Shown: positions 1 through 64,000 of the stretch, one piece after another | How positions within the stretch are numbered: the first letter of the stretch is position 1 | How the letters are laid out: each line of letters starts with the position of its first letter | From: Methylobacillus flagellatus | GTDB lineage: Bacteria > Pseudomonadota > Gammaproteobacteria > Burkholderiales > Methylophilaceae | Assembly: GCF_005502435.1 (NCBI RefSeq) | Contig: NZ_SCOU01000004.1 | Location: 124,001-188,000 of the forward strand | Direction of reading: 5' to 3' | Length of the DNA: 64,000 bases | Notes under the pieces: generated by a model | Database searches by the model: none | Seen by the model: only the letters and a program-made list of their open reading frames with translations | What the model was told of the DNA's origin: nothing | Position numbers and translations under genes: made by a program

Positions 1-1
1 C

Positions 2-613
2 ATGTATGTGCCGCACGAGAATGCCGTGGTGCGTGCCGCCCTGAGTTTTGGCATGGTGCTGATCTACTTCATCTACATCATGCTGACCATACGCGCGTCC
101 AAGGCGCTGGTGCAGGATGGTCATGGCACCGAGGCGGACGAGGAGATGTACCTGAATCGCCTGGGTCTGCCGGATAACATGGTGGTCATCGTGCTGCAGC
201 TGGTGCTGGGGCTGGTGTTGCTGGTGGCGGGCGCCAAAGGTTTCATCCATGGCGTGGAAGCCGCTGCAGCGCTGATCGGCATCTCCACCTTGCTGTTGTC
301 ACTGCTGATCATCCCGATCGCCACCGAGCTGCCCGAAAAGGTCAACAGCATCCTGTGGATACGCAAGGGCAAGGACACGCTGGCCTTCGGCAACATCACC
401 GGCGCCATGGTGTTCCAGGGCACGCTGTTGCCCGCTATCGGCATCATGCTCACGCCCTGGGAGCCGCGCGTGGAAGTGCTGGCCGGGGTCATCGTCACGC
501 TGCTGGCGGCGATCTGGCTGCGGGTCATGATCGCACGTGGTCAGCTGCGTATCTGGCACCTGTGGGTGAATGGCGCCATGTACCTGGCTTATCTCGCCAT
601 CGTGCTGGGTTGA
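2..613 (+). CDS. Na+/Ca2+ exchanger (CaCA) family membrane protein, C-terminal part
   Basis: This is the C-terminal half of a cation/Ca2+ antiporter of the inner membrane. About six hydrophobic segments are visible (near residues 11-30, 60-79, 88-108, 131-150, 155-176 and 187-202). The second alpha repeat is clear: IPIATELPEK near residue 104 followed by GNITGAMVFQ near 130, the ion-coordinating signature of the family. Full-length relatives have about 320 residues and two alpha repeats, so the first repeat should lie upstream of the window and the ATG at base 2 is probably an internal methionine. An acidic loop (residues 40-50) separates the halves. The ion specificity cannot be told from sequence. 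Confidence 0.8.
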   Translation: MYVPHENAVVRAALSFGMVLIYFIYIMLTIRASKALVQDGHGTEADEEMYLNRLGLPDNMVVIVLQLVLGLVLLVAGAKGFIHGVEAAAALIGISTLLLSLLIIPIATELPEKVNSILWIRKGKDTLAFGNITGAMVFQGTLLPAIGIMLTPWEPRVEVLAGVIVTLLAAIWLRVMIARGQLRIWHLWVNGAMYLAYLAIVLG

Positions 614-877
614 GTTGGTTCAGTAAGCTTCCAGCCTTGCTGAGTGAGCTTGCCATCGTCGTCGTTCCCGCGTAGGCGGGAACCCTGGCAAGCGGATTGG
701 CCGTGGTATGGAGCTCGCAACAAGCTGCACAGTCTGTCACTGTGAGCAAGGCAGCGAAGCACGCAATCCACCCCCGGTTTGGTTTGTCTGGATGACGGTT
801 GTTCCCAGCTTCGGCCTTAGGCTGCGCTTTCCGGTGTGCGCAGGAATGGCGGATCTGGTCGTTTGGGGTGTCGCCGC
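614..877. repeat. Intergenic region with palindromic dispersed-repeat-like elements
   Basis: No credible gene in these 264 bases. It contains a perfect hairpin at 664-683 (GTTCCCGC, loop GTAG, GCGGGAAC) of the type scattered through many proteobacterial genomes, and near 735-770 a TCACTGTGAGCAAGG...GAAGC...CAATCC string that resembles another common dispersed repeat. A related hairpin lies near 61.58 kb. It separates the ends of two convergent genes and may aid transcription termination; that role is inference. Confidence 0.5.
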
Positions 878-2266
878 CTACTGTTTGTCTTCACCCTGTT
901 TGTCTTCGTCTTCTTCGATCTCTTCTTCACCAGGCTTGCTCATGCCTAGCCGTCCGAGACGGTAGCGCAGCGTGCGGAAGCTCACGCCCAGCAGCTTGGC
1001 GGCCGCGGTCTTGTTCTGATTGGTCTTGCTGAGCGCGTCCTGGATCAAACGGCGTTCTATCTCGTCCAGATAATCGGGCAAGCCCATCTTGCCTACATCG
1101 AGCGCCGGGCCTGCGGGCAGGTTGCCGGTCTGCAGCAACAGATCCTGGGCGCTGATGCTGTTGCCATCACATAAGGCCAGGGCACGTTCCAGCACATTCT
1201 CCAACTCGCGTACGTTGCCGGGGAAACGGTGCTCGGTGAGTGCGCGCAGTGCCGAGGCTGACAAGGCGGGGGTGGCGCAGCCCTGGGTCTTGCAGAGTTT
1301 TTCCAGCAGGTAGTTGGCCAGGATCGGAATGTCGTTGGGCATGTCGCGCAGCGGCGGCAGCTTCAGTTCGATCACGTTCAGGCGGTAGTACAAGTCCTGA
1401 CGGAACTGGCCGTTCTCCATCATCAAGGCCAGGTTGCGGTGAGTGGCGCTGATGATGCGCACATCCACGGATTCTTCTTGGGTGTCGCCCACCATGCGCA
1501 CCTTCTTTTCCTGAATGGCGCGCAGCAGCTTGACCTGCATGGCCAGCGGCAGGTCGGCCACCTCGTCCAGGAATAGCGTGCCACCGTTGGCGGCGTGGAA
1601 CATGCCTTCCTTGTCCTGATGGGCGCCCGTGAACGAGCCCTTTTTGTGGCCGAAGAACTCGCTCTCCATGAGCGCTTCCGGGATGGCACCGCAGTTGACC
1701 CCGATGAAGCGGCCTTCGCGGCGCGAGCTGTTGAGGTGGATCAGGCGTGCGGCCAGCTCTTTGCCGCTGCCGGACTCGCCGCTGATGTAAACCGGGGCCT
1801 GGCTGCGTGCCAGTTTGCTGATCATGGTGCGCACCTGCTGGATGGGCGCGGACTCGCCTATCATGTCGGCGGTGCTGCTGGTTGGCGCTGCCGGCAGCGA
1901 AAGACGCAGTGCGGATTGCACCAGCGGGCGCAGCTGCTTGAGCGAGATGGGTTTGCTGAGGTAGTCGAAAGCACCGGCTTTAAGTGCCGATACGGCATTG
2001 TCTGCGCTGCCATACGCGGTGATCACCGCCACTGGCAGCCCGGCATGGTGCTGGCTGATGTGTTGTACCAGATCCAGCCCGGTACCATCCGGCAGGCGCA
2101 TGTCGGTGAGGCACAAGGCATAGCTGCGCTGTGACAGCAGGTGCATGGCTTCGCTGACATTGCTGGCGCTGTCGGTTGCTATGTCCATGCGTTCCAGCGT
2201 CAGTACCAGCAGTTCGCGTATATCGGTTTCGTCGTCGACGATCAGGCAGCGCAGCGGTGACGTCAT
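878..2266 (-). CDS. pilR: PilR-type sigma-54-dependent response regulator
   Basis: An NtrC-class activator of 462 residues. It has a receiver domain (phosphoacceptor D55 in LTDM, conserved K105), an AAA+ domain with Walker A GESGSGKE at 163-170, the sigma-54 contact loop GSFTGA at 210-215 (usually GAFTGA) and Walker B LFLDE at 231-235, and a C-terminal Fis-type helix-turn-helix (NKTAAAKLLGVSFRTLRYRL). The acidic tail is EEEIEEDEDKQ-like. The start chosen is the ATG one base after the pilS stop; an in-frame ATG 33 bases upstream would overlap pilS and adds no domain. With PilS it is expected to activate pilin transcription with RpoN. No pilA lies next to it. Confidence 0.9.
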   Translation of the reverse strand: MTSPLRCLIVDDETDIRELLVLTLERMDIATDSASNVSEAMHLLSQRSYALCLTDMRLPDGTGLDLVQHISQHHAGLPVAVITAYGSADNAVSALKAGAFDYLSKPISLKQLRPLVQSALRLSLPAAPTSSTADMIGESAPIQQVRTMISKLARSQAPVYISGESGSGKELAARLIHLNSSRREGRFIGVNCGAIPEALMESEFFGHKKGSFTGAHQDKEGMFHAANGGTLFLDEVADLPLAMQVKLLRAIQEKKVRMVGDTQEESVDVRIISATHRNLALMMENGQFRQDLYYRLNVIELKLPPLRDMPNDIPILANYLLEKLCKTQGCATPALSASALRALTEHRFPGNVRELENVLERALALCDGNSISAQDLLLQTGNLPAGPALDVGKMGLPDYLDEIERRLIQDALSKTNQNKTAAAKLLGVSFRTLRYRLGRLGMSKPGEEEIEEDEDKQGEDKQ

Positions 2267-2267
2267 A

Positions 2268-3881
2268 TCAGGCAGGTCCCTTCTTGATGAGCAGTACAAA
2301 GCGGCTGCCTACACTTAACGGTTCATAGTGGATGCTGGCATCGTTGGCTTCACATAGCTCGCGCGTGATGTAGAGCCCGAGGCCGGTGCCGCTGGCCGCC
2401 GTGGTGAAGAACGGTTCGAACAGATGGCTGCGTATCTCTTCCTGCACCCCGCTGCCATTGTCGCTGACTTCGATGCGGATCGCGTCGTTGGTGGCAGCCA
2501 CTTCTGCTGCCAGGGTCAGCACCGGGTAGTCCGGGTTGGCGTGACGCCAGCCGTTGCGGCACAGGTTCCACAGGATCTGATCCAGATGGCCACGATCGAA
2601 CAGGATCACCTCGGCGGCAGCCTGCAGTTTGAACTGCGCGGTGGGGATGTTCTCCACCTGGCAGAACTGGGCATGGAACTCTTGCAGGAATTCATCCAGT
2701 TTGATCAGCTCGCGCTGGGTGCGGTCACGCCGGTTGAGTTGCAGCACGTCCTGCACCATCTGCTCCATGCGTTCCACGTTGTCGGCGATGATCTGCAGCA
2801 GGCGGCGGTTGCCGCTGTCTTGCACATCTTCCTGCAGCAACTGATTGGCGTGGCTGATGGAACTCAACGGGTTGCGTATCTCGTGTGCGATGCTGGCAGT
2901 CAGGCGCCCCAGCGCGGCCAGTTTGAGTTGTTGGGCATGGGTCTGCATCTGGCTCCAGTCCTCCAGGAAGATGACTGCGCCGTGCAGGCGGTCCGGCCCT
3001 ATCGGTAACATGCGCAATTGCAACTCGCGCCCGCTGTTGTTGAGCTTCAGGGTGTTGCCGGGCAGGTTGCTGCTAGGTGTGGTCTCTGCCGGCTGGTAGA
3101 TCCAGGCACGCAGCAGGTTGGCGATCTGGGGCGCGCAGTCGTTGAGTGAGCGATCTTTCCATGGGTGCCGGTCCATGCCGAGCAGGCCCTGCGCTGGCAG
3201 GTTGTAGTGACGCACCACGAAATTCTGGTCAACGATGACCACGCCGTCCTGCATCTCCTGCGTGATCAGTTCGTTCAACTGGCCAAGGTTGGCCAGATCC
3301 AGCCCGCGTTGCGAAGCCAGCGCCTCGCTTTGCAGGGCGCGGCGCGCAAAGCTATGGGCCAGCCAGGCGGTGGCAAAGCAGCTGAAACCCAACAACATGA
3401 TGTGCGAGAAGATATCGTGGTCCTGCTTCCAGGTGAGCAGTTGCAGCGACTGTTCCAGCATCAGTGCCACCATGGCGTAGGCCGCGTACACCAGCGCCAG
3501 CCGTCCCTGACTCATCACGCTGGCTCCGGCGATGGTGATCACCAGCAGCAGTCCCAGGCCGCTCTTGAGGCCGCCGCTGGCGTACATCAGGGCCACGATC
3601 AGGCAGATATCAGCCAGCGTTTGCAGCGTGACCTGGCGATTGAACTGGGGTTTGCGCAGCCAGGTGAACACGGCGGCCACGATGCTGACTGCAAGGTAGG
3701 CATAGGCGAGCTGGATCGCCAGAGGCTGGTTGAAATTGCTCCACCAGCTTTCCAGTCGGCTGTAAGACAGGATGAAGATACCGGCAATCACAAAACGGTA
3801 TAGATTGAACAGCACCATGGAGCGCCAGTAGGTGCTGGCAGGTGCAAAATGGAAATCGGTTGGGGCCGTGTTATCGGTCAT
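2268..3881 (-). CDS. pilS: PilS-type membrane sensor histidine kinase
   Basis: A 537-residue histidine kinase. The N-terminal part has about six membrane segments between residues 22 and 175, as in PilS, then a PAS-like region (about 205-310). The H-box SIAHEIRNPLSS has the phosphoacceptor H333, followed by an N-box (NLCRNGWRHA), G1 (DNGSGV) and G2 (GTGLGLYITREL). It should phosphorylate the adjacent PilR; the stop and the pilR start are one base apart, so the two are coupled. Its start overlaps the preceding small gene by 11 bases. In the family the membrane helices sense pilin level. Confidence 0.9.
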   Translation of the reverse strand: MTDNTAPTDFHFAPASTYWRSMVLFNLYRFVIAGIFILSYSRLESWWSNFNQPLAIQLAYAYLAVSIVAAVFTWLRKPQFNRQVTLQTLADICLIVALMYASGGLKSGLGLLLVITIAGASVMSQGRLALVYAAYAMVALMLEQSLQLLTWKQDHDIFSHIMLLGFSCFATAWLAHSFARRALQSEALASQRGLDLANLGQLNELITQEMQDGVVIVDQNFVVRHYNLPAQGLLGMDRHPWKDRSLNDCAPQIANLLRAWIYQPAETTPSSNLPGNTLKLNNSGRELQLRMLPIGPDRLHGAVIFLEDWSQMQTHAQQLKLAALGRLTASIAHEIRNPLSSISHANQLLQEDVQDSGNRRLLQIIADNVERMEQMVQDVLQLNRRDRTQRELIKLDEFLQEFHAQFCQVENIPTAQFKLQAAAEVILFDRGHLDQILWNLCRNGWRHANPDYPVLTLAAEVAATNDAIRIEVSDNGSGVQEEIRSHLFEPFFTTAASGTGLGLYITRELCEANDASIHYEPLSVGSRFVLLIKKGPA

Positions 3882-4083
3882 GGTCTGGCAGGTGTGCGCT
3901 GCTGCAATAGTGGATACCGGCCTGTTGCAGGCTTTCGGATTCCGGGATGTGCGTGCCGCAGTGGGCGCATTGCACCATGCGCTCAGGCTGGGCGGGGGGC
4001 GGTGGCTGGATGCTGTGGTGATAACCGCGCACGATACGGTACAGCAGCCATACAGCGCAGGCGATGATGATGAGTTTCAACAT
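3871..4083 (-). CDS. Small PP0621-like protein with N-terminal membrane anchor
   Basis: A 70-residue protein with one N-terminal hydrophobic helix (residues 2-18) and a C-terminal part with a CxxC pair (CAHCG) plus a later Cys-Ser-Ser-Ala-His motif, suggesting a small zinc-binding fold. Proteins of this kind commonly sit directly before pilS in betaproteobacteria and pseudomonads. It overlaps the pilS start by 11 bases and is therefore probably first in the pilSR operon. Its function is unknown. Confidence 0.75.
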   Translation of the reverse strand: MLKLIIIACAVWLLYRIVRGYHHSIQPPPPAQPERMVQCAHCGTHIPESESLQQAGIHYCSSAHLPDHDR

Positions 4084-4258
4084 GTACTAGGTCCCAGGCC
4101 GTTTTCAAGCCGCTGTTACGCAGGCAGCTGATTCGAGGCAGATGCGATGGATTGTAGCGAAAGCGGCCACGGTCACAAAATTTAACCTGCTATACTCTGT
4201 CCATGCTTGTTTGCATGCAATTGATCTTATCCCAATGTCGACAATCTGGCCGTAAGGT

Positions 4259-4861
4259 ATGGCAACTTCTCAGGAACTAGCGGACTTTCTCGCCCAGGTC
4301 GAGCGCCGTGCTTTCAAGCAGACGGCCTATGCCGTACGCGATGATCATGCCGCGCTGGATATCGTACAGGATGCGATGCTCAAGCTGGCAGAAAACTACG
4401 CACAGCGGCCGGTCACCGAGTTCCCCATGCTGTTTCAGCGCATCCTGCAGAACACCATGCGCGATTTCTGGCGTCGTCAGAAGGTCCGCAGCTTCTGGAC
4501 CACACTGATGTCATCATTCACTGGTAAACAGGATGATGATGAAGAACATGACCTGCTTGAGACGCTGGAAGTCGAACAGCCCGGTAACAACCCCGAACAG
4601 CAGCTTGAACGTAGCCAGACGATTGCTATAATCGAACAGGCATTACAAAAATTGCCGCACCGTCAACGCCAGGCCTTTGTGCTGCGTTACTGGGAGGAGC
4701 TGGATGTTGCCGAAACGGCAGCGGCCATGGGATGTTCCGAGGGCAGTGTGAAAACGCACTGCTCGCGCGCCGTTCATACCCTGGCAGCTGCATTGCAACA
4801 TCATGGCCTTAGCACAAGCAGCAAGCTCGTGACTCGCTCCAAAGTGGAGGCGACGCGATGA
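4259..4861 (+). CDS. ECF-type RNA polymerase sigma factor
   Basis: A 200-residue sigma-70-family factor of the ECF type. Region 2 spans roughly residues 15-75 (ALDIVQDAMLKLAE, then LQNTMRDFWRR) and region 4 spans about 130-180 (LPHRQRQAFVLRYWEEL, then the helix-turn-helix SEGSVKTHCSRAVHTL). The linker is long and acidic. It overlaps the following DUF3619 gene by four bases (ATGA), the usual layout for a sigma factor and its regulator. A TATACT hexamer at 4191-4196 could be its -10 element but no good -35 is seen. Its regulon is unknown. Confidence 0.88.
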   Translation: MATSQELADFLAQVERRAFKQTAYAVRDDHAALDIVQDAMLKLAENYAQRPVTEFPMLFQRILQNTMRDFWRRQKVRSFWTTLMSSFTGKQDDDEEHDLLETLEVEQPGNNPEQQLERSQTIAIIEQALQKLPHRQRQAFVLRYWEELDVAETAAAMGCSEGSVKTHCSRAVHTLAAALQHHGLSTSSKLVTRSKVEATR

Positions 4862-5280
4862 AAACCGATACCACAATTCAGGACATTGTTCACAACACCA
4901 TGGACCAGCAGCAGCAAGCCAAACAGATCGTCAGCATGCTTGAAGAAGCCTCTGACGCGCTGGATACGCGCGTGCTCGAGCGGCTGCGTGTAGCGCGTTA
5001 TCGTGCGCTTGCGCAAGCTGCGCAGCCAGCGTTGGCTGTGCCAGGCTGGCAGGTGCTGAAGCAGCATGCAGGACAATTCCTGCATCTGCATCAACGTGCC
5101 GTGATGTCAGCTGCCATGCTGGGAGGCTCGGCGCTGCTGGTATTCGCATTGACACAACAATTCGCCGGGCAGGAAATCACCGGACAAGGCGATGCATTCC
5201 TGCTGGCTTCAGAGTTGCCGCCAGAGGCTTATCTGGATAGGGGATTTGATACATGGTTAAAGCGTACTGCGCAGCAATAG
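4858..5280 (+). CDS. DUF3619 family protein, possible anti-sigma factor
   Basis: A 140-residue protein with a charged N-terminal cytoplasmic part (EEASDALDTRVLERLRVAR near residues 30-48) and one hydrophobic segment near residues 84-100, with the remainder predicted outside. It matches DUF3619, found beside ECF sigma genes in betaproteobacteria. Size, single membrane span and ATGA overlap with the sigma gene fit an anti-sigma factor; this is inference, since no zinc motif of the HxxxCxxC type is present. Its end overlaps the next gene by 28 bases. Confidence 0.8.
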   Translation: MKTDTTIQDIVHNTMDQQQQAKQIVSMLEEASDALDTRVLERLRVARYRALAQAAQPALAVPGWQVLKQHAGQFLHLHQRAVMSAAMLGGSALLVFALTQQFAGQEITGQGDAFLLASELPPEAYLDRGFDTWLKRTAQQ

Positions 5281-5690
5281 CGCTGTTCCTGGCCGTGGCG
5301 CTGTTGCCAGCTGCATACGCGGCCGCTGATCCGCAATGGAGTCAGTTGAATGACAGCCAGCGCAAGGTGCTGAGCCCGCTGGCTGCCGAATGGGATACCT
5401 TGCGCCCCTGGCAACGTGAAAAGATGCTGGATATCGCGCGCGACTATCCCAAGATGAATAGTGCCCAGCAGGACAGGGTACAAAAACGTCTGACCGACTG
5501 GAGTCGCATGACCCCATTCGAACGTGACAATGCGCGTAAAAAGTATCAGCAGTTCCAGTCCTTGCCGCCAGAAAAGCAGGAGGCCTTGCGCAAAAAATGG
5601 CGTGAGTACCAGAATCTGCCTGAATCCAAGCGCGAAACCCTGCGCCAGCAACATCCCGAGTTCGACGACGTCGAACATCTCGCTGACTAG
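5253..5690 (+). CDS. DUF3106 family secreted protein
   Basis: A 145-residue protein with a signal peptide (residues 1-24, cleavage after AYAA). The mature part is a run of repeated short helical units: a W-(x)-L/P-(x)-R pattern recurs (DPQWSQLNDSQRKVL, EWDTLRPWQREKML, DWSRMTPFERDNARK, EYQNLPESKRETLR), characteristic of DUF3106. It probably sits in the periplasm as an alpha-helical protein. The reading frame starts inside the DUF3619 gene. In betaproteobacteria it travels with the sigma factor and an RDD protein. The function is unknown; a periplasmic sensing role resembling helical envelope-stress sensors would be speculation. Confidence 0.82.
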   Translation: MVKAYCAAIALFLAVALLPAAYAAADPQWSQLNDSQRKVLSPLAAEWDTLRPWQREKMLDIARDYPKMNSAQQDRVQKRLTDWSRMTPFERDNARKKYQQFQSLPPEKQEALRKKWREYQNLPESKRETLRQQHPEFDDVEHLAD

Positions 5691-6121
5691 TGTCTGAGCT
5701 CCAGACTGCGCCGCCGCTGCTGCGGCGTATCGGCTGCCTGATCTATGATGCCCTGCTGTTGCTGGCACTCTGGTTCATCGCCACATTGTTGTATCTATTG
5801 CTCGCTGGTAGCGAACTGACGGCAGTGCAGCGCCATGGCATGCAGCTGTATCTGTGGCTGATCTCGGCGGTGTATTTTGTCTGGTGCTGGCGTCACGGCG
5901 GACAGACGCTGGCGATGCAGACCTGGCGCATGCGCTTGGTCAACCGCGATGGTCAGGCTATCCGCTATGCCCAGGCGATATCACGTTATGGGTGGGCCAC
6001 GCTGAGCATCGCCACACTGGGTTTCGGGTACCTATGGGCTTTGTGGGACAAGGACGGACAATATCTGCATGACAGGTTGAGTGGCTGTTATCTGGTCACG
6101 CACATAGCCAAGCCTGTTTAG
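5690..6121 (+). CDS. RDD family membrane protein
   Basis: A 143-residue protein with the RDD domain: N-terminal RRIGCLIYDALLLLALWF, three or four membrane segments, the GGQTLAMQTWRMRLV motif near residues 68-83, and WDKDGQYLHDRLSGCYLV close to the end. The GTG start shares its first base with the last base of the upstream TAG stop, so translation is coupled. RDD proteins are of mixed or unknown function; some have been linked to ion or compatible-solute exchange. Here it ends the sigma-DUF3619-DUF3106 operon. Confidence 0.85.
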   Translation: MSELQTAPPLLRRIGCLIYDALLLLALWFIATLLYLLLAGSELTAVQRHGMQLYLWLISAVYFVWCWRHGGQTLAMQTWRMRLVNRDGQAIRYAQAISRYGWATLSIATLGFGYLWALWDKDGQYLHDRLSGCYLVTHIAKPV

Positions 6122-6146
6122 GGCTCGATCTTTCCAGAAGCGAGCC
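6122..6146. terminator. Possible hairpin between convergent genes
   Basis: GGCTCG at 6122-6127 pairs with CGAGCC at 6141-6146, with an inner CTT/AAG pairing. It lies in the 36 bases between the RDD gene and lptG, which converge. There is no U-tract, so it is a weak terminator candidate only. Confidence 0.3.
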
Positions 6147-6157
6147 GGGCTGGCCGG

Positions 6158-7228
6158 TCAGCGCCGTTCCACGTAAATCAGCAGACTCAAACCTATCATC
6201 AGGAACAACAGGGTAGGGAACATGGCACTGAACAGGGGCGACCAGTCATTGAGCAGGCCCAGGTGCACAAATACCCGGTTCAGCACCTGATACACCACGC
6301 CTATCATCACGCCCCCCAGGATCTTGGCACTGGTGCCCGTGGCACGCTGGTGCAGGAAGCCGAACGGCAGTGCCAGTATCACCATCACCAGACACGCCAG
6401 CGGGTAGATCATCTTGGCCCACAAGGCCACTTCATAGCGCGCCGTCTTTTGCTTGTTGCTGGAAAGGTGCTGGATGTAGGTATATAGATTCCAGGCCGAC
6501 ATCTTTTCCGGCACCACCAGCAACACGTTCAACAGCTCTGGCCGTATCAGTGAACCCCAGTTGAAAGAAGGGTAGAAGTCCGAGCGCACTTTGTCTTCTG
6601 AGAAGGTGGTTTTCGACACATCATGCAGATCCCAGCTTTCGCCATCAAAACGACCGCTGCGGGCATTGGTGATGGTGTTGAGACGGAATTTGTCATCAAA
6701 CGCGAAGATGTGGATGTTTTGCAGGCCGGCGTCGGTTTTGACATCCTCCACATTCACGAAGCTGTTACCGTCCTTGACCCACAGGCCGGAGCGGAACTCC
6801 TGAGCCACCACGGAATCGGTGGCCTTGATACGTGTGCGTTGTGCGGCTTTCTCGCTGAGCGGCGTGACCAGTTCCCCCACCACAAAGGTGAGTACCACGA
6901 ACACTAGGCCAACGCGGATCAGGATCCACGCCACACTGGCGATGGACACTCCGCTGACACGTAGCACGATCAGTTCGGAGTGGCGGGCCAGCTGCCCCAG
7001 CGCATACATGGTGCCGACCAGTACCGCCACTGGCACGACCTGGTAGACATGGCCAGGCGCGCTGAGCAGTACGAACAGCAACACCTGGTCCAGGCTGTAG
7101 TTGCCCTTGCCCAGACTTTCCAGTTCCTGGATCAGGTCAAAGAACGAGAACAGCGCGATCAGCGCCACGATGAGCAGTGCGATGCTGGCGGTCAGCTCGC
7201 GCGTCAGGTAACGGCTTAGCAGCTTCAT
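6158..7228 (-). CDS. lptG: LPS export ABC transporter permease LptG
   Basis: A 356-residue YjgP/YjgQ-family permease. There are three N-terminal membrane helices (MKLLSRYLTRELTASI onwards), a periplasmic jelly-roll domain (about residues 130-260), and three C-terminal helices. With LptF and the ATPase LptB it extracts lipopolysaccharide from the inner membrane towards LptC/A/D. The start ATG overlaps the lptF stop (ATGA), so the two subunits are co-translated. In-frame upstream codons run into lptF and are not used. Confidence 0.93.
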   Translation of the reverse strand: MKLLSRYLTRELTASIALLIVALIALFSFFDLIQELESLGKGNYSLDQVLLFVLLSAPGHVYQVVPVAVLVGTMYALGQLARHSELIVLRVSGVSIASVAWILIRVGLVFVVLTFVVGELVTPLSEKAAQRTRIKATDSVVAQEFRSGLWVKDGNSFVNVEDVKTDAGLQNIHIFAFDDKFRLNTITNARSGRFDGESWDLHDVSKTTFSEDKVRSDFYPSFNWGSLIRPELLNVLLVVPEKMSAWNLYTYIQHLSSNKQKTARYEVALWAKMIYPLACLVMVILALPFGFLHQRATGTSAKILGGVMIGVVYQVLNRVFVHLGLLNDWSPLFSAMFPTLLFLMIGLSLLIYVERR

Positions 7229-8313
7229 TTGCCCCACCATCTCGGTAACAAGGGCAACTGGAAGATGCGCCGGTAGAACATGTAAACGGTCAGGCTCAGG
7301 AACAGCAGATGCACTGGCCACAAGCCCACCATGGGGCTGATCTTGTCCTGACTCAGCCAGGCTTGCATGATGCTGAGCAGATTGTTGTAGATGACATAGA
7401 TCATCAGTGCCAGCATCATGTTGGCAGAGCGGCCGGAACGTGGATCGACGAAACTCAGCGGGATGGCCATCAGCACCAGTACGAAGGCCGAGATGGGCAG
7501 CGCCAGGCGCCACTGTATCTCGGCGATGTTCTTGGCGTCATGCTCTTCCTGCAGCAGATCCATGGTGGATTTTGCCTGCGTATTGGGTGGTTTCTGTTTC
7601 ACTTCGCCGGCTTCGATGCGGATGGCATAGCGCTCGAATTCGGTCACGGTGAATTCCGGTGTATCCGGTTTGCCTTCGTAACGGCGGCCCTGCTGCATCA
7701 CCAGAAAATTGTCGCCGTTCTCAGCGCTCTCGCGATGGCCGCGGCTGGCGACGATGATGCCGATACGCTGATGCTGTACCGACTGCACGAAGATGTTCTT
7801 CACCACATTGCCCAGCTCGTCAAAGCTTTCCACGAAGAATACCCGGTCCGCCTGGCGCGATTCCTTGAATACACCGGGGGTGATGGTGGCCAGTTCGTCG
7901 CGGCTCTTCAGCTGGTTGCTGAAGTCAGCGCCTTTCATGGTGGCCCAGGGGGTGACGAACATGCTGAGCAGAGCGATCACGGCCACCACCGGAGCGGCGA
8001 AGCGCAGCACCGGGCTGATCCAGCTGGCGATGCCCTGACCGGAGGTGAACCACACCACCATCTCGCTATCGCGATGCCAGCGTGACAGGGTCAGCAACAC
8101 GGCCAGGAACAAGGTCAGCGATAACATCATGGGCAGGAACTTCAGCATGCTGAAGCCTAACAAAGTGTTGATCGCATCGCTGGCCAGGCTACCTTTGGCA
8201 GCAATGCCGATGTAATAGGCGACGCGTTGTGCGATGACCACACCGAACAGCACCAGGAACGCTCCGATGGCGGTGGTGACCAGCTCGTGCAGCAGTGAAC
8301 GTTTGAACAGCAT
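7225..8313 (-). CDS. lptF: LPS export ABC transporter permease LptF
   Basis: A 362-residue partner of LptG with the same layout: helices from residue 13 (LHELVTTAIGAFLVLFGV), the conserved early motif SEMVVWFTSGQG, a central periplasmic domain and a C-terminal helical bundle (SIMQAWLSQDKISPMVGLW). The start chosen is the ATG of MLFKRSLLHE; an ATG 36 bases further out gives an N-terminus unlike the family. It is divergent from pepA, an arrangement conserved in many gammaproteobacteria and betaproteobacteria. Confidence 0.93.
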   Translation of the reverse strand: MLFKRSLLHELVTTAIGAFLVLFGVVIAQRVAYYIGIAAKGSLASDAINTLLGFSMLKFLPMMLSLTLFLAVLLTLSRWHRDSEMVVWFTSGQGIASWISPVLRFAAPVVAVIALLSMFVTPWATMKGADFSNQLKSRDELATITPGVFKESRQADRVFFVESFDELGNVVKNIFVQSVQHQRIGIIVASRGHRESAENGDNFLVMQQGRRYEGKPDTPEFTVTEFERYAIRIEAGEVKQKPPNTQAKSTMDLLQEEHDAKNIAEIQWRLALPISAFVLVLMAIPLSFVDPRSGRSANMMLALMIYVIYNNLLSIMQAWLSQDKISPMVGLWPVHLLFLSLTVYMFYRRIFQLPLLPRWWGK

Positions 8314-8412
8314 GTGATGAAGGCAGGTAATATCCGCTATCCGCAACACGCCTATAGACTTGGCCGTGAAACGCGAGATAATTAAAGTAATTCGTTTGAG
8401 AGGAAAGACAGC

Positions 8413-9909
8413 ATGGAATTTAGCATAAAAAGCGGTAATCCGCAGAAGCAGCGCAGTGAATGTCTGATTCTGGGGGTGTATGAAGCACGCAAATTGACCG
8501 CGTCAGCCAAGCTGGTGGACGAGGCCAGCGACGGCTATCTGACCACGCTGCTTAAACGGGGCGACATCGAAGGCAAGCTGGCCAGCACATTATTGCTGCA
8601 GCAGGTGCCGGGCATCGCCGCAGAGCGCGTGCTGCTGGTGGGCCTGGGCAAAGAGCGTGAGCTGACCGAAGCTGGTTACCGCAAGGCCGTGCAGGCCTCC
8701 ATCAAGGCGCTTGCCAGTACGCCGGCGCGCAATGTCTACAGCTGTCTGGCTGAAGTGGCTATCAAGAAGCAGGATCTGGACTGGAAGGTGGCGCAACTGG
8801 TGGAAGCCGCGCAGGACAGCAGCTACCGCTACATCAGCCCGGTCGGCAAACCCAAGAGTACGGATAAGGGCGTCACCCACCTGGTGATCCATGCCGCTGG
8901 CGCTGGTGCAGGCAAGCTCGCTGAAGCCGGTCTCAAGCAAGGCCTGGCGGTCGCTGCGGGGGTCAGCCTGACCAAGGATCTGGGCAATCTGCCGCCCAAT
9001 ATCTGCACGCCCACCTACCTGGCTGAACAAGCCATCGCCATGGCCAAGCACTATGGCATGGAGGTGGAGGTGCTGGAGCGTGCCGACATGGAAAAGCTGG
9101 GCATGGGCTCCTTCCTGGGCGTGGCCCAGGGCAGTGTGCAGCCACCCAAGCTGATCGTGTTACAGCATAAAAAAGGCAAAAAGAGCCAGAAGCCGGTGGT
9201 GCTGGTAGGCAAAGGCATCACCTTTGATACCGGCGGCATCTCGCTCAAGCCGGGTGCCGAGATGGACGAGATGAAGTACGACATGTGCGGTGCCGCCAGC
9301 GTGCTCGGCACCTTCAAGACCTTGGGCGAGCTGGACCTGGCCATCAATGCGGTCGGCATCATCCCCACCTGCGAGAACATGCCGGATGCAGATGCGATCC
9401 GCCCCGGTGATGTGCTGACCAGCATGTCCGGCCAGACCATCGAAGTGCTCAATACCGATGCCGAAGGCCGTCTGATCCTGTGTGATGCGCTGACCTATGC
9501 CGAGCGTTTTGAGCCTGCAGCCGTGGTGGACATCGCCACACTGACCGGAGCTTGCGTGATCGCGCTGGGGCATCACGCCACCGGCCTGTTCAGCAACAAG
9601 GATGCGCTGGCCAAGGAGCTGCTGCAAGCTGGTGAAGCGGCGCTGGACCGTGCCTGGCACATGCCGCTGTGGGACGATTACCAGCCCCAGCTGGACAGCA
9701 ATTTCGCTGACATGGCCAATATCGGCGGTCGCGCGGGTGGCAGCATCACCGCTGCCTGCTTCCTGGCGCGTTATGCCAAGAAGTATGACTGGGCACACCT
9801 GGATATTGCCGGTACAGCCTGGAAATCTGGCAAGGAAAAGGGCGGCACCGGGCGTCCGGTCCCCATGCTGACCAGCTTCCTCAAGCGTCGTGCGGACAAG
9901 TCTGCCTGA
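8413..9909 (+). CDS. pepA: Leucyl aminopeptidase (PepA)
   Basis: A 498-residue M17 cytosol aminopeptidase, usual length for the family. The C-terminal catalytic domain shows the metal and active-site motifs GKGITFDTGGISLKPG (near residues 266-281), DEMKYDMCGAASVLG and the signature NTDAEGRL (near 347-354). It removes N-terminal residues from peptides in the cytoplasm as a hexamer; family members can also bind DNA in Xer recombination and pyrimidine regulation. A good ribosome binding site (GAGAGGAAAG) precedes the ATG. About 100 bases separate it from the divergent lptF start. Confidence 0.95.
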   Translation: MEFSIKSGNPQKQRSECLILGVYEARKLTASAKLVDEASDGYLTTLLKRGDIEGKLASTLLLQQVPGIAAERVLLVGLGKERELTEAGYRKAVQASIKALASTPARNVYSCLAEVAIKKQDLDWKVAQLVEAAQDSSYRYISPVGKPKSTDKGVTHLVIHAAGAGAGKLAEAGLKQGLAVAAGVSLTKDLGNLPPNICTPTYLAEQAIAMAKHYGMEVEVLERADMEKLGMGSFLGVAQGSVQPPKLIVLQHKKGKKSQKPVVLVGKGITFDTGGISLKPGAEMDEMKYDMCGAASVLGTFKTLGELDLAINAVGIIPTCENMPDADAIRPGDVLTSMSGQTIEVLNTDAEGRLILCDALTYAERFEPAAVVDIATLTGACVIALGHHATGLFSNKDALAKELLQAGEAALDRAWHMPLWDDYQPQLDSNFADMANIGGRAGGSITAACFLARYAKKYDWAHLDIAGTAWKSGKEKGGTGRPVPMLTSFLKRRADKSA

Positions 9910-9942
9910 GTGCATGCGGCGCGCTGAACACAGCATGGCGAA

Positions 9943-10380
9943 ATGGCGATGACGCGCATCGAGTTCTTCTTCAACGTCAGTGACAAGCTTCAGCATGCGC
10001 TGCAGCTGTCCGCCAAGGCGCTGGGGAAACGGCGCAAGCTGCTCATCTATGCGCAGAGCGCGGCGGAGGCGCAACGTTTCCAGCATCTGCTGTGGACGCA
10101 GGACGCGGTTTCTTTTCATGCCAACTGCAGCTCGGACGATGCCCTCGCGGCTGAAACCCCGCTGGTGGTCATGTGGCAGGATGGTGCGTTGCCGCATGAC
10201 GATATCCTGGTCAATCTGCACGCAGAGCAACCGCTGTGGTTCAGCCGCTTCACGCGCCTGATCGAAATCGTCGGGGTGGATGAAGCCGACAAAGCGGCGG
10301 CGCGTCAGCGCTACCGCTTTTACCGTGACCGTGGCTACGAGATCCGCAGTTTCGATGCCAACGGCGGGGCGCTGGTCTGA
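9943..10380 (+). CDS. holC: DNA polymerase III chi subunit
   Basis: A 143-145 residue HolC protein (MTRIEFFFNVSDK start, HDDILVNLHAEQP in the middle, ending RFYRDRGYEIRSFDANG). Chi with psi links the clamp loader to single-strand binding protein at the replication fork. Two ATGs two codons apart (9943, 9949) are possible; the second matches the family N-terminus. It follows pepA closely, a common order. The usual downstream neighbour valS is absent; instead a short unknown gene overlaps its stop. Confidence 0.92.
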   Translation: MAMTRIEFFFNVSDKLQHALQLSAKALGKRRKLLIYAQSAAEAQRFQHLLWTQDAVSFHANCSSDDALAAETPLVVMWQDGALPHDDILVNLHAEQPLWFSRFTRLIEIVGVDEADKAAARQRYRFYRDRGYEIRSFDANGGALV

Positions 10381-10685
10381 TGGCGCTGGAGCCGGAAGAC
10401 GACCTGACCCGCGTGCTGCGCCAGGTGCAGGCATTGAAACAGCACGAAGCCGCAGATCAGGATGTACCTGTGCTGGACCAGCCCTATCAGGGCGTGCCGC
10501 CGGCCTTGCCGGTGATGACGCCAGAGCTGGCCGCCGGTATGTTGATGAGCCTGCAGCCTGCGTTGCAGCTCATGGTCAAGGAAATGGTGCGCCAGGCTGT
10601 GCTGGAAGCGCAGTCAGCCGCGCCTGCGCTTGCTACCTCGTCACAGACTCAAGCTGGGGATACTCAACCCAGCAGCGAGCGATAG
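10380..10685 (+). CDS. Hypothetical protein following holC
   Basis: A 101-residue acidic, alanine- and glutamine-rich protein. Its ATG shares one base with the holC TGA, which supports translation by coupling. A predicted helix covers residues 7-22, then a proline-rich linker, then a helix rich in Met, Leu and Ala (about 47-78) and a disordered polar tail. No known domain is recognised. Its 3' end overlaps the convergent gcvH gene by 22 bases. Similar small proteins follow holC in related betaproteobacteria; a replisome link is only guessed from position. Confidence 0.65.
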   Translation: MALEPEDDLTRVLRQVQALKQHEAADQDVPVLDQPYQGVPPALPVMTPELAAGMLMSLQPALQLMVKEMVRQAVLEAQSAAPALATSSQTQAGDTQPSSER

Positions 10686-11041
10686 CCCTCGGCGCTCAGC
10701 AAGCGGCTGAGCTCAGCGGCATCTGCGGGGTTGAATTTGAAAATCCAGGCCTTGTAACAATCATCGTTGATCTGTTCCGGGTAATCGCCAAGGCTGCTGT
10801 TCACTGTGGTGACCGTGCCGTTCAGGGGCGCATGCAGGTCCGAGCCGGTTTTGACCGATTCCACCAGGCCGCATGGCGTTCCAGCCTGTAGTTGGGTGCC
10901 TGGTTTGGGCGCGTCCACGAACACGATGTCGCCGAGCAGGTCTTGCGCATAATCGGTGATGCCGGCCAGCCACTCACCGTCCGCACTGGGCGAGACCCAC
11001 AAATGTTCGTTGCTGTAATACAAAGTGTCAGGTATTTTCAT
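10664..11041 (-). CDS. gcvH: Glycine cleavage system H protein (lipoyl carrier)
   Basis: A 125-residue H protein. The lipoyl-lysine motif ESVKTGSDL is near residue 61-69 (lysine at about 63), within the usual biotinyl/lipoyl hammerhead, and the N-terminus has the expected YSNEHLWV. It carries the aminomethyl group between P and T proteins and can also serve as a lipoate acceptor for transfer to 2-oxoacid dehydrogenases. No gcvT or gcvP is adjacent; lipB and lipA, which would lipoylate it, are at 47.5-49.1 kb. It is divergent from the PBP7 gene. Confidence 0.9.
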   Translation of the reverse strand: MKIPDTLYYSNEHLWVSPSADGEWLAGITDYAQDLLGDIVFVDAPKPGTQLQAGTPCGLVESVKTGSDLHAPLNGTVTTVNSSLGDYPEQINDDCYKAWIFKFNPADAAELSRLLSAEGYRSLLG

Positions 11042-11241
11042 GCTTGCCTGTGCTGAGCTTAAATGTTGATTTGAGAATGTTGAATCGGCTAATTCATTTT
11101 CGCACAGGCGAAATCACCTCGCTAGCGCCGCTTGTTCTGCAGTTCATAAATAGTTTAAAAAAATGCGGCATCTAGATGACATTGTTGAATATTTTAGATA
11201 GTATCGGCTTACCAGATTTGGGCTGAGCCAGGGGTTGGACC
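11042..11241. promoter_or_regulatory. AT-rich divergent intergenic region gcvH / pbpG
   Basis: These 200 bases between two divergent starts are clearly richer in A and T than the surrounding genes (a TTTAAAAAAAT run near 11154-11164), as expected for promoters on both strands. I cannot assign -35/-10 pairs with confidence, and no riboswitch fold is evident by eye. Confidence 0.4.
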
Positions 11242-12219
11242 ATGATGATCAAGCAATATCAGGTAATTGGGCTGGCGCTTGCCTTGCTGTTATCGCCAAT
11301 GGCGATGGCGCAAAAGCACACAAAACAACAAACAGCGCATGCTCGCCCGGCCAGCAAGCCAGTGCCGCGTGATCTGGATGTCGATCCCATCAAAACCGAG
11401 CTCACAGCGGATGGCCAGCTGAATCTGGCATCCGCCAAGGCCATGATCGTACGCCAGTCCACGGGCGAAACCCTGTACGCCAAGAATGCCAATGCACCCA
11501 CCCCTATCGCGTCCTTGACCAAGCTGATGACGGCCATGGTGGTGCTGGATGCCGGCCTGCCCATGGACGATGTGATCCGCATCAACGATGCCGATGTCGA
11601 CACCCTCAAGGGCACAGGTTCACGTTTGCGGCTTGGTACCGAGCTATCCCGCCGCGAATTGCTGGAGATCGCGCTAGTGGCTTCGGAGAACCGTGCTGCA
11701 TCCGCGCTGGGGCGCAGCTATCCGGGCGGGGCTAGTGCGTTCATCCGTGCCATGAACACTAAGGCCAAGCTGTTGGGCATGATGGACACGCGCTTTGCCG
11801 ATTCCACCGGCCTCAATACCGGCAACATCTCCACCGCAGAAGACCTGGTCAAGCTGGTGAATGCCGCCTATCAATATAACGACATCCGCGCCGTCAGTAC
11901 CCTGGCCACCAGCGATGTGCCGGTGCGCGGTCTGCGCGACCCTTTGCACTATATGAACACCAATGCGCTGGTGCGCAAGGGCGAATGGGTGATCGGCTTG
12001 TCCAAGACCGGCTACATCAAGGAAGCTGGCCGCTGTCTGGTGATGCAGGCTGAGATCTCAGGCGAACCCTTGATCATCGTATTGCTGGATTCACAAGGCA
12101 AGAACTCGCGCCTAGGGGATGCGCAGCGCATCCGCAAGTGGCTGGAGCAGGGTAATCTGCTGACCGCAGGGCTAGCCAAGCCGCGTCTGCACTTGAGCGA
12201 GTTCAACAGCCAGCATTGA
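11242..12219 (+). CDS. pbpG: D-alanyl-D-alanine endopeptidase (PBP7 type)
   Basis: A 325-residue peptidase S11 protein with a signal peptide (residues 1-23, cut after AMA). Active-site motifs are all present: S91-x-x-K94 (SLTK), S148-E-N150 and K255-T-G. The length and the lack of the extra C-terminal domain of DacA/C put it with PbpG, which cleaves DD-crosslinks in the periplasm. ATG codons occur at 11242 and 11245; GGGG upstream serves either. A hairpin after the stop may end transcription. Confidence 0.9.
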   Translation: MMIKQYQVIGLALALLLSPMAMAQKHTKQQTAHARPASKPVPRDLDVDPIKTELTADGQLNLASAKAMIVRQSTGETLYAKNANAPTPIASLTKLMTAMVVLDAGLPMDDVIRINDADVDTLKGTGSRLRLGTELSRRELLEIALVASENRAASALGRSYPGGASAFIRAMNTKAKLLGMMDTRFADSTGLNTGNISTAEDLVKLVNAAYQYNDIRAVSTLATSDVPVRGLRDPLHYMNTNALVRKGEWVIGLSKTGYIKEAGRCLVMQAEISGEPLIIVLLDSQGKNSRLGDAQRIRKWLEQGNLLTAGLAKPRLHLSEFNSQH

Positions 12220-12280
12220 TCATCAGCTGTCATGGTGGGAACCCGGCTTGGTCCCGGCTTGCACCTTGCACATCCCATCA

Positions 12281-12312
12281 ATGACTACGCCAGCTTACGC
12301 TGGCGTAGTCAT
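12281..12312. terminator. Perfect 14-bp hairpin between convergent pbpG and topA
   Basis: ATGACTACGCCAGC at 12281-12294 pairs perfectly with 12299-12312 around the loop TTAC. It lies midway between two converging genes, so it can act on both strands. A clear U-tract is missing on either side, so rho-independent function is probable but not certain. Confidence 0.65.
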
Positions 12313-12341
12313 TTCAGCCCTTGCAGGCTACTGTGCTTGGT

Positions 12342-14999
12342 TCAAGCTGCCGACTTGACTGCCGGTTTTTTTACAGTCCGAGGCTTGGGGGCGGCTTTTG
12401 CTGCTGCTGGTTTGCTGGCGGTGCTGGCTTTTTTAGCCACCGGCTTTTTAGCTGGCGTGGCTTTTTCGGCAGGCGCTTTCTTGGCTGCAACGGTCTTTTT
12501 GGTGGTGGTTTTGCTGACCTTGGCCTTGCTTGCCGTTTTGCTAGCAGGCTTTTTGGTGCCGCCGTCTTTTTCGACTTTGGCAGCTAACAGGCTCAGCGCG
12601 TCTTCAAACGACAGCGATTCAGGTTCCTGTGATTTGGGCAGCGTGGCGCGCACTTTGCCGTGCTGCACATAAGGACCATAGCGGCCTGCGTAGATGGCGA
12701 CGGGCGCTTCATCCGAGGGGTGTTTGCCCAGCTCGCGCAGCGGTGCTGGGCCGGCATTGGCTTGTGCCAGCAGTTCCACGGCGCGGTTGAGGTCGATCTC
12801 GAACACGCTGTCCGACTTGGGGATGGATTTGAACTTGCCATCGTGATTCACATACGGCCCGAAACGGCCCAGATTGGCGACGATCTTCTTGCCGGTCTCC
12901 GGGTGCTGACCCAGGTCGCGCGGCAAGGCGATGAGCTTTTGTGCCACGGCTAGATTAACATCGGCCAGCACGATCTCCTTGGGGATGCTGACGCGTTTGG
13001 GTTTCTTCTTGGCATCCGCTTCCGGCAAGCCCAGCTGCAGATAGGGGCCATACGGGCCGTTGAGCAGCAGGATATCCTTGCCGGTTTCGGCATCGCTGCC
13101 GATCACGGTGGGTTCGCCGGCCGGGTTGCCCGTGTTCTCGTTGCGGATATAGTCGCATTCCGGATAGCCGGTACAGCCCACGAACATGCCATATTTGCCC
13201 AGCCGTTTGCTCAGAGGCTTGCTGCACTTGGGACAGTCTTCACCTGTCAGTTCGTGCGTCATGTCGGCCCGGTCGATATTGGCCTTGTCCTTCACCTGCT
13301 GATTGAAGCCGGTCCAGAAATCTTCCAGCACCGGGATCCAGTCGCGCTCGCCTTCGGCGATGTTGTCCAGCTCGTTTTCCAGATTGGCAGTGAAGTCATA
13401 ATCCACATAGCGCGTGAAGTGCTCGGTCAGGAACTTGTTGACCACGCGGCCCACATCGGTGGGCGTGAAGCGCTTTTTATCCAGCAGCACATACTCGCGA
13501 TCCTGCAGCGTGGAGATGATGCTGGCATAGGTGGACGGCCGGCCGATACCGTACTCTTCCAGCACCTTCACCAGGCTGGCTTCGGAATAGCGCGGGGGTG
13601 GTTCGGTGAAATGCTGATCACCGAAGATCTTTTCCACGTCCAGCACTTCGCCGGTTTCCAGATGCGGCAGCTTGGCTTCGGATTCTTCTTCCTCGTCGTC
13701 CACGCCTTCCATGTAAACCGCGATAAAACCCGGGAAGATCATGGTCTGGCCGCTGGCACGGAACAGATTGGCTTCCGAGCCTACAGCAAGGTCTACGCTG
13801 ACGGCATCGAATCTGGCAGGCGCCATCTGACAGGCCAAGGCCCGCTTCCAGATCATTTCATACAGCTTGAACTGTTCGTCGCTGAGGAAGGCACGCACGC
13901 TGGCTGGCGTGCGCGAGATGTCGGTAGGGCGGATCGCCTCATGTGCCTCCTGGGCGTTCTTGGCCTTGGTTTTGTACATGATGGGCGAGCGTGGCAGGTA
14001 ATCGCCAGCGAAGTTCTTTTTGATGTAATCGCGGATCTGCATCACCGCTTCGGCCGCGATGCTGAACGAGTCGGTACGCATATAGGTGATCAGGCCGACC
14101 GCGCCACCACCGATGTCGATACCTTCATACAGTTGCTGCGCCACGCGCATGGCACGGCTGGTGGTGAAGCCCAGTTTGCGCACGGCTTCCTGTTGCAGCG
14201 TGGAGGTGGTGAACGGCGCGGCCGGGCTGCGGTTACGCTGTTTCTTCTCGACCCGGCTGACGGTGGCTTTGCCGGCACTGGCCAGCAGCAGGCGACCGAC
14301 GATGGTTTCCTGCTGTTCACGCGTGGTGACGGTGAATTGTTCGACCTTTTCACCCTCCAGCTGGATCAGGCGCGCATCGAAATGATGCTGATGTTTGCGG
14401 CTGTCGAGATGGATGGTCCAGTATTCGCGGCTGACGAAGGCTTCGATCTCCAGCTCGCGTTCCACGATCAGGCGCAGCGCCGGGCTCTGTACACGGCCTG
14501 CGGACAAACCGCGGCGGATCTTCTTCCACAACAGCGGCGACAGATTGAAACCCACCAGGTAATCCAGCGCACGGCGCGCCTGTTGCGCATTGACCAGCGG
14601 CATGGAGATATCACGCGGGTTCTCGATGGCATGTTCCACCGCGCTCTTGGTGATCTCGTGGAACACCACGCGCTTGATCAGCTTGTTCTTGACCAGCTTC
14701 TTCTGGTTCAGGATCTCGGCGATATGCCAGGAGATGGCTTCCCCTTCGCGGTCCGGGTCGGTGGCGAGGTAGATGGCATCAGCCACTTTGACTGCTTTGG
14801 CGATCGCGTCCACATGCCGGGCGTTACGATCGATCACCTCGTACTGCATGGCAAAGTTCTGCTCCGGGTTGACCGCGCCGGTCTTGGGCACCAGGTCACG
14901 TACGTGACCATAGGACGCCAGTACCTCGAAGTCCTTGCCCAGATATTTCTTGAGGGTTTTGGCCTTGGAGGGCGATTCGACGATAAGCAGTTTGGACAT
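12342..14999 (-). CDS. topA: DNA topoisomerase I
   Basis: An 885-residue type IA topoisomerase that relaxes negative supercoils. The N-terminal Toprim domain begins MSKLLIVESPSKAKT, the catalytic tyrosine is in ITYMRTDSFS, and the C-terminal part has a four-cysteine zinc ribbon (CPKC...CTGYPEC) followed by three GPYGPY/GRFGPY/GRYGPY repeats of the Topo C-terminal type. The last 75 residues or so are a lysine/alanine-rich tail, expected to bind nucleic acid. The start is the ATG at MSKLL; a longer frame adds 20 residues without similarity. Confidence 0.95.
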   Translation of the reverse strand: MSKLLIVESPSKAKTLKKYLGKDFEVLASYGHVRDLVPKTGAVNPEQNFAMQYEVIDRNARHVDAIAKAVKVADAIYLATDPDREGEAISWHIAEILNQKKLVKNKLIKRVVFHEITKSAVEHAIENPRDISMPLVNAQQARRALDYLVGFNLSPLLWKKIRRGLSAGRVQSPALRLIVERELEIEAFVSREYWTIHLDSRKHQHHFDARLIQLEGEKVEQFTVTTREQQETIVGRLLLASAGKATVSRVEKKQRNRSPAAPFTTSTLQQEAVRKLGFTTSRAMRVAQQLYEGIDIGGGAVGLITYMRTDSFSIAAEAVMQIRDYIKKNFAGDYLPRSPIMYKTKAKNAQEAHEAIRPTDISRTPASVRAFLSDEQFKLYEMIWKRALACQMAPARFDAVSVDLAVGSEANLFRASGQTMIFPGFIAVYMEGVDDEEEESEAKLPHLETGEVLDVEKIFGDQHFTEPPPRYSEASLVKVLEEYGIGRPSTYASIISTLQDREYVLLDKKRFTPTDVGRVVNKFLTEHFTRYVDYDFTANLENELDNIAEGERDWIPVLEDFWTGFNQQVKDKANIDRADMTHELTGEDCPKCSKPLSKRLGKYGMFVGCTGYPECDYIRNENTGNPAGEPTVIGSDAETGKDILLLNGPYGPYLQLGLPEADAKKKPKRVSIPKEIVLADVNLAVAQKLIALPRDLGQHPETGKKIVANLGRFGPYVNHDGKFKSIPKSDSVFEIDLNRAVELLAQANAGPAPLRELGKHPSDEAPVAIYAGRYGPYVQHGKVRATLPKSQEPESLSFEDALSLLAAKVEKDGGTKKPASKTASKAKVSKTTTKKTVAAKKAPAEKATPAKKPVAKKASTASKPAAAKAAPKPRTVKKPAVKSAA

Positions 15000-15164
15000 T
15001 AAGTGGCGATTCAGGTGGGAGTCGGGCAGATGATAAGAGTAAACGCCAGCCAAGAGCAAGGAGACCGCATGGCCTGACGCTGTATGTTCAAGACAAATCA
15101 GGCTTTTTTAATGAATTCTGCCCTTGCTCGCATGGTGTGCCGGGGGTCGTGGCCCAGGCATGGC

Positions 15165-16151
15165 TCATGCCTGCACTTCTGGCAACTGGGTTTCGGGCAT
15201 CAGGGTTTCAGGTGTGCGCGCTTCAGGAAAATCGAGGTTCCAGACATTCTTGCGCACGAATTCGATGCGGTTGGCTTCGACATGCTCCAGCGTGAGTGCG
15301 CCATCTGCGGGTAGCTCCACGCCATCGAACAACGTGTCTTCGGGGCGGGCGTTGTTGCTGCTCAGGCCTTTGAAATCGAACAGTGTGGTATCGGCCAGAT
15401 GCGAAGGCTCCACATTGGTCAGGGCACGGAAGATATTGTTCACACGGCCCGGCTGTTCGCGCTCCCAGGCGTTCAGCATGTCCTTGACCTTCTGGCGTTG
15501 CAGATTCTCCTGTGAGCCGCACAGGTCGCACGGAATGATGGGGAACTGCATGCTACGCGCGTAGCTGGCGATGTCCTTCTCGGCGCAGTAGGTCAGTGGG
15601 CGTATCACCACATGGCGGCCATCATTGGTGCCCAGCTTGGGCGGCATGGCTTTCAGCTTGGCACCGAAGAACAGGTTGAGGAACAGGGTTTCGACGATGT
15701 CATCGCGATGATGGCCGAGCGCGATCTTGGTGGCACCCAGTTCGGTGGCGGTGCGGTAGATGATGCCACGGCGCAAGCGCGAACACAGCGAACAAGTGGT
15801 TTTGCCTTCCGGGATCTTTTCCTTGACGATGGAATAGGTGTCCGCCTCGACGATGCGGTATTCCACGCCCAGCTTCGCCAGATAGGCCGGCAGCACATCG
15901 GCGGGAAAGCCCGGCTGCTTCTGATCCAGATTCATGGCGATCAGCTTGAAATCGATGGGCGCGCGTTCCTGCAGCGCCAGCAGGATCATCAGCAGGGCAT
16001 GCGAATCCTTGCCGCCGCTCATGCACACCAGCACGATGTCACCTTCTTCGATCATGTTGTAATCGCCAATGGCTTTGCCGGTGGCGCTGATCAGGCCGTT
16101 GCGCAGCTTGAGGAAGTTGCCGGAAACGTCGTCGGGATAATGCTGGGTCAT
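15165..16151 (-). CDS. ttcA: tRNA 2-thiocytidine(32) synthetase TtcA
   Basis: A 328-residue PP-loop ATPase. SGGKDS is at residues 45-50, and two CxxC pairs (TTCSLCSR and PCDLCGS) provide the Fe-S ligands that define TtcA. It thiolates cytidine 32 in certain tRNAs in the cytoplasm. The C-terminal 60 residues after FDFKGL are acidic and variable. The ATG at MTQHYP was chosen over an upstream in-frame ATG that lies inside the neighbouring gene. It follows the SDR gene with 34 bases between them and is probably co-transcribed with it. Confidence 0.93.
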
Positions 16152-16185
16152 GGTGGGTGCAGTATGAGTTTGGCCGCCGTGGCGG

Positions 16186-16938
16186 TTATAGGTTAAGAGA
16201 GCGGCCGCCATCGACCGCGATGACCTGGCCGGTGATGAAGGGTGCGTCCTGGATCAGGAAACGCACCGCCTTGGCCACATCGTTGCCTTCGCCTATGCGC
16301 TTCAGCAGGGTTTGCGAGATGACGCGCTGGCGATACACCTCATCGAATTGCGGATTGTCTTCCGGCCACAGCACCGGGCCGGGCGCTACCGCGTTGACGC
16401 GCACTTCCGGGGCCAGTTCATGCGCCAGCGATTTGGTCAGTGTCATCAGGCCAGCCTTGGCCACACTGTAGACCACATAGCCCTTCTTGGGGCGCTCGAC
16501 GTGCATGTCGGTGATGTTGACGATGCAGCCTTGCTGCTTCTTCAGTTCTGGCGCGGCGGCCTGTGACAGGAACAATGGCGCTTTGAGGTTGGAGCCGACC
16601 AGATCGGTCCAGTCCGGCTCGGTGATCTCGCCGATCTCGGTCGCATAATAGGTGGAGGCGTTGTTGATGAGCACATCCAGCTTGCCGAAGCGGCTGACGG
16701 TCTCCTGGATCAGGGTGGGTAGAACTGCCAGATTGAGCAGGTCGCCCTGGATGATGGCCACCGAGTTGGGGCGTTGCAGATTCAGTTCCGCCTGCAGGGC
16801 ACGTGCTTCGCCCACCGAGCTACGGTAATGGATCATCAGGTCGGCACCACTGGCGTGCAGCAGGCGGCAGATCGCCGCGCCTACGCGTCTGGCGCCGCCA
16901 GTAATCAGTACCACCTTGTTTTGCAATGCAGAGTTCAC
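16186..16938 (-). CDS. Pteridine reductase-like short-chain dehydrogenase
   Basis: A 250-residue SDR. The cofactor motif is [11 protein letters not shown] near residues 14-24 (the arginines favour NADPH), NNAST follows, and the catalytic Tyr-Lys is YSVAK near 157-161. The PGPVLWPED segment and overall pattern resemble pteridine reductase/FolM proteins that reduce dihydrobiopterin or dihydrofolate derivatives; methylotrophs use tetrahydrofolate and tetrahydromethanopterin, so this activity would fit, but substrate is inferred. It is divergent from the MidA-like gene. Confidence 0.82.
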
Positions 16939-16991
16939 GGGGTTCCCATCAATACTGAAGATTCGATCAGTGGCGGCATTATAATCTGTCC

Positions 16992-18134
16992 ATGAGTCGA
17001 TTACCCGTTCCAGATCAAGACGCTCGCCAGGCGAGTCAGCAACTTGTGCAGCACATCACACAACAGATCCGTGCGGCTGGCGGCTGGATGCCATTCTCCG
17101 ATTACATGCATGCGGCGCTGTATACGGCTGGCCTCGGTTATTACAGCGGCGGGGCGCAAAAGTTCGGGGCTGATGGTGATTTCGTCACCGCGCCGGAGAT
17201 CTCGCCATTGTTCGCGCAGAGCCTGGCCGATCAGTTGGCGGAGGTGTTGCGCGAAACCGGTGGGGACGTGCTGGAGCTGGGGGCGGGTCGTGGTCGCCTT
17301 GCCGCGCAGCTGTTGCTGGCGCTGGAGGCATCGCAATGCCTGCCTGCGCGTTATCTGATCCTTGAGGTCAGTGCCCAGTTGCGTGCCGAGCAGCAGACCC
17401 ATATCGCCTGCCTGCCTCAACATCTGGCGCAGCGTGTGCACTGGCTGGACGGCTTGCCCGAGGCATTGACCGGGGTAGTGATCGGCAACGAGGTGCTGGA
17501 TGCCCTGCCAGTCGAGGTGCTGGAGCTGGGCGATACTGGCTGGAATACGCTGGGTGTCGCCGAACAGGACGACGGATTCATCTGGCAAGCCCGCCCTTTG
17601 CTGCAAGTGCCCGCTGCAGTGCAGGGCATGGACCTGCCACCCGGCTACATCACAGAGCACTGTCCGGCGGCGAGCGCGCTGGTCTCCAGCCTGGCTGAGC
17701 GTCTTGTTGCAGGGCTGCTGCTGTTCATCGATTATGGGTTTGCACGCGCCGAGTATTACCACCCGCAGCGCAGGCAAGGCACCTTGATGTGCCATTACCG
17801 GCATCATGCACATGGGGACCCGTTCTTCTTCCCCGGCCTGCAGGACATCACCGCCCATGTGGATTTCAGCGCGGTGGCGGAGGCTGCTGCGCCCGCACTG
17901 GCTCTGCTGGGTTATACGGGGCAGGCACAGTTCCTTATCAATTGCGGCATCACCCAGCATCTGGCGGCTGTTTCTGCGGCAGATGCTGCGCAGTATCTGC
18001 CGCTGGCAGCAGCAGCGCAGAAACTGTTGTCGCCTGCCGAGATGGGCGAGTTATTCAAAGTGATCGCGCTCGGACGTGGCGTACAGGGGCCGCTGCGCGG
18101 TTTTCGGCGTGGCGATCGCAGCCACACGCTATAA
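16992..18134 (+). CDS. MidA/NDUFAF7-type SAM-dependent methyltransferase
   Basis: A 380-residue protein of the DUF185 (MidA) family. The SAM-binding motif is [14 protein letters not shown] near residues 88-101, and [13 protein letters not shown] near 163 is a second family signature. Mitochondrial relatives methylate an arginine of a complex I subunit; the bacterial target is not established. The ATG start is 53 bases from the divergent SDR start. It is followed by trmB after 29 bases, so the two are probably co-transcribed. Confidence 0.85.
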
Positions 18135-18163
18135 TCTGCGCTTTTTTTCAAGGACGGTGGGTC

Positions 18164-18889
18164 ATGCAAGATCCGGCAAATGAGCTTCCGACACAGGCTG
18201 AACCAGCCGAAGATGCGCTGAAACGGCGGCCTATCCGCAGTTATGTGCTGCGTCAGGGGCGCTTGACCGAGGCGCAGCAGCGTGCGCTGGAGACCGGCAT
18301 GCCGGCCTATGGCATCGAGTATGCACCTGCACCACTGGACCTGGCGCAGCTGTTCGGGCGCGGCGACAGCAGCAAGATCGTCGAGATCGGCTTCGGCATG
18401 GGGGATGCCACGGCGCAGATCGCGGCGCATCTGCCGGGAGTCGATTTTATCGGCATCGAAGTGCACACGCCGGGCGTGGGCAGCCTGCTCAAGCAGATCG
18501 AACAGCGTGGTCTGGGCAATCTGCGCGTGATCCAGCATGACGCAGTGGAGGTGCTGCAACACATGCTGCCGGATGCCAGCCTGGATGGCGTGCATATCTT
18601 CTTCCCGGACCCATGGCACAAGAAGCGTCATCACAAGCGCCGTTTGATCCAGGCGGGTTTTGTGAGCCTGTTATGCCAGAAGCTGAAAGTGGGTGCTTAC
18701 CTGCATGTGGCTACCGACTGGCAGGAATATGCAGAATGGGTGCTGGAGGTGCTGACCGCCGAGCCGCTGCTGCAAAACACGGCTGCCGACTATGCGCCCA
18801 AGCCGGAGTACCGGCCGCTGACCAAGTTCGAGCAGCGTGGCATCAACCTAGGCCACGGTGTCTGGGACCTGGTGTTCAGGCGAGTCTGA
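18164..18889 (+). CDS. trmB: tRNA (guanine-N7-)-methyltransferase
   Basis: A 241-residue TrmB, methylating G46 of tRNA. The SAM motif [12 protein letters not shown] is near residues 72-83 and the family signature [15 protein letters not shown] follows near 145-159; the C-terminal [17 protein letters not shown] is also typical. The start is the ATG after an AAGGACGG ribosome binding site. The last 42 bases overlap the convergent engB gene, so the two transcripts would be complementary at their ends. Confidence 0.95.
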
Positions 18890-19486
18890 TGCTGGCGGGT
18901 ACAGCCACTGGCTGATGATGGTCTCGGCTTCTTCCACGCCCTGTTTCTTGAGGCTGGAGAATAGCTGTACCGTGCAATTCCCCCAGCCTTGCGTCACTTC
19001 CTTGCGCACGGATTGCAACACCAGCATGGCGGCACTGCGTGACAGCTTGTCGGACTTGCTGAGCAGGATGTGCACCGGGCGTCCGGATGGACAGAACCAG
19101 TCCAGCATTTGCCGGTCTAGAGGCGTGAGTGGGTGACGGATGTCCATCACCAGCACCAGACCGCACAGGCAGTCGCGCTGACTGAGGTAGCTGGACAGCG
19201 TCATCTGCCAATGCTTGCGCATGGCTTCCGGCACCTTGGCATAGCCGTAACCGGGCAGGTCCACCAGAAAGCGCTCGTTACCGAGCGCAAAGAAGTTGAT
19301 CAACTGGGTGCGGCCAGGTTGTTTGCTGACGTAAGCCAGGCGATTGTGGTTGGCCAGGGTGTTGAGTGCGCTGGACTTTCCTGCATTGGAGCGGCCAGCG
19401 AAAGCGACTTCGATGCCGGTCTGCGCTGGCAGGTCGCGCAGGTTGTGCGCAGAGATGAAGAAAGTCGCGTTTTGAAACAAGGGCAT
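18848..19486 (-). CDS. engB: Ribosome biogenesis GTPase EngB/YsxC
   Basis: A 212-residue YihA/YsxC GTPase. G1 is GRSNAGKS, G3 is DLPGYG and G4 is SKSDKL; the [10 protein letters not shown] strand before G3 is typical. It assists assembly of the large ribosomal subunit. The start [10 protein letters not shown] was chosen; an ATG 45 bases further out precedes residues with no similarity. The C-terminal tail runs 42 bases into trmB on the other strand. The cytochrome c4 gene is divergent. Confidence 0.92.
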
Positions 19487-19604
19487 GAAAGGCTCGATGG
19501 CGTGTGGCGGAGAGAACAAAAATGCTATCACGAGATAGCGATTTTCGATAAAATGTTTGGATTTTCAGATAACCGTATCTAAGTATAGCGTTGAGGAGTG
19601 AAGC

Positions 19605-20222
19605 ATGGGGTTACGTAACAAGATGCTGTTTGCAGCGGGTGCGCTAGGTGCCTTGCTGGCAGTAACGACGGCTCAGGCGGCGGGTGATGCCAGCAAGGCC
19701 GCAGCGGCAGCGCAGGTCTGCGCAGCATGCCATGGTGCGGACGGCAACAGCATGATCCCCATGTACCCCAAGCTGGCTGGTCAGCATCCGGAATACATCA
19801 ACAAACAGTTGCAGAACTTCAAGTCCGGTGATCGCAAGAACGCGATCATGGCCGGTATGGTGGCGACACTGACGCCTGAAGACATGGAAAACTTGGCGGC
19901 GTATTTCGCCACCCAGGCCCCCAAGGGCGGTACGGCCAAGAGCAACGGCCCGGGTTCCGTCGGTGAGAAGATCTACAAGGGCGGCATCCTCGGTATCGGC
20001 GTTCCCTCCTGTGCGTCCTGTCATGGCCCGAGCGGCGCAGGCATCCCGACCCAGTTCCCGCGTCTGGCCGGTCAGCATGCGGATTACATCGTCGCCCAGT
20101 TGAAGACCTTCCGTACTGGCGAGCGCGCCAACGACGGTGCCAAGATGATGCGCATGATCGCTGGCAAGATGTCCGATCAGGACATGGCCGCTGTCGCCGA
20201 TTACATCCAGGGCCTGCGCTAG
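19605..20222 (+). CDS. Dihaem cytochrome c4
   Basis: A 205-residue periplasmic cytochrome with a signal peptide cut after AQA (residue 25). Two CxxCH haem sites, C39-x-x-C42-H43 and C136-x-x-C139-H140, lie in two similar halves, each ending with an Met-containing motif (MAGMV, MMRMIAGKM) that supplies the second axial ligand. Cytochrome c4 passes electrons from the bc1 complex to terminal oxidases. A GAGGAG ribosome binding site precedes the ATG, and a strong terminator follows. The maturation genes resB and ccsA lie immediately downstream. Confidence 0.94.
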   Translation: MGLRNKMLFAAGALGALLAVTTAQAAGDASKAAAAAQVCAACHGADGNSMIPMYPKLAGQHPEYINKQLQNFKSGDRKNAIMAGMVATLTPEDMENLAAYFATQAPKGGTAKSNGPGSVGEKIYKGGILGIGVPSCASCHGPSGAGIPTQFPRLAGQHADYIVAQLKTFRTGERANDGAKMMRMIAGKMSDQDMAAVADYIQGLR

Positions 20223-20279
20223 TTTTTGTTTATCTGCCTTCAGGCAGCCAGATCGTAAACTGAGCATGGGGCACAAGCG

Positions 20280-20309
20280 TTAAGGGTGGCGTTGCCACCC
20301 TTAATTTTT
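20280..20309 (+). terminator. Rho-independent terminator after cytochrome c4
   Basis: TTAAGGGTGGC (20280-20290) pairs with GCCACCCTTAA (20294-20304) around GTT, followed by TTTTT. This is a strong intrinsic terminator that separates the cytochrome gene from resB. Confidence 0.9.
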
Positions 20310-20382
20310 GCAGCCACGTTGTCATCATGGGATTTTTCATCGCAAATCAAACTTTCTGTGCCGATGATGCTCAATCCACCAG

Positions 20383-22401
20383 TTGATCCTGTGCCCACCG
20401 CTAACGAGTGATCCCCTTATTTTGAAACTCGGACCTTCCAATTCCCGACAGCTGTACGAGCTGCTAAGCTCGATGCGCTTCGCTGTTAGCCTGCTGACGG
20501 TGCTGGGTGTCGCCTCCATCATCGGCACCGTGCTCAAGCAGAATGAGCCCTATGCCAACTACATCATCCAGTTCGGCCAGTTCTGGTTCGAGCTCTTCAA
20601 TCTGCTGGGCCTGTACGATGTCTACCATGCCTTGTGGTTCCTCCTGATCCTGCTGTTCCTGGTGATCTCCACCAGCCTGTGCATCTACCGTAACAGCCCG
20701 CAGATGCTGCGTGACCTGCGTAATTACCGCGAGAACGCGACGTCTGTTTCCCTGCGCAGTTTCAGTCACCAGGCCAGCTATACAACGACGGCCAGCGCGG
20801 AGGCCTTGCGTGCGCAGTTGTTACAGTTCCTGACCTTGCGCGGCTTCCGCTACCGCATCCAGCCACGTGACGGGGGTGAGCTCATCGCCGCCAAGGCGGG
20901 CAGCTATCAGCGCCTGGGCTATATCTTCACGCATGCCGCCATCGTGGTGATCTGTGTGGGCGGTTTGATGGACGGCAACCTGCCGTTCAAGGTGCAGGAG
21001 ATGCTGGGCCATAAAAAGATCGAAACGCTGGATGTGCCAGCCTCGCAAGTGCCGCCAGAGAGCCGCATGGGCGTGGGCAATCTGTCGTTCCGCGCCAACA
21101 TGACCCTGCCGGAAGGCAGCAGTGCGGATGTGGCCTTTCTGCGCGTCAAGGATGGTTATCTGGTGCAGGAACTGCCGTTCCGTATCGCGCTCAAGGATTT
21201 CCGTATCGAGCATTACGCGACGGGTCAGCCCAAGTCATTCGAGAGTGATCTGGTCATCACCGATCCCGATCTTAAAGAACCACTCACACATACCATCAGC
21301 GTCAACAAGCCGCTGATCTACAAAGGCGTCGCCATCTATCAGTCCGATTTCCAGGACGGCGGCACCGGCCTCGATTTCGACATGTGGGATATTCTGGGTG
21401 CGGGCAACCGCAGCCTGCCGCTCAAGGGCACCATCTTCGACGAGGTCAAGTTAGGCGACGCTGAAGATAATCTCACCATCGAGTTCAACGATTTTCGCCT
21501 GTTCAACATCCTCAACTTGTCTGCAGACGGCAAAGGCAAATCGCACAACGTAGGTGCCAACGTGACCTTCAAGGTGCGCGACACCCAGGGCCAGGCACGT
21601 GAGTATGTGAACTATATGCAGCCTTTGCGTCTTAATGGCCGCGCCTATTTTGTTTCCGGCATGCGCAATACCCAGCGTGAGGAATTCAAATACCTGCGCT
21701 TGCCCGTGGATGAGGACATGAGCCTGCAAAGCTTCATGCGCTTGCGCAGCGTGATGTTCGACGAGGCGCAACATGCCGAGATCGCCGCACGCCTGTCGCG
21801 TGTGGCCATGCCGGGCGACGCCAGCGATGCAGATCTCAAAGCCAAGTTCGAGAGCAGTATCCAGCAGCTATTGCTGGCCTTCAGTCGTGGGGGTTATACC
21901 AAGATCGCCGAAGCCATCGAGCAGGCGGTGCCCGAGGCGGAGCGGGACAACGCTGCGCAGACTTACCTCAAGATCGTCAATGGCGCGGCGTTCGAAGCCT
22001 ACAATCTGAGCCGTGAACGCGCTGGTCTGCCTGCGGCGGCTGGAGACGAGGAAACGCAACTGTTCCTGCAGGACGCCATGAATGCGATGAGCGATCTGTT
22101 CTTCTACGGCAGCCCCTTCTATCTGCAGCTGCAACAATTCCAGCAGCGTGAAGCCAGCGGACTGCAATTGACGCGCTCGCCCGGCAAGGCGCTGGTCTAC
22201 ACTGGCTCCTTGTTGCTGGTGCTGGGTATCTTTGCCATGATCTACATCCGTGAACGTCGCATCTGGCTGCTCGTCAAAGCCAATGCAGCCACCGGTGAAC
22301 AACAGCTGCTGTTCACCATGTCGTCGAACCGCAAGAACCGGGACCTGGATCTGGAATTCGCCCAGTACCAGCAGCAACTGCAGCAGCAATTGACCTCTTA
22401 A
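20383..22401 (+). CDS. resB: Cytochrome c biogenesis protein ResB (CcsB)
   Basis: A 672-residue System II maturation subunit. Membrane helices occur near residues 31-50, 79-98 and 180-200, then a large periplasmic region (about 210-600) and a last helix at about 605-625. SSMRFAVSLLTVLGVASIIGT is the typical first helix. With CcsA it exports haem and joins it to apocytochromes in the periplasm. The exact start is uncertain: the ATG at 20383 is far upstream of the conserved region, and the TTG at 20421 (LKLGPS) is an alternative. It is followed by ccsA after 4-10 bases. Confidence 0.92.
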   Translation: MILCPPLTSDPLILKLGPSNSRQLYELLSSMRFAVSLLTVLGVASIIGTVLKQNEPYANYIIQFGQFWFELFNLLGLYDVYHALWFLLILLFLVISTSLCIYRNSPQMLRDLRNYRENATSVSLRSFSHQASYTTTASAEALRAQLLQFLTLRGFRYRIQPRDGGELIAAKAGSYQRLGYIFTHAAIVVICVGGLMDGNLPFKVQEMLGHKKIETLDVPASQVPPESRMGVGNLSFRANMTLPEGSSADVAFLRVKDGYLVQELPFRIALKDFRIEHYATGQPKSFESDLVITDPDLKEPLTHTISVNKPLIYKGVAIYQSDFQDGGTGLDFDMWDILGAGNRSLPLKGTIFDEVKLGDAEDNLTIEFNDFRLFNILNLSADGKGKSHNVGANVTFKVRDTQGQAREYVNYMQPLRLNGRAYFVSGMRNTQREEFKYLRLPVDEDMSLQSFMRLRSVMFDEAQHAEIAARLSRVAMPGDASDADLKAKFESSIQQLLLAFSRGGYTKIAEAIEQAVPEAERDNAAQTYLKIVNGAAFEAYNLSRERAGLPAAAGDEETQLFLQDAMNAMSDLFFYGSPFYLQLQQFQQREASGLQLTRSPGKALVYTGSLLLVLGIFAMIYIRERRIWLLVKANAATGEQQLLFTMSSNRKNRDLDLEFAQYQQQLQQQLTS

Positions 22402-22405
22402 GGGG

Positions 22406-23554
22406 ATGACCATGAACACGCTCAGCTACGAACTGCCGAAACCTTTGCTCAAACGCCTGAACTGGCTGGACTGGCTGTATGCGCTGGTGCTGAATCTGGG
22501 TGCCATCTACGCTTTCATGCACTATTCGCAGTTCATGGATGCTTACGAGATCGGCTTCCTGTTTGGTGCCGGTCTGCTGTTCACCTGGCTGGGCTGGTGG
22601 TGGAAACCGATGCGTGCCCTGGTCATCGGTGTCGGTGTGCTCAGTCTGGCCGCCATCGCCTTGTATGATGGAGATGCCTCGCGTGCCGGGCAGAGTTTCT
22701 TCCTCAAGTACCTGATCGCTAGCCAGTCTGCCGTGATGTGGATGAATGTGCTGTTCGTGCTGGCCATGCTCACTTACTGGCTGGCGTTGTTCAGCCGTTC
22801 AGAGTTCACGGCTAAAGTGGCCTCCAGCCTGACCTGGGCTGCCGTGCTGATGGGCTACATCGGCCTGATGGTGCGCTGGTACGAGTCCTACCTGATCGCG
22901 CCGGATGTAGGCCATATCCCGGTCAGTAATCTTTATGAAGTGTTCATCCTGTTCTGCCTGATCACCGCGCTGATGTACCTCTACTACGAGCAGCGCTATC
23001 AAACGCGCCAGCTGGGTGGCTTCGTGCTGGTGGTGGTCAATGCTGCGGTCGGGTTCATCCTCTGGTATACCTTTGACCGTGGGGCTCACGAGATCCAGCC
23101 GCTGGTGCCTGCGCTGCAATCCTACTGGATGAAGATCCATGTGCCGGCCAATTTCATCGGTTACGGCGCGTTCTCGCTGGCGGCCATGGTGGGTAGTGCC
23201 TACCTGCTGGCCAATCGCGGCATCCTGGCATCGCGCCTGCCTGCACTCAGTATCCTGGATGATGTGATGTACAAGGCCATCGCCATCGGCTTTGCCTTCT
23301 TTACCATCGCCACCATCCTGGGGGCTTTGTGGGCGGCAGAAGCCTGGGGCGGCTACTGGTCCTGGGACCCCAAGGAGACCTGGGCCCTGATCGTGTGGCT
23401 GAACTATGCTGCCTGGTTGCACCTGCGTCTGGTCAAGGGGCTGCGTGGCCCGGTGCTGGCCTGGTGGGCCGTGGTCGGCCTGCTGGTGACCACGTTCGCG
23501 TTCCTGGGCGTGAACATGTTCTTGTCCGGCCTGCATTCCTACGGCGAGCTGTAG
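22406..23554 (+). CDS. ccsA: Cytochrome c biogenesis protein CcsA (ResC)
   Basis: A 380-382 residue integral membrane protein of the haem-handling family. The tryptophan-rich WWD domain (WGGYWSWDPKETWALIVW) is near residues 310-327, and conserved histidines flank it on both sides. About eight membrane helices are predicted. It forms the haem exporter/synthetase with ResB. ATG codons at 22406 and 22412 are both possible. Its presence indicates System II cytochrome c maturation, the usual one in betaproteobacteria. Confidence 0.93.
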   Translation: MTMNTLSYELPKPLLKRLNWLDWLYALVLNLGAIYAFMHYSQFMDAYEIGFLFGAGLLFTWLGWWWKPMRALVIGVGVLSLAAIALYDGDASRAGQSFFLKYLIASQSAVMWMNVLFVLAMLTYWLALFSRSEFTAKVASSLTWAAVLMGYIGLMVRWYESYLIAPDVGHIPVSNLYEVFILFCLITALMYLYYEQRYQTRQLGGFVLVVVNAAVGFILWYTFDRGAHEIQPLVPALQSYWMKIHVPANFIGYGAFSLAAMVGSAYLLANRGILASRLPALSILDDVMYKAIAIGFAFFTIATILGALWAAEAWGGYWSWDPKETWALIVWLNYAAWLHLRLVKGLRGPVLAWWAVVGLLVTTFAFLGVNMFLSGLHSYGEL

Positions 23555-23572
23555 TCGGTCGACCTTGCGCCA

Positions 23573-23611
23573 GCGGCGTGTGTGCCTGGTTTTTACAGGC
23601 GAACACGCCGC
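23573..23611. terminator. Long imperfect hairpin after ccsA
   Basis: GCGGCGTGT (23573-23581) pairs with ACACGCCGC (23603-23611), and inside it GCCTG pairs with CAGGC around GTTTTTA. It lies 18 bases after the ccsA stop within a 212-base gap before the sugar transferase gene. No U-tract follows, so it may be a transcript-stabilising stem or a weak terminator. Confidence 0.45.
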
Positions 23612-23766
23612 CAAGGTGGGCACTTTATGCGCTTGCGTTGCAAAGCGCACATACATACTCTAGTATCAATCCAACAGTAGTGAATCCAGCAGCGGCCCGC
23701 ATGGCGAGGCGCTGTAACCTGCCCGTTGTTCGTGTTCATCGACCAACTTTTGAGTGAGCGGCCAAG

Positions 23767-25119
23767 ATGAGTCTTTATTCCACACGCTTCAATCCGGTCG
23801 CGTTGCCTACGCGTACCATCGCGCAGTATTTGCTGGAGCCGCTGGTCTGGTTGCTGGTGTTATTCGTGATCAGTGCCTACACGGGGGCGAGCGCGGATGG
23901 TCGGCACGTCGCCCTGTTTCTGCTCACACTGTTATTGACCTTCCCGGGTTGCCGGCCGCACGGCAGCAGCGCCGGGTTCCTGGGTCAGGTGGTGGCGTCC
24001 ACGCTACGTATCGTGGTTCTGCTGTCGCTGGTGGGCTGCTTGACCTCCAGCCTGGATCTGCTGAGCCCGTCTGCCTTGCTGCTCTGGTGGTTGCTGTCGC
24101 CTTTGCTGGTGTTCGTGCTGGGCGTAGGTCTGGAAGCCATGATGCGCAAGCATCCATCCAAAGCGCGCCGTGCGGTGCTGGTAGGTGGCACCAAACAGGC
24201 ACAGAAATTCATCGACACGCTGGCAGCACAGCCTGAACTGGCGGTGACGGTGCTGGGCTTCTTCGACGACCGGGAAGCGCAGCGTCTGGAAGTGCAGGAT
24301 ACCGGTGCGGTGCTGGGCAACCTGTCGCAGATCTCCGCATATTGCCAGCAACATCGTGTGGACGATATCTACATCGCCCTGCCCATGATCGCCGAGCCAC
24401 GCATCATCAAACTGCTGGACGAGTTGCGCGAGGTGCGTTCCAGTATCTATTTCCTGCCGGATGCCTTTATCCATGACCTGATGCAGACGCGCATCGATGT
24501 GCTGGGTGGCATGCCGCTGCTGGCCATGAGCCTCACTCCCATGCAAGGCCTGCAGGCGCTGATCAAGCGTGTCAGCGATAGCGTACTGGCCGCCGTGCTG
24601 CTCGTGCTGAGTCTGCCCGTGCTCTTGCTACTGGCTGTGGTCATCAGGCTGGGTTCGCATGGTAGCGTGATCGTCTGCCACCGCATGCACCATCTGGATG
24701 GGCGTACGTTGACGGTTTATCGACTGCGTACGCGCAATATAAGTACAGAAGAGGTGATACCGGCCCGCACCCCCATCGGTGATTTTCTGACCTGCTCGGG
24801 GCTGGAATGGCTGCCCGCTCTGTACAACGTGGTGCGTGGCGACATGGCGCTGGTCGGGCCGCGTCCGTATCCGGCTGAGCAGCAGGAGCTGTACCACAAG
24901 TACTTGAAGACCTATCTGCTGCGTTACCCGGTGCGTTCCGGCATCTTCAGTTGGGCTGGCAGCAATGGCAGCGTTAGTGAGCCGGAGAAAAGTGAAGACA
25001 TCGAGCGCCGTCTGGCGAGCGACATGGATTACCTGCGCAACTGGTCCTTGTGGCTGGATGTGTGGATCGTGCTGCGCGGCTTGCTGCGTTTGCCGCGCTC
25101 GCGCCACGATTGGCTGTGA
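23767..25119 (+). CDS. WcaJ-like polyprenyl-phosphate sugar transferase homologue with altered active site
   Basis: A 450-residue protein laid out like WcaJ enzymes that start exopolysaccharide synthesis: four or five N-terminal membrane helices, a CoA-binding/Rossmann-like domain (AVLVGGTKQAQKFID near residue 138), a re-entrant helix after KRVSDS (near 270) and a C-terminal sugar transferase domain ending with VRGDMALVGPRPYP. Several signatures differ: the usual Asp-Glu pair before LPQ is Leu-Glu-Trp-Leu-Pro, the QxRxG motif reads CHRMHH, and the PGxTGWAQ segment reads RSGIFSWAG. It may be inactive or have another role. No glycosyltransferase cluster adjoins it. Confidence 0.78.
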   Translation: MSLYSTRFNPVALPTRTIAQYLLEPLVWLLVLFVISAYTGASADGRHVALFLLTLLLTFPGCRPHGSSAGFLGQVVASTLRIVVLLSLVGCLTSSLDLLSPSALLLWWLLSPLLVFVLGVGLEAMMRKHPSKARRAVLVGGTKQAQKFIDTLAAQPELAVTVLGFFDDREAQRLEVQDTGAVLGNLSQISAYCQQHRVDDIYIALPMIAEPRIIKLLDELREVRSSIYFLPDAFIHDLMQTRIDVLGGMPLLAMSLTPMQGLQALIKRVSDSVLAAVLLVLSLPVLLLLAVVIRLGSHGSVIVCHRMHHLDGRTLTVYRLRTRNISTEEVIPARTPIGDFLTCSGLEWLPALYNVVRGDMALVGPRPYPAEQQELYHKYLKTYLLRYPVRSGIFSWAGSNGSVSEPEKSEDIERRLASDMDYLRNWSLWLDVWIVLRGLLRLPRSRHDWL

Positions 25120-25179
25120 CCGAGCTTTGCATGGATCAAGCTTGCGCTGAGCTGTCAGCGTGGATGCAACAGCAGCAAC

Positions 25180-25206
25180 AAAAAAGGGGCCGTCGGCCCC
25201 TTTTTT
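25180..25206. terminator. Bidirectional rho-independent terminator
   Basis: An A-run, then GGGGCC (25186-25191), loop GTC, GGCCCC (25195-25200), then TTTTTT. The symmetric A/T tracts make it work on both strands, ending the sugar transferase gene (plus) and efp (minus). Confidence 0.93.
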
Positions 25207-25259
25207 ACTTAGGCTACTAGCGATTCGCAAGCAGCCTGGTGAGTATCAGTTGGTGTGGA

Positions 25260-25817
25260 TCACTTCACACGGTTCTTGTATTCCAACGTACGCGTGTCGA
25301 TTTCGATCTTGTCGCCGATTTCGCAGAACAGCGGTACTGGCAGTTCGAAGCCGGTGTTGATGCGGGCGGCCTTCATGACCTTGCCGGAGGTATCGCCCTT
25401 GACGGCAGGTTCGGTGTAGATGATCTCGCGTACCACGGAGTTCGGCAGTTCCACCGAGATGGGCTTGCCGTTGTAGAACACCACTTCACAGGGCATGGCG
25501 TCTTCCAAGAACTTCAGCGCATCTTCCATGGTTTCGGCTTCCACTTCGTACTGGTTGTACTCGGCGTCCATGAACACGTACATCGGGTCAGCGAAGTAGG
25601 AGTAGCTGACGTCCTTCTTTTCCAGCACAACGATTTCGAACTTGTCGTCCGCCTTGTAGACCGCTTCGCTCGGGGATTCGGTCAGCAGGTTCTTGAACTT
25701 CATCTTGACCACGGAAGAGTTACGGCCAGACTTGCTGAATTCGGTTTTCAGCACGACCATTGGATCTTTGCCGACCATAAATACGTTGCCTACGCGGAGT
25801 TCCTGAGCTGTTTTCAT
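25260..25817 (-). CDS. efp: Elongation factor P, arginine-modified type
   Basis: A 185-residue EF-P with the three expected domains. It relieves ribosome stalling at consecutive prolines. The modified loop reads SKSGRNSS with arginine at position 32, the residue rhamnosylated by EarP, rather than the lysine 34 used by the EpmA pathway. The earP gene lies directly upstream on the same strand with 61 bases between, which fits. The sequence is close to that of Pseudomonas and Neisseria EF-P as known from the literature. Confidence 0.96.
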
Positions 25818-25878
25818 CTGTTGTCCTGCGACTAAAAAAGGTTGAAAAGTGTGAAAAGTCGCGGATTATACCGCAGAT

Positions 25879-26973
25879 TTATGAAAAATTCTCGCAGAAA
25901 ATCACCAGCTTAGCGGCCAGATCCGGTAGTTCGGCCAGCTGCGCGCAGTGCTGTTTTGCCTGTGTTTGCAAGGACGGTAGTCGCTCAACCACCGCTTGCC
26001 AGGCCTGTGTTTGCCAGGGGCCCGCCACCCAGGCCGCATGGAGCTGCTCTAGCACGGCGTCGGCTTGGTAGCGCACGAGGAAAGCTTGCAGCTTGACCAG
26101 ATGCAGCGCGTCTTGTTGCCGGTAAGGTTGCCAAATGAAGGGTTTTGCCGCCCATAGCGCACGTATCCAGCTGTCTTCACCACGCACAAAGTTGAGGTCA
26201 CACGACCATAGCAACTGGTCGTAATCGTCCTGCGTCAGAAAAGGCAGGATGTCCAGCGTCAGCGCGCCCTGTTGTCGCCGCTCGCCTGCGTGCAAGGCGG
26301 GTAGTCCGAAAAAGGCAGCGATCTGCGGCAGGATGCTGCTCTCGGGTACCAGGCAATGCACGGCGCGTGGGCTGTCTGCCATGCTTTGCAGCAGCGCCGC
26401 GATGGGCGCATGCGGGTAGCAGAACAGCGAGATTCGTAAGGCGGCGCTGCGGCGTATTTCGGCGCTGACCTGACAGGTGTCGCGGCGTGTGAACAGGTCT
26501 TGCTCCCGCAACAGGCCGCCGGTATCTGCATCAAAACCGGGGAAGTAAAAGGTCTTGCGTAGTGGCCATCGCGGGTGTGGTGAGGGCTGCAGATGAAAGC
26601 CCTGGGTCCAGGTCTCCGCGGTCAGGTAATCCAGATTGATCCACACAGGTGCGGTGCTGCGCATGGCCATGGCGTGCAGGTAAGGGTCGGGCAGTTCACA
26701 GGCGAACGCTTCGATGACCACTTCTGCCACATCATCCACCACGAAGGCGGGTTGCCAGGCACGGACCTTGATGCCGTCGATCTGCTGGTTTTCAGCATCG
26801 ACCCGCAAGCCGGGAACCAGCTTGGCCGCAACAGTGAGATCGTCTACCCACAGGCGCAGCTCGCGGCCGTGTTCATGGGCAAGCTGGCGTGCCAGACGCC
26901 AGCAGACGCCGATATCACCGTAATTGTCGACCACGCGACAGAAGATATCCCAGCGCTGCTGGCGAACTGACAT
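25879..26973 (-). CDS. earP: EF-P arginine rhamnosyltransferase EarP
   Basis: A 364-residue GT-B fold inverting glycosyltransferase (formerly DUF2331) that moves rhamnose from dTDP-L-rhamnose to arginine 32 of EF-P. The catalytic and sugar-binding residues recognised in the family are present: D16 and D20 in VVDNYGDIGVCWR, and E266 in FVRGEDSW. The start MSVRQQRW lies two bases after the stop of the preceding MerT-like gene, so the two may be translationally coupled. No dTDP-rhamnose synthesis genes are in the window. Confidence 0.94.
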   Translation of the reverse strand: MSVRQQRWDIFCRVVDNYGDIGVCWRLARQLAHEHGRELRLWVDDLTVAAKLVPGLRVDAENQQIDGIKVRAWQPAFVVDDVAEVVIEAFACELPDPYLHAMAMRSTAPVWINLDYLTAETWTQGFHLQPSPHPRWPLRKTFYFPGFDADTGGLLREQDLFTRRDTCQVSAEIRRSAALRISLFCYPHAPIAALLQSMADSPRAVHCLVPESSILPQIAAFFGLPALHAGERRQQGALTLDILPFLTQDDYDQLLWSCDLNFVRGEDSWIRALWAAKPFIWQPYRQQDALHLVKLQAFLVRYQADAVLEQLHAAWVAGPWQTQAWQAVVERLPSLQTQAKQHCAQLAELPDLAAKLVIFCENFS

Positions 26974-26975
26974 GA

Positions 26976-27407
26976 CTACTCCATTAACAAAGGGGCGATG
27001 AACGCGAACCAGATGCCGACCAGCAGCACGGCCCAGGACAACAGGTAGATCCACCAGGCTTGTAGGCGTGCCCGCGTACAGGCGGCTGCCAGTGCCGGGT
27101 CTGCCGGGCACGGCGCCGATCTGGCTCGCCATTGTAGCAAGCCCGCGAGCAGCATCATGCTGCCAGCCAACGAGAACAGCAGCAGCTTGTACTCACTGAG
27201 CCAGACCAGTTGTGGCACGCTGCTGATCAGCGAGGACAGGGCGGCCCCGGCTCCCAGCGTGACCAGCAAGGCTGGCAGCGCACAGCAGATCAGCGTCGAA
27301 CTGCTGGTCAGCAGCGTCAGCAGGCTGGCGCGCCGGTTCAGCTTGAGCAGGTCGGGGCCGGCGGCTGTGGTGCTGGCATCAGCCGCGCTGGGTTTGGCGC
27401 GGCTCAT
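26976..27407 (-). CDS. MerT-like membrane metal transport protein
   Basis: A 143-residue inner-membrane protein with three or four hydrophobic segments. The first contains a vicinal cysteine pair (STLICCALPALL), as MerT has for metal capture in its first helix, and a polar loop has two further cysteines (PCPADPALAAAC), again like MerT. It starts ATGA-overlapped with the MerP-like gene. There is no merR or merA nearby, so mercury resistance is not indicated; copper or another soft metal is equally likely. Confidence 0.75.
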   Translation of the reverse strand: MSRAKPSAADASTTAAGPDLLKLNRRASLLTLLTSSSTLICCALPALLVTLGAGAALSSLISSVPQLVWLSEYKLLLFSLAGSMMLLAGLLQWRARSAPCPADPALAAACTRARLQAWWIYLLSWAVLLVGIWFAFIAPLLME

Positions 27408-27730
27408 TTTGCCATCTCGGTGCGCAGGCTGGCCGCGCTCTGGTCTACCAGCCTGGCTTCGGCCACATCGTAACCTGCCTCTTTGATGATCTGCCTGAAC
27501 TGCTCGATAGGCACGCTCTGGCCGTCTTTCAGTTCCAGCACCACGATGTGCTGTTTTAGATCGATGAACACGTCCTGCGCGGCTGGCAGGCTGCGCAGCT
27601 TTTTCTCTATGCCTTTGGCGCAGAAGGCGCACACCATGCCGTTGACTTCGGCCTTGATGCTGCTGGCTGCCATGGCGGCGTTGGAAAACAGGAACAGGCT
27701 AAACAAGCTGATCACAATGGTTTTTTTCAT
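27404..27730 (-). CDS. MerP-like periplasmic heavy-metal-associated domain protein
   Basis: A 108-residue protein with a signal peptide (about residues 1-20, cut near AMA) and one HMA domain holding the metal site GMVCAFCAKGIEK near residues 29-41. The HMA family core, beta-alpha-beta with VFIDLKQHIVVLEL, follows. It should bind a soft metal ion in the periplasm and pass it to the MerT-like protein that overlaps its end by four bases (ATGA). A good AAGGAA ribosome binding site precedes the ATG, deciding the start over one 33 bases upstream. Confidence 0.82.
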   Translation of the reverse strand: MKKTIVISLFSLFLFSNAAMAASSIKAEVNGMVCAFCAKGIEKKLRSLPAAQDVFIDLKQHIVVLELKDGQSVPIEQFRQIIKEAGYDVAEARLVDQSAASLRTEMAK

Positions 27731-27759
27731 GATGGGATTCCTTGAATGGGTTTGAATGA

Positions 27760-28443
27760 TCAAAACACGAACATCAGATTGACTCTGGGCATGCGGTCTT
27801 CAGGCGTGAACGGATTGGTCATGCCCACTTCCACAAAGTAGTTCTTGTTGATGAACCTGAGCGCGGGCGTCACCTGGAACGCGGGTGACATATTGCTCAT
27901 GGTTCTGGCCTCCAGCACGAACCAGGGCTGCGTCTGGTCGAAGCCGGTCTCGTAGAACGAGAAGCCGGCCTGCACCGAAGCGCTGTCGAAGTTCATGCCC
28001 GGGGCACGCACCATGCGCAACTTGCCAAGCAAATATACGCGTGTGGTTTCGTAGTCGAACTGTACGCTGGGGGTGTAGGCCAGGCCGGACTGGTCGTCGC
28101 CATGCGATTCACCGATGCCACCCGTGAACCAGAAATTGGCCTGACCACCCTTGAAGTTCCAGCGTTTGAGCAGATTGGTATAGCTCAGCGCGGAGATGGT
28201 GCTGGTGCGATCGTTCTTGTCACGCATGCGCATGAACTCCACGCCATAGGCTTGGCCGACCTTGGCCGAGTAGTTGGCCATCATTTCCTGATAATCCGGG
28301 CCGAACTCGCCCATTACCATGGTGCTGTCGGCAAAGCCCATCAGGGCCGCGGCCTGTGCCTGTGGGACGAAGCCGATTGATGCCAATGCCAGGATTGCAA
28401 TAAAGCGGGGTGTCGCCGGAAAGGCGAGCAGATGTTTCCACAT
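27760..28443 (-). CDS. Secreted beta-barrel-like outer membrane protein of the metal cassette
   Basis: A 227-residue protein with a signal peptide (cut after AQA, about residue 31). The mature part is rich in alternating polar/aromatic strands and ends with the aromatic FVF terminus typical of outer membrane barrels. A methionine-rich stretch (MGFADSTMVMGEFGPDYQEMMANY and similar; Met recurs) opens the mature chain, which is suggestive of copper-handling surfaces. A strong AGGAGG ribosome binding site is present. No named family is recognised. The HMA gene follows after 29 bases. Confidence 0.72.
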   Translation of the reverse strand: MWKHLLAFPATPRFIAILALASIGFVPQAQAAALMGFADSTMVMGEFGPDYQEMMANYSAKVGQAYGVEFMRMRDKNDRTSTISALSYTNLLKRWNFKGGQANFWFTGGIGESHGDDQSGLAYTPSVQFDYETTRVYLLGKLRMVRAPGMNFDSASVQAGFSFYETGFDQTQPWFVLEARTMSNMSPAFQVTPALRFINKNYFVEVGMTNPFTPEDRMPRVNLMFVF

Positions 28444-28479
28444 AAAACCTCCTGAATATAAAAAGACGAGGGTAGGGTT

Positions 28480-28923
28480 TTACGCGTTGATGGGTGGTTT
28501 GATAGCGGGAGGGTGGTTGAGTGTAGCGAAAGTGTCGGTACTGAGCGCATGTCGGTCGGCTGGCATGGCAGCCAGGCGGGCGTCGAAGGCCTGCAGCTGC
28601 ATCATGGAAAGTGTGATCATGCACAAACCACAGCTGGCGCACTGGTGCTGGACGCTCTGTTGCTCATCACAACACGGCATCTCTGTAGGCTTGTCTGCGG
28701 TGTGCTGGTGGGTTCCAGCCGCTTCCATCATGCTGCTGGTGGCCATGTCATGGCAGGGCATCCCAGACGCGGGTGCAGTCTGTGCATCGTCTGCTGACAC
28801 CGGCACAGCCACCAGCGACTGCAACTGCATTGCGATGGCCATGGACGAAGCCGCGTTTGCCAGCAGGGGCAAACACAGCATCAACAGCAAGGCGATCAGC
28901 TTGTTCATCGACGGTATCATCAT
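28480..28923 (-). CDS. Met/His/Cys-rich secreted protein, probable metal binder
   Basis: About 147 residues from the MMIPSMNK start. A signal peptide (KLIALLLMLCLPLLANA) precedes a mature region with many metal-ligand residues: MPCHDMATSSMMEAAGTHQH, then EMPCCDEQQ, HQCASCGLCM. This is the profile of small secreted copper-binding or CopL/DUF2946-like proteins. The reading frame extends upstream to an ATG that overlaps the greB stop (29034), adding a repeat-encoded N-terminus that would hide the signal peptide, so the internal start is preferred. No good ribosome binding site decides it. Confidence 0.65.
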   Translation of the reverse strand: MMIPSMNKLIALLLMLCLPLLANAASSMAIAMQLQSLVAVPVSADDAQTAPASGMPCHDMATSSMMEAAGTHQHTADKPTEMPCCDEQQSVQHQCASCGLCMITLSMMQLQAFDARLAAMPADRHALSTDTFATLNHPPAIKPPINA

Positions 28924-28957
28924 GGCAGTACGCTTATGAGTCAAGTTGGCAGGCTGG

Positions 28958-29011
28958 GTTCCCGCGCTGCTTTTAGTTCCCGCGCTGCTTTTAGTTCCCG
29001 CGCTGCTTGTG
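28958..29011. repeat. Three tandem copies of an 18-bp unit
   Basis: The unit GTTCCCGCGCTGCTTTTA is repeated at 28958-28975 and 28976-28993, with a third, slightly changed copy at 28994-29011. The 18-base period keeps frame with the upstream extension of the Met/His/Cys-rich gene, coding for a Ser-Ala-Gly-Thr-Lys-type repeat if translated. It sits between greB and the metal cassette. Confidence 0.85.
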
Positions 29012-29030
29012 GTTTGCGCGCCGCTTGTGC

Positions 29031-29546
29031 TCATGATGGCTGGCCTGCGCCGCCCTGATCCGGGTCATGATAGGCGATCTCGACGATCTCATAGGCCTCT
29101 ACGCCGCCCGGCGACTGTACCTGCACCACATCACCGACCTGCTTGCCCAGCATGGCGCGCGCCAGTGGCGATACCCAGCTGATATAGCCCCTGGACGGCG
29201 CCAGCTCGTCCTGACCGACGATGCGGTAACGCAGCTCTGCCTCGCGATCCAGCGCATACAGCGTGACCCAGGCGCCGAAGAACACCTTCTCCAGATGTTG
29301 CTGCTGGGCAGGGTCCACCACCACGGCATTGTCCATGCGCTTGATCAGGAAACGCATGCGTGAATCGATCTGGCGCAAACGTCGCTTGCCATAGATGTAA
29401 TCGCCATTCTCGCTGCGGTCGCCGTTACTGGCTGCCCAGCTCACGGTGCGTACCACCTCCGGGCGCTCCACTTTGCGCAGCTGCTGGAATTCCTCTTCCA
29501 GTGCCGCAAAGCCCTGTGCCGTGATGTAATTTTTCTGATCTGCCAT
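29031..29546 (-). CDS. greB: Transcription elongation factor GreB
   Basis: A 171-residue Gre factor. The N-terminal coiled coil carries the acidic tip NGDRSENGDYIYGKRR (D and E pair that positions the catalytic Mg2+ for transcript cleavage), and the C-terminal FKBP-like domain has the ISWVSPLARAMLGK signature of GreB. It rescues backtracked RNA polymerase. The start MADQKNYIT is used. The stop overlaps an ATG of the following frame. It is divergent from the AddB-like gene with 44 bases between starts. Confidence 0.93.
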   Translation of the reverse strand: MADQKNYITAQGFAALEEEFQQLRKVERPEVVRTVSWAASNGDRSENGDYIYGKRRLRQIDSRMRFLIKRMDNAVVVDPAQQQHLEKVFFGAWVTLYALDREAELRYRIVGQDELAPSRGYISWVSPLARAMLGKQVGDVVQVQSPGGVEAYEIVEIAYHDPDQGGAGQPS

Positions 29547-29590
29547 GACGGCTATGGTATCGCACTGCGCGCCACGGCTAAAATACAAGC

Positions 29591-32332
29591 ATGACGACCT
29601 TGATCCTGTGTTCCACCGCACGACTGGCGCGCAGCTTGCGCGAACAGCACGCCCGTCAGCTGGCCGGTCAAGGCAGGCCCTGGCAGCCGCTGTCTGCGCT
29701 GACTTTGACGCAGTGGTTGGACGACGCACTGGATACGGCCTTGCTGAGTGGCGACATCGCGGTCGATAGTGTGCCTGTGGGGCGGCTCAGCCCGGCACAG
29801 GAGCGTTTGCTGTGGGAGCAGGCCATCGAGACTACGCTCAAGGATCTGGACACCGAGCCACTGTTCGATAAAGCGGGCCTGGCCAGTGCCGCGCAGGAAG
29901 CCAACCGGCTGTTGATCGAATGGAACCTTAGCCTTGATCACGACGACCTGGCCGAGGAGACACGCGCTTTCCTGCGCTGGCGTCAGCGTTTTCAAGCCCT
30001 GTGTAAACAGGCGGGCTGGCTGGAGCCGGTACGGTATATGAGCTGGCAGATCGCATCGCTGGCGCAGGCCAGTGCAGCGCTGCCGACCTGCATCGCATTG
30101 GCAGGTTTCGACCGCATCAGCCCTTTGCAGCAACGCCTGCTGGATCTGCTGCAACAGCGCGAGGTGCAGATCAGTCACTACCCTCTGGCGTATACCACTC
30201 CCCAAACAGCCACGCGTGTGGAGCTGGCGGATCAGGATGCCGAATGCCGCGCTGCCGTGGCCTGGGCTGCTGCGCAGCTGGATCAGGACGCCGAGCGCCG
30301 TATCGCCATCGTGGTGCCGGAGTTACAGGTGCTGCGTAGCAAGCTGGCCGCGCTGCTGGACGAGGCTTTGCAGCCGGAAGCCGTCACTGCCTCGCAGGCA
30401 GAGGTCCCACGGCGCTATGATTTTTCTTTGGGCGCTGCATTAGGCAGCCTGCCTCTGGTGACCTGCGCGCTGGGCTTGCTGCGCTGTGCATTGCAACGTC
30501 AGCCCTTGCCGCAGCACGAGCTGAGTGCCTTGCTGTTAAGCCCTTACTGGTCGGCCAGTGTGTTCGAGGAGGATGCCCGCGCACAGTTGGACGCGGCCAT
30601 GCGCGCAGGTCTGCCGCTCAACCTGACCGCCACGCGCGTGCTGTCTTTTGTCCGTCATCTGCAGGAAAAGCCCGCCGGTATCTCGGTGCCGCAGCTGCAT
30701 GAACATCTGCAGGCCTTGCTGACAGCGGCGCAATCGATGCCTGCACGGCAGCTGCCATCGGCCTGGGCGATGACGTTTGAGCGCTTATTGCAACTCGCAC
30801 ACTGGCCGGGCGAGCGCAGCTTGTCCAGTCATGAGTATCAGGCATGCCTGGCATTCCAGCGTGTCTTGCAGCAACTGGCGGCGCTGGACAGACTGTCCGG
30901 CACCATGTCCGCCGGGGAGGCGTTAACCAGGCTGGGGCGACTGTGCAGTGAGCAGATCTTCCAGCCAGAGGCAGAAGCCGTGCCGCGTCTGCAAGTGCTG
31001 GGCATGTTGGAAGCCAGTGCCTGGCCACTGGATGCCATGTGGGTGATGGGCATGAACGATCATGTGTGGCCACCGGCACCTGCGCCCAACCCCTTGTTGC
31101 CCGCCAGCTTGCAACGGCAGGCCGCAACGCCGAATGCCAGCAGTGAGGTACAGGTCGCCTTCGCGGAGCAGATCCAGCAGCGCTTGTTGCACAGCGCCAG
31201 CACGGTGTTGTTCTCTTCTGCCTTGAAGCAGGGTGAGCGCTTGCTAAGGCTGAGCCCCTTGATGCAAGGCATTCCCTTGCAACCGGAAGCGCCAGCGTAC
31301 TTCTACACGCTGGCCGAACAGCTGGCGGTGGATGTGCCTAGGCAGCTGGAATCCCTCACCGACGCGCAGGCGCCTGCGGTCGCAGATGGGCAGCATCTGA
31401 GCGGTGGCACCGGCTTGTTGCGCGCCCAGGCGATCTGCCCGGCTTGGGCCTTCTATCAATACCGGCTGCATGCGCGCGCCCTCAAAGAACCGGTGCAGGG
31501 CCTGGATGCGATGGAGCGCGGGACGCTGGTGCATGCCGTGCTGGAACAGTTCTGGGCTGCGCATCAGGCGCATGAGTTGCAGCAACTGAGCGAGGCTGGC
31601 AGTCTGCAGCAGGCCGTGAGTCTGGCGGCTGCCGCTGCCCTGGCTGCCTTCAGTGCGGCACGGCCATCCGCGCTGTCTGACAGTTTCTTACAGCTGGAGC
31701 AGCAGCGACTGACGCGGCTGGTGACCGCCTGGCTGCAGGACGTGGAGCTGCAGCGCAGTCCGGGTTTTGCCGTCACAGCGCTAGAGAAGAAAGACCAGAT
31801 CTTGCTGGAAGGCATTACCATCAGTTTGGTAGTGGACCGTATCGATACGCTGGAGGACGGGCGTCTGGTGCTCATGGATTACAAGACCGGGCAGCAGCTG
31901 GATTTCAAGAACTGGGCTGGCGCGCGCATCACCGAGCCACAGCTGCCCATCTATGCCGCCTTTGTGTTGCAGGACAGCGAGATCGCGGCGGTCTGTTACG
32001 CCCGGGTGCGGCTGGACTCCAACCGCTTTGTCGGTCTGGCCGCCGATGCTGATCTGTTGCCGGGCGTGGCTGGGCTAGACGATGCACGCATCCGCAAACA
32101 TTTCAATCCCGAACAATTCCCGGACTGGACCTCGGTGCGCCGTCACTGGCGCAGCAGCATCGAAGCGCTTGCGCAGCAATTGAAAGCAGGCGATGCCGCA
32201 GTGTGTTTCGAACAAGCCAAACAGCTGGCCTACTGCGAGGTGTTGCCGCTGCTGCGTTTGCCGGAGCGGCAACTGCAGTTCGAGCGCCCCGAATTGCTGG
32301 CGTCCATCCTGGCGGGAGGCTGCCATGACTGA
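29591..32332 (+). CDS. AddB-like PD-(D/E)XK nuclease of a recombination repair helicase-nuclease
   Basis: A 913-residue protein of the betaproteobacterial 'probable DNA repair protein' type (AddB-like), partner of the next gene. The C-terminal RecB-family nuclease shows GTLVHAVLEQFW, VVDRID, LMDYKTGQ and the QLPIY motif. The N-terminal helicase-like part lacks a Walker A lysine motif. The Fe-S cysteines of this family are reduced: CPAWAFYQYR and YC near residue 893 remain, but positions expected as Cys in CxxC and in the CR pair are Leu. The 3' end overlaps the helicase gene by eight bases. Confidence 0.85.
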   Translation: MTTLILCSTARLARSLREQHARQLAGQGRPWQPLSALTLTQWLDDALDTALLSGDIAVDSVPVGRLSPAQERLLWEQAIETTLKDLDTEPLFDKAGLASAAQEANRLLIEWNLSLDHDDLAEETRAFLRWRQRFQALCKQAGWLEPVRYMSWQIASLAQASAALPTCIALAGFDRISPLQQRLLDLLQQREVQISHYPLAYTTPQTATRVELADQDAECRAAVAWAAAQLDQDAERRIAIVVPELQVLRSKLAALLDEALQPEAVTASQAEVPRRYDFSLGAALGSLPLVTCALGLLRCALQRQPLPQHELSALLLSPYWSASVFEEDARAQLDAAMRAGLPLNLTATRVLSFVRHLQEKPAGISVPQLHEHLQALLTAAQSMPARQLPSAWAMTFERLLQLAHWPGERSLSSHEYQACLAFQRVLQQLAALDRLSGTMSAGEALTRLGRLCSEQIFQPEAEAVPRLQVLGMLEASAWPLDAMWVMGMNDHVWPPAPAPNPLLPASLQRQAATPNASSEVQVAFAEQIQQRLLHSASTVLFSSALKQGERLLRLSPLMQGIPLQPEAPAYFYTLAEQLAVDVPRQLESLTDAQAPAVADGQHLSGGTGLLRAQAICPAWAFYQYRLHARALKEPVQGLDAMERGTLVHAVLEQFWAAHQAHELQQLSEAGSLQQAVSLAAAAALAAFSAARPSALSDSFLQLEQQRLTRLVTAWLQDVELQRSPGFAVTALEKKDQILLEGITISLVVDRIDTLEDGRLVLMDYKTGQQLDFKNWAGARITEPQLPIYAAFVLQDSEIAAVCYARVRLDSNRFVGLAADADLLPGVAGLDDARIRKHFNPEQFPDWTSVRRHWRSSIEALAQQLKAGDAAVCFEQAKQLAYCEVLPLLRLPERQLQFERPELLASILAGGCHD

Positions 32333-35300
32333 TCAGCAACGCTGGCTGGAAGAAGATGCCGACAGCCGCTTGCAGGCGCTGGATGTGAACGCTTCCTTCA
32401 TCGTCGAAGCGCCTGCCGGTGCAGGCAAGACCGAGCTGCTGACCCAGCGCTACCTCAAGCTGCTGGAGGTGGTGGGCGAGCCGGAAGAGATCATCGCCAT
32501 CACCTTCACCAACAAGGCCGCCTCCGAGATGCGGGTGCGCATCCTGGATAGCCTGCAACATGCTGCTGATTCGGTGCCGGTCACGCAGCCACATAAGCAA
32601 CAGACGCGGCTACTGGCTAGCCGGGCGCTGGCGCGCAGTGCCGCACGTGGCTGGAGCCTGCTGCAGAACCCGTCGCGCCTGCGCATCTACACCATCGATT
32701 CCTTCAGTAGTAATCTGGCGCGGCAGATGCCCTTGATGAGCCGCTTTGGCGCTCAACCTGGCGTACGTGACGATGCGAGTGCTTACTATGAAGAAGCGGC
32801 GCTGCGTACGCTGGCATTGCTGGATGATGGCGTTGCGGTCGATATCATCGCCCCGGCCTTGGGGTATTTTGACAACGAGACCGAGCGGCTCACGCAGTTG
32901 CTGGCGAGCATGCTGGCCAAGCGTGACCAGTGGCTGGATTATGCCAATCATGAAGTGACGCGCGAGCAGGCGGAGCAGGCCTTGGCGCGTCTGGTGGCTG
33001 GCGAGATCGAGCGTGCTGCCGCGGTGCTCACGCCGGTGATGCAGCAGCAACTGATGCCGCTGGCGCGCTATGCAGCCTCCAACCTGCCTTGCGAAGAAAG
33101 CATCGCGCTGTTGCGTGATTGGGAAATACCGGTGCCGCCCAGCCCGCAGGCCTTGGTGATGTGGCGTGCCTTGAGTGATCTGCTGCTGACGGGTGGCGGT
33201 ACCTTGCGCAAATTGTTGAACAAGAATCAGGGCTTCCCGGCCACGCCAGAGGCCAAGCCCTACAAGCAGGCAATGACGGAGTTCATCGCAGTGCTGCAGC
33301 AGGATTCGACTGCCGAGGCGGCACTTGCTGCGCTGCGCAAGCTGCCGGATGTGCGTTATGACGATGCGCACTGGCAGGCCATCGCCATGTTCAGTCAGTT
33401 GTTGCGTATTGCAGCGGCGCAGCTTTGGCTGGTGTTCCAGGCCAACGGCGAGGTGGATTTCGTGGAAGTGGCGCAACGTGCGCTCAAGGCGCTGGCCGAC
33501 CCGGCTGGTAGCCCGACCGAGCTGGCCTTGCGGCTGGATTACCGTATCCAGCATCTGCTGGTGGACGAGTTCCAGGATACCAGCCCGGCCCAGGTGCGCC
33601 TGCTGGAATGCCTGACGCGCGGCTGGCAGCCCGGAGATGCTCGCTCGCTATTCCTGGTGGGTGACCCCATGCAGTCCATCTACCGTTTTCGCAAGGCCAA
33701 TGTCGGCCTGTTCCTGCGTGTGGCGCAGCACGGTATCGGTGATGTGTCGCTGCAGTCTTTGCGTTTGTGGCGCAACAACCGTTCCTGTGCCGCCGTGATC
33801 GACTGGATCAATCACGCGTTCGCCGGGGTGTTTCCGCCTGCTGACAGCATCTTGCAAGGTGCTATCCGTTACCGTGATTTCGCAGCTACCAAACCGGATG
33901 CAGCTGGTGCTGGTGTGCAAGTGCATGCGCTGGTGCCACTCGCGGCTGGCGAAGCGCTGGAGGATGCACTGGCGGGCGATGAGTTGGCGCATCAGGAGGC
34001 AGGTGATCCGCCTGCGGCTGAACTGGCATTGGATGAAGACGTGGATACCCTGCGCCTGCGCGAGGCCGACACCATCATCGACATCATTCGTGCCACCCAT
34101 GCCGAGGATCCGCAGCGCAAGATCGCGGTGCTGGTGCGCGCGCGCAACCATTTACATGCGCTGGTGAGCCGTATCCGCCGCCACCATCCCGGCCTGAATT
34201 TTCAGGCGGTAGAGATCGAGGCGCTGGCGCACCGGCAGATCGTGCAGGACCTGTTGTCGCTTACTTCTGCACTGCATCAGCGTGCCGACCGCCTGCACTG
34301 GCTGGCAGTGCTGCGTGCGCCATGGTGTGGTCTTACTATGGCGGACTTGCACATACTGGCGGCCGATGACAGGCAGCGCAGCATCCCCAGCCTGATGCAG
34401 GACAAGACGCGTCTTGCCGCCATGAGTGCAGATGGCCGGCAGCGCTTGCTTCATGTGCGGCAGGTGATGGAGGCAGCACTCAGCCAGCGCGGACGGCAGG
34501 GCACGGCGCGCTGGGTGCATGGTGTCTGGCTGATGCTGGGCGGTGCGCATTGTTTGTGGTCGCCTGGGGATGTGCGGGATGTGCAGGCCTTCTTCGAGCG
34601 TATCGCGCAACTGGAAGCGGCCGGGCGCTTCTCCATGGAGCAGCTGGCGATGGAAGTCGGCAAGCTGTATGCCGCGCCTGACGCCAGTGCCAACGAAACT
34701 TTGCAGTTCATGACCATCCATAAATCCAAAGGGCTGGAGTTCGACACGGTCATCCTGCCTGGCCTGGACCGCAAAACTGGGGTGCAGGACAGCGCTTTGT
34801 TGCTGTGGGAAGAGCTGGTGGGTGGTGATGGTGTGGATGCGCATGTGGCAGAGAGCGATCTGGTCGCGGCCATGCTGCCTGCCAAGGGTGCCAGAAAGGC
34901 GGGTCCAAGCTTGTACGATTACCTCAAGCGCCTGGAAGCCCAGCGCGCCGCTAACGAAGATGCGCGTGTGCTGTATGTGGCCGCCACGCGTGCCGAGCGC
35001 TCGCTGCACCTGATCGGCGTGGCGCGCCCAGACCAGCAGGGCGTGTTGCAGGCACCGAAACAGAGTTTTTTACAGTTGCTGTGGCCGTATGTCCATACAC
35101 ATTATCAGGCGGTTGCAGATCAGGTAGCGGTTGCCAGCAGCTTGCCTGCTGCAGTCGGCGGCCTGGAAAGCTTTGTGCCCAAGCTGGTGCGCCTTGCCGT
35201 GCCGTTGGTGCCCCAGATGCTGGCGTCTGCCATGCCGGCCTCGACTGGCCAGTCTCAAGTGACGCGCTCCAGGGTGGACCAGACAGCAGGAGAGCAAGCG

Positions 35301-35834
35301 GGATCGGGCTTGCCCGGTGAGCAGGTCGATACGCTGATCGGTGTGCTGGCACACCGCTATCTGGAGCTGATGGCGCAGCAGGGGCTGGCCGCGTGGACCC
35401 CGGCACGTGTCATCAGCCTGATGCCGGCGATGCGTAAATGGTTGCAGCGGCAATCCATCCCGGATGCCCTGCTCGATGATGCGGTGCAGCGCTGCAGTGC
35501 GATGCTGCAGCTCACCCTGGCGAGTGAGGATGCGCACTGGCTGCTGCAAGCGCGCGACAGTTTGCGTGCTGAATGGCCACTGGCCAGCGAGATGGACGGG
35601 GAGTGGCGTACGCAGCGACTCGACCTGACCTTTGTCGAAGCCGGACAGCGCTGGGTGGTGGATTACAAATCCACGCGGCTGGCGCAGGACGCCGATACGG
35701 CTGCTTTGCGCAGGCTGGCCGAGCAGTATCGCGACCAACTTCAGGCTTATGCCGATCTGTTCGATGCCGACCCCCTGCCAGTGCGTAAAGCTATCTTCTT
35801 TCTGGGGTGTGCCAAGCTGATCGAGTTGAACTAG
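32325..35834 (+). CDS. UvrD/AddA-like helicase-nuclease (exodeoxyribonuclease V beta-like)
   Basis: A 1169-residue SF1A helicase with all main motifs: Walker A APAGAGKTELL (near residues 29-39), ITFTNKAASEMR, LLVDEFQDTSPAQ, FLVGDPMQSIYRFR, MTIHKSKGLEFD and YVAATRAERSLHL. A C-terminal RecB-type nuclease follows (HRYLEL, WVVDYKST, YRDQLQAYADLF). Together with the overlapping AddB-like protein it should process double-strand ends for homologous recombination. The ATG overlaps the previous stop region (ATGACTGA). An intrinsic terminator follows at about 35.92 kb. Confidence 0.92.
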   Translation: MTDQQRWLEEDADSRLQALDVNASFIVEAPAGAGKTELLTQRYLKLLEVVGEPEEIIAITFTNKAASEMRVRILDSLQHAADSVPVTQPHKQQTRLLASRALARSAARGWSLLQNPSRLRIYTIDSFSSNLARQMPLMSRFGAQPGVRDDASAYYEEAALRTLALLDDGVAVDIIAPALGYFDNETERLTQLLASMLAKRDQWLDYANHEVTREQAEQALARLVAGEIERAAAVLTPVMQQQLMPLARYAASNLPCEESIALLRDWEIPVPPSPQALVMWRALSDLLLTGGGTLRKLLNKNQGFPATPEAKPYKQAMTEFIAVLQQDSTAEAALAALRKLPDVRYDDAHWQAIAMFSQLLRIAAAQLWLVFQANGEVDFVEVAQRALKALADPAGSPTELALRLDYRIQHLLVDEFQDTSPAQVRLLECLTRGWQPGDARSLFLVGDPMQSIYRFRKANVGLFLRVAQHGIGDVSLQSLRLWRNNRSCAAVIDWINHAFAGVFPPADSILQGAIRYRDFAATKPDAAGAGVQVHALVPLAAGEALEDALAGDELAHQEAGDPPAAELALDEDVDTLRLREADTIIDIIRATHAEDPQRKIAVLVRARNHLHALVSRIRRHHPGLNFQAVEIEALAHRQIVQDLLSLTSALHQRADRLHWLAVLRAPWCGLTMADLHILAADDRQRSIPSLMQDKTRLAAMSADGRQRLLHVRQVMEAALSQRGRQGTARWVHGVWLMLGGAHCLWSPGDVRDVQAFFERIAQLEAAGRFSMEQLAMEVGKLYAAPDASANETLQFMTIHKSKGLEFDTVILPGLDRKTGVQDSALLLWEELVGGDGVDAHVAESDLVAAMLPAKGARKAGPSLYDYLKRLEAQRAANEDARVLYVAATRAERSLHLIGVARPDQQGVLQAPKQSFLQLLWPYVHTHYQAVADQVAVASSLPAAVGGLESFVPKLVRLAVPLVPQMLASAMPASTGQSQVTRSRVDQTAGEQAGSGLPGEQVDTLIGVLAHRYLELMAQQGLAAWTPARVISLMPAMRKWLQRQSIPDALLDDAVQRCSAMLQLTLASEDAHWLLQARDSLRAEWPLASEMDGEWRTQRLDLTFVEAGQRWVVDYKSTRLAQDADTAALRRLAEQYRDQLQAYADLFDADPLPVRKAIFFLGCAKLIELN

Positions 35835-35918
35835 TCCCTCCTTAGCTTTTTTATCGTTTCATCCGCCTTCCTATGGGTCACCGCGAACCGGGGTTTGACA
35901 GTCGCTTTTCACGAACAT

Positions 35919-35943
35919 AACCTTTTGACATAAAAGGTTTTTT
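35919..35943 (+). terminator. Rho-independent terminator after the AddA-like gene
   Basis: AACCTTTT (35919-35926), loop GACAT, AAAAGGTT (35932-35939), then TTTT. It stands between the helicase gene and the pseudopilin gene. The stem is AT-rich, so efficiency may be moderate. Confidence 0.7.
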
Positions 35944-35994
35944 GTCACGATGTCAGGTATCCCGGGAACTTAACCTATCTTAGGAGGCACTATC

Positions 35995-36642
35995 ATGAAA
36001 CGAAACGCAGGCTTTACCTTGATCGAATTGGCCATCGTGCTGGTGGTGGTTGGTTTATTGCTGGGCGGGGTGCTCAAAGGGCAGGAGTTGATCGGCAGTG
36101 CCAAGGTCAAGAGTCTTACTTCCGAATTGAAGAACCTGCAGACCTATATGTATACCTATCAGGATAAATTCCGCGCCCTGCCTGGCGATGACCGCAGTGC
36201 CGCCATTCATGTGGGGGGTACCAATGCCGCCGGCACCCAGAATGCCAGTATAGACGGTGTCTGGAACGGCGCCAGCCTGCCAGCTGCCAGCGAGACCGAG
36301 TTGTTCTGGCAGCATGTGCGCCTGGCTGGCCTTGCCAACGGCAGCACCAATATCAACACAGCGGGCTATTACCCCCGCAACACGGAAGGTGGCCGGATCG
36401 GCGTGCAGAGCAGTGCCACACTGGCGGTGTTGACCAACATGCCAGCCGGGCATGCAGGCTGCATGGATGGTTTGTCCAGCAAGCTGGTGACGCAGATGGA
36501 TATCCTGCTGGACGATGGCGAGACCTCTAGCGGCAGCTTGCGGGCCTACGACACCGCAGTTCTGACGGCGCGCGATGGCGACTCTACGGCCAGCATCAAT
36601 GCGGCACCTGCGGCGAGCTACGCGGTGTGCCTTGCTTTCTAG
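35995..36642 (+). CDS. Lone type IV pilin-like protein (prepilin)
   Basis: A 215-residue protein with a class III signal: short basic leader MKRNAG cut before FTLIELAIVLVVVGLLLG, with the conserved Glu5, to be processed and N-methylated by prepilin peptidase. After the helix comes YTYQDKFRALPGDD, seen in many betaproteobacterial pseudopilins. Two cysteines near the C-terminus (GHAGCMDG and YAVCLAF) may form the D-region disulphide. A good AGGAGGCAC site precedes the ATG. It is monocistronic between two terminators, away from other pilus genes; pilSR is 32 kb away. Confidence 0.85.
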   Translation: MKRNAGFTLIELAIVLVVVGLLLGGVLKGQELIGSAKVKSLTSELKNLQTYMYTYQDKFRALPGDDRSAAIHVGGTNAAGTQNASIDGVWNGASLPAASETELFWQHVRLAGLANGSTNINTAGYYPRNTEGGRIGVQSSATLAVLTNMPAGHAGCMDGLSSKLVTQMDILLDDGETSSGSLRAYDTAVLTARDGDSTASINAAPAASYAVCLAF

Positions 36643-36694
36643 CAAGTTCTGCTTTTCGGTCAGGGCAGGTTTCTGCCGTGAAAAATGCAACATC

Positions 36695-36715
36695 AGCCTG
36701 GCATGCCAGGCTTTT
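36695..36715 (+). terminator. Rho-independent terminator after the pilin gene
   Basis: A perfect palindrome AGCCTGGCATGCCAGGCT at 36695-36712 followed by TTTTG. It separates the pilin gene from the mla operon. Confidence 0.75.
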
Positions 36716-36787
36716 GTACAAGTGAGCACGACACAGTCAGTCAAATTGCATTAAAATTACGGCCTTAATGAAACGAAACCACATCCT

Positions 36788-37594
36788 GTGACCGACAACA
36801 TCGTCGAAATCGACAATCTCTCCTTTGGCTACAAGGGCCGTCAGCTGCACAAAGGCATCAATATGGCCTTTCCACGCGGCAAGGTGGTGGCCATCATGGG
36901 CGGCAGTGGCAGCGGTAAGACCACCTTGTTGCGTCTGATCGGTGGGCAACTCAAGCCTACGCGTGGTGAAGTGCGTGTGGGTGGCAAAGTGGTACACCAT
37001 CAGGACAGGGATGGTCTGCACACGCTGCGTCGCAAGATGGGCATGTTGTTCCAGTTCGGTGCGTTGTTCACCGACCTTTCCGTTTACGAGAACGTGGCGT
37101 TCCCGATGCGCGAGCACACCGATCTGCCCGAGACCATGATCCGCGATCTGGTGATGATGAAGCTGAATGCGGTTGGTTTGCGCGGTGCGGCACAATTGAT
37201 GCCGACCGAATTGTCTGGGGGGATGGCACGCCGTGTGGCGCTGGCCCGCGCAGTAGCGTTGGACCCCTCCATCATCATGTACGACGAGCCGTTCGCTGGT
37301 CTGGACCCGATCTCCATGGGGGTGGTGTGTAACCTGATCCGCAGTCTAAACGACGCGCTGGGTGCGACCTCCATCGTGGTCACACATGATGTGCATGAGA
37401 CGTTCTCATTCGTGGATTATGTTTATTTTGTCGGCAACGGCGTGGTGGTGGCTGAGGGTACCCCTGACGAGTTGCGTAATTCCGATCTGCCGTTCGTGCA
37501 TCAGTTTGTGCATGGCGAAGCGGATGGCCCGGTACCGTTCCATTACCCGGCGCCCGACTATGCGGCCGAAATGCTGAGAGGTCATAATGTTTAG
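36788..37594 (+). CDS. mlaF: Phospholipid transport ATPase MlaF
   Basis: A 268-residue ABC ATPase of the Mkl/MlaF type: Walker A GGSGSGKTTLL, signature LSGGMARRVALARA, Walker B IIMYDEPFAGLDP. The C-terminal extension is that of MlaF. It powers phospholipid movement between the outer and inner membranes via MlaE/D. GTG start; no upstream ATG is in frame. It overlaps mlaE by eight bases. A TAAAAT hexamer near 36754 could be part of the promoter. Confidence 0.93.
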   Translation: MTDNIVEIDNLSFGYKGRQLHKGINMAFPRGKVVAIMGGSGSGKTTLLRLIGGQLKPTRGEVRVGGKVVHHQDRDGLHTLRRKMGMLFQFGALFTDLSVYENVAFPMREHTDLPETMIRDLVMMKLNAVGLRGAAQLMPTELSGGMARRVALARAVALDPSIIMYDEPFAGLDPISMGVVCNLIRSLNDALGATSIVVTHDVHETFSFVDYVYFVGNGVVVAEGTPDELRNSDLPFVHQFVHGEADGPVPFHYPAPDYAAEMLRGHNV

Positions 37595-38390
37595 TGGTTT
37601 GCTGACCAAGGTCGCCAACGTACTGCGTGGCATCGGCCACAAGCTGGTGGATCAGCTGTGGCGTTTTGGGGGCGCTGTGCGTTTCTCCGGTTATGTGTTG
37701 CTGTATTCAGGCGAAAGTTTCCGCCGTTTGCACCTGACCATTCGTGAGATCTACTTCACCGGTGTGATGTCTTTGATCATCATTCTGGTGTCTGCTTTCT
37801 TTGTCGGCATGGTGCTGGCCCTGCAAGGCTATAACACGCTGCAGAAATACGGCTCGTCTGAAGCCATCGGCGTGCTGGTGGCCTTGTCACTGGTGCGCGA
37901 ACTGGGTCCGGTGGTCACGGCCTTGCTGTTTGCCGGCCGTGCCGGCACGGCCATCACTGCCGAGATCGGCCTGATGAAAGCCACCGAGCAGTTGTCAGCG
38001 ATGGAGATGATGGCAGTCAGCCCGATCGCCCGTGTGGTTGCGCCGCGCTTCTGGGCGGGTGTGATCTCCATGCCCTTGCTGGCGGCACTGTTCTCGATGG
38101 TGGGCGTGCTGGGCGGTTATCTGGTCGCAGTGCCATTGATCGGTGTGGACAACGGCGCGTTCTGGTCGCAGATGCAGGCCAACGTGGATTTCCGTGAAGA
38201 TATTGTCAATGGTGTCATCAAAAGCGTCGTGTTCGGCGTTGCTTGCACCATGATCGCGTTATTTGAAGGATTCGATGCGCCACCCACCGCTGAAGGGGTG
38301 AGCCGCGCCACAACAAGAACGGTGGTTAATTCTTCGCTGGCGGTGCTGGCGCTGGATTTCATCATGACCTCATTCATGATCAACCCGTAA
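37587..38390 (+). CDS. mlaE: Phospholipid transport permease MlaE
   Basis: A 267-residue permease with five or six membrane segments; the family signature LVRELGPVVTALLFAGRAGTAI-type segment is present near residues 105-127, followed by EQLSAMEMMAVSP. It forms the inner-membrane core of the Mla complex. It begins eight bases inside mlaF and is followed by mlaD after 24 bases. Confidence 0.93.
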   Translation: MFSGLLTKVANVLRGIGHKLVDQLWRFGGAVRFSGYVLLYSGESFRRLHLTIREIYFTGVMSLIIILVSAFFVGMVLALQGYNTLQKYGSSEAIGVLVALSLVRELGPVVTALLFAGRAGTAITAEIGLMKATEQLSAMEMMAVSPIARVVAPRFWAGVISMPLLAALFSMVGVLGGYLVAVPLIGVDNGAFWSQMQANVDFREDIVNGVIKSVVFGVACTMIALFEGFDAPPTAEGVSRATTRTVVNSSLAVLALDFIMTSFMINP

Positions 38391-38414
38391 ACGACAGATC
38401 GCTTTGGAGAAAAA

Positions 38415-38894
38415 ATGGAACGTACAACAATAGACCTGTGGGTAGGCATCTTTGCCGCAGCAGGTATGGCGGCGATACTGGGTCTGGCCATGAAGGTCGG
38501 CAACCTGACCTCCAGCAGTGTGGGTGAAACCTACACCGTGACGGCAGCATTTGAAAACATCGGCGGGCTGAAAGCGCGCGCACCCGTCAAAAGTGCGGGT
38601 GTGGTAGTGGGCCGTGTGGATGGCATACGTTTCGATAGTAAGACGTTCGAGGCCGTGGTCACCCTGAAGCTGGACAAGCGTTACCCGTTCCCTACCGATA
38701 CCGAGGCCAACATCTATACTGCAGGTTTGTTGGGTGAGCAGTATGTGGGCCTTGAAATCGCAGGTCTGGAAGATTCCAACCTCAAGGAAGGCGACAAGAT
38801 CAAGCGTACCCAGGACGCCGTAGTGCTGGAAAAAATGATCAGCCAGTTCCTGTACAGCAAGGCTGCTGAAACTCCGACTGATGCAAGCAAATAA
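38415..38894 (+). CDS. mlaD: MCE-domain lipid carrier MlaD
   Basis: A 159-residue protein with one N-terminal membrane helix (residues 8-26) and a single MCE domain (TVTAAFENIGGLKARAPVKS, then AGLLGEQYVGLEI). Six copies form a ring through which lipid passes. Shorter than some MlaD proteins but normal for betaproteobacteria. GGAGAAAA upstream is the ribosome binding site. Confidence 0.93.
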   Translation: MERTTIDLWVGIFAAAGMAAILGLAMKVGNLTSSSVGETYTVTAAFENIGGLKARAPVKSAGVVVGRVDGIRFDSKTFEAVVTLKLDKRYPFPTDTEANIYTAGLLGEQYVGLEIAGLEDSNLKEGDKIKRTQDAVVLEKMISQFLYSKAAETPTDASK

Positions 38895-38903
38895 GGAAAC
38901 ACA

Positions 38904-39527
38904 ATGAATCGCATGACCAAACTGGCTACGGCCCTGAGCATTACTTCACTGCTGATGTTCGCTGTTCCTGCGCAAGCGGAAGTGGCGCCGGATGATCTGG
39001 TGAAAACCACAGCGCAGGAAGTGCTGGACATCGTCAAGAAGGACAAAGACATCCAGGCGGGCGACCAAAAGAAGATCTTTGCGCTGGCAGAAGAAAAGAT
39101 CCTGCCCAACTTCAACTTTGACCGTGTGTCGCGCATGGTGCTGGGCAAGAACTGGCGCAGCGCCACCCCTGAGCAGCAACAGGCCTTCCAGCGTGAGTTC
39201 CGCAGCCTGATGCTGCGTACTTACGCGACTGCCCTGTCCAAGTACCGTAATCAGACCATCGATTTCAAGCCGACTCGCGTACAGCCAGGCGATACCGAAG
39301 TGACGGTCAAGACCTTGATCGTGCAGCCTGGCGGTCAGCCGATCGCGGTCGATTACAGCCTGGAAAAACAGACGGACGCCTGGAAGGTCTATGACATCAC
39401 CATCGAAGGCGTGAGCCTGGTGACCAACTACCGTAGCCAGTTCGGCAACGAAGTGCGTCAGGGTGGCATCGATGGCCTGATCCAGAAGTTGACTGAGAAA
39501 AACAAGCAGGCCAACGCCTCGAAATAA
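38904..39527 (+). CDS. mlaC: Periplasmic phospholipid-binding protein MlaC
   Basis: A 207-residue protein with a signal peptide (cut after AQA, residue 26) and the Tol_Ttg2 fold: FNFDRVSRMVLGKNWR, then EFRSLMLRTYATALSKY and the C-terminal YRSQFGNEVRQGGIDGLIQKL. It shuttles phospholipid between outer-membrane MlaA (not in the window) and MlaD. It stands in fixed operon order after mlaD. Confidence 0.94.
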   Translation: MNRMTKLATALSITSLLMFAVPAQAEVAPDDLVKTTAQEVLDIVKKDKDIQAGDQKKIFALAEEKILPNFNFDRVSRMVLGKNWRSATPEQQQAFQREFRSLMLRTYATALSKYRNQTIDFKPTRVQPGDTEVTVKTLIVQPGGQPIAVDYSLEKQTDAWKVYDITIEGVSLVTNYRSQFGNEVRQGGIDGLIQKLTEKNKQANASK

Positions 39528-39543
39528 GCTGATCAGGGAATCT

Positions 39544-39852
39544 GTGGTGGCACAACTTAGCAAACAGCAGGACCGGGTGATGGTGACGGGTGACATGACC
39601 ATGACCAACACGCAGTCGCTGCTATCCGAGTGGACGGCATTGTCTATGGACGTGCCGTCTACTGTCGATCTTGCTGGCGTAACTGATGTGGATACCAGCA
39701 CCATCAGCCTGATGTTCGAATGGCTACGTCAGTCACGTGCACGTGACTGTCAGTTGCACTTCCTTAATCTGCCTCACAATCTGACCAGCCTGGCCACGCT
39801 GTATGGCGTGCTTGATCTGATCCCCACCGGCCCAGCCGTCGCTGGTCATTGA
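39544..39852 (+). CDS. mlaB: STAS-domain protein MlaB
   Basis: A 102-residue STAS-domain protein; VDLAGVTDVDTSTISLMFEW contains the conserved Asp-x-Ser-Thr region that contacts MlaF. It regulates or stabilises the Mla ATPase. GTG start (a GTG-GTG pair). It overlaps nothing and leads into the second ABC transporter, 31 bases downstream. Confidence 0.85.
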   Translation: MVAQLSKQQDRVMVTGDMTMTNTQSLLSEWTALSMDVPSTVDLAGVTDVDTSTISLMFEWLRQSRARDCQLHFLNLPHNLTSLATLYGVLDLIPTGPAVAGH

Positions 39853-39882
39853 AGATTGGGGCATTCGCCCCATGTTACCCCT

Positions 39883-40782
39883 ATGACCCCGGCGATCAAG
39901 ATCGAACAAGTACACAAGCATTTTGGTGCATTACATGCATTGAAAGGCGTCGATCTGACCATAGCCCAGGGCGAATTCTTTGCCCTGCTGGGGCCGAATG
40001 GTGCTGGTAAATCCACTTTGATCAGCCTGCTCGCTGGCTTGCAACAACCGACCAGTGGCCATCTGTCGGTGATGGGTTTCGACGTGCAGCGTGACTACCA
40101 GCAGGCGCGTCGCAGTCTGGGTGTGGTGCCGCAAGAGCTGGTGTTCGACCCCTTTTTCAATGTGCGCGAGATGCTGCGTTTTCAGGCCGGTTACTTTGGT
40201 CTGGGCCGCAGTAATGACGTGTGGGTGGACGAGGTGATCGAGGCACTCGGCCTCACTGATAAAGCCCACACCAATATGCGTCGCCTGTCCGGCGGCATGA
40301 AACGCCGTGCGCTGATCGCGCAGGCGCTGGCGCACAAGCCGCCAGTGATCGTGCTGGACGAACCCACCGCCGGTGTGGATGTGGAATTGCGCCAGACTAT
40401 GTGGGCGTTCATCCAGCGTCTGAACCGCGAAGGTCACACCATCATTCTGACTACCCATTACCTGGAAGAGGCCGAGACCTTGTGCTCGCGCGTGGCCATG
40501 CTCAAGCAGGGCGAGATCATCGCACTGGATAGCACCGCGAATCTGCTCAACCGCTTCCCAGGCAAAAAACTCAGGTTGAAGCTGAACGGCAGTCTGCCGC
40601 TGGCGCTGCAGCCTTTGCTGCGCCAGCAGGAAGGGGAGTATGTGGTGCTGAATCTCGGCGAGGTCACGCAGATCGATACGGTGTTGCTTGAACTGCGCCA
40701 GGCCGGCGTCAGCCTGCAGGATCTGCAGCTGATCGAGTCGGATCTTGAAGACGTGTTCGTCGATCTGGTGGGCCGCGTATGA
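39883..40782 (+). CDS. ABC exporter ATP-binding protein (YadG type)
   Basis: A 299-residue ATPase from the ATG at MTPAIKIEQ. Walker A is GPNGAGKSTL, signature LSGGMKRRALIAQAL, Walker B VIVLDEPTAGVD, and the H-loop TTHYLEEAE. The subfamily resembles YadG/DrrA exporters. It overlaps the following permease gene by four bases. In several betaproteobacteria this exporter pair follows mlaB, and it may be co-transcribed with mla; the substrate is not known. Confidence 0.88.
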   Translation: MTPAIKIEQVHKHFGALHALKGVDLTIAQGEFFALLGPNGAGKSTLISLLAGLQQPTSGHLSVMGFDVQRDYQQARRSLGVVPQELVFDPFFNVREMLRFQAGYFGLGRSNDVWVDEVIEALGLTDKAHTNMRRLSGGMKRRALIAQALAHKPPVIVLDEPTAGVDVELRQTMWAFIQRLNREGHTIILTTHYLEEAETLCSRVAMLKQGEIIALDSTANLLNRFPGKKLRLKLNGSLPLALQPLLRQQEGEYVVLNLGEVTQIDTVLLELRQAGVSLQDLQLIESDLEDVFVDLVGRV

Positions 40783-41552
40783 GTCCGCAAGTGCATCCCT
40801 GGTTCGGTGCCTGGACGCTGTTCCGCAAGGAGTTGCTGCGGTTCTGGCGCGTGAGCTTCCAGACCGTGGCCGCGCCGGTGATGACGGCCTTGCTGTATCT
40901 GCTGGTGTTCTCGCACGTGCTGGAAGGGCGTGTGCAGGTGCACGGCGTGAGCTATACCGCGTTCATGATCCCCGGGTTGATCATGATGTCGCTGTTGCAG
41001 AACGCGTTCGCCAACAGTTCATCCAGCCTGATCCAGTCCAAGGTGATGGGCAATCTGGTGTTCGTGATGCTGACGCCTATCACTTACCTGCAGTTCTTCC
41101 TGGCCTTCCTGGCAGCTGCCATACTGCGCGGCCTGGTCGTCGGCTCCGTGATCTACCTGGTGGCCATCCTGTTCGTGGATCTGCCGCTGGTCTATCCTGG
41201 CTGGGTACTGGTGTTCGCCTTGCTGGGCAGTGGTCTGTTGGGGGCGTTCGGCATCATCGCCGGTATCTGGGCCGAGAAGTTCGACCAGATCGCGGCATTC
41301 CAGAATTTCGTGATCATGCCGCTGTCTTTCCTGTCCGGCGTGTTCTATTCCATCCATTCCCTGCCGGCCTTCTGGCAGCAGGTGACGCATCTCAACCCGT
41401 TCTTCTACATGATAGACGGCTTCCGTTATGGCTTCATCGGCAGTGGCGATGTTTCGCCCTGGCTGAGTCTGGCCATTGTTTCGGCGAGCTTTTTCGTCCT
41501 ATCATGGCTGACCTTGAGATTGCTCAAATCCGGCTATAAATTAAGGAGCTGA
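40779..41552 (+). CDS. ABC-2 type exporter permease (YadH type)
   Basis: A 257-residue ABC-2 permease with six membrane helices. It has AFMIPGLIMMSLLQNAFANSSSSL in the second third and FLSGVFYSIHSLPAFWQ near the end, typical of the YadH/NodJ-like group. The start ATG overlaps the ATPase stop. Partner of the preceding ATPase; substrate unknown. Confidence 0.9.
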   Translation: MSPQVHPWFGAWTLFRKELLRFWRVSFQTVAAPVMTALLYLLVFSHVLEGRVQVHGVSYTAFMIPGLIMMSLLQNAFANSSSSLIQSKVMGNLVFVMLTPITYLQFFLAFLAAAILRGLVVGSVIYLVAILFVDLPLVYPGWVLVFALLGSGLLGAFGIIAGIWAEKFDQIAAFQNFVIMPLSFLSGVFYSIHSLPAFWQQVTHLNPFFYMIDGFRYGFIGSGDVSPWLSLAIVSASFFVLSWLTLRLLKSGYKLRS

Positions 41553-41553
41553 C

Positions 41554-41808
41554 ATGCTGAGTGCGAGCGACGTACGCGATTACATTTTACAAGGGCTGGC
41601 CTGCGACCATGTGCAGGTGCTGGGCGATGATGGTACCCATTTCGAGGCCGTCATCGTTAGCCCGGCGTTTGTCGGCAAGAACATGGTGCAGCAGCATCAG
41701 CTGGTCTACAAGGCGCTGGGCGACCGCATGCGTCAGGAGATCCACGCACTGTCGATGCGCACCTTCACCCCGGAAGCCTGGGGCAAGCTGGACGTGCGTT
41801 CGGCATAA
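41554..41808 (+). CDS. BolA/IbaG family protein
   Basis: An 84-residue BolA-fold protein (HVQVLGDDGTHFEAVIVSPAF, then RMRQEIHALSMRTFTPEAW), closest to IbaG/YrbA, which lies by mla and murA in many proteobacteria. BolA proteins form [2Fe-2S]-bridged pairs with CGFS glutaredoxins; such a glutaredoxin follows directly. It starts two bases after the permease stop, with AAGGAGCTG as ribosome binding site. Confidence 0.9.
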   Translation: MLSASDVRDYILQGLACDHVQVLGDDGTHFEAVIVSPAFVGKNMVQQHQLVYKALGDRMRQEIHALSMRTFTPEAWGKLDVRSA

Positions 41809-41845
41809 CAATCAAGAATCAACGCAATTATCGAGAGGACCAAAG

Positions 41846-42163
41846 ATGGATACGCAAGAATTGATCAAGAACCAGGTGACCGCTAACCCGGTGGTGTTGT
41901 ACATGAAGGGCAGCCCCAAATTCCCGCAGTGCGGCTTCTCCAGCCTGGCAGTGCAGATCCTGCAAGCCTGTGGTGTGCAGAATCTGACTGCCATCGACGT
42001 GCTGCAGAACCCGGCTATCCGCGAAGGCATCAAGCAATATGCCAACTGGCCTACCATTCCGCAGCTTTACATCCACGGCGAATTCGTCGGTGGCGCAGAC
42101 ATCATGCGCAGCCTGTACGAATCCGGCGAGCTGCAGCAGATGCTGGAAAACCCGGTCGCCTGA
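41846..42163 (+). CDS. grxD: Monothiol CGFS glutaredoxin (Grx4 type)
   Basis: A 105-residue glutaredoxin with the CGFS active site (SPKFPQCGFS near residues 26-35), plus WPTIPQLYI and the glutathione-binding GGADIM. Grx4 proteins carry and transfer [2Fe-2S] clusters, here probably with the BolA protein encoded just upstream. A GAGAGGACC sequence precedes the ATG. The order BolA-Grx-murA is seen in other betaproteobacteria. Confidence 0.93.
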   Translation: MDTQELIKNQVTANPVVLYMKGSPKFPQCGFSSLAVQILQACGVQNLTAIDVLQNPAIREGIKQYANWPTIPQLYIHGEFVGGADIMRSLYESGELQQMLENPVA

Positions 42164-42175
42164 GCCCGGAACTGA

Positions 42176-43447
<1,272 letters not shown>

Positions 43448-43496
43448 GTGCTGCACGCAACAAAAAGCAGACAAAACGTAAACAACGAGTGCAACC

Positions 43497-44138
43497 ATGA
43501 TCACCATCGCCCTGTCGAAAGGCCGTATTTTTGAAGAGACCACGCCATTGCTGGCGGCGGCTGGCATTGTGGCGCTGGAGAATCCGGAGTCTTCCCGCAA
43601 GCTGATCCTGCCGACCAACTGTGACGATGTGCGGCTCATCATCGTGCGCGCCACGGATGTGCCCACCTATGTGCAGCATGGCGCGGCCGATATCGGCATC
43701 GCCGGCAAGGACGTGCTGGATGAGCATGGCGGAGCGGGGTTGTATCAGCCGCTGGATCTCAATATCGCACGTTGCAAGATGATGGTGGCAGTGCGCGAAG
43801 GCTTTGATTATCAGGGCTCGATCCGCCGTGGTGCACGCCTCAAAGTGGTGACCAAGTATGTGAAGACGGCGCGTGAGCATTTTGCCGCCAAAGGCATGCA
43901 CGTAGACCTGATCAAGCTGTACGGTTCCATGGAGCTAGGGCCGCTAGTGGGGCTGGCAGACGCCATCGTTGATCTGGTCAGTACCGGTGGCACCTTGCGT
44001 GCCAATCATCTGCAGGCAGTAGAAGAAATCAGCGCCATCAGTTCCCGGCTGGTGGTCAATCAAGCCGCGTTCAAGCTCAAGCGCGAACGTCTGCAAAGCA
44101 TCATGGATGCCTTTGCGCGCGCAGTTAATGCAGGGTGA
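43497..44138 (+). CDS. hisG: ATP phosphoribosyltransferase, short form
   Basis: A 213-residue HisG, first step of histidine synthesis. It is the short form, lacking the C-terminal regulatory domain, so it should need the HisZ subunit, which is not in the window. Motifs include [11 protein letters not shown] at the start, [13 protein letters not shown] and [14 protein letters not shown] (PRPP loop). It starts the hisG-hisD-hisC cluster. Confidence 0.95.
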
Positions 44139-44154
44139 AACAGAAAGTAGAAAC

Positions 44155-45459
44155 ATGAACGTCAAACGATTATCAACGGCCGATGCCAACTTCGATGCAG
44201 CGCTGAAGGCGCTGTTGGCTTTTGAGACCGCGCAGGATGACCGCATCGATCAGGTGGTGGCGGATATTCTGCGTGATGTGAAACAGCGCGGCGATGCCGC
44301 AGTGCTGGACTATACCCAGCGCTTTGATCGCCTGGCAGCGGCCAGCATGGACGCGCTGGAGCTGGGCCATACGGAGCTGCAGGCAGCGCTGGACAGCCTG
44401 CCTGCTGCACAGCGTGAAGCGCTGCAAGCCGCCGCCGAACGTGTGCGCAGCTATCACGAGAAACAATTGATGTCGTCGTGGAGCTACACCGAAGCCGATG
44501 GCACCTTGCTGGGTCAGCAGGTCACGGCGCTGGACCGCGTGGGCCTGTACGTGCCGGGCGGAAAAGCCGCCTATCCTTCCTCGGTGCTCATGAACGCGAT
44601 CCCGGCCAAGGTGGCCGGCGTCAAAGAGCTGATCATGGTGGTGCCCACGCCGGGTGGCGAGAAAAATGCCCTGGTGCTGGCGGCCGCCGCGATCTGTGGT
44701 GTGGACCGCGTGTTCTGCATCGGTGGCGCGCAAGCCGTAGGTGCCTTGGCCTATGGCACGCAAACCGTGCCACAGGTCGACAAGATCGTCGGCCCCGGTA
44801 ACGCCTATGTGGCTGCCGCCAAGCGCCGCGTGTTCGGTGTGGTCGGTATCGACATGGTGGCGGGGCCGTCCGAGATCCTGGTGATCTCCGATGGCTTAAG
44901 CAACCCGGATTGGGTCGCCATGGACCTGTTCTCACAGGCGGAGCATGACGAGCTGGCACAATCCATCCTGCTATCACCCAATGCCGAGTTCCTCGACCAG
45001 GTCGCGGCCAGCATGGCGCGTCAGGTGGAAGAGATGCCGCGCAAGGACATCATCCGCACCTCTATCGAAAACCGTGGCGCGCTGATTCAGGTCAAGGACC
45101 TGGACGAAGCGGCTGACATCGCCAATTACATCGCGCCCGAACACTTGGAGCTGTCGATGGCAGACCCGCTGCCCTACAGCCAGAAGATCCGCCATGCTGG
45201 CGCCATCTTCATGGGCCGCGACACCTGCGAGGCACTGGGCGATTACTGTGCTGGCCCTAACCACGTGTTGCCCACCTCGCGTACCGCGCGTTTTTCGTCA
45301 CCACTGGGTGTCTATGACTTCCAGAAGCGCTCCAGTCTGATCATGGTGTCGTCCGAAGGCGCGCAGACGCTGGGAAAAGTGGCGGCCACGCTGGCCTACG
45401 GTGAAGGTCTGCACGCGCACGCGCGCTCCGCAGAGTACCGTCTCAAGACCAAGGCCTGA
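44155..45459 (+). CDS. hisD: Histidinol dehydrogenase
   Basis: A 434-residue zinc enzyme doing the last two steps of histidine synthesis. Conserved blocks: [41 protein letters not shown] (Zn ligands), EHLEL and GPNHVLPT. The start MNVKRL follows AGAAAGTAGAAAC; an upstream in-frame ATG lies inside hisG. It is 16 bases from hisG and 9 from hisC. Confidence 0.95.
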
Positions 45460-45468
45460 GGAGGCGTC

Positions 45469-46533
45469 GTGAGTCGCTACTGGAGTGATGTGGTGCATAG
45501 CCTGACCCCTTATGTGCCAGGGGAACAGCCCAAGCTGAGCAAGCTGATCAAGCTTAACACCAACGAAAACCCATACCCGCCCAGTGATGCGGTGCTGGAG
45601 GCCATGCGTGCCCAGGCCGCCGATAGCCTGCGCCTGTATCCAGACCCGAATTCGGACGCACTGAAAACCGCCATTGCCGATTATCACGGCCTGACAACAG
45701 CGCAGGTGTTCGTGGGCAACGGCTCGGATGAAGTGCTGGCGCATGTGTTCCATGCCTTGCTCAAGCATGACGAGCCGCTGCTTTTTCCGGACATCACCTA
45801 CAGTTTTTATCCGGTCTACTGCGGCCTGTATGGTATCGAGTACCAAACCATACCACTCACCGACGACTTCCAGATCAGCGTCGATGACTATCTGCGCCCC
45901 AATGGCGGCATCATCTTCCCCAACCCGAATGCGCCCACTAGCCGCGCCTTGCCGCTCATTGAGATCGAGCGGCTGTTGCAGGCCAACCCGGATTCCGTGG
46001 TGGTGATCGATGAAGCGTATGTGGATTTCGGTTGCGAATCGGCCGTGCAGTTGGTCAATCGCTATCCTCAGCTGCTGGTGACGCACACCCTGTCCAAGTC
46101 GCGCTCACTGGCGGGCTTGCGGGTCGGCTACGCGGTCGGCCATGCTGACCTGATCGAAGCGCTGGTAAGGGTCAAAGACAGCTTCAATTCCTATCCGCTG
46201 GACCGCTTCGCCCAGGCAGGTGCCATCGCCGCCATGCAGGACGAAGCCTGGTTCCAGCAGACCCGTCAGCGGGTGATGGCCACGCGCGAGCAACTGGTCA
46301 GCGATCTGCAGGCTCTGGGCTTCGAAGTCTTGCCTTCTGCTGCGAATTTTATTTTTGTACGTCACCCGTCATACGATGGGGCCGCGCTGGCGCAACAGTT
46401 GCGTGAACGCAGCATCATCGTGCGACATTTCAAAAATCCCGCCCGTATCTCGGCGTTTTTACGCATTACCATCGGCACGGATGCCGAATGTAATGCGCTG
46501 GTGCATGCCTTACGCGAGTTAGTTACTAGCTAG
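45469..46533 (+). CDS. hisC: Histidinol-phosphate aminotransferase
   Basis: A 354-residue class I/II aminotransferase. It has [11 protein letters not shown] at the N-terminus, GNGSDEVL, the NPNAPTS cofactor contact, DEAYVDF and the PLP lysine in [20 protein letters not shown] start behind a perfect AGGAGG. It ends the his cluster; hisB, hisH, hisA, hisF are not here. Confidence 0.94.
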
Positions 46534-46572
46534 GCCTTAATTCCCTCACATTTGTTGAATGATGGCGGCATA

Positions 46573-46602
46573 TTGCAAGCCACTGTCATAACAAGATATA
46601 GT
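46573..46602 (+). promoter_or_regulatory. Candidate sigma-70 promoter of hps
   Basis: TTGCAA (46573-46578) and TATAGT (46597-46602) are 18 bases apart, four of six and five of six matches to consensus. It lies about 60 bases upstream of the hps start, which has a strong GGAGGAAG ribosome binding site. Support is by eye only. Confidence 0.45.
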
Positions 46603-46664
46603 GTCGCATGACTGAAAAAGTCTGCGATAGAACACTATTTTCGTAAACCTGTGGAGGAAGCATC

Positions 46665-47342
46665 ATGGCATTAACCCAAATGGCACTGGACTCATTGGAC
46701 TTTGACGCAACGGTCGCTCTGGCGGCAAAAGTTGCGCCTCATGTCGACATTCTGGAAATCGGTACCCCATGCATCAAGCACAACGGTATTGATCTGCTGA
46801 AGACACTGCGTGCCAAATTCCCAAATAACAAGATCCTGGTTGACCTGAAGACCATGGACGCTGGTTTCTACGAAGCCGAGCCATTCTACAAAGCAGGTGC
46901 TGACATCTGTACCGTTCTGGGTACCGCTGACTTGGGCACCATCAAGGGCGTGATCGATGTTGCCAACAAGTATGGCAAAGAAGCTCAAGTTGACCTGATC
47001 AACGTGACCGACAAAGCAACCCGCACTCAAGAAGCAGTCAAGCTGGGCGCGCACATCATTGGCGTGCACACCGGTCTGGACCAACAAGCGGCTGGCGGCA
47101 CCCCATTCACCGACCTGGCCCTGATCGCCAGCCTGAACACCGGCGTGAAGATCTCGGTTGCTGGTGGTGTTAAGGCTGCAACCACGGCTCAAGTACGTGA
47201 TGCTGGCGCTACCATCATCGTGGCTGGTGCTGCTATCTACGGTGCTGCTGACCCAGCTGCATCCGCTGCTGAAATCACCGCAATCGCTCATGGCACCACT
47301 GGTGGTGGCGTGTTCGGTTGGCTGAAGAAGCTGTTCAGCTAA
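46665..47342 (+). CDS. hps: 3-hexulose-6-phosphate synthase
   Basis: A 225-residue enzyme that condenses formaldehyde with ribulose 5-phosphate to give 3-hexulose 6-phosphate, the entry to the RuMP cycle. It is a TIM barrel of the OMP decarboxylase suprafamily with DLKTMDAGFYEAEPF (Asp, Lys, Asp metal/catalytic residues) near residues 60-74 and GVHTGLDQQAAGG near 135-147. The C-terminal tail ends GVFGWLKKLFS. It has its own promoter, GGAGGAAG site and terminator, as for a highly expressed gene. The isomerase gene (phi) is not next to it. Confidence 0.95.
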   Translation: MALTQMALDSLDFDATVALAAKVAPHVDILEIGTPCIKHNGIDLLKTLRAKFPNNKILVDLKTMDAGFYEAEPFYKAGADICTVLGTADLGTIKGVIDVANKYGKEAQVDLINVTDKATRTQEAVKLGAHIIGVHTGLDQQAAGGTPFTDLALIASLNTGVKISVAGGVKAATTAQVRDAGATIIVAGAAIYGAADPAASAAEITAIAHGTTGGGVFGWLKKLFS

Positions 47343-47394
47343 ACTGACAAGTGATTCCAGCCTTGCTTGGCTGAATCTGAATCAGATGGAATAG

Positions 47395-47425
47395 AAAAGC
47401 CCTCGAATCATTTCGAGGGCTTTTT
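47395..47425. terminator. Strong bidirectional terminator after hps
   Basis: AAAAGCCCTCGAA (47395-47407), loop TCAT, TTCGAGGGCTTTT (47412-47424), then T. The paired A/T tracts let it serve hps (plus) and lipA (minus). Confidence 0.93.
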
Positions 47426-47496
47426 GTTTAGTAGTGCGTGTTGTTGTGACGATGGCGATCCGTTTGCAAACCGCCAAAGACGCAAGACGCGGTCTT

Positions 47497-48468
47497 CTAC
47501 ACGCTGATCCCGGCTGAATGCGCCTGCTGGTCGGCGTGATAGCTGCTGCGCACCATGGGCCCGCATGCGGCATGCGTGAACCCCATTGCCATCGCCTCTG
47601 CCTCGAACTGCCGGAAGCGTTCCGGCGTGACAAAGCGTTTGACGGGCAGGTGGTGCGGGCTGGGTTGCAGATACTGCCCCAGCGTCAGCATGGTGACGCC
47701 GTGGTCACGCAGGTCTTGCATCACCTGCAGGATCTCTTCGTCGGTTTCGCCCAGGCCCAGCATGAGGCCGGATTTGGTCGGCACGTGCGGGTGTTGTTCG
47801 CCGAACACTTTGAGTAGATTGAGCGAGTTCTGGTAATCCGAACCTGGGCGCGCTTCCTTATATAGGCGCGGTACGGTTTCCAGATTGTGGTTCATGACAT
47901 CGGGTGGCGCTAGCGTGAGGATCTGGATGGCGCGGTCCAGCCGTCCACGGAAATCCGGCACCAGGATCTCCACCTTGATCGCCGGGCTATGCGTTCTGAC
48001 CGCGGTGATGCAGTCGACAAAATGCTGGGCGCCGCCGTCGCGCAGGTCGTCGCGGTCTACCGAGGTGATCACCACATAGTTGAGGCGCATCTGCGCGATG
48101 GTGCGTCCCAGGTTCTCGGGCTCCTGCGTGTCCGGTGGCAATGGTTTGCCGTGCGATACATCGCAGAACGGGCAGCGCCGTGTGCAGATATCGCCCAGGA
48201 TCATGAAGGTGGCGGTGCCGCCGCTGAAGCATTCGCCGATGTTGGGGCAGGAGGCTTCCTCGCAGACGGTATGCAGCTTGTTGTCGCGCAGGATCTGTTT
48301 GATCTCCTGAAAACGCGCTGAATCCGGCACTTTCATGCGTATCCATTCCGGTTTGCGCATGGCAGGCTGCGGAATGATCTTGATCGGGATGCGCGCGGTC
48401 TTTTCGGCGCTGGTTTCCTTGACACCCGCAGGTTTGCGCTGCGCTGGCGTGATGAGCGTTTCGGTCAT
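47497..48468 (-). CDS. lipA: Lipoyl synthase
   Basis: A 323-residue radical SAM enzyme inserting sulphur at C6 and C8 of protein-bound octanoyl groups. It has both clusters: the auxiliary [12 protein letters not shown] motif and the radical [13 protein letters not shown]. Substrates would include GcvH and 2-oxoacid dehydrogenase E2 subunits. Its ATG overlaps the lipB stop (ATGA). Confidence 0.96.
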
Positions 48469-49109
48469 GTGCTTACGGCTTTCTGGTCTGCATACTGCTC
48501 AAATTGGGCGGTCAGCAGGGACAGTAACTGTTCTGCGACCTGATCTACAGGCTGTTGCACGCCCAGCTGGCTGAGCTGGGTCACATGCAAGCCGCGATAA
48601 CCGCATGGGTCGATGGCGGCGAATGGGGCGAGATCCATGGCGACATTCAAGGCCAGACCATGATAACAGCGCTGCTGTTTGACGCGCAGCCCCAGCGAGG
48701 CGATCTTGCTGTCTTGTACATAGACGCCTGGCGCATCGCTGCGTGCCTGGGCGCTGATGCCGTACTGGCTGAGTAGGGCGATCACGGCCTGCTCCATACA
48801 GCTCACCAGCTGGCGTACCGTCAAGCCACGGCGTTGCAGGTCGATGAGCACGTAGATCACTACTTGGCCCGGGCCATGGTAGGTGATCTTGCCGCCTCTA
48901 TCCACTTCCAGCAACGGAATGTCCTGACGGCTGGGTGGGCGTGCGTCCTTGCGGTTCAAGCCCAGCGTGTAGACGGGTGGGTGTTCGGTGAGCCACAGCT
49001 CGTCAGGGGTGCTGGCATCGCGTGCCGCCGTGAACGCCTGCATGGCCTGCCAGGTGGCGAGATAATCGCTGCGCCCCAGTCGCCGCAGCAACGGCGTCAG
49101 CATCGTCAT
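48465..49109 (-). CDS. lipB: Octanoyltransferase LipB
   Basis: A 214-residue transferase moving octanoate from acyl carrier protein to lipoyl domains. Motifs: [23 protein letters not shown] with the catalytic lysine, and IDPCGYRG with the catalytic cysteine. Two ATGs (49109, 49103) are possible starts. It lies between ybeD and lipA in the usual order. Confidence 0.94.
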
Positions 49110-49136
49110 ATCAATACCGTCGATTCGACCATGGTC

Positions 49137-49403
49137 TCAGAGCGTGAACTTCACCATGGGGTGTGCGCTGAGTGCACGGTAGATCTCGTCCAGCTGCGGT
49201 TTACTGGTCACGTAGACGGTGCAGGTCAGGCTGATGTAACGGCCACCGGAGCTGGCGCGCATCTCCACGCGGCTGGCGTCGAACTCTGGCAACTGCTGGC
49301 GGATCAGCGCCACGATGGTGGCGCTAAAGTCGTCATGCGTCTCCCCCATGACCTTGATGGGGAAGTCGCAGGGGAATTCAATCAGGGTTTCCTGTTCAGC
49401 CAT
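49137..49403 (-). CDS. ybeD: DUF493 (YbeD) family protein
   Basis: An 88-residue protein of the YbeD family, with IEFPCDFPIKVMGE at the start and GGRYISLTCTVYVTSK in the middle; an ACT-like ferredoxin fold is known for the family. It starts eight bases inside the dat gene. Members sit between dacA-type and lipB genes across proteobacteria; a regulatory role in lipoate synthesis has been proposed but is unproven. Confidence 0.9.
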   Translation of the reverse strand: MAEQETLIEFPCDFPIKVMGETHDDFSATIVALIRQQLPEFDASRVEMRASSGGRYISLTCTVYVTSKPQLDEIYRALSAHPMVKFTL

Positions 49404-50253
49404 GTCGCATTACCTGTTGTTTATAGTCTTGATACCAGCCCAGCATGTGTTTGAACAGCGGGCCGGGCTGGCCGTTGGCGATGGGCTGACCGTCGAGAGT
49501 GACGATGGCCAGCACCTCCTTGGTGGACGAGGTGATCCACAGCTCATCAGCGCCGCGGATGACGCTGGAAGCAAAATAACCGATCTCGACCGGCACGCCG
49601 TGTTGGGCGGCCAGCTCCAGCACCAGATCATAGGTGATGCCGGGCAGCATGTGCTGATCCTTGGGCGGTGCGAGGATGACCCCGTTACGTACGGCAAAGA
49701 TATTGCTGGCCGCGCCTTCCGTGAGGATGTCGTCACGGAACAGGATGGTCTCCACGGCACCTGCATCGATAGCCTGTTGCCGCAGCAGCACATTGGCCAG
49801 CAGGGCGATGGCCTTGATATCGCAGCGGTCCCAGCGTATATCGCTTGCGCTGATGCAACTCACCCCCTGGTTGATCTGTACTGCCGAGGGTGTGATCAGC
49901 GGGTTGCTCATCATGAACACGGTCGGGCTGACGCCAGCCGGGAACGCATGGTCACGCGGCGCGACACCTCGCGTGACGTGCAGATAGAGAGACTGATCCG
50001 CCTCGTCCTGATGCGCGATGAGTGCCTGCACCAGGGCAGCCCATTGCGCATTGCTGTGCGGGTTGCTGAGCCGCAGTGCCGTCAGGCTGGCGGCAAAGCG
50101 CTGCAGGTGTTGTTGGAGCCGGAATGCATGGCGCGAATAGACCGGGATGATCTCGTAAGCGCCATCGCCGAAGATGAACCCACGGTCCAGAACCGAGACC
50201 TGCGCCTGATGCAAGGGCAGGAATTCACCATTCAGGTAGACGGTCTGGCTCAA
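49396..50253 (-). CDS. D-amino acid aminotransferase (class IV)
   Basis: A 285-residue class IV PLP aminotransferase: VLDRGFIFGDGAYE at the N-terminus, the PLP lysine in DIKAIALLANVLL, and ILTEGAASNIFAV. It is a D-alanine transaminase candidate, making D-glutamate/D-alanine for peptidoglycan; position next to the D-Ala carboxypeptidase supports this. The start proposed is TTG at SQTVYLNGEF; the frame stays open upstream into dacC, so start is uncertain. Confidence 0.87.
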   Translation of the reverse strand: MSQTVYLNGEFLPLHQAQVSVLDRGFIFGDGAYEIIPVYSRHAFRLQQHLQRFAASLTALRLSNPHSNAQWAALVQALIAHQDEADQSLYLHVTRGVAPRDHAFPAGVSPTVFMMSNPLITPSAVQINQGVSCISASDIRWDRCDIKAIALLANVLLRQQAIDAGAVETILFRDDILTEGAASNIFAVRNGVILAPPKDQHMLPGITYDLVLELAAQHGVPVEIGYFASSVIRGADELWITSSTKEVLAIVTLDGQPIANGQPGPLFKHMLGWYQDYKQQVMRHG

Positions 50254-50263
50254 GGTTGAGGGT

Positions 50264-51400
50264 TTACTCGAACCAGAGTTTGACGCTATCGACCAGGCGA
50301 CCAAAGATGCCAGCCGCAGGCACCGCCTTGCTGGCGATCAGGTTGCGCTCAACCAGTACCTTGTCGTCCAGGGTCAGCGTGATCTTGCCGATGGCTTGAT
50401 TGGCACTGATAGGGGCCACCAGAGGTTGCGTGCTAGTGATGCTGGCCTTCACGCGGGCGTAGTCGCCTTTGGGCAGGGTGACCGACAGGTCACGTGCCAG
50501 CGTAGCGTCGATAGAAGGCTCCACCCCTTTCCAGACGCGCAAGTTGTTGACCTTCTGACCGCGCTTGTAAACCAGCGTGGATTCGTAGAACTGGAAGCCG
50601 TAATTCAGCAGCTTCTGGCTTTCGGTGGCACGCGAGGTGGAGGAACCGGCACCCAGCACCACCGAGATCATGCGCGTATCGCCGCGCTTGGCCGAGGTGA
50701 TCAGGCAGTAACCTGCCGATTTGGTGTGGCCGGTCTTCATGCCGTCTACGTACGGGTCTTGCCACAACAGCGTATTGCGGTTGGGCTGGGTGATCTTGTT
50801 ATAGGTGTATTCCTTGACCGAGTACAGGCGCTTGTAATCTTCCGGGAAGTCGCGGATCAGGGCTGCCGCCAGAATGGCCAGATCGGTCGCGGTGGTGTAG
50901 TGCTGCGGGTCGGGCAGACCGGTGGCGTTCATGAAGTGGCTGTTCTTCATGCCCAGACGGGCGGCTTCCTTGTTCATCAGTTCAGCGAACACTTCTTCAG
51001 TGCCGCCTATGCCTTCGGCCAGCGCGATGGAAGAATCGTTACCGGACTGGATGATGGTGCCATGCAGCAGTTCGTCCACGGTGACCGGCTTGTTGGGCTC
51101 GATGAACATCTTGGAGCCTTCCACCTTCCAGGCCTTGACACTGACCGGCAGGGTTTGCGTCAACTGCAGATGGCCGTTCTTCAATGCCTTGAACACCATG
51201 TAAGCGGTCATGATCTTGGTCAGCGAAGCCGGTTCTACCCGCTCGTCACCGGCTTGTTGGGCCAGCACACTGTCACTGTTGAAATCGCGCAACACATAGG
51301 ATTTGACCGCCAGTGTGGGCTGTGGCGGGATAGGCGCTGCCAGGCTGCTCATGGCGATCAGGAGCAGGGCGGTGGCGGTCAGGGCTTTGAATAAAGGCAT
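50264..51400 (-). CDS. dacC: D-alanyl-D-alanine carboxypeptidase (PBP5/6 type)
   Basis: A 378-residue S11 peptidase. The signal peptide ends after LAA (residue 22). Active-site motifs are S59-L-T-K62, S119-G-N121 and K222-T-G. Downstream is the PBP5 C-terminal domain and an amphipathic terminal helix (FGRLVDSVKLWFE) that anchors it to the inner membrane. It trims pentapeptide stems. dacC-dat-ybeD-lipB-lipA forms a run on the minus strand. Confidence 0.94.
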   Translation of the reverse strand: MPLFKALTATALLLIAMSSLAAPIPPQPTLAVKSYVLRDFNSDSVLAQQAGDERVEPASLTKIMTAYMVFKALKNGHLQLTQTLPVSVKAWKVEGSKMFIEPNKPVTVDELLHGTIIQSGNDSSIALAEGIGGTEEVFAELMNKEAARLGMKNSHFMNATGLPDPQHYTTATDLAILAAALIRDFPEDYKRLYSVKEYTYNKITQPNRNTLLWQDPYVDGMKTGHTKSAGYCLITSAKRGDTRMISVVLGAGSSTSRATESQKLLNYGFQFYESTLVYKRGQKVNNLRVWKGVEPSIDATLARDLSVTLPKGDYARVKASITSTQPLVAPISANQAIGKITLTLDDKVLVERNLIASKAVPAAGIFGRLVDSVKLWFE

Positions 51401-51416
51401 AAATAGTCTTCTCGCG

Positions 51417-52265
51417 TTATTGCTGATAAAGCAGGATGGCGTCTATCCCCAGGGACTGACGGATTTTGGCTTGCACTTGCTCGGCTTGTTCACGGTCGCT
51501 GTAAGGACCCAAGCGTACACGATACAAGTCCCTATTATACCAGCTTGAAATATTCACTTTTTGCACGCCTGGGTTATCCAGCAGCTGATTCAGTTGCTGG
51601 CGCAGGCGGTCTGCATTGCTTTCTTCATTGAACGCACCCACTTGCAGATACACGCCAGCTGAAAAACTGTTCACCATAGGCGCTGGCACGGCAGGCGCTG
51701 CTGCGCTTAACGAGCCGCTGCTGGTATCGATCGCCTCGACGATCACCTTGGCGCTACCCGGGCCAAGCAGACCGATGCGATGCGCGGCCACGTAGGACAG
51801 GTCGATCACGCGGCCCGCGACGAAGGGCCCGCGGTCGTTGATGCGTACCACCACGCTACGCCCGTTGCTGGCATGGGTCACACGCGCATAGCTGGGCAGC
51901 GGTAGGGTCGGGTGGGCGGCGGTCATGGCATACATGTCATACACCTCACCGCTGGCGGTCTTGCTGCCGTGGTAGCGCTTTCCATACCAGGTGGCGATGC
52001 CCTCCGCTTTGTAGGGCGTGTGACTGGTCATGGGCACATAGCGTTTGCCCAGTGCCATATACGGTTTGTTGGCACGGTCCATCAGCGGTTCGGCGCGCGG
52101 CACGGCGTCCGGAATGCTGTCCAGATTGGCAGGTGTGTTGTCGCCCGGGCCGTCATCCAGGTAATAACCGCCGCCTTTGCCGCCAGCCGCCGGGCTGGAC
52201 TTTTTGGGGGCACTGCCACAGGCCACCAGTAATGCACATATCAACAGCAGTAACGTGGTTTTCAT
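51417..52265 (-). CDS. rlpA: RlpA-type lytic transglycosylase lipoprotein with SPOR domain
   Basis: A 282-residue lipoprotein. The lipobox LVAC places the lipidated cysteine at residue 16. A glycine-rich linker leads to a double-psi beta barrel (GIATWYGKRYHGSKTASGE, VRINDRGPFVAGRVIDLS) near residues 85-180, then a C-terminal SPOR domain (VYLQVGAFNEESNA) that binds denuded glycan at the septum. It cleaves glycan strands lacking stem peptides. It shares one base with the rodA stop. Confidence 0.92.
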   Translation of the reverse strand: MKTTLLLLICALLVACGSAPKKSSPAAGGKGGGYYLDDGPGDNTPANLDSIPDAVPRAEPLMDRANKPYMALGKRYVPMTSHTPYKAEGIATWYGKRYHGSKTASGEVYDMYAMTAAHPTLPLPSYARVTHASNGRSVVVRINDRGPFVAGRVIDLSYVAAHRIGLLGPGSAKVIVEAIDTSSGSLSAAAPAVPAPMVNSFSAGVYLQVGAFNEESNADRLRQQLNQLLDNPGVQKVNISSWYNRDLYRVRLGPYSDREQAEQVQAKIRQSLGIDAILLYQQ

Positions 52266-53359
52266 CAGCTGGATACCAGTTTTTTGTGGGTTTTGATGCT
52301 CATCAGGATGCCCAGGCCCAACATCAGCGTCACCAGTGAAGTGCCGCCGTAACTGATCAGTGGCAAGGGCACACCCACCACAGGCAGGATGCCGCTGACC
52401 ATGCCGATGTTCACAAAGGCGTAAGTGAAGAAGGTCATGGTGATGCTGCCTGCCAGCAGGCGTCCGAACGTGCTTTGTGCGTAGGCGGCGATGAACAGCC
52501 CGCGGCCTATGATCAGCAGATAGAGCAGCAGCAGCAGGATGTTGCCCAGCATGCCGAACTCTTCGCCGAACACCGCAAAGATGAAGTCAGTGGTGCGTTC
52601 CGGGATGAAATCCAGCTGCGCCTGCGTGCCATTCAGCCAGCCTTTGCCAGCAAGACCACCCGAGCCCAGCGCAATGGTGGCCTGAATGGTGTGGTAACCG
52701 GCGCCTAGCGGGTCCTGATACGGGTCGAACAGGATCTCGATGCGGCGTCGCTGGTAATCGTGCAGCATGGTCCACAAAATCGGCGCGGCCACCGCGATGC
52801 TGGCGCCCACGCCCAGTATGAAACGCCAGCTCAGCCCAGCCAGGAACAGCACATAGAATCCAGACGCTGCGATGAGCAGGGAAGTTCCCAGATCCGGCTG
52901 TTTCATGACCAGCACCACCGGCACCGCCAGCAGCAGCGCACCCATCAAATGATGCTGCAGGCGCGGGCTGGCCTCATGGCGGGCAAAGTACCAGGCCAGC
53001 AACATGGGCACGCCTATCTTCATGATCTCGGAAGGCTGGATACGCACCACGCCCAGATGCAGCCAGCGCCGTGCGCCGTTACTGATCTCGCCGAACAGGG
53101 CGACCCCCACAAGCAGCAGCAGCCCGAGCACATAGATGGGCAGTGCCAGCCTTTGCAGGTGTTGTGGCGGCACGTTGGCAGTCACCCACAACACGGATAG
53201 CGCGATGACGATATTGATGGCTTGTGCCTGCATGCGGCCCACACTGTGGCCGCCTGCGCTATACAGCACCGCCATGCCGACCACCAGCGCCAATATGATG
53301 GTGCTCATCAGAAAACCATCGATATGCTTGGTCAGCGACAGGTAGATACGCTCAATCAT
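52265..53359 (-). CDS. rodA: Rod-shape peptidoglycan polymerase RodA
   Basis: A 364-residue SEDS-family glycosyltransferase with about ten membrane helices. RRWLHLGVVRIQPSE in the first half and the C-terminal VGVPLPLISYGGTSL signature are characteristic. It polymerises lipid II with PBP2 in the elongasome. The ATG at MIERIYLS starts eight bases inside mrdA. Confidence 0.95.
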   Translation of the reverse strand: MIERIYLSLTKHIDGFLMSTIILALVVGMAVLYSAGGHSVGRMQAQAINIVIALSVLWVTANVPPQHLQRLALPIYVLGLLLLVGVALFGEISNGARRWLHLGVVRIQPSEIMKIGVPMLLAWYFARHEASPRLQHHLMGALLLAVPVVLVMKQPDLGTSLLIAASGFYVLFLAGLSWRFILGVGASIAVAAPILWTMLHDYQRRRIEILFDPYQDPLGAGYHTIQATIALGSGGLAGKGWLNGTQAQLDFIPERTTDFIFAVFGEEFGMLGNILLLLLYLLIIGRGLFIAAYAQSTFGRLLAGSITMTFFTYAFVNIGMVSGILPVVGVPLPLISYGGTSLVTLMLGLGILMSIKTHKKLVSS

Positions 53360-55283
53360 GTTCTTCGCTGTGCTCTTCTTCTGTGGTTTCGGGAGCTGGT
53401 ACCGCCGCTGCGGCGGCTGGCTGCGCATCCGGCAGCTTGCCCAGCAGGTAGTAATCCATCACCTTGCGTGCGATCGGGCCGGCGGTAGAGCCACCATGGC
53501 TGCCGTTCTCGACAATCACCGCCACGGCGATCTTGGGGTCTTCCGCTGGTGCGTAGGCGATGAACAGTGCATGGTCACGGTGCCGCTCGGCGATGTTCTT
53601 TTCATCGTATTTTTCGTTCTGCTTGATGCCGATCACCTGTGCCGTACCGGTTTTAGCGGCGATGGAATAGGGGCTGCCTGCCCCTACGATCACCGCCGTG
53701 CCACCGGGGCGCGTGACATCCACCATGGCTTCTCTGACCAGGTCGATGTGTTTAGGCGCCAGCGCGATCTGGTCCATCACTTGAGGTTTAACCGGGCGCG
53801 AGATGCCGGTGCGGTTGTTCTGGATGCTGGTGACCAGGTGCGGCCGCATGGCCACCCCGTTGTTGGCAAAGATCGCGGTGGCGTGTGCTAGTTGCAGGGG
53901 CGTCACCAAGGTGTAGCCCTGGCCGATGCCGGTGATGACCGTCTCGCCCGGATACCAGGGCTGCTTCCAGCGTTTCCATTTCCAGGCCGGTGTGGGCAGC
54001 AGGCCACCATTCTCGCCCTGGATGTCGATGCCGGTCTTCTGGCCAAAACCGAAGTGCTGCAGGAAGTCGGTAAGCCGGTCTATGCCCATCTCGTGCGCCA
54101 GGCCATAGAAGAAGGTGTCACAGGACACAGTGATGGCTCTGCGCATGTCCACCTGACCGTGACCGGCAGGCTTCCAGTCGCGGTAGCGGTGGGTCTTGCC
54201 GGGCAGGCTGAAGTAGCCTGCATCGCTGATGCTGAACGGCGGCTCGCGTCTGCCTGCCTCCAGGCCGGCCAGCGCGACAAACGGTTTCAGCGTGGAGCCG
54301 GGCGGATAGACGCCGTGCAAGGGGCGGTTCACCAATGGCCGGTCCAGCGATTCGTTGAGCGCTTTCCAGTTTTCGCTGTCGATGCCATCCACGAACAGAT
54401 TGGGGTCGAAGCTGGGCTGACTCACGTAAGACAGGATCTCGCCGGTCTTGGGGTCTATGGCCACCAGCGCGCCGCGCCGACCGGCAAACGCCTCTTCGCC
54501 TATCTTCTGCATGGTGCTGTCGATGGACAGGATGAGGTTTTCCCCAGCCACCGGCGCCACGCTGGAAAGCACGCGTACCGCATGGCCATCGGCATCGATC
54601 TCTACCTGCTGGCTGCCGGTGACGCCGTGCAGTTCGCGTTCGTAATATTGTTCGATACCACCCTTGCCGATATGGTCGGAACCCTTGTAGTTGGACAGGT
54701 CGCCAGCCTCGGTCAGGTTCTTGATGTCTTTGTCGTTGATGCGGCCTATGTAGCCGATCAGGTGGGCGCCCAGTGTGCCTTGCGGGTAGTGCCGGAACAG
54801 CCGTGCACGGATCTCGACACCGGGGAAGCGGTAGCGGTGCACGGCGAACCTGGCCGCTTCGGTCTCGGTGAGGTGGCTGCGCAAAGGCACGCTGATGAAA
54901 TTGTGATTCTCGGCGCGCAGCTTGTTGAAGCGCTTGCGGTCCAGCTTGCTGACCGGGACCAGTTCGCTGATGTCGGCGATGGTCTGTTCCAGGTTGTCTA
55001 CCTTGCCCGGCGTGATCTCCAGGGTGTAAACGAAATAGTTGTGCGCTAGCACCACGCCGTTGCGGTCAAAGATCAGGCCGCGATTCGGCACGGTAGGAAC
55101 GATGGAGATGCGGTTGTTGTCTGCCAGCGTCTGATAATGCTGGTAGCGCATCACTTGCAGATAATAGAAGCGGCTGGCCAGAATGCCGAAGCAGCACAGC
55201 ACCAGGAGGCTGGCGGCCAGCAGGCGCCAGCGAAAATCGTATTGCTCGCGCTGATGGTTGCGGAATTCGAGGTAGCTGGGCAT
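53352..55283 (-). CDS. mrdA: Penicillin-binding protein 2 (elongation transpeptidase)
   Basis: A 643-residue class B PBP. An N-terminal membrane helix (residues 20-38) precedes the pedestal domain (NRGLIFDRNG) and the transpeptidase domain with catalytic S330-T-L-K333, S387-C-D and KTGTAQV near residue 560. It crosslinks side-wall peptidoglycan with RodA. The tail is alanine- and glutamate-rich. The start MPSYLEF was chosen; the longer frame runs into mreD. Confidence 0.94.
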   Translation of the reverse strand: MPSYLEFRNHQREQYDFRWRLLAASLLVLCCFGILASRFYYLQVMRYQHYQTLADNNRISIVPTVPNRGLIFDRNGVVLAHNYFVYTLEITPGKVDNLEQTIADISELVPVSKLDRKRFNKLRAENHNFISVPLRSHLTETEAARFAVHRYRFPGVEIRARLFRHYPQGTLGAHLIGYIGRINDKDIKNLTEAGDLSNYKGSDHIGKGGIEQYYERELHGVTGSQQVEIDADGHAVRVLSSVAPVAGENLILSIDSTMQKIGEEAFAGRRGALVAIDPKTGEILSYVSQPSFDPNLFVDGIDSENWKALNESLDRPLVNRPLHGVYPPGSTLKPFVALAGLEAGRREPPFSISDAGYFSLPGKTHRYRDWKPAGHGQVDMRRAITVSCDTFFYGLAHEMGIDRLTDFLQHFGFGQKTGIDIQGENGGLLPTPAWKWKRWKQPWYPGETVITGIGQGYTLVTPLQLAHATAIFANNGVAMRPHLVTSIQNNRTGISRPVKPQVMDQIALAPKHIDLVREAMVDVTRPGGTAVIVGAGSPYSIAAKTGTAQVIGIKQNEKYDEKNIAERHRDHALFIAYAPAEDPKIAVAVIVENGSHGGSTAGPIARKVMDYYLLGKLPDAQPAAAAAVPAPETTEEEHSEEHD

Positions 55284-55293
55284 GCCGTGCGGA

Positions 55294-55791
55294 TCAGCTT
55301 CTGCGTTTATTGCTGGCGGCACCGGTGGGCGCAGTGCCCGAAGCGGACAGCACGGCCAGGACGATCCACAACAATGTGCCGGTCAGGCTGGGCAGGAAGT
55401 AGTGCCAATCCGGGATGCTGCCGCCCGCGAACAGCCGTAGCACCAGCTGGGTGATCTGGGTCACGGCCAGCAAGGCGCCCACGAACAAGGCCAGTTGCGG
55501 AATGTTGAACAGCGTCAGGCGCCGCTGGTAGATCACCGCAAAGAAGGCGGTCAGCGAGTAGGCGAAGGCGTTGGCACCGAACAGGCCGCCTGTGGCAAGG
55601 TCGATGAGCAGCCCTGCTATCCAGGCCGTACCGATATTACAAAGGTGCGGCGCACGGCACAGCCAGAAGATCAGCGTCACCATCACGAAATCCGGCCGCA
55701 GCATCAAGCCGCTGCCAGACCAGGGCAGCATGGACATGAACAATGCCAGCAGCAATGACAGGTAGATGAAGCGTGATTTGGTGGTGTACAT
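55294..55791 (-). CDS. mreD: Rod shape-determining protein MreD
   Basis: A 165-residue integral membrane protein with five helices. LRPDFVMVTLIFWLCR, then GLLIDLATGGLFGANAFAYSL are family signatures. It is part of the Mre elongasome. The ATG starts two bases after the mreC stop. Confidence 0.93.
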   Translation of the reverse strand: MYTTKSRFIYLSLLLALFMSMLPWSGSGLMLRPDFVMVTLIFWLCRAPHLCNIGTAWIAGLLIDLATGGLFGANAFAYSLTAFFAVIYQRRLTLFNIPQLALFVGALLAVTQITQLVLRLFAGGSIPDWHYFLPSLTGTLLWIVLAVLSASGTAPTGAASNKRRS

Positions 55792-55793
55792 GC

Positions 55794-56795
55794 TCAAGTG
55801 CCTCCATTGGCTGGGGGCGCTGGCAAGACAGCAGGCGTGCTGGGGGCCGGTGCAGCAGTGGCGCTGGCAGGCGCGGAAGGCTTGGGTTTCGCCGTCTGGG
55901 CCGGTGCCTTGCCGGACGGGGTGGTCACGGCCGGGGTGTCCGGGATGGGCGTCGCTTCCGCGACCAGCGGCGTTTTGAGCAGCAGCACTTGTCTATGCTG
56001 CTCTATGCCTGCGGCTGGTTCACACACGATGCGGGCGAAGGTCAGGTCACTGTCACGTTCCACCGAAGTGACCCGGGCAACAGCCAGGCCGGGCGGGTAG
56101 ACGCCGTCGATGCCCGAGGTGACCAGCACATCGCCTTCCTGGATATCCACATTGGTGGGCAGATAGGGCAGGTCGATGATGTTGTCGCGACCGTGCCCGA
56201 ACGCGATGGCGCGCAGGCCGCTGCGCTCGACCTGGATCGGGATGGCCAGTGATTTGTCGGTGACCAGCGTGACTTCGCTGCTGAATGGATAGGTGCGCGT
56301 GACCTGGCCGATGACGCCCATGCCATCCGCGACGGCCTGGCCGGTCGTGATGCCATGGCGGCTGCCCAGGTTGACCACCACGCGCTGGGTGAACGGGTCG
56401 CGGTCCACATTCATGATCTCGGCCAGCTGGGCAGGCTGTTTGATCTCCTGCACTGCGCCCAGCAACTGACGCAGATGCATGTTCTCTTCTTCCATGCTGC
56501 GAAGGCGCTGCAGATCCACGCCTTGCTGAAGATTGACGATACGCAGGCGACGGTTATCCGCCAGCATGGCGTCATGGCCTTGCCAGTATTCCACGGTCTG
56601 GCGGTACCAGTAGCCCGGCATGTTGGCAGCGACTTGCAGGGGGTGCAGCAAGCCCATGAAGCCCTGGCGGACCTCGGTAAGGTAATGTAGTCGCGCATCA
56701 ACGCCCATCAGCACCAGCGACAGGATGCTGAAGAACACCAGCCGGGTGAAAGGCTGCGGGCCGCGCACAAAAAATGCTGTGGTGGGTTGCTCCAT
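55794..56795 (-). CDS. mreC: Rod shape-determining protein MreC
   Basis: A 333-residue protein with one membrane helix (residues 18-33), a coiled coil (about 65-105, with LRSMEEENMHLRQLL) and the periplasmic beta domain (VVNLGSRHGITTGQAV, TSGIDGVYPPGLAVA). The C-terminal 65 residues are a Pro/Ala/Thr-rich tail, longer than in E. coli. It activates PBP2-RodA. The gap to mreB holds a terminator and a 15-bp tandem repeat. Confidence 0.93.
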   Translation of the reverse strand: MEQPTTAFFVRGPQPFTRLVFFSILSLVLMGVDARLHYLTEVRQGFMGLLHPLQVAANMPGYWYRQTVEYWQGHDAMLADNRRLRIVNLQQGVDLQRLRSMEEENMHLRQLLGAVQEIKQPAQLAEIMNVDRDPFTQRVVVNLGSRHGITTGQAVADGMGVIGQVTRTYPFSSEVTLVTDKSLAIPIQVERSGLRAIAFGHGRDNIIDLPYLPTNVDIQEGDVLVTSGIDGVYPPGLAVARVTSVERDSDLTFARIVCEPAAGIEQHRQVLLLKTPLVAEATPIPDTPAVTTPSGKAPAQTAKPKPSAPASATAAPAPSTPAVLPAPPANGGT

Positions 56796-56837
56796 TGGGC
56801 GGGCTCGTCAGGCGTTGGTCCGTGCTTATGTGAGAGG

Positions 56838-56882
56838 TTGTTGCGCTAGTTCTTGTTGCGCTAGTGTTTGTTGCGTTAGCGG
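56838..56882. repeat. Three tandem copies of a 15-bp unit upstream of mreC
   Basis: TTGTTGCGCTAGTTC (56838-56852), TTGTTGCGCTAGTGT (56853-56867), TTGTTGCGTTAGCGG (56868-56882). The copies are adjacent with identical spacing. They lie about 45 bases upstream of the mreC start, in its untranslated leader or promoter. Confidence 0.85.
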
Positions 56883-56892
56883 CTGCTGCAAT

Positions 56893-56922
56893 AAAAAATC
56901 AGGCCGTGATGGAACGGCCTGA
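56893..56922 (-). terminator. Rho-independent terminator after mreB
   Basis: Read on the minus strand, TCAGGCCGT-type and ACGGCCTGA-type arms (56914-56922 with 56899-56907) form a nine-base stem, followed by TTTTTT (56898-56893). It would end mreB transcripts before mreC, partly uncoupling the scaffold from the rest of the operon. Confidence 0.85.
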
Positions 56923-56949
56923 ATCTTGAACAAAATCACTGACGCGGCA

Positions 56950-58199
<1,250 letters not shown>

Positions 58200-58487
58200 A
58201 TGTCGTTGAGTATTTCTGACATCAAACGTATCGCAACACTGGCCCGCATCGAAGTCAGTGATTCCGAGGCGGAAGTGACTTTGCATAAACTGTCGGGCAT
58301 TCTGGGCCTCATCGAAGAGATGCAGGCGGTCGACACCACGGGCATCGTGCCCATGTCACACTCGCAGGATGTGACGCAGCGCCTGCGCCCCGACCTGGTC
58401 ACCAAAACCGATCAGCGCGCGCTGTTCCAGTCCATTGCCCCGGCGGTGGAAGATGGATTGTATCTCGTCCCTAAAGTCATCGAGTAG
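58200..58487 (+). CDS. gatC: Asp/Glu-tRNA amidotransferase subunit C
   Basis: A 95-residue GatC ([18 protein letters not shown], then [11 protein letters not shown] and the C-terminal [10 protein letters not shown]). It stabilises the GatAB complex that converts Glu-tRNA(Gln) or Asp-tRNA(Asn) to the amide. First gene of gatCAB, nine bases before gatA. Confidence 0.95.
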
Positions 58488-58496
58488 TCCCGAAAC

Positions 58497-59975
58497 ATGA
58501 TCAACAACAGCCTGAAACAGCTGGGGGCGATGCTCGCCAGCAAACAGATCTCCAGCGTGGAAATGACCACGGAGTTCCTCGATCGCATCGATCAGCACAA
58601 CCCGGACATCAATGCCTATATCGCGCTAGACCGTGAGCGTACGCTGGCCCAGGCCGCCGCTGCCGATGCGCGTATCGCCGCGGGCACCGCCGAGCCGCTG
58701 ACCGGCATCCCCATCGCGCAGAAGGATATCTTCGTCGCCAAGGGCTGGCAGACCACCTGCGGTTCCAGGATGCTGGAGAGCTTCATCGGCCCCTACGATG
58801 CCGGTGTCATCGAGCGTTTCGATGCAGCGGGTGCCGTCAACCTGGGCAAGACCAATATGGACGAGTTCGCCATGGGTTCGTCCAATGAAACCTCCTACTT
58901 TGGTTGTGTAAAGAACCCCTGGGATCGTAGCCGTGTGCCGGGCGGCAGTTCGGGCGGCTCTGCGGCGGCAGTGGCTGCGCGCCTGTGTGCGGCGGCGACG
59001 GGCACCGACACCGGTGGTTCCATCCGTCAGCCTGCTTCCTTGTGCGGCTTTTCCGGCCTCAAGCCTACTTATGGGCTGGTGTCGCGTTACGGCATGATCG
59101 CCTTTGCCTCCTCGCTGGATCAGGCTGGCCCCATGGCCAAGTCCTGTGAAGACATGGCGCTGATGATGAACGTCATGACCGGCTTCGACGCGCGTGATTC
59201 CACCAGTCTGCAGCGCGACAAGGAAGACTACACGCGTGGTTTGCCCGCCATGACCGGCGACAAACCGCTGGCTGGCTTGCGGGTCGGCCTGCCACGTGAA
59301 TTCTTCGCCGACGGCCTGAATGCGCAGGTCGGTAGCGTGGTGCAAGCCGCCATCGATGAATACTGCAAGCTGGGTGCCGAGATCGTATCCATCAGCCTGC
59401 CCAACACCCGTCTGTCCATCCCGGTGTATTACGTGCTGGCGCCCGCAGAAGCCTCCAGCAACCTGTCGCGCTACGACGGGGTGCGTTATGGTCACCGTGC
59501 GCCTGAATATACCGACCTGATGGACATGTACTGCAAGTCGCGTGCGCAGGGCTTCGGTGCGGAAGTGAAGCGTCGCATCTTGATTGGCACGTATGTATTG
59601 AGTGCCGGTTACTACGATGCCTATTACCTCAAGGCACAGCAGATCCGCCGCCTGATCGCCGATGACTTCGCCGCTGCGTTCACGCAGTGCGATGTGATCA
59701 TGGGCCCGACTGCGCCCGGCACAGCGTTCCGCTCCGGAGAAAAGGCAGATGACCCGGTGGCCATGTATCTGGAGGATTTGTACACCATCGCCGTCAACCT
59801 GGCGGGCCTGCCTGGCATGAGCATCCCGGCCGGGTTTGCCGAGGTGGAAGGCAAAGCCTTGCCAGTCGGCCTGCAGGTCATCGGCAATTATTTTGATGAG
59901 GCACGCATGCTGGATATCGGCCATGCCTATCAGCAGGTCACGGATTGGCATACGCGCATGCCGGAGGGTGTTTAA
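58497..59975 (+). CDS. gatA: Asp/Glu-tRNA amidotransferase subunit A
   Basis: A 492-residue amidase-signature enzyme. The Ser-cisSer-Lys triad is visible in PIAQKDIF (Lys), [15 protein letters not shown] and [11 protein letters not shown]. It releases ammonia from glutamine for GatB. The C-terminus ends two bases before the gatB GTG; GGAGGG near its end is the gatB ribosome binding site. Confidence 0.96.
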
Positions 59976-59976
59976 G

Positions 59977-61449
59977 GTGGAATGGGAAGTCGTCATCGGG
60001 CTGGAAACGCACACGCAGCTCAAAACCAACTCCAAGATCTTCTCGGGCGCTTCGACCACCTATGGCGCAGCCCCGAATACGCAAGCCTGTGAAGTCAGCA
60101 TCGCCCTGCCCGGCGTGCTGCCGGTGCTGAATCAGGAAGCGGTGCGTTGCGCCATCAAGTTCGGTCTGGCCGTCAATGCCGAGATCGCACCGCGTTCGGT
60201 GTTCGCACGTAAAAATTATTTCTACCCGGACCTGCCCAAGGGCTATCAGATCAGCCAGTACGAGCTGCCTGTGGTGGGTAAAGGCGCGCTGACCATCCAG
60301 GTTGGCGATACCGAGAAGGTCATCCGCATCACGCGTGCCCACCTTGAAGAAGATGCTGGCAAATCCGTGCATGGTGCGGTGGAAGGCATGTCCGGCATCG
60401 ACCTCAACCGTGCCGGTACCCCCCTGCTGGAGATCGTCACCGAGCCGGACATGCGCTCAGCCGCTGAAGCGGTGGCTTATGCCAAGAAACTGCATGAACT
60501 GGTGCAATGGATAGGCATCTGCGACGGCAATATGCAGGAAGGCTCGTTCCGCTGCGACGTCAACGTGTCGGTGCGTCCCAAGGGAACCGATAAGCTGGGT
60601 ACGCGCCGCGAGATCAAGAACCTCAACTCGTTCAAGTTCATGCAGCAGGCCATCGAATACGAGACCCGCTGGCAGATCGAAACGCTGGAAGACGGCGGCA
60701 CCATCCAGCAAGCCACGGTACTGTTCAATCCGGATACCGGCGAAACGCGCGCCATGCGCTCCAAGGAAGAAGCCAACGATTACCGTTACTTCCCCGACCC
60801 GGATCTGTTGCCGCTGGTGATCAGTGAAGCGGACAAGGACGCTGTGCGTGCTGATATGCCGGAACTGCCGCAAGCCATGAAAGCGCGCTTTGAAGCTGAG
60901 TTCGGTCTTTCTGCCTATGACGCAACTCAATTGACAAGCACCAAAGAGATTGCCGAGTATTTTGATAGGGCAATGTTAGAGTTGGTAAGCTTTGAAGGGG
61001 CTAGTGCGTATAAGATAGGTAAGACGGTTGCGAACTTAATTATTAATGATATTGCTGCTCGGGTTAATAAGGCAGGCCTCCCTAATATTCGTCATAGCCC
61101 AGTAACTGCATGGCATATTGTCTGTATTGCCAAAAGCTTGGCCGACGGTTCTATTAATCTGAAAGCCGTTAGAGAGCAGATCATCCCTCTCATATGGGAC
61201 GAGAATTTAACTGAAGCAGATGCTGTAATTAAAATTATTGAAGCAAAAGGCTTGAGGCAAGTTTCAGATAGTGGTGCCATCGAAGCCATCATCGACGGCG
61301 TGCTGGCCGCCAACGTCGCCATGGTCGAAGAATACCGTGCCGGTAAGGAGAAAGCGTTCAATGCGCTGGTAGGTCAGGCCATGAAGGCCTCCAAGGGCAA
61401 GGCCAACCCGGCGCAGGTCAACGAGATGCTAAAGAAGAAGCTGGGCTAG
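59977..61449 (+). CDS. gatB: Asp/Glu-tRNA amidotransferase subunit B, mosaic gene
   Basis: A 490-residue GatB. The kinase domain starts [17 protein letters not shown] and has [22 protein letters not shown] and [10 protein letters not shown]; the last 50 residues ([32 protein letters not shown]) are the conserved YqeY-like tail. It phosphorylates and amidates mischarged tRNA. GTG start. Between about 60.9 and 61.28 kb the DNA turns AT-rich and the helical-domain protein differs from what relatives have ([18 protein letters not shown]), while frame is kept. That suggests replacement of a central segment by recombination. Confidence 0.95.
60905..61278 (+). other. AT-rich divergent patch inside gatB
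   Basis: By hand count 124 of 300 bases at 60961-61260 are G or C (41 percent), against 35 of 60 just before (60841-60900) and 33 of 60 just after (61321-61380). Codons such as TTA, ATT, AAT and GTA, rare in neighbouring genes, crowd here. Both edges are abrupt and lie at conserved protein blocks ([19 protein letters not shown]), as expected for homologous recombination with a lower-GC donor. Confidence 0.8.
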
Positions 61450-61681
61450 TCGCTGTCCGGACGTGACCCGTCTTTTAGAAAATCCAGGATGAAAATCCAG
61501 ATCGCGCCGCGCTAGCGGCTGTTTATTAGCAGCCAGTGCATGTGTGACGGCTAACCAAGCTTCGATTTTCAGACGTGTCATCCCGGCGCAGGCCGGGATC
61601 CAGTTAAGGTTTGGATAATTCTGATTCTCTGGATTGCAGCTTGCGCTGGAATGACGGGGTATTCAGGCGACGCCTTGTAGT
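61450..61681. repeat. Intergenic inverted-repeat element between gatB and pyrE
   Basis: No gene. A perfect hairpin ATCCCGGC-GCAG-GCCGGGAT lies at 61580-61599. The string GTCATCCCGG...GGATCCAG near 61577-61603 is matched by an inverse CTGGATT...GGAATGACGG near 61632-61657, so the whole is an imperfect inverted repeat about 80 bases long, like the widespread GTCATTCCCGCG dispersed elements. A related hairpin is at 664-683. Confidence 0.55.
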
Positions 61682-62317
61682 TCAGGCCACGCCGTATTGT
61701 GCGCGGTAGGCTTGTACCGCAGGTTTGAAGCTGGCCAATTCTGGTGCATCGTCCAGGTAGCGGATCAAATCTACCAGAGTGGCGATCTTGATGACCGGGA
61801 TGGTCTGTTCCACTTCCTGCACCGCTGACAAAGTGCCCAGGCCACGTTCCTGGCGGTCGATGGCGATGGCCACGCCTGCGGGCGTCGCGTCAGCCGCACG
61901 GATGATGTCCACCGATTCACGTACTGAAGTACCGGCCGAGATCACGTCATCCACGATCAGCACACGTCCCGCTAGCGGTGCCCCCACGATGCTGCCGCCT
62001 TCGCCGTGGTCCTTGGCTTCCTTGCGGTTGTAGGCATAGGGCAGATTGTGACCCTGACGGGCCAGCGCGATGCTGATGCTGGCCGCCAGCGTGATCCCTT
62101 TATAGGCCGGGCCGAACAGCATGTCGATCTGCAGGCCGGATTTAACAATGGCGGCGGCGTAGAACTCACCCAGTTTCATCAGGCTTTCGCCGTCGTTGAA
62201 CAAACCGGCGTTGAAAAAATACGGACTCAGGCGGCCCGCCTTGGTCTTGAATTCGCCAAAGCGCAGCACTTGCTTTTGAATGGCGAAACGGATGAAATCC
62301 TGAGTGAAATCGTTCAT
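61682..62317 (-). CDS. pyrE: Orotate phosphoribosyltransferase
   Basis: A 211-residue PyrE making OMP from orotate and [18 protein letters not shown] at the N-terminus, [14 protein letters not shown] (catalytic loop) and the PRPP signature [16 protein letters not shown] are present. The start MNDFTQDFI leaves 16-22 bases to the divergent xthA start, so the two promoters must overlap the opposite gene. Confidence 0.95.
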
Positions 62318-62333
62318 GACATGAAATGAGAAA

Positions 62334-63128
62334 TTGATCTTGCGCATTATATCGTTAAACCTCAATGGCATCCGTTCTGCCACCACCAAAGGCTATTACC
62401 CCTGGCTCGCGGCCCAGCAGGCGGACATCGTCTGCATGCAGGAGATCAAGGCACAGGCGGCCGACATGACCGCCCAGATGCACAACCCGGACGGCTATCA
62501 GGGTTACTTCCACTATGCCGAGAAGAAGGGCTACAGCGGTGTGGGCATCTACGCAAAGCGCCAGCCCGATGTGCTGGTCCAGGGCCTGGGCATCGCGGAT
62601 ATCGACAACGAAGGCCGTTATCTGGAAGCGCAGTTCAACGACACGCCGGTCGGGCCGCTCAGTGTGGTGTCGCTGTATCTGCCGTCCGGTTCCAGCGGCG
62701 AAGAGCGTCAGGCCTTCAAATTCAGCGTGATGGCGCGTTTTCTGCCGCACTTGCAGGCGCTGAAAGCCAGTGGACGCGAAGTGGTGGTGTGCGGCGACTG
62801 GAACATCGCGCACAAGGAAGCCGACCTGAAGAACTGGAAAGGCAACAAGAAGAACTCCGGCTTCCTGCCTGAAGAACGGGCCTGGCTGACCGAGTTGTTC
62901 GACAGTGTGGGCTGGGTGGATGTTTACCGCAGCCTGCACCCGGAGACCACGGACGATTGTTACACCTGGTGGAGTAACCGCGGCCAGGCCTGGGCCAAGA
63001 ACGTGGGTTGGCGTATCGATTACCAGATCGCCACGCCGGGCATCGCCGCGCTGGCGCGCAGTGCCAGCATCTACAAAGCGGAGCGTTTTAGCGACCATGC
63101 CCCGCTGATCGTTGATTACGCAGTGTGA
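62334..63128 (+). CDS. xthA: Exodeoxyribonuclease III
   Basis: A 262-264 residue apurinic/apyrimidinic endonuclease. Blocks: [19 protein letters not shown] (Mg2+ ligand Glu), [15 protein letters not shown], and [10 protein letters not shown]. It nicks abasic sites in base-excision repair. The start is TTG at 62334 or 62340; no ATG lies in frame before the conserved first strand. Confidence 0.94.
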
Positions 63129-63179
63129 TCGGTTGATGAACTCCTTGTATGGCGCCAGCGGCGCGACTGAAAGTGCCGT

Positions 63180-64000
63180 GTGGAACTAGTACTGGTGGGT
63201 GGGCGCATCCTGTTTTCGTCGTTCTCCAACGTGATACAGAAGCAGCTGGCCGGGTTTGGTCTGCATCCCTACCTGATCGTGGTCGGTACCTATTACGGGC
63301 TGGCGCTGCTGGCTTTGCCCTGGGTGTTTTGGCTTCCCAGCGGAGATGTCAGCTTCTCTTTCTGGTGGAACATCGCACTGGCGTCCTTGTTCGATGTGGG
63401 CGGCTGGCTGCTGCTGGTGTTATCACTGTCCAGAACCGATCTGTCCATCTTTGGGCCGCTCAACGCCTATAAAGTGGTGGCCTCCATGTTGCTGGCGCTG
63501 CTGTTCCTGCATGAGGTTCCCAGCCTGCAGGGGCTGGCGGGGGTGGCTATCATCGTAGGCGGCAGCTTTTTACTGATGCCTGCCGCCAAGGCGGGCACAG
63601 CCCGTTGGCAGTTGTTATGGCGCGATAAAGGCGTGCAGGCGCGCTTTGCTTCCATCCTGCTGTTTTCTATCGGTACGCTGTTCCTGAAAGGCGCCTTGCT
63701 GGCCAGCGATGCGCTGACCACGCTTATTTTCTGGTGTCTGAGCGGCTTGCCCATGCTGTTGCTGGCCAATGCCGTGTTCGGACAGAGCACCCTCAAGCAG
63801 GGTGTGCAGGAGTTGCAGCAACACCCGGAGCGGGTGCTGGTGGTGGGTGTGACCGTGTTCGTCATGCAGTATTGCACGCTGGTGTTGCTGTCGCAGATGC
63901 TGGTGGCTTATGCGCTTGCCCTGTTCCAGATGGGCATGCTGCTGCAGGTGTTGCTGGGTTATCGAATATTCCGCGAGCCACATGTCATCAGAAGGTTGCT
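63180..64000 (+). CDS. EamA/DMT-type transporter, truncated by window end
   Basis: At least 273 residues of a ten-helix EamA protein, cut by the end of the window. The N-terminus MELVLVGGRILFSSFSNVIQK begins at a GTG 12 bases after an in-frame stop. Two EamA repeats are visible: SRTDLSIFGPLNAYKVV near residue 88, and a second at about residue 240 onwards (QMLVAYALALFQMGMLLQV). Members export metabolites or sugars; substrate unknown. Confidence 0.8.
   Translation, partial: MELVLVGGRILFSSFSNVIQKQLAGFGLHPYLIVVGTYYGLALLALPWVFWLPSGDVSFSFWWNIALASLFDVGGWLLLVLSLSRTDLSIFGPLNAYKVVASMLLALLFLHEVPSLQGLAGVAIIVGGSFLLMPAAKAGTARWQLLWRDKGVQARFASILLFSIGTLFLKGALLASDALTTLIFWCLSGLPMLLLANAVFGQSTLKQGVQELQQHPERVLVVGVTVFVMQYCTLVLLSQMLVAYALALFQMGMLLQVLLGYRIFREPHVIRRL

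What the first reader, a model, noticed from the sequence alone, without database searches (positions are those of the whole stretch)
60905..61278. Mosaic gatB: a foreign-looking 370-base patch inside a core gene
Hand counts give about 41 percent G+C in 60961-61260 against 55-58 percent on both sides. The patch also carries rare AT-ending codons and an unusual protein segment ([19 protein letters not shown] region, [11 protein letters not shown]) where relatives usually have the AANWVMGEL-like and SP-(V/A)-L-like blocks. The frame is intact and the edges sit at conserved blocks. Internal gene conversion with a distant lower-GC donor is the simplest reading; it affects the tRNA-binding helical domain of an essential enzyme.
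Basis: partly seen in the sequence, partly recalled or inferred. Interest (0 to 1): 0.7.

Follow-up and report, generated by a model that had tools for sequence, protein, structure and literature searches.

The report
Repeatedly swapped domain in gatB
One domain of GatB, an enzyme these bacteria appear to need to make asparagine-charged tRNA, has been replaced by a very different, AT-rich version in this genome, and the same domain has changed in the same way many times across the bacterial family, which hints at an unknown force that drives it.

Summary
The patch is real. In gatB (59977-61449, +), 60925-61272 (residues 317-432) is 41-42% G+C against 59% in the rest of the gene. The one other held genome of the genus (G001) is 96% identical in DNA to the left and 93% to the right, but in the patch only 31% identical in protein; the window copy has 14 extra residues and an intact frame. 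The patch still scores as GatB domain PF02637 and is modelled as confident, mainly helical structure. No donor was found.

The new point: the event is recurrent. Of 129 usable GatB sequences of the family, 10 carry divergent, longer, AT-rich helical-domain segments, which need 10 changes on a tree of the flanks; three more lie outside that set. In close pairs GatA, the GatB tail and the cradle away from the border show none; a control genus shows none in 242 close pairs. AsnRS passes its cut-off in 0 of 187 family genomes, so GatCAB looks essential.

Best reading: recombination brings in divergent alleles, and selection for change of this surface keeps them. An antagonist (toxin or phage protein) is plausible but not shown.

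The parts
58497..59975 (+). gatA, glutaminase subunit of GatCAB, directly upstream of gatB; not mosaic
   Evidence: ORF; in 565 close pairs no 40-aa window under 45% identity in GatA, its first 60 positions not scanned
59977..61449 (+). gatB, 490 aa, GTG start; Asp/Glu-tRNA amidotransferase subunit B
   Evidence: PF02934 (E 1e-119) and PF02637 (E 1.8e-36); solved GatB chains are the best structural matches of the model
59977..60924 (+). cradle domain and start of the helical domain: native part, 96-98% identical in DNA to G001
60925..61272 (+). replaced segment (residues 317-432), most of the helical domain; 41-42% G+C, 14 residues longer than in G001; 31% protein identity in residues 328-432
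60886..60925 (+). left junction: near identity to G001 ends after the codons for AYDA
   Evidence: DNA alignment
61273..61312 (+). right junction: identity to G001 resumes at the codons for [13 protein letters not shown]
   Evidence: DNA alignment
61273..61449 (+). native tail end, 97% protein identity to G001

Best explanation
Shown: (1) in the window genome a segment of about 348 bp was replaced, in frame, by a divergent AT-rich GatB helical-domain segment after the split from its sister species; (2) the same kind of change, with different sequences and breakpoints, is present in nine further sequences of the family set, and the ten need ten changes on a tree of the flanks; (3) in close pairs it is confined to this domain and its border. 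Inferred: the segments enter by homologous or homology-assisted recombination with incoming DNA, anchored in the conserved cradle and tail, and are kept because changing this surface is favoured. The most plausible pressure is an antagonist that binds GatCAB there, such as an antibacterial toxin or a phage protein, since the enzyme itself must stay active.
For: Replacement. Recurrence: 10 of 129 usable sequences are variants; on a FastTree tree of the flanks they need 10 changes. In 1346 pairs with flank identity of at least 0.90, 161 have helical identity under 0.55. Three more cases lie outside the 129: a cut-off gene (L093), a second allele in MAG G506 (L175) and G027. Confinement: in 565 close pairs, 40-aa windows under 45% identity fall in the helical domain in 33 pairs and at its border (position 286 on) in 2; in GatA, the rest of the cradle and the tail in none. 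Composition: unaligned variant stretches are 0.32-0.41 G+C whatever the host, but for one part of L018 at 0.47. All ten are longer, 133-156 residues, while 115 of 129 have 124 or 125. Control genus: 0 of 242 close pairs. Function kept: PF02637 over its cut-off, patch pLDDT 86-94 and mainly helical, match to solved GatB 3ip4_B and 3al0_B over 489 and 494 columns, core residues shared by at least 8 of the 10. Needed enzyme: AsnRS over the cut-off in 0 of 187 family genomes. Precedent: T6SS toxin Tse8 binds GatCAB of prey (PMC12283126, passages).
Against: No donor and no antagonist was found. Tse8 resembles GatA, and nothing I read says that it touches the GatB helical domain. 10 of 129 is not an unbiased rate: in genus g6 I fetched some sequences because their length or match looked odd. 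L018 and L176 are changed in part only, and for L018, L089 and L091 the nearest relative is just 77-79% identical in flank DNA, so some of their divergence may be ordinary; L023's nearest relative by flanks is itself a variant. The two alleles in G506 differ by 3-7% in their flanks, so they may be two co-binned relatives. Most variant genomes are drafts, though G022 and G002 are single contigs. The control is one genus, of which the 30 best-scoring of 58 full-length genes were read. Five family genomes have AsnRS-like matches under the cut-off.
Confidence: 0.6

Rival explanations
1. Neutral tolerance: the helical domain simply tolerates divergence, and chance recombination with foreign gatB leaves a mosaic without selection.
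For: The domain is less conserved than the rest in ordinary family members too (median identity 0.69 at flank identity 0.88-0.91). Bacteria are said to tolerate gatCAB mutations (PMC8406222, passages).
Against: Control genus with the same enzyme: 0 of 242 close pairs under 0.55, minimum 0.75. Ten changes on the flank tree, all ten longer and nearly all AT-rich. The GatB tail shows none.
Confidence: 0.2
2. DNA-level selfish element: an endonuclease, integrase or R-M element attacks this stretch of gatB, and recoded alleles that lack the site spread by break repair.
For: Patches have no blastn match to the native sequence and are AT-rich. In G587, a variant genome, a type II R-M pair (EcoO109I-like endonuclease, N6/N4 methylase) sits between gatA and gatB.
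Against: In the 11 other regions fetched (10 with a variant gatB) no such pair lies between gatA and gatB where both are in the region; the downstream neighbours were named in three only. Breakpoints differ. Escape at DNA level needs only silent changes. No repeats at the junctions.
Confidence: 0.12
3. Assembly chimera or binning error joins a foreign gatB segment into the gene.
For: Some contigs with gatB look odd: L196 joins a portal-like protein to GatB, L198 a FliF-like protein to a GatB tail, the gatB of G578 runs into an aminotransferase-like sequence (these three names are recalled, no family search was run).
Against: Both window junctions are in frame at homologous positions. The window contig is 284 kb in a 7-contig genome of 99.99% completeness. 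The single-contig genomes G022 and G002 carry variants too.
Confidence: 0.03
4. Accelerated mutation of the native domain, without import.
For: Milder cases such as L082 and L085 could arise so.
Against: In the window the end branch is 0.007 changes per column in the flanks and 2.03 in the patch, its G+C is 18 points lower and its edges are sharp.
Confidence: 0.05

Closest known systems
GatB of the GatCAB tRNA-dependent amidotransferase (PF02934 + PF02637)
   Same: Domain order, fold, conserved core residues of the helical domain, gene order gatC-gatA-gatB
   Different: Helical-domain segment 31% identical to the sister species and 14 residues longer
Mosaic genes under selection, such as Neisseria porB (search listing and start of abstract only, PMC10327514) or penicillin-binding protein genes (recalled)
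   Same: Replacement of parts of a core gene by foreign homologous segments
   Different: Those change surface antigens or drug targets; here a cytoplasmic enzyme of tRNA charging and no known pressure
Tse8, T6SS toxin that binds the GatCAB transamidosome (PMC12283126, passages)
   Same: Shows that GatCAB is a target in warfare between bacteria
   Different: GatA-like; contact with the GatB helical domain not described in what I read; no link to these bacteria was tested
Stand-alone GatB helical+tail proteins in phage contigs (L199, L200, L202, L204)
   Same: PF02637 domain, tested for L199 only
   Different: The window patch ranks 128th of 130 segments scored with their profile

Membership tests
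GatB (functional subunit) | Catalytic cradle domain PF02934 intact | tested here: met
   E 1e-119, 399 bits
GatB (functional subunit) | Helical/tail domain PF02637 present, patch included | tested here: met
   Patch alone (60925-61278) 40.9 bits, cut-off 27
GatB (functional subunit) | Fold of solved GatB over full length | tested here: met
   3ip4_B 489 columns, 3al0_B 494 columns; patch pLDDT 86-94
GatB (functional subunit) | Amidotransferase activity | not testable with these tools
   Needs an assay
Imported mosaic segment | Sharp change of composition and identity on both sides | tested here: met
Imported mosaic segment | Identified donor or different sister group | tested here: inconclusive
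   No match above 49% identity listed; AU test p 0.467
Hypervariable locus under diversifying selection | Many separate events in one domain, absent from neighbouring domains | tested here: met
Hypervariable locus under diversifying selection | Several alleles in one population | tested here: inconclusive
   L173 and L175 in MAG G506, flanks 92.6 and 96.9% identical
Hypervariable locus under diversifying selection | Known antagonist of the variable part | not tested
   No experiment; none seen in the paper searches
Diversity-generating retroelement or silent-cassette system | Second copy of the variable segment in the genome | tested here: not met
   Own-genome search: gatB itself and a 13-bit match of E 0.149; PF02637 once
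Homing endonuclease or intein scar | Endonuclease gene in or beside gatB | tested here: inconclusive
   Gene order read in 12 regions; an R-M pair beside gatB in G587 only; several neighbours not identified

The most novel reading that the evidence does not exclude
The GatB helical domain is the contact point of an undescribed antibacterial toxin or phage protein, and these bacteria escape by trading divergent, AT-rich helical-domain alleles through recombination: an arms-race locus inside an essential tRNA-charging enzyme.
Probability: 0.3. Interest if true: 0.88.

Novelty: new variant of a known kind. Interest (0 to 1): 0.66.

Why it matters
Core translation enzymes are taken as slow, vertical genes and are used for typing and trees. 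A domain that is replaced many times in one family, while the rest of the same gene and its operon partner stay native, points to a specific pressure on that surface. If an antagonist is behind it, it would be a new way to stop bacterial translation, and the natural alleles are ready-made variants for finding it. It also warns against using gatB for phylogeny or strain typing in this family.

Tried and rejected
Donor hunt without success: patch against 398 phylum genomes (best other hits 54.8-55.2 bits, 39-41%), 187 family genomes (best 46.1 bits, 42%; highest identity 49%), 399 order genomes (best 59.6 bits, 40%), genome contigs by exact 8-residue patterns (three Coriobacteria-type MAGs, 31-37%; more diverged donors could be missed), viral contigs (none), plasmids and phages by protein (at most 36%) and by DNA (none). 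Phage origin of the patches: five IMG/VR contigs carry stand-alone GatB C-terminal proteins, but the window patch ranks 128th of 130 segments against their profile, so this lead was dropped. Fifteen phage records hold GatB matches; I looked at one (phiKM1) and take it and the rest for host DNA, the rest unchecked. Repeats at the junctions and RNA families: none. Redundant enzyme: rejected on absent AsnRS; GlnRS was not searched. Tree test of the patch: undecided because of its long branch. Literature: no report of a hypervariable gatB among the listings; most subscription journals are not held. In one search the reverse-strand loci were mistranslated; one search repeats it correctly.

Full report
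WHAT IS THERE. The window carries gatA (58497-59975) and gatB (59977-61449, GTG start, 490 aa) on the + strand. G+C falls from 0.58-0.60 to 0.43-0.44 around 60900-61299 and rises to 0.54-0.58. For codons 328-432 G+C is 0.406 and GC3 0.352; for the rest of the gene 0.587 and 0.732. In 220 kb of the same contig 0.26% of 330-bp windows are lower than one inside the patch; ten low regions exist there, so low G+C alone is not proof.

THE SISTER SPECIES SHOWS A REPLACEMENT. One other genome of the genus is held (G001, locus L002; one search lists the family). DNA identity is 96.2% over 2448 bases to the left and 93.5% over 1706 bases to the right. The nucleotide match stops after 60924 and resumes at 61242 to 61267, depending on program and setting. 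Protein identity is 99% for residues 1-311, 56% for 312-327, 31% for 328-432 and 97% for 433-490, and the window copy is 14 residues longer. In 92 genes compared in the 113-kb region shared with G001, four have an internal 40-aa window under 0.40 identity: gatB, a collagen-repeat ORF (PF01391), a 121-aa ORF without a Pfam family, and an ORF that shares its match with its neighbour, which looks like a difference in ORF borders. So gatB is the only recognised housekeeping gene among them; this covers one contig, not the genome.

STILL A GATB. The patch alone scores 40.9 bits against PF02637 (cut-off 27); in the whole protein the domain scores 125.6 bits against 181.1 in G001. AlphaFold2 with 24 aligned sequences gives mean pLDDT 81.8, and 86-94 in the ten-residue blocks of the patch, mainly helical. 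Foldseek matches solved GatB over 489-494 columns (3ip4_B, 3al0_B). I call residues 294-418 of G001 GatB the helical domain, a name recalled from GatCAB structures. By a review, tail domains of GatCAB read the tRNA elbow, and the helical domain of the archaeal GatE anchors the tRNA (PMC4810234, passages). AsnRS (TIGR00457) passes its cut-off in 0 of 187 family genomes, with 7 of 14 control genomes over it; five family genomes have weaker matches under it. So GatCAB should be needed for Asn-tRNA; essentiality is inferred.

A RECURRENT EVENT. I collected 144 family GatB loci, 141 distinct, and kept 129 with nearly complete flanks and helical domain; 12 were dropped as incomplete. They come from the relatives search, from genera g22, g15, g19 and the 30 best of g6, and from further genomes that I chose, some because they looked odd; the share of variants is therefore not a rate. 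Ten are variants: L001 (window), L018, L023, L087, L089, L090, L091, L092, L176, L178. By flanks their nearest relatives are 0.90-0.99 identical, by helical domain 0.31-0.51 (L176: 0.66); the 0.31 is L023 against another variant. On a FastTree tree of the flanks the ten need ten changes. They are 133-156 residues long in the domain, while 115 of 129 sequences have 124 or 125 and four non-variants have 126-130. Breakpoints differ: L090, L092 and L178 change the first part, L018, L023, L087, L176 and L175 the second, L001, L089 and L091 nearly all. The best match of L089 is L023 (52%); apart from that no close pair stands out. Genus g22 is the richest: L023, L087, L089, L090, L091, L092 and the cut-off L093, that is 7 of the 13 genomes whose domain was read at least in part. 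Outside the 129 I saw L093, the second allele L175 in MAG G506 (216-bp stretch, G+C 0.32; flanks 92.6 and 96.9% identical to L173) and G027. The unaligned stretches have G+C 0.32-0.41 but for one part of L018 (0.47), in hosts of 0.45-0.59; in G027, over the domain, it is 0.455 against 0.524. For L018, L089 and L091 the relative used is only 77-79% identical in flank DNA, so these three are weaker evidence for import.

CONFINED TO ONE DOMAIN AND, AS FAR AS TESTED, TO THIS FAMILY. For 118 of the 129, GatA was also read. Of 565 pairs with core identity of at least 0.90, 33 have a 40-aa window under 0.45 in the helical domain and 2 at its border; GatA (first 60 positions not scanned), the rest of the cradle and the tail have none. 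By a looser measure, 161 of 1346 pairs with flanks of at least 0.90 have helical identity under 0.55; without nine of the variants (L176 left in) 8 of 1180 remain. In the control genus g52 (same order, small genomes) 61 genomes were searched, 60 matched and 58 genes are full length with 1455-1482 matched bases. The 30 best-scoring were read: of 242 pairs with flanks of at least 0.90 none is under 0.55, the minimum being 0.75.

WHERE FROM. No donor was found; the matches are GatB at up to 49% identity. The own genome has no second copy. The patch tree cannot place it: the branch is 2.03 changes per column against 0.007 in the flanks, and the test does not reject L001+L002 as a clade. Recombination anchored in the conserved blocks on both sides would give the edges seen in the window; the route of entry is inferred.

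WHY. Neutral tolerance is hard to square with the control genus, the ten changes and the shared traits (longer, AT-rich). A DNA-level attack is possible; in one variant genome (G587) a type II R-M pair lies between gatA and gatB, and no such pair lies there in the other regions in which both genes could be read, though several downstream neighbours stayed unidentified. A protein antagonist is my preferred cause. A precedent for GatCAB as a target exists: the T6SS toxin Tse8 binds GatCAB of prey and stops translation (PMC12283126, passages; the primary paper is not held). Which GatCAB surface it needs is not stated in what I read.

STANDING. Shown: the replacement in the window, the recurrence of divergent segments, their confinement in close pairs, the kept fold of the window's copy (by model). 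Inferred: recombination with incoming DNA, essentiality, selection. Guess: an antagonist. I saw no report of this in the listings.

Noticed in passing
L265:10035-11685 (genome G587): A type II restriction-modification pair (EcoO109I-like endonuclease PF14511, N6/N4 methylase PF01555) sits between gatA and gatB, in a genome whose gatB is also a variant.
   Followed up: partly
L199:7292-7957, L200:7668-8495, L202:245-925, L204:3357-4037, L256:6001-6651: Five IMG/VR phage contigs, one of 608 kb, encode a stand-alone protein like the GatB helical and tail domains (about 220-275 aa) without the catalytic part (L256 seen as a match only).
   Followed up: partly
L196:2043-4595 and L198:7143-8210: Two viral contigs join a GatB piece to an unrelated gene (portal-like and FliF-like, names recalled); probably assembly chimeras.
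   Followed up: no
L067 (Acinetobacter cumulans plasmid p1_060092) and L068 (Tistrella mobilis pTM4): Complete gatCAB gene sets are annotated on plasmids, with mre genes beside them in Acinetobacter.
   Followed up: no
L066:1024-1653 (Komagataeibacter phage phiKM1): The phage record holds an unannotated gatB match next to a tRNA-Ser and an integrase, so it may include host DNA at the attachment site.
   Followed up: no
G475:C1:91441-92864 and G476:C1:426198-427591: gatB matches in pieces with in-frame stops in two genomes of genus g15 that are about half complete.
   Followed up: no
L179 (genome G578): The gatB frame runs into an aminotransferase-like sequence (name recalled) at the contig end, inside the helical domain.
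   Followed up: no
G000:C4:238409-241662 (outside the window): A stretch of about 3.3 kb present in the window genome and absent from the colinear place in G001.
   Followed up: no
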